Virus record (IMG/VR): IMGVR_UViG_3300005288_000027
Location: 1-30,977 of that record
Reading direction: 5' to 3' (one strand)
From: a virus
DNA length: 30,977 nt
Part shown: positions 1 through 30,977 of the stretch, piece after piece
Position numbering within the stretch: position 1 is the first letter of the stretch
How the letters are laid out: each line of letters begins with the position of its first letter
The notes under the pieces: model-generated
Seen by the model: only the letters and a program-made list of their open reading frames with translations
Databases searched by the model: none
Told to the model about the DNA's origin: nothing
Made by a program: the position numbers and the translations under genes

Positions 1-31
1 CGGAGGTCAGGTAGAGTTCGTCTTCTTCCAC
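1..31 (-). CDS. Start of next tail gene (partial; possibly Mu gpP-like baseplate hub)
   Basis: A GTG codon at 29-31 on the minus strand opens a frame reading VEEDELYLTS to the window edge. It is preceded by TAAGGA, which overlaps the stop codon of the upstream DNA-circularisation gene, at good Shine-Dalgarno spacing. In Mu-like tail clusters the gene after the circularisation protein is the gpP/late-control-D type hub protein, so that identity is inferred from order only; ten codons are too few to show it. Confidence 0.45.
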   Translation of the reverse strand, partial: MEEDELYLTS

Positions 32-40
32 AAGTTTTCC

Positions 41-1471
41 TTACCGGGCCAGGGCCTTGATAGTGGTCGGCATGAATGCCGGGTGTATCGGGTTTGCCTG
101 CTGGATTAACTCATCAGTGCGAGATGCATCCTGGTAAATCCTGTTGGCCATGACCAGCGCTGGCAGTGCCGTGCGGAAGGTGAAGGTTTCAAGGTTAGGC
201 AGTGTCGCGCCAGTGGTGGTCAGCGCAACGACCACCGCCTGACGGAGCGCGAGCAGCGCGTTATAGCTTTCGTCATCCCCGGAATCTCCTGCCGACAGAA
301 CCTCGGCATCGATAAACCCCGTGACGACGCCCATGGTGTTGATGGCCTCGTCGTATGAACTCGGCACATACGTCGCCACAACTTTCCCAATCGCCGCCAA
401 GGCCGAACGCCGCAACAGCGCCGACGTTGCGTTTTGGGCGACGACTCGCGCCGAACCAATCACGCCCGCCCCGCCAAACGCCTCAGGGGTGTAACTGGCA
501 AGCGGGCCGAGCAGCGCGATTGCATTACCGGGATCGGCGATACCAGCCACCAATGAATCCATGAGCGCCTGAACGGCATCGGTAAAAACCGCGCCGTTAC
601 TCGCATCAAGATTCGCCGCAGCCTCAACTAGGTTATCCATAGCCGCGTCAACGGCCGCGCGGTTTGCGGTGTTCTTGGCGATCAAATCTGCCATCGTTGC
701 GCTGCTGTTTTTCGCTTTCTTACTGGTAATTAACGCGCTGCTGACGTTGCCGTTGGCGTAACGTCCGAAGTCACCGGTCAGCAAACCAGCCAAGCTGGTG
801 ATGCTGCGCACATCCCGGGTGATGCGCCCGACCAGAACCTTGAAGTCCGCAATAACGCCAACGACCATGCCGACAATGGCTTTGCCGAACTTGATGACTC
901 CCTCAACAGCATTGATGACAGCAGTGACACCGCCGATGACCTTGCGCACGAAATCAAGCGCAGAGGACAACCCGAGCGCGGCCGCCAACTTATCCAGCAG
1001 ACTGCCGGTCGAAGACGTGATGCTCGGAAATACTCGGTCGCCTGACTCGATGAAGGTGAAGCTGATTTCGAAGTAGCGCCCCATGTCCCAGCGTTCGACG
1101 ACGCTCAAGCCCTCGGCCGGCACGCTGACAGTCAGCGCGCCGAGCGTTGGATGGATGAGCGCCCCAGGCCCTGGCTTCTCTGCCGCAGCCACCAGTGCAT
1201 CTCGCTGGGCCAAGGCGCTTCCGCCTCCGTAGATGAAACTATCAGTGACGAGGAAACCACTCATGCGGATTCGCCGCGTTGACCGCCCCATGTCTTCGAT
1301 GTACGGCTTATCTCGTCCAGGGTATTCGTGGAGCGCCAGTCGACGGCCAAAGCGGGCATCCCCGCCGTAAACCGCGAATGGCACCCCGCGAAATGAGGCC
1401 TTGTGCAAGGTCTCGGTCCAGGTCTTGTTGGACTCCTCCGCGATCTGGATGATGTCGGATAGTAAACTCAT
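41..1471 (-). CDS. DNA circularisation protein (Mu gpN-like tail protein)
   Basis: This 476-residue protein has the DNA_circ_N type N-terminus (about residues 1-150): a tryptophan-containing start, then the stretch around FGRRLALHEYPGRDKPY and a conserved FEISFTFIESG segment. In Mu-like phages this family is a baseplate or tail protein made just after the tape measure; the name 'DNA circularisation' is historical. The remaining two thirds is alanine-rich and probably helical. Its ATG overlaps the tape-measure stop by four bases (ATGA), so the two genes are translationally coupled. The next tail gene starts about ten bases after its stop. Confidence 0.85.
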   Translation of the reverse strand: MSLLSDIIQIAEESNKTWTETLHKASFRGVPFAVYGGDARFGRRLALHEYPGRDKPYIEDMGRSTRRIRMSGFLVTDSFIYGGGSALAQRDALVAAAEKPGPGALIHPTLGALTVSVPAEGLSVVERWDMGRYFEISFTFIESGDRVFPSITSSTGSLLDKLAAALGLSSALDFVRKVIGGVTAVINAVEGVIKFGKAIVGMVVGVIADFKVLVGRITRDVRSITSLAGLLTGDFGRYANGNVSSALITSKKAKNSSATMADLIAKNTANRAAVDAAMDNLVEAAANLDASNGAVFTDAVQALMDSLVAGIADPGNAIALLGPLASYTPEAFGGAGVIGSARVVAQNATSALLRRSALAAIGKVVATYVPSSYDEAINTMGVVTGFIDAEVLSAGDSGDDESYNALLALRQAVVVALTTTGATLPNLETFTFRTALPALVMANRIYQDASRTDELIQQANPIHPAFMPTTIKALAR

Positions 1472-3498
1472 ACGCCTCCCCCTACTCCGGTGTAAGCGAT
1501 ACGACTGGAGCCCTGTACATTACCTTCGGACTGAACGCTCACCTTGGTCCCCTCGGTTGCACCTTTTAGCTCTACTTCAACCTTAACTTTTCCACTGCTC
1601 GGGCCAGGCGTGTTGCCCATGTTGTACGGACCTTTCGGCGCAACAGGCTGGTCTTGCGAGGTCGGAGATGCGGCCGAGGTGACAGGCCCTTCCAATACTC
1701 GAGCCAGGGCAGCACGAGCAGAAGCCTCACGATCCTTCGCATCCTCCGTGGTGCCAGGTCGCAGCCAGCTGCGCGAGGCAATAGCCCCAGCCTCTTCAGC
1801 AGTTTTGGCCCCACGAAGTTTCGAGCCAGCGGATGACTCTGTTCCTTGAGTCAGTTCGTAGTTGGCAAATTCCAACTGCTTCATGGTGTCCGCGCGCGGA
1901 TCCATCATGCTGAAACCGGCCCATTTCTCGAAGTTGTCTTGGCGGTCACGATGCCACTGAAAGATCCCGCGGGCTCTGCCCCAGTCGCCTAAGGCTGTAG
2001 GGTCCAGATTGCTTTCGGCAATACCGTTCCCAACAATGCCGGCGGCAGCCTGTTTGCTCCAACCCTGCGACTGAAAATAATCCTGAGCAAAATTGGCCAC
2101 GTCCTTATTGGTGCCTTGAACCTTATTCCAAGCCCCAGCAAGCGCATCGAGCTTCGGCGTTTTCGGTTCGTTCTCTGGAAGGCCTTGAGATGCGCGGATG
2201 CGTCGAACTTCAGCGTCTTCTCCCTGATTCAGCGACGATGAATACAGCATGGCGCCCGCGCCCGCAGCGACAGTCGACAGGCCGACCGCAGCGCCAGACG
2301 CCAACCAACTGACGCCCTGACCAGCCACCAATGTATTCTGCGCCACTGCCGCGGCGGTGGCGGCGCCTCTCCATCGGCCGAGTAAGCCGATAAACGAAAG
2401 AATGCCAAGCCCAGCGCGGCCAAGGGTCATCCCGAGCGATAAAACGCTGCCAATTAACCCCGCATTCATCACCACCACAACCGCGATGGCGGCATTTTCC
2501 CAGCCGCCCAACCAGTCGACGACCTTGCCAATCCCCTTGCCGAAGTTGACGATTCCTTCGCCGACTTTTTTCCAGTCGATTTTGCCAATCCAGGTAGCAA
2601 ACCCTTTTGCCCAGTCGCCGACATTGGTGGCAATCAACTCTCGATTGACTGCCAGCCAGTTGGTGAACTGCTCGACCAGGGGCCTCATTACGGGAATCAA
2701 CTTGTCACCGATGGAGTTTTTGGTTCCATCAACGACGACGCCAAGGCCGGCCAACGACTGCGAGAACTCCTTGCCACGCTTTACTGCGTCCTCACTCATC
2801 ACATAGCCGAGGCGCTTGACCATGGTTTCGTAGCGCTCGATACCGGCAGCACCTTCACGAAGGAACGGCAACATCCCTTCCATACCAAAAGCTTTGGCAA
2901 TCAACTTTTGCTTCTGTGGGTCGGCTTCCTTGGCGATGGCATTGGCCACGGCCTTGTACTGCCCGACCACATCCCATGCGCCATCCTTGGATTTCTTCAG
3001 GCCGATCCCGAGCTTGTTGAACATCATCAACGCACCCTGATTCCGACCCCATTGCGCGTCCTGCATGGTCGTCGCCAGGTTATCGAGGCTTGAAGTGGTC
3101 TCCGACGTATCGATACCCAGCATTTTTGCAGCGCCCCGGAATGACTGCAGCTGTCCCGTGGAGCTCCCGATACTGTGTGCACTGTTGTCGATGGACCGGC
3201 CAAGGTTGGCCCAGTTACTGGCAAGTGTGGCGATGCCGGCAACCGAGCCAATGCCGGTAATGGCCGCCATTGGCGCGACAATTGACCCTATGCTGCGAGC
3301 GGCCGCACCGGCTTGCTGGCCGATATTGCCAAGGTTCTTTCCGATCTTTTCAAAACCCAGTTCACGCCCAAGGCCTTTGAAGGATTTACCGACCTCCCCG
3401 AATGGCCGGGTCAACCGATTGATAGCATCGTTGACCTTGCGCACTGTGGCGGTGGCTTTATCCACCGCGTCGATCGTGATCGTGAAGGTGTTAGCCAC
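1468..3498 (-). CDS. Tail tape measure protein with C-terminal lysozyme-like domain
   Basis: The 676-residue protein begins with the FTITIDAVDKATATVRKVND motif usual for tape measures of Mu-like tails. A helical region follows, then hydrophobic stretches at about residues 337-420 that may insert in a membrane during DNA entry. Residues about 464-595 look like a phage tail lysozyme: the AESNLDP segment (Glu495 as likely catalytic acid), then GIFQWHRDRQDNFEKWAG. It sets tail length and probably cuts peptidoglycan at injection. It starts five bases after the end of the frameshifted chaperone frame, and its stop overlaps the next gene. At 676 residues it is short for the family, which suggests a modest tail length. 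Confidence 0.9.
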   Translation of the reverse strand: MANTFTITIDAVDKATATVRKVNDAINRLTRPFGEVGKSFKGLGRELGFEKIGKNLGNIGQQAGAAARSIGSIVAPMAAITGIGSVAGIATLASNWANLGRSIDNSAHSIGSSTGQLQSFRGAAKMLGIDTSETTSSLDNLATTMQDAQWGRNQGALMMFNKLGIGLKKSKDGAWDVVGQYKAVANAIAKEADPQKQKLIAKAFGMEGMLPFLREGAAGIERYETMVKRLGYVMSEDAVKRGKEFSQSLAGLGVVVDGTKNSIGDKLIPVMRPLVEQFTNWLAVNRELIATNVGDWAKGFATWIGKIDWKKVGEGIVNFGKGIGKVVDWLGGWENAAIAVVVVMNAGLIGSVLSLGMTLGRAGLGILSFIGLLGRWRGAATAAAVAQNTLVAGQGVSWLASGAAVGLSTVAAGAGAMLYSSSLNQGEDAEVRRIRASQGLPENEPKTPKLDALAGAWNKVQGTNKDVANFAQDYFQSQGWSKQAAAGIVGNGIAESNLDPTALGDWGRARGIFQWHRDRQDNFEKWAGFSMMDPRADTMKQLEFANYELTQGTESSAGSKLRGAKTAEEAGAIASRSWLRPGTTEDAKDREASARAALARVLEGPVTSAASPTSQDQPVAPKGPYNMGNTPGPSSGKVKVEVELKGATEGTKVSVQSEGNVQGSSRIAYTGVGGGV

Positions 3499-3503
3499 TG
3501 TCG

Positions 3504-3904
3504 TTACCCCGCCATGCGTTTGGCTTGGTCATTCCACCAGCCCAATTCCGTCAAACTCAACGACCACGCCTCGCGCGGGCCCCAGCCGTAGTACTTGGTC
3601 AGCTCAGCAATCAGCTCTGGCCAGCCTCCACCTCCGACGGGCCAGCGTCGGTAAAACCCTCGAGGAAGTTGTTTGCCTTTACCAGGTCCCGCTTGCAGAG
3701 TTTTTCAGCCGCGGAACGCGGGATAGCGGCGATCAAGCTGATGAGAGTGATCGCGGCGCCAACCGAGGTGTCCGCCCGAGTGGCTTTTTCGATTTCGCCC
3801 GCGGTCGGTTCACGCAGTTTCAGTTCTTCATACGTGATGGCGGCATCGCCCTTGCCGATCACTACAGGCTTGACCAGAGTGATGGTGATTTCTTCTTCAA
3901 ACAT
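3504..3904 (-). CDS. Tail assembly chaperone, -1 frameshift fusion (GpE-like extension)
   Basis: A GGGTTTT heptamer (minus strand, 3659 down to 3653) lies in frame as G GGT TTT, the X XXY YYZ form for -1 slippage. The -1 frame is open from there for 49 codons to TAA at 3504-3506. It contains ELTKYYGWGPREAW and LGWWNDQAKRMAG, which resemble the P2 GpE / Mu-type extension. The fusion would be 133 residues. It ends five bases before the tape-measure start, as expected for this conserved arrangement. The frameshift is inferred from sequence and from its near-universal presence at this locus in tailed phages. Confidence 0.75.
3611..3904 (-). CDS. Tail assembly chaperone, unshifted product
   Basis: The 97-residue protein contains the ITLVKPVVIGKGDAAITYEEL and LREPTAGEIEKATRA segments typical of the Phage_TAC_7 / Mu gp41 family. 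These proteins coat the tape measure during tail assembly and are absent from the virion. The gene lies between tail tube and tape measure, the usual place. Codons 82-84 hold a slippery heptamer that gives a longer product (separate entry). Confidence 0.85.
   Translation of the reverse strand: MFEEEITITLVKPVVIGKGDAAITYEELKLREPTAGEIEKATRADTSVGAAITLISLIAAIPRSAAEKLCKRDLVKANNFLEGFTDAGPSEVEAGQS
3653..3659 (-). other. Programmed -1 ribosomal frameshift site
   Basis: The heptamer GGGTTTT is read in the zero frame as GGT (codon 83) and TTT (codon 84) of the chaperone gene. Slippage by one base continues into the GpE-like frame. A run of GG-rich codons follows, which could form the downstream structure that often stimulates slippage. 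Confidence 0.7.
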
Positions 3905-3907
3905 GGA

Positions 3908-4276
3908 TCAATTCTCCGTTACGGAAGGGCTTTCCCACTTCACTTCAATAGTGGCGTCGGAAGATTTGGCTTCTTGTTGATCAAGGGCCCACATGTTGCG
4001 GCCGATGATGGTTTTGCCGTTGGCCAGCTCAGCCACAACGGTGGCGTTGCTCATGCCGTTGATGTCGGCCAGGCTGAGGCCAGCCGAGTCCCGCAGTGTC
4101 GCGTTAATGGCGCCGGGCTGCGGCGTTTCGCTGTAACCGTGAACGCCGTCCTGCCCCTTTAGGGTTTCGCGGGAAACCCCGGAAACCTTGTAGGAAAAGT
4201 CACCGGCAAGCATGTAGGTCACACCGTCGACGGTCAGGTAGCAGGTCCCGGCGAGGCGGTTGGTGTTATCAGCCAT
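3908..4276 (-). CDS. Tail tube protein
   Basis: This 122-residue protein matches the Mu gpM-like tail tube family: RLAGTCYLTVDGVTYMLAGDF at the N-terminus, then the GQDGVHGYSETP and ATLRDSAGLSLADI segments. It forms the inner tube under the sheath. It lies directly after the sheath gene, separated from it by an intrinsic terminator at 4292-4314, and three bases before the chaperone gene. Read-through of that terminator could set the tube-to-sheath ratio. Confidence 0.88.
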   Translation of the reverse strand: MADNTNRLAGTCYLTVDGVTYMLAGDFSYKVSGVSRETLKGQDGVHGYSETPQPGAINATLRDSAGLSLADINGMSNATVVAELANGKTIIGRNMWALDQQEAKSSDATIEVKWESPSVTEN

Positions 4277-4291
4277 GTTTATCTCCAGGCG

Positions 4292-4314
4292 AAAAAAAAC
4301 CGCTCGAAAGCGGT
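4292..4314 (-). terminator. Intrinsic terminator between sheath and tube genes
   Basis: On the minus strand a six-base-pair stem (ACCGCT/AGCGGT) with a four-base loop is followed by eight T residues. It lies inside the tail operon. Confidence 0.75.
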
Positions 4315-4333
4315 CGTTGACGGGCAGCCTGGG

Positions 4334-5812
4334 TTACAGGCGAAATTGAGCGAGCAGCGCGAAAATTCGCAGCTGATTGATCAACGTGCCGGGCCACAAC
4401 ACATCAACACGGTTTGGGTTGGCGCTGTTCTTCTCAACGATCAGGCCTTTGGCAAAGCCCGCGGCGTCCTGTACGAAGCCGTTGAACTCCATCTCGCCAT
4501 ATTGGGCGATCAGGTCGGCCTTGATAGTGTTGGGAGTAACGATGGCAGAGCCTGGCGCAAAGCGTGTGCCGTTGGCCGCCAGCTTCACCCGCGAATACTT
4601 CGAGGTGACCAGCGATCGCTGCGCCCGCAAGACGAACATCAGCAGGAACAGCGTTTCGACTTGCAGGTAGCTGTCGTCGGCCGCGCCGAAGGCATTCTGC
4701 TGGTAGGTGGTGATCAAGTTCTCGATCGCCACGGTGCCGTCACTGCCAACCATGAACGTCGAGATGCCATCCCACAGCAGTGTATTGCGCTCGCCCAGAA
4801 TGAATTGCGAAGGCGATGGCGGCGCCAGCACTGTGCTCAAAGTGAGCGTCTGCAGCGGCCGGCCCGGATCGGCGCGTAGCGCAACGGCGGCCGTACCAGC
4901 CACATCAGCTGCCCAAATCCACGCAGGCGAAGGCGAATTATAGAAGCCCATGATGCTTTCGTGCTGGTTGTTGCGGGCATTGCCGGCAGTCGACAAAGCC
5001 GAAACTGTTCCGCGCTGCGCAGCAAACACATGCCCGTAGACCTGATTCGCGTAGCTCCACCGGCCGGTCTTGTCATTGAGCAGGTTTTTCAACGCGTTCA
5101 ACGAAGAGGTATCGGTGTAAGGGCAAACGATAAAGTCGAAGGGCTCGTCACCCAGGTTCGCCAGTGCAGTGTCCAGCGTCGGGTTGGTAGCTCCCGAAGC
5201 CATCTGCGTCAGGGTCAGAGTCAGTCCTTCCGGAGCAGCCTCACCGCTCGATGAGCCTTGGTAATTCAGGCGCAGGTCAATTTCGTTTCCCCCGAGCCCT
5301 TTATTTTTGGCCGTGAGGGTGACCGTCGCGGTAGCGGCTGTCGCAGTAACCGGCAGATCGCTGGAACTGTTCACCAACGCTGCCAACGCGGTGGCGATAT
5401 CGGCAGCCAGTTCACCGGTGGTGACCGTCAGACTCAGCAGCTGCCCGGCGATGTACAGCGAGATCACGCCCGTAGCGGTCGGGGTACCGGCAATCAGAAC
5501 CGTACCAGTCGCAGCGACACCGCCAGCAGCATCCGCCAGTGGCAGAAACCAGACCTCGCCGAAGTCATCGGCGCGCACATAAGCGTCGGTCATCAGTGCG
5601 AGCATCGAGCCAAGGCCACCTTTAGCCTTGGCATCACTGACACCCTGGCCCAAAACAGGAACGTTCACCACACCGTTACCCGACGCAGTGATCTGACCGA
5701 TAATCAGAGAGCGCTGAGTCTGGGCGCCGCTATTGGCCTGTGAATTATCGACTTCGGCATAGAACAGAGGAACCCGCAGATTCGCCGGGATATTGCTGAA
5801 CGGGACGGTCAT
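4334..5812 (-). CDS. Contractile tail sheath protein (Mu gpL-like)
   Basis: The 492-residue protein begins VPFSNIPANLRVPLFYAEVDNS and continues with RSLIIGQ, the characteristic start of Mu-type sheath proteins. The middle (about residues 100-210) is a variable, threonine- and alanine-rich outer domain. The C-terminus ends with a conserved region around RVDVLWPGTLINQLRIFALLA. A sheath shows that the phage is a myophage. The start overlaps the preceding DUF2635 gene by four bases. Confidence 0.92.
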   Translation of the reverse strand: MTVPFSNIPANLRVPLFYAEVDNSQANSGAQTQRSLIIGQITASGNGVVNVPVLGQGVSDAKAKGGLGSMLALMTDAYVRADDFGEVWFLPLADAAGGVAATGTVLIAGTPTATGVISLYIAGQLLSLTVTTGELAADIATALAALVNSSSDLPVTATAATATVTLTAKNKGLGGNEIDLRLNYQGSSSGEAAPEGLTLTLTQMASGATNPTLDTALANLGDEPFDFIVCPYTDTSSLNALKNLLNDKTGRWSYANQVYGHVFAAQRGTVSALSTAGNARNNQHESIMGFYNSPSPAWIWAADVAGTAAVALRADPGRPLQTLTLSTVLAPPSPSQFILGERNTLLWDGISTFMVGSDGTVAIENLITTYQQNAFGAADDSYLQVETLFLLMFVLRAQRSLVTSKYSRVKLAANGTRFAPGSAIVTPNTIKADLIAQYGEMEFNGFVQDAAGFAKGLIVEKNSANPNRVDVLWPGTLINQLRIFALLAQFRL

Positions 5813-6021
5813 TGACGGTCACTCCCTTCATTCGCTTTGGTCTTTTCCACCTTGGCCGGTACCGAAGCTTCCGGGGCTGGAGGGGTGAGAGTTGCATCGT
5901 TGCAGTTCAGTCGGCGAGACCAATAGATGTCGCCATCAGGAACTTCACGGCCCGCTTCTGGCAGGAAGTCACGTTTTACCGGGTCACGTACTAGCAGACC
6001 CGGCGAGGGATAAATTCGCAT
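5809..6021 (-). CDS. DUF2635 family small tail-cluster protein
   Basis: The 70-residue protein starts MRIYPSPGLLVRDPVKRDFLPEAG and has the IYWSRRL segment, a pattern seen in DUF2635 proteins that sit just before the sheath gene in Mu-like phages. Their function is not known. The lysine-rich tail (PAKVEKTKANEG) is probably disordered. It overlaps the sheath start and follows the previous gene by two bases. Confidence 0.75.
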   Translation of the reverse strand: MRIYPSPGLLVRDPVKRDFLPEAGREVPDGDIYWSRRLNCNDATLTPPAPEASVPAKVEKTKANEGSDRQ

Positions 6022-6023
6022 GA

Positions 6024-6713
6024 TTACTCCTGCAGATTTTCAAATGAGAGACCACCCTCTTCCCGCCCATCGGGGCCGTCCGTCCGGGGAGCCGGATTGA
6101 CCGCATCGGGAAATGGCGCATCTGGGTAAGTGCCGGTAGGGTCAAAAACGTTGGTCAGGTCGTCAGTGACTTCGACCGAATCGAGCGGACCGATGGGCTG
6201 AACAGCCGCCACTTCAGCAGCTGGATCAAACGGCGGAACCGGTACAGGACCTTCGAGCGGATAAAAGTCCTCCGGGCCCTGGTAAAACTCCATACCAACA
6301 TCCATGACCAGCTCACCCAGCTGCTGTTCGCCGTCACCATCCTCTTCCATGGTGGAGCGGATGAAGGGGAACTGCTGTAGGCGGCTCATCAGTGGCGGGA
6401 AGTTGATCAGCGCCATTTCAATCTGACGCTGCATGCCCTCCAGTGCGAGGATCATCGCGCTGGCTGCGGCGTTTCGTGGAAGTGCCTTCAGCTGGACTCG
6501 GGCGGAAATCCGAATTGTTGCCGTCACGGTGTATTGAGGCCCGCCATTTCGGCCCAATGACTCCTTGAACTCTTCCGGAGAGTGCAGCCAGATAATCGGG
6601 TAGCTGCCATTCCAGGTTGGCCAAGACCGTGCAGCAAAAACATTATCGCCAGCAGATGTACTGGCTTTGAGTGCTTCTGCCGTTATCTGCCGCAATTGGG
6701 AAGTGGTGGTCAT
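6024..6713 (-). CDS. Putative tail terminator/completion protein
   Basis: I do not recognise this 229-residue protein with certainty. Residues 1-135 look like a compact alpha/beta domain (TATIRISARVQL, then LEGMQRQIEMALI), as in small tail-terminator or Mu gp37-like proteins. Residues after about 145 are proline- and acid-rich and look disordered. Its place between the head-tail joining gene and the DUF2635/sheath pair is where tail terminators sit in such clusters. It overlaps the preceding gene by one base. Confidence 0.55.
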   Translation of the reverse strand: MTTTSQLRQITAEALKASTSAGDNVFAARSWPTWNGSYPIIWLHSPEEFKESLGRNGGPQYTVTATIRISARVQLKALPRNAAASAMILALEGMQRQIEMALINFPPLMSRLQQFPFIRSTMEEDGDGEQQLGELVMDVGMEFYQGPEDFYPLEGPVPVPPFDPAAEVAAVQPIGPLDSVEVTDDLTNVFDPTGTYPDAPFPDAVNPAPRTDGPDGREEGGLSFENLQE

Positions 6714-7048
6714 TACATTTCACTCAGCATGAGTTTGGCCCAGCCATGACTGTCAGGCCGTACTTCCATCACCAGGTACCGTTTGCCAACGCGAGGGATA
6801 AATACCTGATCGTCTTGCTCCGGCGGCGCAACAAATACGGAGAGACGAACACCCAACACGGGCTGAGTTGAGGCAACCCCGACCATCGGGTCGATCATCT
6901 CGACCTCCCGATAGGCGGAATCAAAAACGCCATCGATGGCATAGCCGGTACCGACCGCCGGGTAGAACATCACCTTCCCTGCCGGCTGCTCACCCTCGCC
7001 AAAAATGGTTTCCAGTGGGCCGAGTACCAAGCTATCCCAGTCGATCAT
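6713..7048 (-). CDS. Head-tail joining protein (lambda FII-like)
   Basis: The 111-residue protein begins MIDWDSLVLGPLETIFGE and contains the GVFDSAYREVE segment and a C-terminal VGKRYLVMEVRPDSHGWAKLML, a layout typical of the Phage_attach / FII family. It would connect the head neck to the tail. It lies downstream of the capsid gene, as in lambda. Confidence 0.75.
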   Translation of the reverse strand: MIDWDSLVLGPLETIFGEGEQPAGKVMFYPAVGTGYAIDGVFDSAYREVEMIDPMVGVASTQPVLGVRLSVFVAPPEQDDQVFIPRVGKRYLVMEVRPDSHGWAKLMLSEM

Positions 7049-7284
7049 TACGCGATCCTCACGGTCGGCCCGGCAGCCACGCTGACATGCGGCCCGCTTT
7101 GTTTCTTCACGACAGCATCGCCGTCGATGAGAAACCCCAGCACCGTCAGAGACGCGACCTCAGTCGCTGGCACCTCGACAGTCTCGCCGGGTCCGTAACG
7201 CTTGCCATCCACGCCCATCACGGTTCGGCCATGGGCCACGACGGCCTCCGTTACAGAGACCTCCGTTTCAGAGGCGCGGGCCAT
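7048..7284 (-). CDS. Small protein between capsid and FII genes (function unknown)
   Basis: This 78-residue protein has no family I can name. The middle (KRYGPGETVEVPATEVASLTVLGFL) looks like a small beta-rich domain that is common in phage head clusters. It occupies the place of lambda FI, but the sequence does not show FI homology. It overlaps both neighbours by one base, so it is part of the coupled head operon. Confidence 0.6.
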   Translation of the reverse strand: MARASETEVSVTEAVVAHGRTVMGVDGKRYGPGETVEVPATEVASLTVLGFLIDGDAVVKKQSGPHVSVAAGPTVRIA

Positions 7285-8363
7285 CAGCTGCCGCTCGCCG
7301 GAGCGCAGACTTTCGCTGCAAGGCAGGCGTTAACCCGGCTCGGGATGACCAGAGGCGAGCTCTGCATCAGCAGAATTCGCTGCGCCGGATCCTGCTCGAC
7401 CCAAGTTTTCGGCGCGTACGGCATGGCCTGGTAGTTGAACGACGGGTCGAGAATGGAGCCGAACGCGCGAGTACCCAGCAGTTGCTGACCCGACATGATC
7501 ATGTAGCCGTCTGGCAACATTGGTTGTTCAACGCCGTTGTCATCGATAAACCAGTCGTTGTACAGCCACAGATCGAACTGGCCCCAGCGACCTTTGTATA
7601 CCGCGCCCGGTGCAATCTGTGGGCCGATGTTGATGCTGCCGGCTTCGGATTGTTTCGGGAAGAAGATCGCGCCGAAGACTTTTTCGTCATTGGAAAAGGT
7701 CTTCCAAGCCGACGTGGTGAAGACCAGGTCAGTGGCCTGAGCCCCGGAAAGCTGCAGCATCAGGGTCTGCCACTCTTCCAGATTGTTGGCTGGAATGGTG
7801 TCGCGGCCAGCAGCGTTGAAGTTGGCCGGGATGCCCCACCGGTTATTGCCAGTCAGGGCAATCGACAGCTGGGAGTCACGGCCGAAGTCCACCACTTCGG
7901 TTTCGAAACCCTCGCCCGAAACCACGACCTTGCCGGTGAGCAGCGCAGAAGCCGCCATCCACTCTAGGCGCCGATCGAGCATGTCGATCTGATCCGCCAT
8001 TTCGAAGGCGACGTTGGCCATCTCGCGCTCGCCGGCGGTCATGGAACCACCACCGATGCGTTCACCGATCTGACGCATGATCGGCTTGCGCAGGTCAGGA
8101 GCGCGCTTGTCCTTGATGTAGGCCGGTTTGTAGGTGTTGGTCTGATAGCGGCGTTGTTCAACCAGCTTGCCCTGCACCAGCGGGCTGATGAACGGGGCCA
8201 TACGACGCAGGCCGACGTCGATATCGATCGCCACGAACTCGGTTTCCGAGCTCTGGATGTTCGGAAAGAACTTGTCGAGCAGGAATTTCTGCGGACGCTT
8301 GAGCGTCGGCACGACCTGAATCAGATCGGTGGTGCTGAAAGGAAACGAACTGGCGGCGGTCAT
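7284..8363 (-). CDS. Major capsid protein (lambda gpE family)
   Basis: The protein (359 residues from the chosen start) shows the gpE pattern: TTDLIQVVPTLKRPQKFLLDKFFP, then VAIDIDVGLRRMAPFISP, and a C-terminal YQAMPYAPKTWVEQDPAQRILLMQSSPLVIP. I chose the ATG at 8363 because GGAGAG lies just before it; an in-frame TTG at 8375 overlaps that ribosome site. A terminator lies about 40 bases upstream (8402-8423). Confidence 0.93.
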   Translation of the reverse strand: MTAASSFPFSTTDLIQVVPTLKRPQKFLLDKFFPNIQSSETEFVAIDIDVGLRRMAPFISPLVQGKLVEQRRYQTNTYKPAYIKDKRAPDLRKPIMRQIGERIGGGSMTAGEREMANVAFEMADQIDMLDRRLEWMAASALLTGKVVVSGEGFETEVVDFGRDSQLSIALTGNNRWGIPANFNAAGRDTIPANNLEEWQTLMLQLSGAQATDLVFTTSAWKTFSNDEKVFGAIFFPKQSEAGSINIGPQIAPGAVYKGRWGQFDLWLYNDWFIDDNGVEQPMLPDGYMIMSGQQLLGTRAFGSILDPSFNYQAMPYAPKTWVEQDPAQRILLMQSSPLVIPSRVNACLAAKVCAPASGS

Positions 8364-8401
8364 GGGCCTCTCCAAGCAATAAAAAGCTAAATCCAGCCCA
8401 C

Positions 8402-8423
8402 AAAAAAACCCGCATCAGCGGGC
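8402..8423 (-). terminator. Intrinsic terminator between decoration and capsid genes
   Basis: On the minus strand CCCGC/GCGGG with a four-base loop is followed by seven T residues. The flanks (CCCACAAA and TTTGTGGG) extend the stem. Confidence 0.75.
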
Positions 8424-8451
8424 CTTTGTGGGCAGTAGGGTATGGGCCGAA

Positions 8452-9147
8452 TTACGGCGCCGAGTTGTTCGAAGGCGAGGCCGACGAGATCGAGGATTTG
8501 GCGAACAGCCCGTAAGGACGCATTGCCGATACCAGAGCGGCGAGCGCCCAGGTCGAACTGAAGATCAGCTTCGAAGCGTTGAACTCACCGGCCAGATAAG
8601 CGCCAGCAGTGACGGGGCCATCCGTCGCATCCGCGTCATCGACGAGAATGGCAACCGGGGTCTGACTGCCGTCCGATGCAGTGCGAACACACTGGATGTA
8701 GGTGCCGACGGCATCGAAGACGTTGATGGTGAAGTTATCGCCAACCACGAACGCGGTACCGCCCGCAGTGATAGTGAAACCGATTTCGGCGTGACTGAAC
8801 GCGGTACCCACGGTGGCATTACCCAGCACAACACCTTCTGGGTCAGTCACCTTGAACACTGTGGCCGAGGTGGCCAGCAGCGCGTACCCGCCAGTTTCGA
8901 TGGCAGAACCAACGACCACAGTACCAACGGTACCGTTGCCGGTGTTACTCGACCCGGCCACTACCTGCACAGGGTTGACGTTTTGTTGGCCCAGCACCGT
9001 ACCGCGCTTCAGCACGCCGGCACCCAGCAGAATTGGCTGTGTAACCAGATTGCGCGCATCGGCGATCAGTTGATCAGGAATGTAGACCTGAGCCTGGACG
9101 CCTGGCTGTTGAGGATTATCGCGAATTTCAGTTGGGGTCAGCGACAT
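8452..9147 (-). CDS. Head decoration protein (lambda gpD-like)
   Basis: The 231-residue protein contains AGVLKRGTVLGQ, GTVGTVVVGS and repeated GGTAFVVGDNF-type beta segments, then VDDADATDGPVTAGAYLAGEFNASKL, as in HDPD decoration proteins. It is longer than lambda gpD (about 110 residues), with the extra length in the middle beta-rich part. It lies between the scaffold-like gene and the capsid gene, matching the lambda order C-(Nu3)-D-E. Confidence 0.85.
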   Translation of the reverse strand: MSLTPTEIRDNPQQPGVQAQVYIPDQLIADARNLVTQPILLGAGVLKRGTVLGQQNVNPVQVVAGSSNTGNGTVGTVVVGSAIETGGYALLATSATVFKVTDPEGVVLGNATVGTAFSHAEIGFTITAGGTAFVVGDNFTINVFDAVGTYIQCVRTASDGSQTPVAILVDDADATDGPVTAGAYLAGEFNASKLIFSSTWALAALVSAMRPYGLFAKSSISSASPSNNSAP

Positions 9148-9174
9148 GCTGTCGATCTCCGTTAGACGTTTGGG

Positions 9175-9828
9175 TTAGCGTGTCTGAGGCTGAGCGCGAG
9201 CTGCGGCCGCAATGATTTGTTGCGCGACCGGCGAAACATCAGCCGGGAGATCGTCACCACCACCGGCGCCAACATTCTGGACCTTGGCAGCGGCCATGCG
9301 GTCTTTGAAATTGCCGCCCTTACCACCGACTGCTCCGGCGGCGTTGATTGCGCTGATCGCCGCATCAGCCGACATGCCGGTGTCAAAAGCAAACACGCAA
9401 GCCTGTTCCGGACTGCCGGCCTTGAAACCGTGGGCCACGATCTGGGCGCAGCGCGCACGCTCTTGGCTGACGATGGCCTGCCTAGATGCCGTTTCTTCGT
9501 CGCCATCCTCGGCGTCAGGATCGTCAGAATCATCATCGGCGCGTTTGGCTTTACGCCCTTTAGCGTCATCCTTGTCCGGATCGTCACCCTCGCTCTTGGC
9601 GCCTTTGGCACCACCGTCATCGTCATCCTTGTCGTCTTTGTCGCTTTCGGCCTTATTACCTTTGGTTTTTTTGCCTTGGGTATCGTCGTCCTTGTCCGGA
9701 TCGTCACCCTCGCCCTTGGCACGCTTGGATTTATCCTCGTCGTCGCCTTCATCGGCGCGCGGATGGAAACCCAGCAGCTGGGCAAACGGCATCGCCGCAC
9801 TCAGTCTGTTTCGAATGGTCATGGTCAA
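9175..9828 (-). CDS. Highly acidic scaffold-like protein
   Basis: Residues about 25-115 of this 217-residue protein are nearly all Asp, Glu, Lys and Gly, with the unit EGDDPDKDD occurring twice. The C-terminal half (ERARCAQIVAHGFKAGSPEQACVFAFDTGMSADAAISAINAA) is helical and resembles a segment often seen at the end of phage S49 protease/scaffold genes. The position between protease and decoration genes is where Nu3-type scaffold function sits in lambda. Scaffold role is inferred. Another frame here (9162-9800) is also open, but it is an arginine/threonine-rich shadow of the acidic repeats. Confidence 0.65.
   Translation of the reverse strand: MTMTIRNRLSAAMPFAQLLGFHPRADEGDDEDKSKRAKGEGDDPDKDDDTQGKKTKGNKAESDKDDKDDDDGGAKGAKSEGDDPDKDDAKGRKAKRADDDSDDPDAEDGDEETASRQAIVSQERARCAQIVAHGFKAGSPEQACVFAFDTGMSADAAISAINAAGAVGGKGGNFKDRMAAAKVQNVGAGGGDDLPADVSPVAQQIIAAAARAQPQTR
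9570..9720 (-). repeat. 31-bp direct repeat inside the acidic gene
   Basis: Positions 9570-9600 and 9690-9720 are the same apart from one base (9594 against 9714). They encode the two EGDDPDKDD units, spaced 120 bases apart, so the reading frame is kept. Confidence 0.8.
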
Positions 9829-9846
9829 TCCTCTGAATGGTTGGTG

Positions 9847-10725
9847 CTAGGCCAGCTGGGAAATCAGCGCCCGGAAAGCGGCGTCGGGCGCCGCGACAGC
9901 GTCGGCCAAGCCAGCAGCAACACCGGCGGCGCCGAGGTAGGTGCCAGCTTGGGTTGCGCGAACCTTGCTGGCCGCGATGTTTCGGTTGCGGGCGACGGTT
10001 TCCACAAACAACTCGCCCATGGTGTCGATGTCATCCTGGAACCGCGCCAGCGCCGGCGCTGATAAAGGGATCTCGGAGTGGCCGTCGGCCTTGCGATCGC
10101 CGTAGGTGATGAACGTCACCTCGATGCCGGCGGAAGTCAGCGCCTTGGAAAAATCGACATGCATGCAGATCACGCCAATCGAGCCGGTGCCACCAGTGCG
10201 CGGAACGTAAATCTTGTCAGCGGCACTGGCCAAGGCATAGGCCGCCGAATATGCCGACTCATTGAGAATCGACCAGATAGGCTTGACCCCGCGGGCACTG
10301 TAAATAGTGTCGACCAAGTCGAAGCAGCCCGAGACCTCACCACCTGGTGAGTCGACATCCAACACGATCGCCTCAACTTTGGGGTCATACAGAGCGGTCA
10401 GGAAGGCTTGGCGCAACCCGTCGTAACCGGTCATGCCACTCCACGGCCGGAGCGTCCCGGTTTTCTGCACCAGCGTGCCGTGGATGGGAATAACTGCCAC
10501 GCTCCCAACCAGGTCGTAGCCGGTATCGCGAGACTCGCGATCGGCGTAGCTGTAGCCATCGCCCTCCAAGGCAAGTGGCGTCAGGTCAATGGCATCGCCG
10601 CTGACCCGCATCATGCGTCCGATGCCCATTCGCTCAGCAAGGGCGGCCATGATGACTTCGGCTTTCTCCGGCCGGATCGCTACCGGTACGTTGAAGAGCC
10701 GTTGAGCAAGATGTCCAAATTGCAT
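9847..10725 (-). CDS. S49 family prohead protease (lambda gpC-like)
   Basis: From ATG at 10725 the product is 292 residues. It has SVAVIPIHGTLVQ (about 75-87), VLDVDSPGGEVSG (121-133), ESAYSAAYALASAADKIYV with likely nucleophile Ser160, TGSIGV (180-185) and GDRKADGH with likely general base Lys212. These are the SppA/gpC hallmarks. It would process head proteins during assembly. The start codon overlaps the portal stop (TAATG). A longer frame upstream to 10890 overlaps the portal coding region and is not used. Confidence 0.88.
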   Translation of the reverse strand: MQFGHLAQRLFNVPVAIRPEKAEVIMAALAERMGIGRMMRVSGDAIDLTPLALEGDGYSYADRESRDTGYDLVGSVAVIPIHGTLVQKTGTLRPWSGMTGYDGLRQAFLTALYDPKVEAIVLDVDSPGGEVSGCFDLVDTIYSARGVKPIWSILNESAYSAAYALASAADKIYVPRTGGTGSIGVICMHVDFSKALTSAGIEVTFITYGDRKADGHSEIPLSAPALARFQDDIDTMGELFVETVARNRNIAASKVRATQAGTYLGAAGVAAGLADAVAAPDAAFRALISQLA

Positions 10726-12380
10726 TAGGTAGGCCTCGGTTTCTGTATGGCTTCGTCCGCCGACGTATATCCGCCAGGGATCTGCATGCCGGCCCATGTC
10801 GGACAAGGAATGCCCAGTTCTTTGAACTTGTCGATTTCGCGCTTGCGCTGCTCGAGCACTTCCTCGTAATCCAACCCTTGCTCCATGCATTCCTGCTGCA
10901 GCGTGGAAAGACCCGCATCCATACCCAGTACCGCGCCTTGCTTTTCTGCGACAGGATCAATCCAGCCACGAGCAGGCCCCATCCATTCGGCACGCGAGTA
11001 CATCGAGCGGCACTCCATGAACTCCGGAGCACCATGGGGCAGCGGGTAGTCGTCGACTTCCATGGATTCCTCCATGAAGCACCCCAGCACCGGCTGTGCG
11101 GTGTTGTTGGCAAAGTCGTTACGACGACGCGTCAGGGTTTTGAATGCCTCCAGCAGAGCGCCACGCGCCGAGCTGTAGTTGGTATCCGACCAATCGTGCG
11201 ACATCTGCTGTGCCGACAAGCCTGTGGCCGAGGCAAAGTTGTTCAGGAACGATTTCTCGAACCCTGCAAAATTGGCATTCGGCCGGGTTGCGGTGACTGC
11301 GTTGATCTTCTCGCCGGGAAACAGAATCGGTACTCGTGCTTCACCGAGCATGGTTTTTCGGCTGGCATGGTAATCAGCGCGCTGATCCTGATAGGCCGAA
11401 ATGTCGTCCCCTTCACCGACGGCTTCCGCAACCAGACTGTGATCGAAAGGGCTTTCGATGTAGGCCCCGAAAATCGAATTGATCACCGCCGCATCCAGTT
11501 CGACGGCGTCGTATTTTGCGAGCATTTTCATGCGCTGCAGAATCGGCGCGAAAATGCCTGAACCGCCACGGTGCTGCGAAGCCCGATCATGATCGAAGTC
11601 ATGAATGATGATCGGCCGACCCCACTCGGTTTCCCGAGGGATCTGTTCCCAGGTCACGCTGTCGGCAGCTGCCCACCAGTCACCCTGATGTGCTTTGCGA
11701 ATCCAGTACGCCTTGGCGGCACCAAATCCATCAAGTACGACGCCACCACGAGACGAGTTTGAATCGAATTGCTGCTGTGGGTTGCTCAACCGATCCGGAT
11801 CGATCAGCTGGATCGCTGTCGCATACCTCGCACGGCCAAGGCCCACGCGTTCAGGGATATAGCAGGCCTGCATCAAGGAGTCGCCGTCGATCAGCTTGTG
11901 GCGAAAGCCCAGACGCATCATCTGTGTAATGGTCAGCGAACGCTGTGCGTCGCAGTAACGGCCCGTGTCAAACGCCCACGTCCGATAGTTCGCGCTGGCA
12001 ACTTGGGCAAACTCGTGCGCCCAAGTGGCATCAAAGGCCTTTTTACCGGTATAGGCCGCCAAGGCACGCCAGTCCGGTTTGATCAATGGTCGGAAGTGAC
12101 CGCCAATGGCGTTGTCGAGAATGCGGGTGACAGCGCCCGATGCCCATCCATCATTTCGGACCAGGTCCCGGACACGGGAAACGATCCGGTCACGGTACAT
12201 GTTGAGCTCGCCATCTGGCGAACCGAGGACTGGGTTCCAGCCAGAGACATGCTCACCGTAGATATCAGCAGCGTCGTAGGGCGAACCACCACCGGGTGCA
12301 AGCATCTTTCCCCGGCTCGGCCGCAAAGGCTGGATCGGCTTACCGTCGAGCCCAACAATCGATACAGGGTTATTCATCAC
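10725..12380 (-). CDS. Portal protein (lambda gpB family)
   Basis: The 551-residue protein has the lambda-portal pattern: RDLVRNDGWASGAVTRILDNAIGGHFRPLIKPDW near the N-terminus, DGDSLMQACYIPERVG, LIDPDRLSNP, IIHDFDHDRASQHRGGSGIFAPILQRMKMLAKYDAVELDAAVINS, and TGLSAQQMSHDWSDTNYSSARGALLEAFKT. It forms the dodecameric DNA channel at one capsid vertex. It overlaps the gpW-like gene by four bases and abuts the protease start. Confidence 0.93.
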   Translation of the reverse strand: MMNNPVSIVGLDGKPIQPLRPSRGKMLAPGGGSPYDAADIYGEHVSGWNPVLGSPDGELNMYRDRIVSRVRDLVRNDGWASGAVTRILDNAIGGHFRPLIKPDWRALAAYTGKKAFDATWAHEFAQVASANYRTWAFDTGRYCDAQRSLTITQMMRLGFRHKLIDGDSLMQACYIPERVGLGRARYATAIQLIDPDRLSNPQQQFDSNSSRGGVVLDGFGAAKAYWIRKAHQGDWWAAADSVTWEQIPRETEWGRPIIIHDFDHDRASQHRGGSGIFAPILQRMKMLAKYDAVELDAAVINSIFGAYIESPFDHSLVAEAVGEGDDISAYQDQRADYHASRKTMLGEARVPILFPGEKINAVTATRPNANFAGFEKSFLNNFASATGLSAQQMSHDWSDTNYSSARGALLEAFKTLTRRRNDFANNTAQPVLGCFMEESMEVDDYPLPHGAPEFMECRSMYSRAEWMGPARGWIDPVAEKQGAVLGMDAGLSTLQQECMEQGLDYEEVLEQRKREIDKFKELGIPCPTWAGMQIPGGYTSADEAIQKPRPT

Positions 12381-12646
12381 TTGAACCTGAATGTGAGAGG
12401 TCGACGGGCCCGGCCAACAATGCCGAGCTGTTGCTGCAGCATCTGAATGATGTTTACGAGTTGGGAAATATTGGCCCGGGTGAAGGTGATGCTCTTCGAG
12501 CCGTCACCCTGGGTGTAGGTCGCGGTTTCCACCTTGCCGCCCATCGATAATTGGAGGTAGGCCTGCTGGGCATTCTGCAAGGACACCTGCAATAACTCCC
12601 GGGAAATGCCCGCCAACAAACTACTGTTTGGGCCACAACGGTTCAT
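12377..12646 (-). CDS. Head-tail connector, lambda gpW family
   Basis: The 89-residue protein has LLAGISRELLQVSLQNAQQAYLQLSMGGKVETATY followed by GDGSKSITFTRANISQLVNIIQMLQQQLG, which matches the alpha-beta-beta-alpha gpW fold. gpW plugs the portal after packaging. It lies between terminase and portal, as in lambda. Confidence 0.85.
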   Translation of the reverse strand: MNRCGPNSSLLAGISRELLQVSLQNAQQAYLQLSMGGKVETATYTQGDGSKSITFTRANISQLVNIIQMLQQQLGIVGRARRPLTFRFK

Positions 12647-12662
12647 GGGATAACTCCAGGTC

Positions 12663-12678
12663 TGCCCCGCCGGAGCGG
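12663..12678 (-). other. GC-rich hairpin between terminase and gpW genes
   Basis: The 16 bases around CCCCGCCGGAGCGGGG can form a hairpin. No T-run follows on the minus strand, so this is not a clear terminator. It may protect or pause the transcript. Confidence 0.4.
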
Positions 12679-12685
12679 GGACGTT

Positions 12686-14824
12686 CTACGCGAGCCGGCT
12701 GGCCAGCGTTTTTTTCTTGATGGGTTTCGACGGAATGACTTGCGGGCCAGTTTTCTTTCCTTCTGGCTCGGACTCATCCAGCGGAGCTGCTGGCTCTGGC
12801 TCTGGGCGATGAACAGGGATACCGATCAGCGCGTTGACCTTTTCAGCCAACTTGTTCAGCTTGATACCCATGTGCATGAGCCCGCATAGCGCGGCATATC
12901 CGTACACGCGGCAGTCGAGACCTTCGTTTGCACGGCCAGGCCGGGGCTCCCAGACGCGATACTTCACGCCTCCCGTCTCTTTCACCACCGACCGCTCAGC
13001 AGTGAGCTGGGCGAAGTAGTTGATGTCGCGACTGACCGGGAAGTGCATGTAACCCGGACCCGGTTTGTCCTTCATCAAGCGCGTCACGATGGTGTCTTTG
13101 GCTGCGTTCACCCCCAGCATGACTGGGCGATAGGTGGCTTTGCTGCGCCGGCTTGGCACTTTCGTCGGCCAAACAGGAGAGCGTTTGCCGTTCCGCGCTG
13201 ACTCACCTTTGATCGCCCAGATTCGGCGACCGATGCGAGCTTTGCAGAAGGCATAGACCGCCTGCGTGTGGTGACCGCCGGAGTCGAAACACGCGGCCAT
13301 CACCGGAAAGGCGTAACCATCGGCGCGATACCAGATGCGTTTGAGATACGCATCGAGTAAGGCCTGAGTTTCTGGTTGATCGAACTCGCCTTCGATGACG
13401 TGATAATCAATCGACCAGGACTCTTCGTTGACGCCCCAACCGATGACTTCCATTTCCAGCCGGTAGTCCTGGCAGTCGATGCCGACGGTGATCAATGCGA
13501 CACCGTCGGGCACCTCTGCTGCCCAGATTTCACAGCGTGCCGCCAGACTTTCAATCTGGATCTCCCGGCCGGAGTTCTTCCGGTAAGGAAGGCCAAGCTG
13601 GGTATTGTAAAAAGCGAGCTTCATATCCTCGTCGTCGCCACAGGCCAACCATTTGCGAGCAATGTCTGCCGGCTTGTCTTTAGACCAGGGGCTGTACAGC
13701 TTCGACGCGGTGAAGCCCGCGTGTTCGTTATCGACCGGGTGGCTGCCACAGGTTGGACAACGCGCCAGATAAACCGAATGCCGTGGACTTTCCGAGAGCG
13801 TCCAAACGCGCTCTACGGCACCAATACGGTCAAGATTCCAAGAGGCTTCGTACTGCTCAAGCGGCTGATGCCGATCACCGCAGCACTGGAAGACCTTCGT
13901 CTGATGCCAGCGAATGCTGCGCAACGACTTGAGGCGATCACCTTCGGACCACTGATCACCGCATCCCTCGCAATACATCCGCGCAGTCTTTGGCAGGTGA
14001 GCGCCGGTGTCCGGATCCTTCTGCCAATGGACGTGTTTGAAAAACTCGGGAAACTGCCGATGTCCACAAGCAGGACACGCCACAGAGGCGCGGCGTTGAT
14101 CGGATGCCAGGTAGCTTTTCTCGATACGGGATTCATCTTCAACCGTCGGCGAGCAAGCCCGCACCGAAAGCCAGTTGGCCCCGAAGCTGGCCGTCCGCTC
14201 TTCAGCGAGCATGATCGGGTCGCCCTCACGGGTGATCGGGTATTTGTCGACCTCGTCACTCAGCAGAATGCGAATCGGCCGGCGCGCCAGGTTGTCCGGG
14301 CTACCGGCACCGGCCAGGGCCAAAAACCCACCTGGGAAGGCCTTGTACAAAAGCGTCTCATCTGAGGACCGGGTCTTGCCTGTACCCACCAAGGCACGCA
14401 GGACAGGGGTTGTACGGACCAGAGGGCTGATGCGTTCCTTGGAGAACTGCTCGGCGGCCGCTTCCTTGGGTTGCAGCAACAACATCGGGCACGGGTCAAG
14501 GTGCGCGAAGTAGCCGAAGATATTTTCCAATAGTGCCGTTTTCAGCAACTGGGTGCTGACCATCACGGTGATGACGTGCACACCGGCTTCTGTCACCGCC
14601 ATCATCGGACCGCGGGCCACCTCAACCGTCGAAGTTTCCCAGTTACCGGAAATGGCGCCAGCCTCTTTGGCCAAGCGGCGATACCGGTCTGCCCAGTCTG
14701 GAACGGTGATACGTGGTGGTGGAGTCCAGCCTTGGCGATAAGCGAGGACCAGGCGATCAGGTTTCGCTAACGAACTCGACCTCAATTTCTGGCTCGCCGA
14801 GCTGGCTGATGTGTTTGTGGACAT
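12686..14824 (-). CDS. Terminase large subunit (lambda gpA family)
   Basis: The 712-residue protein has a degenerate Walker A-like segment (about residues 87-97, VMVSTQLLKT), an adenine/Q-motif-like LLLQPKE, and Walker B ILLSDEVDKYP (about 186-196, with Asp190-Glu191). Cysteine pairs follow (CPACGH, CEGCGDQW, CPTCGSHP). The nuclease part starts near ITVGIDCQDYRLEMEVIGWG and includes a second acidic site in ACFDSGGHHTQAVY. It packages DNA and should cut at a cos site. The start lies 68 bases inside the small-subunit gene; GGAG lies only one base before ATG, so the exact start is less sure than the gene. Confidence 0.93.
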   Translation of the reverse strand: MSTNTSASSASQKLRSSSLAKPDRLVLAYRQGWTPPPRITVPDWADRYRRLAKEAGAISGNWETSTVEVARGPMMAVTEAGVHVITVMVSTQLLKTALLENIFGYFAHLDPCPMLLLQPKEAAAEQFSKERISPLVRTTPVLRALVGTGKTRSSDETLLYKAFPGGFLALAGAGSPDNLARRPIRILLSDEVDKYPITREGDPIMLAEERTASFGANWLSVRACSPTVEDESRIEKSYLASDQRRASVACPACGHRQFPEFFKHVHWQKDPDTGAHLPKTARMYCEGCGDQWSEGDRLKSLRSIRWHQTKVFQCCGDRHQPLEQYEASWNLDRIGAVERVWTLSESPRHSVYLARCPTCGSHPVDNEHAGFTASKLYSPWSKDKPADIARKWLACGDDEDMKLAFYNTQLGLPYRKNSGREIQIESLAARCEIWAAEVPDGVALITVGIDCQDYRLEMEVIGWGVNEESWSIDYHVIEGEFDQPETQALLDAYLKRIWYRADGYAFPVMAACFDSGGHHTQAVYAFCKARIGRRIWAIKGESARNGKRSPVWPTKVPSRRSKATYRPVMLGVNAAKDTIVTRLMKDKPGPGYMHFPVSRDINYFAQLTAERSVVKETGGVKYRVWEPRPGRANEGLDCRVYGYAALCGLMHMGIKLNKLAEKVNALIGIPVHRPEPEPAAPLDESEPEGKKTGPQVIPSKPIKKKTLASRLA

Positions 14825-15362
14825 ACTCCGTCAATGCTCCGACCACACGATCAGCCTCAAGCCCAAGGTCCGCAGCCAAGAGTGGGCCAATACGGGTAGG
14901 CCAGTTGAGCCAGGCATCACGTGATGCCCGCGCTTGTTCAAATAGGATTTTTTCCGCGATCTCCAGAGAGACCAGGGCGCCAGACTTCTGCTCGTATTCG
15001 AGCTGACGTAAAAGCGCTAGGTAGTTCTCTTTCAGGCGCAGGGCTTCGGCATAGTCGCGGGTGGCAACTCCGCCGTTTTCCAGCAACCACAGCGCCTGCC
15101 CTTCGAGCGACTCATCCTCGTCCGGCAAGAGGTTTGCAGTGCGCGGCTCGACCTGCGAACTGCGAACCGCAGGGTTCGCACTTTGGTTCGCACTGTTCGC
15201 AGCCTTCGCATTACCTTCTCGCCAGCTGCTTCCAGCCAGCGCCGGATTTATCGAGCCGTCGGCGAAAGCCACGAGGCGCTTGAGTTTCAGCGCTTTTCGA
15301 ACCAGCGTGTCGGACACGCCTTCGCGTCTCGCGAACTCGCGAATGGAGATGCCTTCTTTCAT
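14757..15362 (-). CDS. Terminase small subunit (Nu1-like)
   Basis: The 201-residue protein starts with a winged-helix-type DNA-binding segment (ISIREFARREGVSDTLVRKALKLKRL, about residues 5-30), as in Nu1. A linker rich in Ala, Asn and Ser (about 50-75) follows, then an acidic helical region and a C-terminal part (LEIAEKILFEQARASRDAWLNWPTRIGPLLAADLGLE) that probably binds the large subunit. It recognises the packaging site. No strong ribosome site precedes the ATG. The linker is encoded by repeated TTCGCA units. Confidence 0.85.
   Translation of the reverse strand: MKEGISIREFARREGVSDTLVRKALKLKRLVAFADGSINPALAGSSWREGNAKAANSANQSANPAVRSSQVEPRTANLLPDEDESLEGQALWLLENGGVATRDYAEALRLKENYLALLRQLEYEQKSGALVSLEIAEKILFEQARASRDAWLNWPTRIGPLLAADLGLEADRVVGALTEYVHKHISQLGEPEIEVEFVSET
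15156..15212. repeat. TTCGCA repeat cluster in the small terminase gene
   Basis: The hexamer TTCGCA occurs four times on the plus strand in this stretch, with further inverted GCGAAC/TGCGAA copies at its left end. One more inverted copy (GTGCGAAC) lies at 15377-15384 just outside the gene. Terminase small subunits bind repeated sites close to cos, so this could be a binding array; it may equally be only the DNA of an Ala/Asn/Ser linker. Confidence 0.45.
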
Positions 15363-15523
15363 TGTCGGGCCCGGGGTGCGAACACCTTTGAGACTTCATA
15401 GCTGGGGGAGAAGCGCGGCGCGCAATGCCCTCGATGCCAGAAGGGCGCAGAGGGACCCATCATGGGGGGGGGTACCCCTCCCGAGGACGTCTCGACGCAC
15501 CACGACGGTGCAGGGAGGGTGCC
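15363..15523. other. Non-coding stretch upstream of terminase, candidate cos region
   Basis: About 160 bases lie without a convincing gene between the small terminase start and the upstream gene. They include nine consecutive G residues (15464-15472) and the palindrome GGGGTACCCC (15469-15478). In phages with gpA-type terminase, cos lies just before the terminase genes. The exact nick position cannot be read from sequence. Confidence 0.4.
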
Positions 15524-16153
15524 TCAGCGCGCCGTCGCGAGCGCGTGCCCGATGGCCTCAGCGAACACGGCATTGAAGCGGCGGTTCACGAGTGCCTGGG
15601 CGCGGCTGCGATAGTTCAGGCGCTTGGTCACGGCCAACGCATCGCCGAAACGGATCAGCAACTTGAGATGTGCAGCGACCTTCTTCTTCGCCGGTATCCG
15701 CTGCCACACACCATTGACCATGCCTGCCTTGGTCTTCACTGGACCGATGAACACATCAGCCCGGGCCTTCAACCGCTCAAGGGCCTTGCGAGGTAATTGA
15801 CCATACTTGTCGAGCTTGATGTTCTTCGGGTTGAGCAGCGCGCGACCAGATAGAACATGCGAGCCACCTTCCTCGTAGGGCGCCAAGTACTTGGCCGCGA
15901 TGGGTTTGACGTAGATGATCGCCTTCAGCGTGTCCTTCCTTGCACCTTGGACACCAACTGACCTCTGCGTAAATGGTCGGGGCTGCTTGAAGGTCGACGC
16001 GATGTTATCAATCTCATCATCCGCAACCTCGGTACCAATAGCGGTCAGCGCACGAGCTGTCGCATATCCGATCTGTTTGTACGCAAGAGCCGAAAGCTTC
16101 TTGGTCAGTTCCTTCACGTCGTATCGGACGGATATTGCAATTGGCCCCGACAT
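15524..16153 (-). CDS. gpZ-like minor tail/neck protein (tentative)
   Basis: The 209-residue protein begins SVRYDVKELTKKLSALAYKQIGYATARALTAIGTEVADDEIDNI and then has QPRPFTQRSVGVQGARKDTLKAIIYVK and APYEEGGSHV. This resembles the gpZ minor tail family, where a helix is followed by an arginine-rich part and a beta region, but the match is not certain. It is basic. Its position upstream of terminase, not in the tail cluster, is unusual for gpZ but fits a late gene. It precedes the presumed cos region. Confidence 0.5.
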   Translation of the reverse strand: MSGPIAISVRYDVKELTKKLSALAYKQIGYATARALTAIGTEVADDEIDNIASTFKQPRPFTQRSVGVQGARKDTLKAIIYVKPIAAKYLAPYEEGGSHVLSGRALLNPKNIKLDKYGQLPRKALERLKARADVFIGPVKTKAGMVNGVWQRIPAKKKVAAHLKLLIRFGDALAVTKRLNYRSRAQALVNRRFNAVFAEAIGHALATAR

Positions 16154-16186
16154 CTCGACTCCCCATCACACACTTTCTGTCGCTGA

Positions 16187-16423
16187 TCAGCTCGATTGTT
16201 CGTCGGGCTTCTGTACGTCTTCACGCAGCTTTGGCTGCTGAATGACCCGAGACACCGCAACGGCGACACCGAGTACCATGTTCACCGAGGCAAACACCAG
16301 CGGGTCAACAGCACCTTGGAACGCTGACCAGCCAGTGGCCGCAGCATTGAGCGCGACACCAACGATCGCCAATTGAACACTGGTCATTCGCCAGAACTTT
16401 CGCCATTCAGGGATTAGGGTCAT
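16187..16423 (-). CDS. Holin-like small membrane protein
   Basis: From the ATG at 16423 the product is 78 residues: MTLIPEWRKFWRMTSVQLAIVG, a first hydrophobic segment (VQLAIVGVALNAAATGWSAF), then a second (PLVFASVNMVLGVAVAVSRVI), and a charged C-terminus. Two membrane segments and a charged tail fit a class II holin, and similar EWRKxWRM proteins of Pseudomonas phages are annotated so. A longer frame to 16465 would start inside the lipoprotein gene. The start chosen overlaps the lipoprotein gene by 17 bases. Confidence 0.65.
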   Translation of the reverse strand: MTLIPEWRKFWRMTSVQLAIVGVALNAAATGWSAFQGAVDPLVFASVNMVLGVAVAVSRVIQQPKLREDVQKPDEQSS

Positions 16424-16649
16424 GAGCTTTCTTCGCTGCAGGTAGTTGCTCGAGGCTTTCGGCATAGCGCTTCCACTCGTCGCGACTCTTCAGAGCTTTC
16501 CGCAGCTGCTCGCTTTGGCCTTCGACTGGAACGCATGGTTCGCTGATGTAGCGGTAAAGGGTGGTGTGTTGAACCTTGGGCGGCTCGGTGATCGTGTCTG
16601 TCTGTGCGCACCCAGTGAGCAGCATGAGGACGATCAGAAGACGCTTCAC
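16407..16649 (-). CDS. Small lipoprotein, probable outer-membrane spanin (Rz1-like)
   Basis: The 80-residue protein has a signal sequence MKRLLIVLMLLTGC with a lipobox (LLTGC, lipidated Cys14). The mature part includes CVPVEGQSEQLRKALKSRDEWKRYAESLEQL. A short phage lipoprotein beside a membrane-anchored coiled-coil gene fits an o-spanin. It overlaps the upstream gene by four bases. The spanin role is inferred from architecture and neighbours. Confidence 0.6.
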   Translation of the reverse strand: MKRLLIVLMLLTGCAQTDTITEPPKVQHTTLYRYISEPCVPVEGQSEQLRKALKSRDEWKRYAESLEQLPAAKKAHDPNP

Positions 16650-16963
16650 TTGGGTCTACCCATCTGGGCTAAAGCCTTGAGGCTCTCACCTACCTGGTTG
16701 ACCTGAAACTCTTGGCGCTGGGTCGAGATGCGCAGGGAGTCGACGAGCTTGTCTGTCGACTCCCTCGATCGCTCCAAGGAATCAACCCGCTGGCCGATGA
16801 GAGCCTGATTGGTCTGGTAGTTGGCGAGCTGCACCTGGAGTGATCCGAGCGAGCCCACCACATACACAAACGCACCAATGGCGCCGGCAGATAAGATCGT
16901 TTGCAATATCGGGACAGCGACCTTGAATGTGGCGCTGTCTGCAATGCGCGAAACTTCTGTCAT
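16646..16963 (-). CDS. Membrane-anchored coiled-coil protein, possible inner-membrane spanin
   Basis: From ATG at 16963 the product is 105 residues. One membrane segment (about 15-40, VPILQTILSAGAIGAFVYVV) is followed by a helical periplasmic-type region (LANYQTNQALIGQRVDSLERSRESTDKLVDSL). Together with the overlapping lipoprotein gene this looks like an i-spanin/o-spanin pair. A longer frame would start with TTG at 17005, inside the terminator hairpin at 16980-17003, and I reject it. Confidence 0.55.
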   Translation of the reverse strand: MTEVSRIADSATFKVAVPILQTILSAGAIGAFVYVVGSLGSLQVQLANYQTNQALIGQRVDSLERSRESTDKLVDSLRISTQRQEFQVNQVGESLKALAQMGRPK

Positions 16964-16979
16964 GAGCGGCACCGTGAAT

Positions 16980-17003
16980 AAAAAAGGCGCCGTGTGAGGC
17001 GCC
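16980..17003 (-). terminator. Intrinsic terminator before the membrane cassette
   Basis: GGCGCC repeated around a six-base loop forms a stem on the minus strand, followed by six T residues. It lies 34 bases past the stop of the 85-residue gene. Confidence 0.75.
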
Positions 17004-17036
17004 AAACGCTGGGGAGCAGCGGTTAATTTGATGGCC

Positions 17037-17294
17037 TTATTCGGCCAGGGTGAAGTCGATGTAGTAAGCCTTGCCCGGCTCGAGTTTGTCGGCGACTGAC
17101 TTCACGATCTTGGCCTTGTACTCAGCTACCGGCGTGTACTTGCCGAATACGGCGTTTTCGCCAGGCGGATCTTTTGGCAGAGCACACACCGCGCCGAATC
17201 GAACATCACACAGCGGATCGTCACGCTCTTGATTGGCGTGACGCACATGCGTGACTTCGTGGCAGACCATTTTGCAGCGCATTACTGGAGACAT
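17037..17294 (-). CDS. Small phage protein of unknown function (85 residues)
   Basis: The protein begins MRCKMVCHEVTHVRHA after three residues and ends KLEPGKAYYIDFTLAE. The pattern 'M-x-C-x-V ... FG-x-x-TP ... EPGKxYYxDF' recurs in small phage proteins between the lysis and terminase genes, whose role I do not know. It is probably beta-rich and cytoplasmic, having no signal sequence. A terminator follows it. Confidence 0.6.
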   Translation of the reverse strand: MSPVMRCKMVCHEVTHVRHANQERDDPLCDVRFGAVCALPKDPPGENAVFGKYTPVAEYKAKIVKSVADKLEPGKAYYIDFTLAE

Positions 17295-17464
17295 AATGTT
17301 TCCTCGGGTTGTAAGCAGGAGGGCCTTTCAGTCTTGCGCCTGCGGATTTAAGTCAGCTCCAGCAGCACTCCCAGCTCGGAGCAATGGGTGTGGTGGAGCT
17401 GAAACGATTGGATTTGATACATCCGGGAAAGCATCCACTTGGTAGCGGCTTTCCTCGGCGGTAC

Positions 17465-17494
17465 AAAAAAGCCCGAAGCGTGTTCGGGCTTTTT
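17465..17494. terminator. Bidirectional intrinsic terminator
   Basis: GCCCGAA and TTCGGGC surround a five-base loop; A-rich sequence lies to the left and T-rich to the right. It closes the gene at 17514-17804 on the minus strand. The rest of 17295-17513 shows no gene I can support. Confidence 0.75.
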
Positions 17495-17513
17495 CCGTTT
17501 CGACCAGGCTTAT

Positions 17514-17804
17514 TCAGCAGGGCGACAAACCGTCGCTCTCGGGCAGGGGTTTCGCCGAGGTCATCACGAAGTGATTGCTGGTTGCGCGCAGATTGGTCTT
17601 CAGGCCTTCGTCACTGGACTGGCTACCCGTTCGCCACATGGCCAGGGTCAGGTCGAGTCGCTTGAGCGCAACACCTTGCGGCTCGCTCGCGACGAATGCC
17701 GCGTGGTACGCACTGGTGATCGGCTCGGCGAATACCGACATGGAGAAACAGGACAGGCAGGCGGCAAGCGCCAGGCCCAGGTAAGCGGAGAGTCGCTTCA
17801 TCAT
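17514..17804 (-). CDS. Small secreted protein (unknown function)
   Basis: The 96-residue protein has a clear signal peptide (MMKRLSAYLGLALAACLSCFSMSVFA, cut probably after AFA-type FA at about residue 26). The mature part (EPITSAYHAAFVASEPQGVALKRLDLTLAMWRTG...) is not a family I know. AAGGA lies at good spacing before the start. It is fenced by terminators at both ends (17465-17494 and 17841-17868), so it may be expressed on its own, perhaps in the lysogen. Confidence 0.6.
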   Translation of the reverse strand: MMKRLSAYLGLALAACLSCFSMSVFAEPITSAYHAAFVASEPQGVALKRLDLTLAMWRTGSQSSDEGLKTNLRATSNHFVMTSAKPLPESDGLSPC

Positions 17805-17840
17805 TCGGCATTCCTTGTGGGTGGGTTTTCTTTGAGCAAT

Positions 17841-17868
17841 AAAAAACCCGGCTCAATGGCCGGGTTTT
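17841..17868 (-). terminator. Intrinsic terminator after the probable late regulator
   Basis: CCCGGC and GCCGGG surround a six-base loop; on the minus strand six T residues follow. On the plus strand only four T follow. Confidence 0.7.
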
Positions 17869-17941
17869 CGAAGGGGTGTGCGTTTGAGGTAAGTTGCGCA
17901 CTATGGGAAAATTACCCGCAAACTCCCACCATGTCAACAGA

Positions 17942-18619
17942 TTACGCTGCCGATTCTTCTTTCTCCGCGTGAATCAACTGCCACACAGGAGATTGAGCCT
18001 CAAGATCCACTTCTTTGATCACCGCTTTCAGTGATTCCCACAAGTCCAGCCAGTCGCGATTCCAGTGCTTCGGCTCAATCGATACCCCGAAGAACGCATT
18101 CATTTCAGCAGCCACCCGAGCCGGCCCCCATTCGGCGGCACCGGTCACTTCAGCTTTGTACGACTGCAATGCCAGCGTCACCAGGTACTGAGCCTTCACA
18201 CGCTTGGCTGAGGTCAGATCAGGGAGCTGCGCCTTGGCGGTGATCAGCAATACGGCATTCATTACGTGTTGCATGGTCAGGCACGGGTGGTAAAGGAAGT
18301 GCCCAAACTGCTGCACCTGAAAAGGCAGCGTGCCAATGGCGCGCTGAATCTTGCCCATCATTGCCAGATGCGCGGCGCGAGCTGTGGATCGCCCGATCGG
18401 TGTACGGCGTGTTTCGCTGATGCTGATGCGCTGGCGAGCCACCTTTATACGTTCCTCTTTGTCATCGCCCATGGCGGCAAAGACCACCTCATGCTGACGA
18501 GCCCTGACCTTCTTGGCGATGGTGGCGGACTTGGCCGAGTCAATGGCTACGGCGGATATTGAGGCGTTCGACTCATGCTGCGAGTCGGTCCAGGCTTGAC
18601 GCGCTCCGATCAGTTTCAT
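17942..18619 (-). CDS. Conserved phage protein, possible late-gene regulator
   Basis: From ATG at 18619, preceded by GGGGAGAG, the product is 225 residues: KLIGARQAWTDSQ, then a basic helical region (RARQHEVVFAAMGDDKEERIKVARQRISISETRRT), then LFQV-type helices and a C-terminal acidic tail. I do not recognise a named domain. It lies where lambdoid phages keep the late antiterminator, at the end of the early minus-strand genes and just before the late genes, so a Q-like role is possible but not shown. The reading frame extends to 18757 upstream, overlapping the zinc-finger gene. Confidence 0.55.
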   Translation of the reverse strand: MKLIGARQAWTDSQHESNASISAVAIDSAKSATIAKKVRARQHEVVFAAMGDDKEERIKVARQRISISETRRTPIGRSTARAAHLAMMGKIQRAIGTLPFQVQQFGHFLYHPCLTMQHVMNAVLLITAKAQLPDLTSAKRVKAQYLVTLALQSYKAEVTGAAEWGPARVAAEMNAFFGVSIEPKHWNRDWLDLWESLKAVIKEVDLEAQSPVWQLIHAEKEESAA

Positions 18620-18653
18620 AGTGACTCTCCCCAGCAAAAATAAAGAACGGCGA

Positions 18654-18971
18654 TCAGTCGCCAGTGAAGTTCGAAGCGCCGGCACCGCGGCGGTTGTTCT
18701 GTTCGTATTGTTCGTGGGCACCGCCGATGGCTTGGCGCGCCCTTGCAAGGTCAGCAATGGCGTTGCGCAGCTTCATGCTCAGTTGCGGTACCAGTTCTTC
18801 CAACGGCACCGCGTCGCCAGTGGCCCGACAAACCCAGCCGGATGCATGGCAAGCCAAGCAGTCGAGGCGGTGGAAAACGCCCTCTGTGCTGCCCGCACCG
18901 CGACAGATGCCGCACTCCATTAACGGCTTGAGATCACGTCGAAAGGCGGGGCCATGCTGCTTTTTCATCAT
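18654..18971 (-). CDS. Small DnaJ-type zinc-finger protein
   Basis: The 105-residue protein has CGICRGAG and CLACHASGWVC, two Cys-x-x-Cys pairs with glycines as in the DnaJ zinc finger (about residues 19-50). A helical C-terminal half follows (LRNAIADLARARQAIGGAHEQYEQNNRR). Such proteins often lie in the region before the late regulator in Pseudomonas phages. GAGG lies seven bases before the start. The function is unknown; nucleic-acid or protein binding is plausible. Confidence 0.6.
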   Translation of the reverse strand: MMKKQHGPAFRRDLKPLMECGICRGAGSTEGVFHRLDCLACHASGWVCRATGDAVPLEELVPQLSMKLRNAIADLARARQAIGGAHEQYEQNNRRGAGASNFTGD

Positions 18972-18973
18972 TT

Positions 18974-20263
18974 TTAAACCTCGCCATTAACAAATTGTGG
19001 AATCACCTTGCAGGCCTCGCCGGTCGTAGCTTGCAGGGTGTTTTGCGAATCTTCATATCTAACGCCTGTCTGCCCGTGAATCGCCTTGAAGCCACGCCCA
19101 TCTAACCAGTTGTGCCACTTCACCAGAGCCAGTCGACGCTGCTCGGTGGCCTGGGTGTTGATGTAGGTCGAGGCGATCTTGCCCAGCGAGTGGTTGAGCA
19201 GCATCTCGCCGATGTGCCCGTCGATACCGAGGTCAGTCCATGCGGTACGAGCCACCTTGCGAAGGTCGTGACTGGTCCACTCACCCATACCCAGCCGGGT
19301 GAATACGGCGCTCGCTTGGTTGTCGCTCAGCGCCAACCCACGGCGTGATGGGAACAGGTAGGCGCCTTGATAGCCGGCTGCCAGCTGGACGGCGCGATAA
19401 CGACGCAGCAGCGCGCATACCTGGTCGGTCAGCGGCAGGCGGTGTTCGGTCCGGGTCTTGGTGTGCTCGGCGGGGATGAACCACTCACGCTCTGGCAGCG
19501 CGATATCGGCCCAGCGCGTCATGCGGGTTTCGCCGATGCGCGTGCCATGGCAGAGCATCATCAGGGCGAGCATGGCGTCTGCCGGTGCGGTCTCGAAACG
19601 ATCGATCAACAGGGTGAGGACGTCGGGAATCTGCACGCCGCGCAGCCGGGCCGCTTTAGGCACGATGCGAGCGGTGGTGAAGTCCGCGAACTTCATGCCA
19701 GCCATTGGGTTCAATGGGATCAGGTCCAGCTTGTGCGCCTGACGGAACGCCGCGGACAGCAGGCGGTAGAGCTGCTGCACATAGGACAACGACAGGATGG
19801 CTTGCAGCGGCCACATCAGCATCTGGTCGAGGGTCTGGGCGCTCACGTCACGAATCGGCAGATCCGCGAGGCGAGGCTTCAGGTGACACGCGATCGCTGT
19901 TTTGCCGCCGGCTTTGCGCTTGTCCGAAAGCGAGCGATCACGCGACATCCGATCACCGTACCAATCGAGCAGATGGCCGACAGTGCTCCAGGCCTCGATG
20001 GCTGCACTGGCGTTCGGCTTGAGCACTAGGCGCTGACGCAGCTCTGGCAGCACCGCCAGCACGGCATTGGCCTTTAGGTCGGGATAACCGGCAATCCGGC
20101 GCCACGAACGCTTCACCACCAAGTACCAGGAGCCGCGCGCCCTTCCCTCGTTGAACCGAAAATACAGGCCAGGGTGACGCGGATCGCGCAGGGTATCGAC
20201 CGAGCTATCGGCGGCCTGACGCTTGATCTCGGCGTCGGACAGGTTTACGGCAGCGGTACTCAT
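18974..20263 (-). CDS. Tyrosine recombinase (phage integrase family)
   Basis: From ATG at 20263 the product is 429 residues. A SAM-like N-terminal core-binding region (about 85-190) leads to the catalytic domain with Arg242 (HGTRIGETR), Lys269 (EHTKT), His332 and Arg335 (SHDLRKVAR), His358 (LNHSLGKI) and Tyr367 (STYINT). All expected catalytic residues are present, so it should be active. The start overlaps the VRR-NUC stop (ATGA). It sits inside the early/replication operon, not next to an attachment site, which is unusual. Confidence 0.88.
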   Translation of the reverse strand: MSTAAVNLSDAEIKRQAADSSVDTLRDPRHPGLYFRFNEGRARGSWYLVVKRSWRRIAGYPDLKANAVLAVLPELRQRLVLKPNASAAIEAWSTVGHLLDWYGDRMSRDRSLSDKRKAGGKTAIACHLKPRLADLPIRDVSAQTLDQMLMWPLQAILSLSYVQQLYRLLSAAFRQAHKLDLIPLNPMAGMKFADFTTARIVPKAARLRGVQIPDVLTLLIDRFETAPADAMLALMMLCHGTRIGETRMTRWADIALPEREWFIPAEHTKTRTEHRLPLTDQVCALLRRYRAVQLAAGYQGAYLFPSRRGLALSDNQASAVFTRLGMGEWTSHDLRKVARTAWTDLGIDGHIGEMLLNHSLGKIASTYINTQATEQRRLALVKWHNWLDGRGFKAIHGQTGVRYEDSQNTLQATTGEACKVIPQFVNGEV

Positions 20264-20679
20264 TGAATCACCACGACAGTAGGAGAGAGACGGAGGTAAT
20301 CGCGTATGGCTTCTACGGCCTCGAAATGACCCCGGCACACGATCGCCAGGTAGCCTTGTTCGTTGAGTTTTCGAATGCGTTCGTGCTGCGCAGCTGAGAC
20401 ATCCGCGTCATTCGGCGGCGTAGCCTTGAACTCGATGTACAGACCGAAGTAGCCGCCGCGGGCCATGGTCAGCACCAGGTCCGGAATACCGGCCACAACG
20501 CCCTGCTGCTTCAGCTTTCCGGCGACGGCTTTGTGACGATGCCCGCCGTTAGGTACGTGGTAAATGAGGTCGGCCACCTTTGGCATCCGAAGACGCAGCT
20601 CGGAGATGAGAGCAGCCTGTTCGATGCCTTCGCGGTCAAGTCTCGGTGCTCTGGTGCTCCGTAGCATTGGCAACTGCAT
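20260..20679 (-). CDS. VRR-NUC domain nuclease
   Basis: From ATG at 20679, preceded by GAAGG, the product is 139 residues. It has EQAALISELRLRMPKVADLIYHVPNGGHR, then KQQGVVAGIPDLVLTMARGGYFGLYIEFKAT, the GxPDLxL ... IEFK core of VRR-NUC nucleases (catalytic Asp and Glu-x-Lys). The family often resolves branched DNA or takes part in phage recombination. It is coupled to the recombinase gene by a four-base overlap. An upstream in-frame extension overlaps the small membrane gene and is not needed. Confidence 0.85.
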   Translation of the reverse strand: MQLPMLRSTRAPRLDREGIEQAALISELRLRMPKVADLIYHVPNGGHRHKAVAGKLKQQGVVAGIPDLVLTMARGGYFGLYIEFKATPPNDADVSAAQHERIRKLNEQGYLAIVCRGHFEAVEAIRDYLRLSPTVVVIQ

Positions 20680-20690
20680 GGTGGCGGCCT

Positions 20691-20822
20691 TCAATTGCGC
20701 TCGCTCCGCGCCATCCGAAGCCGGCGAGCAAGACGGCGGATAGCACACCAGGCGCTGACACCAACGATCAGCATGAAGGCGATCCAGAAGTGAACAAGGT
20801 TGTCATTCAGGTAGGAACTCAT
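20691..20822 (-). CDS. 43-residue single-pass membrane protein
   Basis: A short frame runs from ATG (20822-20820) to TGA (20693-20691). The product starts MSSYLNDNLVHFWIAFMLIV, continues GVSAWCAIRR and ends with an arginine-rich tail. One hydrophobic segment (about residues 10-28) is followed by basic residues, so the C-terminus should stay in the cytoplasm. The start overlaps the stop of the preceding gene (ATGA), as its neighbours do, which argues that it is real. The function is unknown. Confidence 0.6.
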   Translation of the reverse strand: MSSYLNDNLVHFWIAFMLIVGVSAWCAIRRLARRLRMARSERN

Positions 20823-21022
20823 ACCTTCTCCCCAGTGATGACGTCGATGATTTCGAAAGCGGTCGGCCACATCAGGCGACCGAACTGCTGAGCAATAGCG
20901 CGATGCTCGAACAGGCCAACAGCGCGATCTGGTTTGTCAGTGAGGTCCCACTTGTAGCCGCAGCAGTGCACGGCGTACCGATAGTCAGCGGGATTGGTCG
21001 GAGCGAGACGGGAATCAGCCAT
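20819..21022 (-). CDS. Small early protein of unknown function (67 residues)
   Basis: From ATG at 21022 the product begins MADSRLAPTNPADYRYAVHCCGYKWDLTDKPDRAVGLFEHRAIAQQFG and ends IDVITGEKV. GAGG lies about nine bases upstream; a TTG at 21037 is a less likely start. I do not recognise it. Its start lies inside the end of the P-like gene, and its stop overlaps the next small gene, so it belongs to the replication operon. Confidence 0.6.
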   Translation of the reverse strand: MADSRLAPTNPADYRYAVHCCGYKWDLTDKPDRAVGLFEHRAIAQQFGRLMWPTAFEIIDVITGEKV

Positions 21023-21809
21023 GTGCACGGGCCTCAAGAGCCGTTTTGCGCTTTCCGAAACGCTCTAATAGCTGCTGACGCGCCTCCTGACCGCATGCCG
21101 GAATCGACTGACGCGCCATAGTCGCCAGGAACCGTGCATCGCCATATTCCTGTGCCAGCTGCGACTCAGGTTTTTGCGAATCGTGACCAATGCCAACGGC
21201 GATCTCCTCCAGCGGCAGACCGTTCATTAGCATTCGGATGGTGATGTCGTATGCCCTATCGAAAACCTTGCAGGCCTTTTCCGAAATCAGGTCAGCGAGG
21301 TTATGCATTTCGCACTGGAGCGCTGCGTGACGCACAGCGGGGTGCGACCACTCCCTACTTGTGATCCGTGCTGGATGCAGGTTCAGCAAGGCTTCGCGAA
21401 AAGCTGTGTCGTGTGGGGGAATTCCGAGCATTTCCGGTGTTGGCTGGCACAGCTTGACGAACTTGCCAACGCTTGGCATGAAGTCCGTCCCCATAGCTCG
21501 GCACCGCTCAACACCGAAACGGATCTGCTCGATTTGGTTAATCCCCGCGACGATGAACGCCTTGGTCCAGCTGCGCTTTGCAGCTCCAAGTGCTTCGTCA
21601 TTCGGCCAGGCCTGTTTCCAAGCAGGAAAGATGGCCTGCAACTCCTTGAACAGGGCGTTGACGACCTCGACTGTGCCCGGCGGGAGAGTCTTCGGAATGG
21701 TCGGCAGCGCTGGTGGCTGGTAAGAATCCATCGCACTGCGTATATCGGTTGTTGCGCCTGCCGCGACCAGCAATTTTGCAGCGCTTCTTGGGGCTTTTGG
21801 CTGGCTCAT
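21015..21809 (-). CDS. Replication protein P-like (helicase loader)
   Basis: The 264-residue protein has the lambda-P family pattern: VEVVNALFKELQAIFPAWKQAWPNDEALGAAKRSWTKAFI, then IEQIRFGVERCRAMGTDFMPSVGKFVKLCQPTPEMLG. In lambda P brings the host DnaB helicase to the origin-bound O protein. The start overlaps the O-like gene stop by four bases, repeating the lambda O-P order. Confidence 0.82.
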   Translation of the reverse strand: MSQPKAPRSAAKLLVAAGATTDIRSAMDSYQPPALPTIPKTLPPGTVEVVNALFKELQAIFPAWKQAWPNDEALGAAKRSWTKAFIVAGINQIEQIRFGVERCRAMGTDFMPSVGKFVKLCQPTPEMLGIPPHDTAFREALLNLHPARITSREWSHPAVRHAALQCEMHNLADLISEKACKVFDRAYDITIRMLMNGLPLEEIAVGIGHDSQKPESQLAQEYGDARFLATMARQSIPACGQEARQQLLERFGKRKTALEARAHG

Positions 21810-22555
21810 AGCGCACCGCCCATATCATCGCCCCACGTTTTATCTTCGAAGTCTGGGCCTGCTGCAGAGCGCTGAGGAAATTGCTTCACGTTCGAAGCCG
21901 CTGCCCGGGCTTTGTCGTTGTTGACCCACTTGACCAACATGCCCACCCATTCAGCCTGGGTGTTGACCTGGTGTTGAGGCTCGTAGTGAGCAGTAAATGC
22001 GACGCGGACGACTTCGGTGAACAGATCGAGAGACAAGCCTCGGTGCAAGGCGTAGGTTTTCAGCAGCGTTTCATCCGGAACCCAGTCGAGGGTCATTTCG
22101 CTGGGCATGCGAGGATCGACCGGCTCCTGCGCAGAGAGAGGTTCTTTATTCTTCTCTACATCTTCTTTAGGTAACGCATCGCTAACGTTCACAGCGTTAG
22201 TTTTACCGTTGCTCGCCTTGTGGTTTGCCACTCGTTTTGCCGTGAGAAGCCTGTTTTTAGCGGTCTTACCGTTATGTCGGTCGAAATGCGGAAGGCTGAT
22301 CACACCGTCTAGTTCGATCATCCAAGCGACCGACTTCATGTGCTCGCAGAAACCGATAACGCCAACGAGGCGATCCAGTAACTTTTTACTAACGCTCGGA
22401 GCGTTACCGCTTTCGGTTTGTTGGTCGAACCAGCCCCACACGCGCATCAGCTTGCCGACGACCGCGTCAGGATCGATATCGGCCAGGTCTGCAATCTGGC
22501 AGACCTCAGGCTTGTCCAGGGTGGTGAGTTCAAATTTGATCCAGTCGCCGGCCAT
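21806..22555 (-). CDS. Replication initiator, lambda O-like
   Basis: The 249-residue protein starts WIKFELTTLDKPEVCQIADLADIDPDAVVGKLMRVWGWFDQQT, a winged-helix replication domain seen in phage O/DnaT-like proteins. A middle linker (about 95-150) is basic then acidic. The C-terminal part (LDLFTEVVRVAFTAHYEPQHQVNTQAEWVGMLVKWVNNDKARA) resembles a DnaT/primosomal domain. It precedes P. Repeated TAACG/CGTTA palindromes lie inside the gene (separate entry), matching the lambda habit of placing the origin inside O. Confidence 0.78.
   Translation of the reverse strand: MAGDWIKFELTTLDKPEVCQIADLADIDPDAVVGKLMRVWGWFDQQTESGNAPSVSKKLLDRLVGVIGFCEHMKSVAWMIELDGVISLPHFDRHNGKTAKNRLLTAKRVANHKASNGKTNAVNVSDALPKEDVEKNKEPLSAQEPVDPRMPSEMTLDWVPDETLLKTYALHRGLSLDLFTEVVRVAFTAHYEPQHQVNTQAEWVGMLVKWVNNDKARAAASNVKQFPQRSAAGPDFEDKTWGDDMGGAL
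22170..22409. other. Candidate replication origin inside the O-like gene
   Basis: Inverted repeats with TAACG/CGTTA occur at 22182-22200 (CTAACG, seven bases, CGTTAG) and at 22390-22406 (TAACGCTC, one base, GAGCGTTA, a perfect palindrome), with one more TAACGC at 22172. Lambdoid initiators bind repeats inside their own gene. Spacing is irregular, so this is only a candidate. Confidence 0.4.
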
Positions 22556-23259
22556 TACGCGGCCTCCTGCATTAGTTCAGCGAGACGTGTAAGGCCCTTC
22601 GGGGTGACCATGGGATCGAACGCAGCGCGCTCAATGCCGGTTTCAGGGTCTGGCTTCAAAGCGGTGACCTTGTGGGTCATGTGGCCGGTGGTAATACGCG
22701 GCTGATAAGCAACCCAGCGCTTGCAGCCGTGACGTCGGAATATCCATCGGTGCTGCTCAAGCCATGCGAATAGGCGCGCCGGAGCCATACCAAGCTGCTT
22801 GGCGGCGTCGGTGATGCAGATTGCTCCGCCTGCAGCTGCGAGCCGCTTGATGGCGGCGACCTTCGGGGCCTGGTCTGAAACCAGGCGCTGCAGCTCACCG
22901 TTCTTGTCTGCCAGATCGGCGGCAAGGCGGAGGGCTTCGGGAAGGGATTGCGGGATCGTGACAACCTGTCGTGACACGTTTTCGAGTTCGGCCAAACGTG
23001 TCACGACACGATGGCGAAGCGGGATGCTGTAGCCGGTCAGCAGGGTTTCAGTCAGGATGCGATCAAGGTGAAATTCGGCGGTGTACCCCCGCCCATCCTT
23101 GACCTCCTGGAGATGGCGCAAATCTGCGCCATCGTCTGCCAGTGCCTTGCGCATCACACGGATGTCACGAATGACGTCCTTGTGCTGCTTTCCGGTGAGC
23201 TCAGCAATCTCCCGGCTCGACATGGTGACCGTATTGCTTGGAGCGACGATCGTGTTCAT
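22555..23259 (-). CDS. Rha/KilAC-type phage regulatory protein
   Basis: The 234-residue protein has a Rha N-terminal domain (about residues 10-95: MSSREIAELTGKQHKDVIRDIR ... YTAEFHLDRILTETLLTGYS) and a KilAC/ANT-like C-terminus (about 125-234: AAAGGAICITDAAKQLGMAPARLFAWLEQHRWIFRR). This combination is typical of antirepressors and phage regulators. It follows a tR1-like terminator, so its expression may depend on antitermination. GAGGGG precedes the start, and the stop overlaps the O-like start (TAATG). Confidence 0.85.
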   Translation of the reverse strand: MNTIVAPSNTVTMSSREIAELTGKQHKDVIRDIRVMRKALADDGADLRHLQEVKDGRGYTAEFHLDRILTETLLTGYSIPLRHRVVTRLAELENVSRQVVTIPQSLPEALRLAADLADKNGELQRLVSDQAPKVAAIKRLAAAGGAICITDAAKQLGMAPARLFAWLEQHRWIFRRHGCKRWVAYQPRITTGHMTHKVTALKPDPETGIERAAFDPMVTPKGLTRLAELMQEAA

Positions 23260-23283
23260 AATGGCCCCTCAGAGTTGTACGTT

Positions 23284-23315
23284 TTAAAGAAGCCGGTCTA
23301 GCCACCGGCTTTTTT
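23284..23315. terminator. Intrinsic terminator upstream of the Rha gene (tR1-like position)
   Basis: AGCCGGT and ACCGGCT surround a six-base loop. T-rich sequence follows on the plus strand (six T) and, less purely, on the minus strand (TTCTTT). It separates the cro-proximal genes from the Rha and replication genes. Confidence 0.65.
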
Positions 23316-23441
23316 GTGCCTGTCATTTGAGTACTGGATGAATCAACAGCCATTCCAGTGCACTACCCCAGCTCCCTGCTAAATCCGATACTTGTTTCAT
23401 CAGCTCGACCAGGGACGAACCCATGACCTTCTTTTCTTCTT

Positions 23442-23507
23442 GGCCCCTTATTAGGTGCCAACCTCGCTTGGCCCAATCGTTGCTGCGCTGGCCCCTAATA
23501 AGGGGCC
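23442..23507. repeat. Pair of 18-bp palindromic repeats
   Basis: GGCCCCTAATAAGGGGCC (23490-23507) and GGCCCCTTATTAGGTGCC (23442-23459) are inverted copies of each other with one mismatch. Each is nearly palindromic, and together they could pair as a stem with a 30-base loop. They may be operators or an RNA structure; no function is evident. The rest of 23316-23513 holds nothing I can support. Confidence 0.6.
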
Positions 23508-23513
23508 GGACCG

Positions 23514-23765
23514 TTACCTCACGGGGAAAATCGAAACCACGTTTTCTGTCTGCGCCACTTGTGCGCAGTGAGCCGAGAGACGGTTTCGCAAGGTGGCTTT
23601 ATCTGATGCGAGGCGAGCAGCACTGCGCCGCTCGACCGCTCGCTCTGTCATCTGCAGGATTCGATCAGCCAGCTGATCCATGCCGATACCGACCTCGTCA
23701 GCCCAGCGCTCAAGCTCGTCCTTCTCGTCCTGCGTGTACTGCCCTACTTCGTGTATTGCAGGCAT
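23514..23765 (-). CDS. Small helical early protein (83 residues)
   Basis: From the second ATG at 23765 the product begins MPAIHEVGQYTQDEKDELERWADEVGIGMDQLADRILQMTERAVERRSAARLASDK. GGAGGAGG lies before this ATG; an ATG five codons earlier would overlap that site. It is mostly helical and highly charged; it may form a coiled coil. It follows the repeat-containing gene by 22 bases in the cro operon. I do not recognise the family. Confidence 0.6.
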   Translation of the reverse strand: MPAIHEVGQYTQDEKDELERWADEVGIGMDQLADRILQMTERAVERRSAARLASDKATLRNRLSAHCAQVAQTENVVSIFPVR

Positions 23766-23787
23766 TGGCGCCTCCTCCATGGCCTAA

Positions 23788-24141
23788 TCAGGCGCTGAGT
23801 TTCTTGTCGTTAACCTGGGAAATCGTGTCCTGCTCTCGCCTGGCTTTCAGGGCCGCACGTATGAGGTCGCGAACTAGCGCACCAGGCTGAATTTTCAGCT
23901 CGCGGGCCAGTTCACCCAGCGCTGGAAAGCCATCCAACTCGTCCGACTCGCCGTCATCGACCAACGGGAAGTACCCGTAATCCTCCTTGAACCGCAGAGC
24001 CGCCAGCGTGAGGTCGCGAACCAAGGCGCCCGGCTGAATCTCACGCGCCAACGCTTCAACCTCGAGAGCGGCGTAAGCGGCGTCATTGAGGCGCGACTTC
24101 AGCTGATGGGTGTTGCGATGCGTCTTGTTTTTGTAGGCCAT
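23788..24141 (-). CDS. Early protein with an internal duplication (possible ribbon-helix-helix-like)
   Basis: In this 117-residue protein the motif AREIQPGALVRDLTLAALRFKED (about residues 32-54) returns as ARELKIQPGALVRDLIRAALKARRE (about 79-103). The unit (P-G-x-L-V-R-D-L, then a helix) resembles the helical part of ribbon-helix-helix repressors. The N-terminus is basic (MAYKNKTHRNTHQLKSRLND). It lies right after the cro-like gene, where lambda has cII, but it is not CII-like. DNA binding is an inference. Confidence 0.6.
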   Translation of the reverse strand: MAYKNKTHRNTHQLKSRLNDAAYAALEVEALAREIQPGALVRDLTLAALRFKEDYGYFPLVDDGESDELDGFPALGELARELKIQPGALVRDLIRAALKARREQDTISQVNDKKLSA

Positions 24142-24176
24142 TGGTTCACTTCCGGGGTCGGTGTGACAGGGCTGGG

Positions 24177-24383
24177 TTAGGCGGCTGATTTCTTCGGGGC
24201 GGTCTGCGCCGGGAAGGACTTGAGCTCGTGCGCTTCAAAAGTCCCATCCTGATTGCAGGTGACGGAAATATTTCGCTCAGCTGCGATGGCCTTGCTGATT
24301 GCGGCAGGGCTGACCCCAAGAGCCTTGGCCGCAAAGGCCTGCCCTTTCGTAGCAACCAGCTCTGTAAGTGGGATCTGCTTCAT
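24177..24383 (-). CDS. Cro-like repressor
   Basis: The 68-residue protein has a lambda-Cro type helix-turn-helix: LTELVATKGQAFAAKALGVSPAAISKAIAAERNI, followed by beta strands SVTCNQDGTFEAHELKSFP. It is divergent from the CI-like gene, with three operators between them. It probably turns down early transcription and cI. No strong ribosome site precedes the ATG. An eight-base inverted repeat lies in its leader (24391-24414). Confidence 0.85.
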   Translation of the reverse strand: MKQIPLTELVATKGQAFAAKALGVSPAAISKAIAAERNISVTCNQDGTFEAHELKSFPAQTAPKKSAA

Positions 24384-24390
24384 TCTGGAA

Positions 24391-24414
24391 ATCTCGAATG
24401 GCTGTTTTCGAGAT
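24391..24414. repeat. Inverted repeat in the cro leader
   Basis: ATCTCGAA (24391-24398) and TTCGAGAT (24407-24414) are perfect inverted arms around eight bases. They lie at the expected cro transcription start, so they could form a 5' hairpin or bind another regulator. Confidence 0.55.
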
Positions 24415-24416
24415 CA

Positions 24417-24445
24417 ATATTAACCGCCGGTTAGTCTTCTAGCAA
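24417..24445 (-). promoter_or_regulatory. Early rightward-type promoter for cro (PR-like)
   Basis: On the minus strand TTGCTA (24445-24440) and TAATAT (24422-24417) are 17 bases apart. The first operator lies between them and the second touches the -35 box, so a repressor bound here would block the promoter. Confidence 0.7.
24421..24433. promoter_or_regulatory. Repressor operator 1 (cI-cro side)
   Basis: TAACCGCCGGTTA is a perfect 13-bp palindrome around a central C. The same motif occurs at the two other sites here and at two sites near 26.2 kb. Confidence 0.75.
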
Positions 24446-24457
24446 TACCGCCGGTTG
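24445..24457. promoter_or_regulatory. Repressor operator 2
   Basis: ATACCGCCGGTTG matches the core of operator 1 with changes only in the outer bases. Its centre is 24 bases from that of operator 1. Confidence 0.7.
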
Positions 24458-24469
24458 CCGCAAATAAAT

Positions 24470-24482
24470 TAACCAACGGTTA
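24470..24482. promoter_or_regulatory. Repressor operator 3
   Basis: TAACCAACGGTTA keeps both outer arms and changes the centre. It lies 25 bases from operator 2 and only ten bases before the cI start, so binding could autoregulate cI. No ribosome site is visible before cI; TTAAAT at 24480-24485 could be a -10 box, which would give a leaderless message as for lambda cI from PRM. Confidence 0.7.
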
Positions 24483-24492
24483 AATTTCACGG

Positions 24493-25359
24493 ATGAGTAA
24501 AAAGAAAGAACTTTCCCCAGAGTTAAAAGCTGAGTGCGACGCCGCTAAGGCGCTTTTCGTATCGAAAAAGAACGCCCTCGGTCTCACTCAAGCAAGCCTT
24601 GCAGAAGCTGCGGATATCTCTGCAGCCGCTGTCGCGATGTACCTGAACGGCACCAATCCGCTGAATGTGAAGTTTGCAGCCATGTTGTCGCGCCTACTTG
24701 ACGTGCCTATTGAGAGATTCAGCAAGAGGCTGGCGACTGAAATCAGCGGACTTACAAGCGCTGGGGAGCAAATGAGCGCTTCATCAGAGAGCACGTCTGC
24801 CGCAGACATGGTTCGTCAAATGCTTGCGAGGCAGGGGAAGGGGCTTTCAGCTGAAGCTCGAAACCGCCTTCTCGCTGCCGCTGAGGAGCCAAGCAACGTC
24901 ATAACCGCGGACTTCTCCCGCCCCGGCCAGGTCGGAGATGAGGTGTGGATCGCTCACTACGACATCCGAGCTGCGATGGGTGGCGGGCAGATCGCTGCCG
25001 ATTACCCAGAGATGTTTCAGGACGTCCGGGTAAGCCCAAAGCATCTGCGCGAGCTGGGCGTGGACTTTGAAGAGCACTTCCATTTGAAGATGGTCACCGG
25101 CTGGGGCCAGTCGATGGAGCCGACGATTAAACACCGCGATCCGCTGATCGTCGACGTACACATTCGCGAGTTCGTTGGTGACGGAATATATCTATTTTCG
25201 TGGGACGACCATATCTATATCAAGCGCCTGCAGGTAGCCGATGAAGATCACTTTGAGATGATCTCCGACAACACCCGGCACAAAGATCGGTTGATTCGCC
25301 GAGATATGACCTTTATTCAGGCTCGCGTGCTGCTAGTGTGGAATGCTCACCTAGTGTGA
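24493..25359 (+). CDS. CI-type repressor with S24 (LexA-like) self-cleavage domain
   Basis: The 288-residue protein has an XRE helix-turn-helix at about residues 28-60 (LGLTQASLAEAADISAAAVAMYLNG) and a C-terminal S24 domain with Ser207 (GWGQSMEP) and Lys244 (YIKRL) as the catalytic pair. A likely cleavage region is around Ala160-Ala161 (RAAMGGGQ). It keeps the lysogen silent and should self-cleave with activated RecA. It is the only early gene on the plus strand side of the operators, divergent from cro. Confidence 0.92.
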   Translation: MSKKKELSPELKAECDAAKALFVSKKNALGLTQASLAEAADISAAAVAMYLNGTNPLNVKFAAMLSRLLDVPIERFSKRLATEISGLTSAGEQMSASSESTSAADMVRQMLARQGKGLSAEARNRLLAAAEEPSNVITADFSRPGQVGDEVWIAHYDIRAAMGGGQIAADYPEMFQDVRVSPKHLRELGVDFEEHFHLKMVTGWGQSMEPTIKHRDPLIVDVHIREFVGDGIYLFSWDDHIYIKRLQVADEDHFEMISDNTRHKDRLIRRDMTFIQARVLLVWNAHLV

Positions 25360-25394
25360 TTGGCAGAAAAACTAACACGGAAAGGAGTCCTGAC

Positions 25395-25778
25395 TTGGCC
25401 TTCATTAAGAAAGCTGGAGCGTTTGTTATCCTTCTGACTGTTTGTGGATACGCGGCTCAGAAATTGGAAGCGCATGCTGCTTTTGAAAAAACCGGCGAGA
25501 AGCTCGTTCGGCAGCTGGGCGGTAAAATACTGGACGGCCTGGGCAGTGCTAGTCCTAGTTGCAGGGGTTATGCCAGGATCGACTCAGTTATGTTGGAAAG
25601 CGGATGGCTCCAAACTGAGAAAGGGTCCGCCGTTCTCTACATATCAGGCAAAAACGACAGCGCTATATCTATCCGCTATGACATAGAGTCCGCCAAGGGA
25701 AAGGTCTATGTGAAACCAGCGGAACCAGATGCAGCACAATTATCCGTCATGCGGTTCGGAATCAATGATTGCGGATAA
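25395..25778 (+). CDS. Membrane-anchored or secreted small protein next to cI
   Basis: I chose a TTG start at 25395 because AAGGAG lies seven bases before it. The 127-residue product begins MAFIKKAGAFVILLTVCGYAAQKLEAHAAFEK, a signal or anchor segment, then a soluble domain with YARIDSVMLESGWLQTEKGSAVLYISGKND and SIRYDIESAKGKVYVKP. The family is unknown to me. Being directly downstream of cI and before a terminator it should be expressed in the lysogen, as are lambda rex and superinfection-exclusion genes; that role is inferred from position. Confidence 0.6.
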   Translation: MAFIKKAGAFVILLTVCGYAAQKLEAHAAFEKTGEKLVRQLGGKILDGLGSASPSCRGYARIDSVMLESGWLQTEKGSAVLYISGKNDSAISIRYDIESAKGKVYVKPAEPDAAQLSVMRFGINDCG

Positions 25779-25796
25779 GTCGACACTGATGCCCGT

Positions 25797-25821
25797 AGCC
25801 CGCCACTAAGCGGGCTTTTTT
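25797..25821 (+). terminator. Intrinsic terminator after the cI operon
   Basis: AGCCCGC and GCGGGCT surround a six-base loop and are followed by six T residues. Confidence 0.8.
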
Positions 25822-25828
25822 GGGTCTG

Positions 25829-26146
25829 TCAGAAAGGCGCTAGCTCTTCCTCTATTAATGCCTCTTCCGCCCCTAATGGGCGGTCCTCTTCGGCGCTCGC
25901 CTCCCACTTAAGCGTCACCGACTCGTCATCGTTGAAAATCATGTCGATGCCGTCTGTTTCGGATAACAAGCCCATCACCTCCTCCCACTCCCGATCACCG
26001 TCCGTGTCCAGGCGGCGGATCGTCACCCAGCGCTGAACCTGCGCCACAGGGTGATTAATCATCGACGAGACGCGCAGGCCAAGCCTCTCAATTCCGCTGA
26101 TCTCCTTTCGCTCTACTGGTTTCGCTTGCTTCTTCGCCTTTGCCAT
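25829..26146 (-). CDS. DUF1654-like protein, probably SOS-regulated
   Basis: From ATG at 26146, preceded by GGAGGCGGG, the product is 105 residues. After a basic start (MAKAKKQAKPVERKE) comes GIERLGLRVSSMINHPVAQVQRWVTIRRLDTDGDREWEEVMGLLSETDGIDMIFNDDESVTLKWE, the pattern of DUF1654 proteins of Pseudomonas. The C-terminus is very acidic. A LexA-like box lies 16-31 bases before the start, so it may be induced with the prophage. Its biochemical role is unknown to me. It lies between cI and the left operon, opposite in strand to both. Confidence 0.7.
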   Translation of the reverse strand: MAKAKKQAKPVERKEISGIERLGLRVSSMINHPVAQVQRWVTIRRLDTDGDREWEEVMGLLSETDGIDMIFNDDESVTLKWEASAEEDRPLGAEEALIEEELAPF

Positions 26147-26161
26147 TCCCGCCTCCAAATA

Positions 26162-26177
26162 CTGTATATGCATCCAG
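26162..26177 (-). promoter_or_regulatory. LexA-like box before the DUF1654 gene
   Basis: CTGTATATGCATCCAG matches the gamma-proteobacterial LexA consensus CTGT-N8-ACAG apart from one base in the right arm. Confidence 0.55.
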
Positions 26178-26216
26178 TTTTAGCCAAAGCATACGCCATC
26201 GTTACGAAAAATAAAT

Positions 26217-26229
26217 TAACCGGCGGTAT
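26217..26229. promoter_or_regulatory. Repressor operator at the plus-strand early promoter (OL-like, site 1)
   Basis: TAACCGGCGGTAT is the same palindrome as the cI-cro operators with one outer change. It touches the -35 box of the promoter. The flank AATAAATTAACC is also shared with operator 3. Confidence 0.7.
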
Positions 26230-26257
26230 TGACTAGATATAAACCGCCGGTTAACTT
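26229..26257 (+). promoter_or_regulatory. Early leftward-type promoter (PL-like)
   Basis: TTGACT (26229-26234) and TAACTT (26252-26257) are 17 bases apart. The second operator lies between them. The -35 box is nearly perfect and the -10 box is weak. Confidence 0.6.
26241..26253. promoter_or_regulatory. Repressor operator (OL-like, site 2)
   Basis: AAACCGCCGGTTA differs from operator 1 by one outer base. Its centre is 24 bases from that of site 1, the same spacing as in the cI-cro region. Confidence 0.7.
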
Positions 26258-26315
26258 AACTCCATCGCAACCGGCACCCAATCAGGGGCCAGCCGCGAAG
26301 GGTCAAGAAACCCGC

Positions 26316-26327
26316 CGCTCTTTAACA
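26316..26327 (+). promoter_or_regulatory. boxA-like antitermination site
   Basis: CGCTCTTTAACA matches the ribosomal-RNA boxA TGCTCTTTAACA in 11 of 12 bases. It lies about 60 bases after the presumed start of the plus-strand early transcript, and an ACCGGC/GCCGGT hairpin follows within 30 bases, as boxB does in nut sites. Confidence 0.6.
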
Positions 26328-26597
26328 GTCAGACGTGACCCAGCGACGTACCGGCATGCCGGTGGTGAGAAAGCTAAACCGTCGACCATGCCAGCTCTGG
26401 AACTGGCCGGACTCCCACATGGAGGACGCGAAGCAGCACAGCCACCCGTAACAGCATCGAACACGAAATGTGCGACGACGGGGAGTGGTGGGGAAACCCG
26501 GCTGACGTGCAGCGAGATCGAACTACCGAGGACTCCTCGGGTGTTCAGCCCAGCCGACCGTGGCCAGTAACGGAGGCACGAAACACCGGAATTTTTC

Positions 26598-26639
26598 ACT
26601 GATGCACCTGGTTGACCGGGTGCATTGGGAAAACAACCG
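26598..26639 (+). repeat. Leader element copy A (before the LuxR-type gene)
   Basis: The element has hairpin arms TGCACC and GGTGCA, then ACAACC. Copy B at 26975-27016 is the same in 34 of 42 bases. Each copy lies just before a gene start. Confidence 0.65.
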
Positions 26640-26652
26640 AGAGGTAAACAGT

Positions 26653-26958
26653 ATGGAATCGACAATCAAAAGCGGCACATGGATCGGCCATCTCGGCCGA
26701 GGCCTGGCGCGACGAGAGCTCCAGTTTTTGCTGTCAGTTGCCCAAGGCCTGACCGCCAAACAGATAGCCAGGGCGTTCGATGTCGAGCCTGGGACGGTGG
26801 TCAAGCGGATATCCAACGCCATGTTCAAGCTGGGCGTTCACCGCCAGACCGCACTGGTCGCCGAGGCGATGCGCCGAGAAATAATCGTTGGCCTGGCTGA
26901 CTGCCCGAATCCTCAAGGCCCAGCTGGGGAATCTACTGATGGTGTTTTTATCGCTTAA
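26653..26958 (+). CDS. LuxR-type helix-turn-helix regulator
   Basis: The 101-residue protein consists mostly of a LuxR/GerE DNA-binding domain (about residues 18-75): LARRELQFLLSVAQGLTAKQIARAFDVEPGTVVKRISNAMFKLGVHRQTALVAEAMRR. There is no sensor domain. It is the first gene of the plus-strand early operon, after the boxA leader, where lambda has N. Regulation of host or phage genes is likely; the target is not known. GAGAGG lies before the start. Confidence 0.8.
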   Translation: MESTIKSGTWIGHLGRGLARRELQFLLSVAQGLTAKQIARAFDVEPGTVVKRISNAMFKLGVHRQTALVAEAMRREIIVGLADCPNPQGPAGESTDGVFIA

Positions 26959-26974
26959 ACGACGGCAAAGCATC

Positions 26975-27016
26975 ACTGCTGCACCTTGGCGACAGGGTGC
27001 ATCGGGATGACAACCA
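26975..27016 (+). repeat. Leader element copy B (before the 254-residue gene)
   Basis: This is the second copy of the 42-base element, with hairpin arms TGCACC and GGTGCA around the variable loop and ACAACC after it. It ends 19 bases before the next start codon. Confidence 0.65.
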
Positions 27017-27035
27017 GACAAGCACGGAGCACCAA

Positions 27036-27800
27036 ATGAGCGAACAAACACTTCAACAGCTTCTCGCTGAGCGCGTCACCGCTTTCGCAGCCAGCGATAA
27101 GCCGGTCGAAATCATCGACGACCACGTCAAGAAAATGTTTACCAGCGTAATCGACAGCTGCTTCGGCCGTTACGGCGACATGGGCAAGCAGGTCGAGGAG
27201 GCTATCAAGGCCGCGCTGCCAGCCAATTTGACCGAAATCTTCGAGCTGACCCGATACAACGCGATGATCGCAGCCGCGCTCAAGGAAAAATGGGAAAACA
27301 GCGGCGTCGAGGCTGACATGGTGCGACTGGCGCAACAGCAGATCGACGAAGTGCTCAACAAGGACGCAATGCCGGAAGTGATCAGCCTGCAGGCCCTGAT
27401 GGAAGCCTTCGTCGAGGACCACAAAGAGTCCGCCGCCGAGGATCATTGGGAGCATCCAGATATTCGCTTCCAGCCATCTGACTACGGTGGCCTGCATATC
27501 TACTTCGACAAGAAACCCAAAGATCACGGTGTTTCAAGCTACTCCAGAAGCTCCGAGCGCAGCGAATACATGCTCGACAACGCCATCCACATCAGCTTTG
27601 ACCGTCACGGCAAGGATCGGGATGAGAAGGGTCGCGAGGTTGGCACGGTGTACTCCGCCAAAATCGATGGCGAGAAGATCAGTCAGACCCTGCGATTCCG
27701 TTCTCCATTCGAGAAGATGGTCGCTGCGCTCTACTTCGGCTCATCGAAGATCATCGTCGACTGCGATGAGGATGAGTTCAGCTACGGCATTTACGACTGA
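27036..27800 (+). CDS. Conserved phage protein of unknown function (254 residues)
   Basis: From ATG at 27036, with GGAG six bases upstream, the product begins MSEQTLQQLLAERVTAFAASDKPVEIIDDHVKKMF. The first half is helical (to about residue 125: MFTSVIDSCFGRYGDMGKQVEEAIKAALPANL...). The second half is beta-rich with GGLHIYFDKKPKDHGVSSYSRSS and HISFDRHGKDRDEKGREV. I do not know the family; it looks cytoplasmic. It shares its leader element with the gene before it. A GTG start at 26997 would lie inside the hairpin and is rejected. Confidence 0.65.
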   Translation: MSEQTLQQLLAERVTAFAASDKPVEIIDDHVKKMFTSVIDSCFGRYGDMGKQVEEAIKAALPANLTEIFELTRYNAMIAAALKEKWENSGVEADMVRLAQQQIDEVLNKDAMPEVISLQALMEAFVEDHKESAAEDHWEHPDIRFQPSDYGGLHIYFDKKPKDHGVSSYSRSSERSEYMLDNAIHISFDRHGKDRDEKGREVGTVYSAKIDGEKISQTLRFRSPFEKMVAALYFGSSKIIVDCDEDEFSYGIYD

Positions 27801-27875
27801 ACAACCAGCGCCACGTCAGCCTGACGAAAACTGCCCGACACCTCGAAAGAGGCTGCATCGGAATGTCGGCGGGTC

Positions 27876-27995
27876 ATGAAAAAAGCATCTCCAGAGCAAT
27901 CAGAATGTGGCGAATACCCGGACGTCGATTGCAGAAAATGGTGTGGACCGACATTCCAATGCAGCTTCAATAGGTGGCCACTGCCTGCCCAGTGA
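27876..27995 (+). CDS. Possible 39-residue cysteine-containing small protein
   Basis: A frame from ATG at 27876 to TGA at 27995 reads MKKASPEQSECGEYPDVD, then CRKWCGPTFQCSFNRWPLPAQ. Its four cysteines are spaced C-x8-C-x3-C-x5-C, which could bind metal. The ribosome site is weak (GGCGGG). It lies in the right direction in a gap of the operon, so it may be real; it is not a family I know. Confidence 0.35.
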   Translation: MKKASPEQSECGEYPDVDCRKWCGPTFQCSFNRWPLPAQ

Positions 27996-28056
27996 GCGAG
28001 CAATAGGAGGATGACCATCATGAAATAGACCATAGCCCAGCGATCACTGCATCTGT

Positions 28057-28089
28057 GAAAGGCCCGAACGTCCACGGGCCTTTCTTTTT
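28057..28089 (+). terminator. Intrinsic terminator inside the plus-strand early operon
   Basis: GAAAGGCCC and GGGCCTTTC surround a ten-base loop and are followed by a T-rich run. Genes of the same strand continue 100 bases later, so read-through or a new promoter is needed. Confidence 0.75.
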
Positions 28090-28103
28090 CCACGCCTTTA
28101 TCC

Positions 28104-28157
28104 GTCAGCACTCTCCCCTGCGCTCAACGGCAACCAGCAGGAGGCCCGAGTGCTGAC
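28104..28157. repeat. 10-bp perfect inverted repeat before the 93-residue gene
   Basis: GTCAGCACTC (28104-28113) and GAGTGCTGAC (28148-28157) are perfect inverted arms with 34 bases between them. It may be an RNA hairpin or a regulator site. The rest of 27996-28187 holds the terminator above and a five-codon frame after AGGAGG that I do not call a gene. Confidence 0.55.
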
Positions 28158-28187
28158 GAATACACGCAACCCCACCGAGGAATCGCC

Positions 28188-28469
28188 ATGCATCAACTAC
28201 TTCAACAGCGAGTCGACGGGGTTGCCGCCCTGCGTGCTCGTGCAAGCATCGCCACCGCCGCGTTCTACGCCATGATCGGCAAGGATCAGCCCGTGCAAGA
28301 GATTCGCTACCAGGTTGTCACGAAGGGCAATGCCTATCACATCGTCGAACGCTCCACCGGCCACGTGAAGGGCTTCCGCTGGACGTGGAAGGAAGCGATC
28401 AATCTGGCCCAGGTACTGGAAGCACGCGCCGATGGCATCAAGCTCTCGCTGTCAGGTGAGCGGAAATGA
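28188..28469 (+). CDS. Small phage protein of unknown function (93 residues)
   Basis: The protein begins MHQLLQQRVDGVAALRARASIATAAFYAMIGKDQPVQEIRYQVVTKGNAYHIVERSTGHVKGFRWTWKEAINLAQVLEARA. A helix is followed by a small beta region that would fit a compact alpha/beta fold. I do not recognise it. GAGGA precedes the start. The stop overlaps the next gene by four bases (ATGA), so the two are coupled. Confidence 0.6.
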   Translation: MHQLLQQRVDGVAALRARASIATAAFYAMIGKDQPVQEIRYQVVTKGNAYHIVERSTGHVKGFRWTWKEAINLAQVLEARADGIKLSLSGERK

Positions 28470-28780
28470 TCGGCGTGCCAATGCCCAACCCGCGAGACTC
28501 GATTATCGCGAATCTCAACCAGCAGATGGATCAATACTTTGGCGCTGGCCGGTCGGTGCAAGAGATCGCCGCCGGCGTCACCGGCGAAAAGGAAGGACCG
28601 ATCAGCAGTACTCGCAGCAACAAGCTGAAGACCGCGCGGGACAAGGACGCACCCAAGTTGCAGGAGCTGGCCGACGCAGGCAAGACAGTCATCGAGGCGG
28701 CCAAGGAGATGGGTATGGACGCTAAGCGCGCCAGGTTGATCGCCCGTGAGAACAGCATCAAGTTCCCAGGCCCACCGTGA
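28466..28780 (+). CDS. Small probable DNA-binding protein (104 residues)
   Basis: The product has MPNPRDSIIANLNQQMDQYFGAGRSVQEIAAGVTGEKEGP and later LQELADAGKTVIEAAKEMGMDAKRARLIARENSIKFPGPP. Both parts contain a helix-turn-helix-like spacing (VQEIAAGV..., VIEAAKEMGMDAKRARLIARENSIKF), the second resembling a resolvase or sigma-like HTH. This is inferred by eye. It overlaps the gene before it by four bases. Confidence 0.55.
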   Translation: MIGVPMPNPRDSIIANLNQQMDQYFGAGRSVQEIAAGVTGEKEGPISSTRSNKLKTARDKDAPKLQELADAGKTVIEAAKEMGMDAKRARLIARENSIKFPGPP

Positions 28781-28861
28781 GACGACTCAACAACCAGGTG
28801 CGCCAGCGGCGACGACAGACATGGCTGGATCTACCAGCCCACGGAATTGAAGAGGCAGGCC

Positions 28862-29170
28862 ATGGCCAAGAGCAACGCGGACATTCAGAAGGACAAACGC
28901 GCCAAGGAGCGTGCCCTGCTGGATCGGATCGGCGCCGAGAAGCGCACGCTGATTGTGTCGAAGGCGCTTGCTGATGCACTTGAGGTGCTGGGCGAGCGTC
29001 ACGACTTCGAGGAATGGCAGGAGACGGTGTCGACGCTGCTGATCAATCTCGCCGTCGCACCTCCCGAAGAGTCCGCCCGCTTTTCCACCATGTCGCGACC
29101 TGAAATCGTCATCACCGATAAGCAGTCGCGACAGCTTGAAGAATTCGCCAAGACCGGCATCGAAGCATAA
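28862..29170 (+). CDS. Small charged protein upstream of the DGR (102 residues)
   Basis: From ATG at 28862, with AGAGG upstream, the product begins MAKSNADIQKDKRAKERALLDRIGAEKRTLIVSKALADALEVLGERHDFEEWQETVSTLLINLAV. The N-terminus is basic and helical; the LIVSKALADALEVLGERHDFEEWQE stretch has the look of a ribbon-helix-helix or short repressor fold. I do not know the family. It ends 15 bases before the first DGR target, so it is probably co-transcribed with it and might regulate it. Confidence 0.6.
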   Translation: MAKSNADIQKDKRAKERALLDRIGAEKRTLIVSKALADALEVLGERHDFEEWQETVSTLLINLAVAPPEESARFSTMSRPEIVITDKQSRQLEEFAKTGIEA

Positions 29171-29185
29171 CCAACGAGGTATCAC

Positions 29186-29794
29186 ATGAAACCCGAAATG
29201 ATCACCCTGAAGCACGGCGACGCCACGATCAAGATGCCGGCTTCTTCGCTGGCAAAGTTGGCAGTAGCGAGCGTGTTCGCTCAGGTTCTGCCGCCGGCCA
29301 ACGTTCAGCCGATCAATGCTTACTCGGTGCCCGCTCTTGGCGCTGAGTGGCCAGGCCAAGGTGGTTTCAACGGCGGGCTGGTAGCTGCTCGCGGCGATGT
29401 CCCAGCGCACTACCTGATCATCGCAAAAAAGGACGTCGGCAGCCTTGAGTGGGGCGGACGCGGAGTTGAGTTGAAAGGCCTCAGCAAGACCGATGGCTAC
29501 ACCAACACGCAGGTGCTGATTGGCAACGACGACGAGAGAAAGTATCCAGCAGCCGATGCCTGCGCCGAGTACCAAGATGATGACCATCACGACTTCTACC
29601 TGCCGGCCTGCGCCGAGCTGTACCACTGCTGGGTTAACGTGCCGGAACTGTTCGCAAAGGACTGCTACTACTGGTCAAGTTCGCAGCGCTCCGCCACCTA
29701 CGCATTCCTCATGAGCTTCGATGATGGCATTCAGCTCATCACCGACAAGGACGACGAGCTCCGTGTCCGCCCCGTCCGCAGATTCTTTATTTAA
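29186..29794 (+). CDS. DGR variable protein 1 (DUF1566 / C-type-lectin-like fold)
   Basis: The 202-residue protein has an N-terminal part (1-70) without signal peptide, then a DUF1566/FGE-like C-terminal domain: AADACAEYQDDDHHDFYLPACAELYHCWVNVPELF and CYYWSSSQRS. The last 40 residues hold the variable repeat (Tyr162 to Arg198). Residues that would vary are 165, 171, 172, 173, 175, 177, 179, 184-187, 189 and 190. They lie on the ligand face in known DGR lectin folds. Such proteins display a mutable binding site. ACGAGG precedes the start. The N-terminal part is not similar to that of the second target. Confidence 0.85.
   Translation: MKPEMITLKHGDATIKMPASSLAKLAVASVFAQVLPPANVQPINAYSVPALGAEWPGQGGFNGGLVAARGDVPAHYLIIAKKDVGSLEWGGRGVELKGLSKTDGYTNTQVLIGNDDERKYPAADACAEYQDDDHHDFYLPACAELYHCWVNVPELFAKDCYYWSSSQRSATYAFLMSFDDGIQLITDKDDELRVRPVRRFFI
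29669..29781 (+). repeat. DGR variable repeat, copy 1 (VR1)
   Basis: This 113-nt stretch at the end of variable protein 1 aligns without gaps to 30366-30478. The copies differ at 20 positions, and 93 are the same. Seventeen of the 20 differences have A in one copy. Outside the gene the sequences diverge at once. Confidence 0.9.
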
Positions 29795-29825
29795 TCCTTC
29801 ATTCATCCGTTCTTGATCCGGCACC

Positions 29826-29846
29826 GGGCGCAGCAGCGCCTTTTTT
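29826..29846 (+). terminator. Hairpin with T-run after variable protein 1
   Basis: GGCGC and GCGCC surround the loop AGCA and are followed by six T residues. It looks like an intrinsic terminator; it might also be the hairpin that DGRs keep downstream of the variable repeat. Confidence 0.7.
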
Positions 29847-29873
29847 GTTGCCTTCGAAAAAAGAGGAAAGACC

Positions 29874-30494
29874 ATGTCCGCAGTAGCTCAAGCAGCACCA
29901 GCAGTGACCATCCCTGAAATCGGCCAGGCGTTCGGCGGCGGATTCTTCAGCGGCATCACCCGTGACCCGGACACCGGCAAGCGCTACCTGAACATCACTG
30001 CCGGCGCCGAGCACGAACTCAGCGGGACCTGGGGCGAGTACGGCGAGAAGACCGAAGGTGCCGACAGCTTCACCAACAGCCGGACCAACACCGAAGCCAT
30101 GGCAGCGGCTGGCAGCAAACTGGCGCAGCAGGTGCTGGCTCTGGATATCGGCGGCTTCAACGACTGGGCGATCCCAGCGCGTGACGTGCAGGAGCTGCAA
30201 TACCGCCACTTCAAACCGACCACCGAAGCGAACTGGCAGTACGGTCGCAGCGGTGACAACCCGAACAGCGAGCCTGTTGGCCTGCTGCACACCGAAGAAT
30301 CTCCAGTGCAGACCACATTGGCCGCCTTCCAAGCTGGCGGCGCCGAAGCCTTCAAGCCAACCTGGTACTGGTCATCTTCGCAGCGCTCCGCCCACACCGC
30401 GTTCTTCATGCTCTTCGTTGATGGCATTCAGAACTACCACGCCAAGAACAACGAGCTCCGTGTCCGCCCCGTCCGCAGTCAATTGATTGATTAA
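29874..30494 (+). CDS. DGR variable protein 2 (DUF1566 / C-type-lectin-like fold)
   Basis: The 206-residue protein begins MSAVAQAAPAVTIPEIGQAFGGGFFSGITRD and has the DUF1566-like core GGFNDWAIPARDVQELQYRHFKPT, then WYWSSSQRS. The variable repeat covers Tyr165 to Arg201; variable residues are 168, 174-176, 178, 180, 182, 187-190, 192 and 193. There is no signal peptide. GAGGAAAG precedes the start. Its core differs from protein 1 outside the repeat, so this is a second, independent scaffold carrying the same repeat. Confidence 0.85.
   Translation: MSAVAQAAPAVTIPEIGQAFGGGFFSGITRDPDTGKRYLNITAGAEHELSGTWGEYGEKTEGADSFTNSRTNTEAMAAAGSKLAQQVLALDIGGFNDWAIPARDVQELQYRHFKPTTEANWQYGRSGDNPNSEPVGLLHTEESPVQTTLAAFQAGGAEAFKPTWYWSSSQRSAHTAFFMLFVDGIQNYHAKNNELRVRPVRSQLID
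30366..30478 (+). repeat. DGR variable repeat, copy 2 (VR2)
   Basis: This is the partner of VR1, offset by 697 bases. The final 26 bases (30453-30478, GAGCTCCGTG...CCGCAG) are GC-rich and the same in both copies, which fits the initiation-of-mutagenic-homing element at the 3' end of DGR repeats. After the repeat both genes share TTATTTAATCC. Confidence 0.9.
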
Positions 30495-30508
30495 TTTGCT
30501 TATTTAAT

Positions 30509-30526
30509 CCGGTCGCTTGCGGCCGG
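30509..30526 (+). other. Hairpin downstream of VR2
   Basis: CCGGTCGC and GCGGCCGG can pair over eight positions (one G-T) around two bases. No clear T-run follows, so it is less like a terminator and more like the structured element that stimulates homing in other DGRs. It lies 30 bases after VR2. Confidence 0.5.
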
Positions 30527-30548
30527 TTGCTCTTGGAGAGCGAGCCTT

Positions 30549-30905
30549 ATGGCGATGCACACGGATTTGCAGATCTACAAAGTTTCGCTGGGCCTGCTCC
30601 AGATGGCCACGAACCTCACCCGCAACATACCGCGCGACCTGAAGCAGTCTCTCGGGAAACGCGTCATCGATGAGTGTATCGACGTACTGATGTTGATCGC
30701 ACGAGCCAATGCGACGCCTGACAAGCGCCCACACCTGACGTTGCTGGTCGAGAAGGTCCAGGTGATCGAGTTCCTGATGCGGCTTTTCAAAGAGAGTCGA
30801 TTCATCAGCATCACGCAGCACGCCACCGCGATTGAGGTCACCACCTCAATTGGCAAACAGGCCAACGCCTGGAAACGTTCCACCCCAACCGCGCCCGCCA
30901 CCTGA
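30549..30905 (+). CDS. avd: DGR accessory protein Avd (four-helix bundle)
   Basis: The 118-residue protein has the all-helical, basic pattern of Avd-like / four-helix-bundle proteins: TDLQIYKVSLGLLQMATNLTRNIPRDLKQSLGKRVIDECIDVLMLIARANATPDKRPHLTLLVEKVQVIEFLMRLFKESRFISITQHATAIEVTTSIGKQANAW. Avd forms a pentameric barrel that binds the DGR reverse transcriptase and the template RNA and is needed for cDNA synthesis. GGAGAG precedes the start. The order target-target-avd fits a DGR; template repeat and reverse transcriptase should follow outside the window. Confidence 0.85.
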   Translation: MAMHTDLQIYKVSLGLLQMATNLTRNIPRDLKQSLGKRVIDECIDVLMLIARANATPDKRPHLTLLVEKVQVIEFLMRLFKESRFISITQHATAIEVTTSIGKQANAWKRSTPTAPAT

Positions 30906-30977
30906 GAGTTACGGCTTTCAGGTCTGTGCGAATTGAATCTGGTCGTGCCGCTGACCTCTGGGTCACCGCCATGCGCA
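30906..30977 (+). other. Right edge: sequence after avd, template repeat not reached
   Basis: The last 72 bases show no similarity to the variable repeats and no clear gene. In many DGRs the template repeat starts within a few hundred bases after avd, so it should lie just beyond the edge. Confidence 0.5.

Follow-up and report, generated by a model that had tools for sequence, protein, structure and literature searches.

Left part of a probable two-target diversity-generating retroelement in a temperate Pseudomonas myophage

Introduction

Close to the right end of the window (the whole stretch of DNA analysed here, a complete linear viral record of 30977 bases) two consecutive genes end in the same repeat and are followed by an Avd-like gene. 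The question is whether these genes belong to a diversity-generating retroelement (DGR), in which a reverse transcriptase (RT) copies a template repeat (TR) into the variable repeats (VRs) of target genes. We consider it very probable (roughly 0.95) that the window holds the left part of a working DGR of a temperate Pseudomonas myophage. Since the window is the whole record, no sequence to the right of 30977 can be read, and the window's TR and RT are cut off rather than shown to be absent.

The phage is a temperate myophage. A tail sheath (PF04984, 9.4e-23) and a tail tube (PF10618, 2.6e-39) are encoded in the window, in agreement with the preliminary description, and further genes include capsid, portal, terminase, integrase, and an S24-type repressor. 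The host of the related loci from the genome collection is Pseudomonas in 45 out of 45.

Target Genes, Repeats and Avd

The features of the locus, with VR coordinates given for the repeat cores, are as follows.

29186..29794, + strand: target gene 1, 202 aa, with a C-terminal Lcl_C/DUF1566-like domain, ending in VR1 (PHROG 4245, 1.6e-29)
29681..29781, + strand: VR1 core, 12/31 template adenines changed and 0/70 other bases (p 1.2e-7)
29874..30494, + strand: target gene 2, 206 aa, with a predicted C-type-lectin-like fold, ending in VR2 (PHROG 4245, 4.2e-31)
30378..30478, + strand: VR2 core, 12/31 template adenines changed and 0/70 other bases
30549..30905, + strand: avd (accessory variability determinant), 118 aa (Pfam bAvd 46.8 bits, cut-off 40; PHROG 3206, 4.9e-31)
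30889..30977, + strand: 5′ half of an RT-15 RNA (RF03018), 83.6 bits against a gathering threshold of 82, model positions 1-92 of 192, cut by the record end

The gene following the targets is Avd-like, as had been proposed: it scores above the Pfam cut-off and matches a PHROG annotated as the Avd protein of DGRs. Its score with the NCBIfam model DivGenRetAVD is 49.3 bits, below the cut-off of 80.

The two repeat copies (29669-29781 and 30366-30478) are 113 nt long, align without gaps, are identical at 93/113 positions, and lie 697 nt apart. The constant 3′ 24-mer of the repeat occurs exactly twice in the window, where 0 occurrences are expected, and a repeat search of the whole window found no third VR. 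The preliminary description had treated the full 113 nt as the repeat and counted 20 variable positions. Both the shared gene ends and the 20 differences stand, but homology to the template, for which we used the TR of the nearest relative (L003) as reference, starts only at repeat position 13. The VRs are thus the 101-nt segments 29681-29781 and 30378-30478. Positions 10-11 fall outside the TR/VR, and the 18 differences in the core all lie at template adenines.

Both targets share the initial 12 nt of the 113-nt repeat and the template does not, which would suit ordinary paralogy, i.e., duplicated lectin genes with gene conversion maintaining the likeness of their 3′ ends and no retroelement involved. 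We give this explanation almost no weight. It is already refuted by the adenine pattern (18/18 core differences on template adenines), the two proteins are strongly different outside the repeat, and Avd, TR, RT, and RT-15 are all present in relatives.

Template Repeat and Reverse Transcriptase in Relatives

A search with the Avd protein recovered 80 IMG/VR viral loci, several of them with an Avd 96-98% identical to that of the window, and 45 Pseudomonas genome loci were added. The record L003 is 97% identical to the window over avd and the leader, and fully identical to it over the 72 nt after avd. It continues into a third copy of the repeat, the TR, +516 nt from the avd start and ~160 nt past the avd stop, with A at every variable core position, and directly after the TR into an RT of ~390 aa. 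The placing of an adenine-bearing TR and a DGR-type RT to the right of avd, beyond the window end, is thereby borne out in a relative. Projected from L003, the window's TR core would lie at 31077-31177 and the ATG of the RT at 31117. The last 89 nt of the window are not empty: they belong to the RT-15 RNA and thus probably hold the structured leader of the template RNA.

An RT (RVT_1) was present in 15/15 relative records tested. Its best solved match is 8ub7 (1.8e-35; "Reverse transcriptase" in the match table), which we take to be the BPP-1 DGR reverse transcriptase. The group II motif is QGxxxSP, and the relative RT carries IGNLSSQ in its place. Judged by such sequence comparisons, the RT of the relatives is of the DGR type. 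Of 129 sequences scanned for TR and VR content, 99 combine a single TR with two VRs; in 19 others the single TR is accompanied by three VRs. A single TR serves all targets within each relative genome, as had been suggested for the two targets here. The reading as a DGR is supported by the TR and RT of the relatives together with the window's own Avd and adenine-specific VR differences.

Loss of both TR and RT from the several kb beyond avd, the outcome that would speak against a DGR, is absent in the relatives, except in L044, L050, and L053. There (6518-6620) the TR is cut after ~35 nt and joined to an unrelated small gene, while the targets, avd, and the RT-15 region are kept; an RT was not found in these three loci. 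They look like frozen DGRs in which TR and RT have been replaced. In Pseudomonas phage D14O (L132, 3501-4047) avd is kept together with a weak match to RT-15, which at 72 bits falls short of the gathering threshold; a TR/VR repeat was not found in this phage and no RT is annotated, and the locus resembles a decayed DGR.

The window could be such a remnant, both targets and avd having survived while the phage's TR and RT were deleted or replaced, so that the VRs no longer change. The three close relatives show exactly this state, D14O has avd and a weak RT-15 with no detected TR/VR repeat or annotated RT, and the intact start of RT-15 in the window is compatible with it since L044, L050, and L053 also keep that region. 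We nevertheless think it very unlikely: the TR is kept in 122 searched loci and was not found in 5, the RT was present in all records tested, and the nearest relatives of the window (L003, L007, and L004) are intact.

Adenine-Specific Change and Natural Rewriting

When VRs were compared with TRs across the 80 loci, 2210 of 4819 cells at template adenines were changed, against 74 of 10836 at other bases. The template adenines lie mainly in AAC/AAT codons, which cannot turn into stops, and among 140 distinct VRs a single one has an in-frame stop. The number of amino-acid combinations within reach is about 10^17.

No near-identical partner of the window itself was found for a comparison of activity; the best pair consists of a viral record (L048) and Pseudomonas proteolytica DSM 15321 (L093). 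Over the 3328 nt common to the two there are 21 differences, 13 in VR1 and 8 clustered in the 3′ part of the RT. All 13 VR1 changes fall at TR adenines, VR2 and the TR are without change, and the 1508 aligned bases flanking the two repeats are identical. One target alone has been rewritten, and these VR1-only adenine changes show that mutagenic retrohoming takes place in nature, one target at a time. The pattern, seen in a pair of database sequences, is the footprint of a recent event of this kind in a relative. The 8 differences in the RT could stem from recombination or from a second copy of the prophage. Other pairs, with flanks differing by 3.5-5.5%, differ at 12-20 of the 31 VR adenines and at no more than 2 of the 70 other VR positions. 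In L019 (6517-6629) it is the TR itself that differs from that of L003, by 7 adenine changes and 1 change elsewhere, as if a mutagenized copy of the TR had been written back into it.

RT-15 RNA and the Template

RT-15 is an Rfam family named only for its proximity to reverse transcriptases, and it was reportedly described in Weinberg 2017. The literature searched, with that original description outside its scope, yielded no paper linking RT-15 to DGRs. In relatives the RNA spans the 3′ end of avd to the first bases of the TR. It is found in every intact locus tested, including L118, L119, L121, L125, and L127, whose Avds are no more than 50-54% identical, and the locus of Burkholderia phage Magia.

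The structure covaries in relatives. Across 41 sequences 93.3% of cells pair, and both partners change in 23 of 56 pairs; cells with double-sided change number 154, against 43.8 in shuffles, and slid structures are 33-41% paired. The leader is 83% identical, compared with 45% for avd fourfold sites. In the multi-helix junction, UCGUGC and GCACGA form the outermost helix, which closes immediately ahead of the TR and itself covaries, appearing as UCGAGC/GCUCGA in L120, L121, and L123.

On the other side of the TR, the RT frame opens within the repeat, with an in-frame ATG at TR position 53 or 56 in 74/74 loci; in 37 of these 74 there is no other ATG, GTG, or TTG among RT codons 3-27. There is thus no non-coding spacer between TR and RT. 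A spacer-like RNA fold 3′ of the TR, in the RT gene, was considered and rejected: RNAalifold was positive with 49 close relatives, and 40 diverse sequences gave 11 pairs, 2 of them compensatory.

In phage BPP-1, RT-Avd is recruited by a structured spacer that lies 3′ of the TR (PMC12875486). By analogy, RT-15 may do this job from the opposite side of the TR. We put forward only tentatively, and with some doubt, the combined proposal that RT-15 is a DGR template-RNA scaffold lying 5′ of the TR (opposite to BPP-1) and closing with a helix directly ahead of it, in a cassette that diversifies early-region proteins other than tail fibres.

In the DGR proposed here, RNA running from the 3′ end of avd through the RT-15 domain and the TR would be the template. 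If the system works as in BPP-1, an RT-Avd complex would copy this RNA into cDNA with random bases opposite template adenines, and this cDNA would take the place of the 3′ end of one or the other target gene (mutagenic retrohoming). Two lectin-like targets, three in some relatives, would share a single template, each being rewritten independently.

Two hairpins follow the VRs, and their proposed role would also be that known from BPP-1.

29825..29845, + strand: hairpin and T-run after VR1 (GGCGC-AGCA-GCGCC, then TTTTTT), kept in relatives, terminator-like or a DGR hairpin/cruciform
30509..30526, + strand: hairpin 30 nt past VR2 (CCGGTCG-CTTG-CGGCCGG), candidate retrohoming cruciform, with one T.G mismatch in the window

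The hairpin after VR2 was found in 70/78 loci, nearly all at the same place, with compensatory versions in L033, L042, L058, and L067. Published DGR hairpins/cruciforms have a 7-10 bp GC-rich stem and a 4-nt GRNA loop. The VR2 hairpin has a 7-bp GC-rich stem, mismatched once in the window, and a 4-nt loop that is mostly CTTG, while the VR1 stem is only 5-6 bp; the 4-nt loops do not fit the GRNA consensus.

Target Proteins

With Pfam Lcl_C (PF07603) the two targets score 23.7 and 30.5 bits (6e-5 for target 1). These scores are below the curated cut-off of 34.9, and we therefore call the targets Lcl_C-like rather than members of the family. Target 1 has a profile match to the C-terminal domain of Legionella Lcl (8q4e, 2.8e-5). 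An AlphaFold2 model of target 2 (pLDDT 85.8, pTM 0.86) has the same domain as its best PDB fold match (E 4.4e-4), and the weaker model of target 1 (pTM 0.69) gave 0 significant matches in the fold search. The lectin-like context first noted thus holds by predicted fold for target 2 and by sequence profile only for target 1, and both probably carry a C-terminal domain resembling that of Lcl. An attempt to name a target function from the fold led to a lectin-like fold only; related viral models in that search include both tail-fibre-like and stand-alone proteins. At a guess, the targets might bind a variable ligand.

Genomic Setting and Cassette Mobility

Fourteen relatives carry a tail marker, and in these the DGR is separated from the tail-sheath gene or the J-like gene by 15-43 kb of linear contig, or by 7-21 kb around the circle. 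In phage Cruim01 an SSB, an endonuclease, and a methyltransferase are encoded nearby. A homologue of the DGR targets, orf68 of phage D3 (L133, 6001-6561), lies just downstream of the cI repressor, and the part of D3 inspected there has no annotated RT.

Among 49 records, the cassette accompanies a sheath gene in 6 and a J gene in 21, and in no record does it occur with both markers. The two types are interleaved in the avd tree, and the closest avd to that of the window comes from a J-type phage. The backbone relative L013 is 94-96% identical to the window over the repressor region and 79% over the DGR, and the left edge of the homology block frequently falls at 29169-29176, immediately ahead of target 1. 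These observations together indicate that the cassette is exchanged as one block among phages whose tails differ. Such mobility weakens the usual tail-fibre role for the targets, though it may still apply.

Two other regions of the window lie upstream of the cassette. A 21-nt inverted repeat, 90% complementary (27849-27869 and 27948-27968), sits inside a 390-nt intergenic gap, and an Rfam scan of 27849-27968 gave 0 families at threshold. The start of a LuxR-like HTH gene is found at 26587-26871 with a leader that reads FSLMHLVDRVHWENNR in one frame. This leader matches twice in L004 and L009, and a similar leader precedes the third target of L064; it is possibly a shared upstream control element.

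Comparison with Known Systems

The locus shares with the prototype BPP-1 DGR (mtd-avd-TR-brt) the order target-avd-TR-RT, adenine-specific diversification, and a C-type-lectin-like target, and the RT of Bordetella phage BPP-1 is the closest solved match of the relatives' RT. It differs in having two or three targets rather than one, a TR that overlaps the RT start with no spacer, a TR and VR that share their whole A-free 3′ end, a hairpin loop that is not GRNA, and a covarying RNA domain 5′ of the TR where BPP-1 has its structured spacer on the 3′ side (PMC12875486).

A 2012 survey described two-VR DGRs, among them that of Pseudomonas fluorescens WH6, as well as TRs that extend into one end of the RT; its DiGReF group 3 is defined by a TR that overlaps an end of the RT ORF (PMC3521204). 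WH6 resembles the present system, by that description, in having two VRs in one Pseudomonas DGR, and WH6 and group 3 are probably of the same lineage as the window DGR. Burkholderia phage Magia (MT701587) has two consecutive VR-bearing genes, avd, RT-15, TR, and RT, there in the early region, and the annotation given by its depositors names an Avd-like protein, an RT, and a potential DGR target with a lectin fold. Its Avd is 47% identical to that of the window and its targets are smaller. The Bacteroides phages Bacuni F1-F4 also carry a DGR with two target genes, but one target is remote from the core and the host is unrelated; host tropism correlates with the VR in these phages (PMC8143477).

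Given the published multi-target phage DGRs, the known TR/RT overlap, and the Magia annotation, the preliminary description correctly recognized a known kind of element from a truncated record. The less usual features are a covarying RNA domain on the 5′ side of the template (3′ in BPP-1), the position of the targets more than 15 kb (linear) from tail markers, and the sharing of the cassette by myophages and siphophages.

As a DGR, the locus is one addition to a large known group, real but ordinary. The lineage is common in Pseudomonas (45 genome loci) and occurs in the isolated phages Cruim01 and Magia, which makes two questions testable. The first is how a DGR is primed with no spacer between TR and RT and with a conserved RNA fold upstream. 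The second is what a phage would gain from diversifying small (~200 aa) lectin-like proteins encoded away from the tail genes, when the cassette carrying them passes between phages with contractile tails and phages with non-contractile ones.
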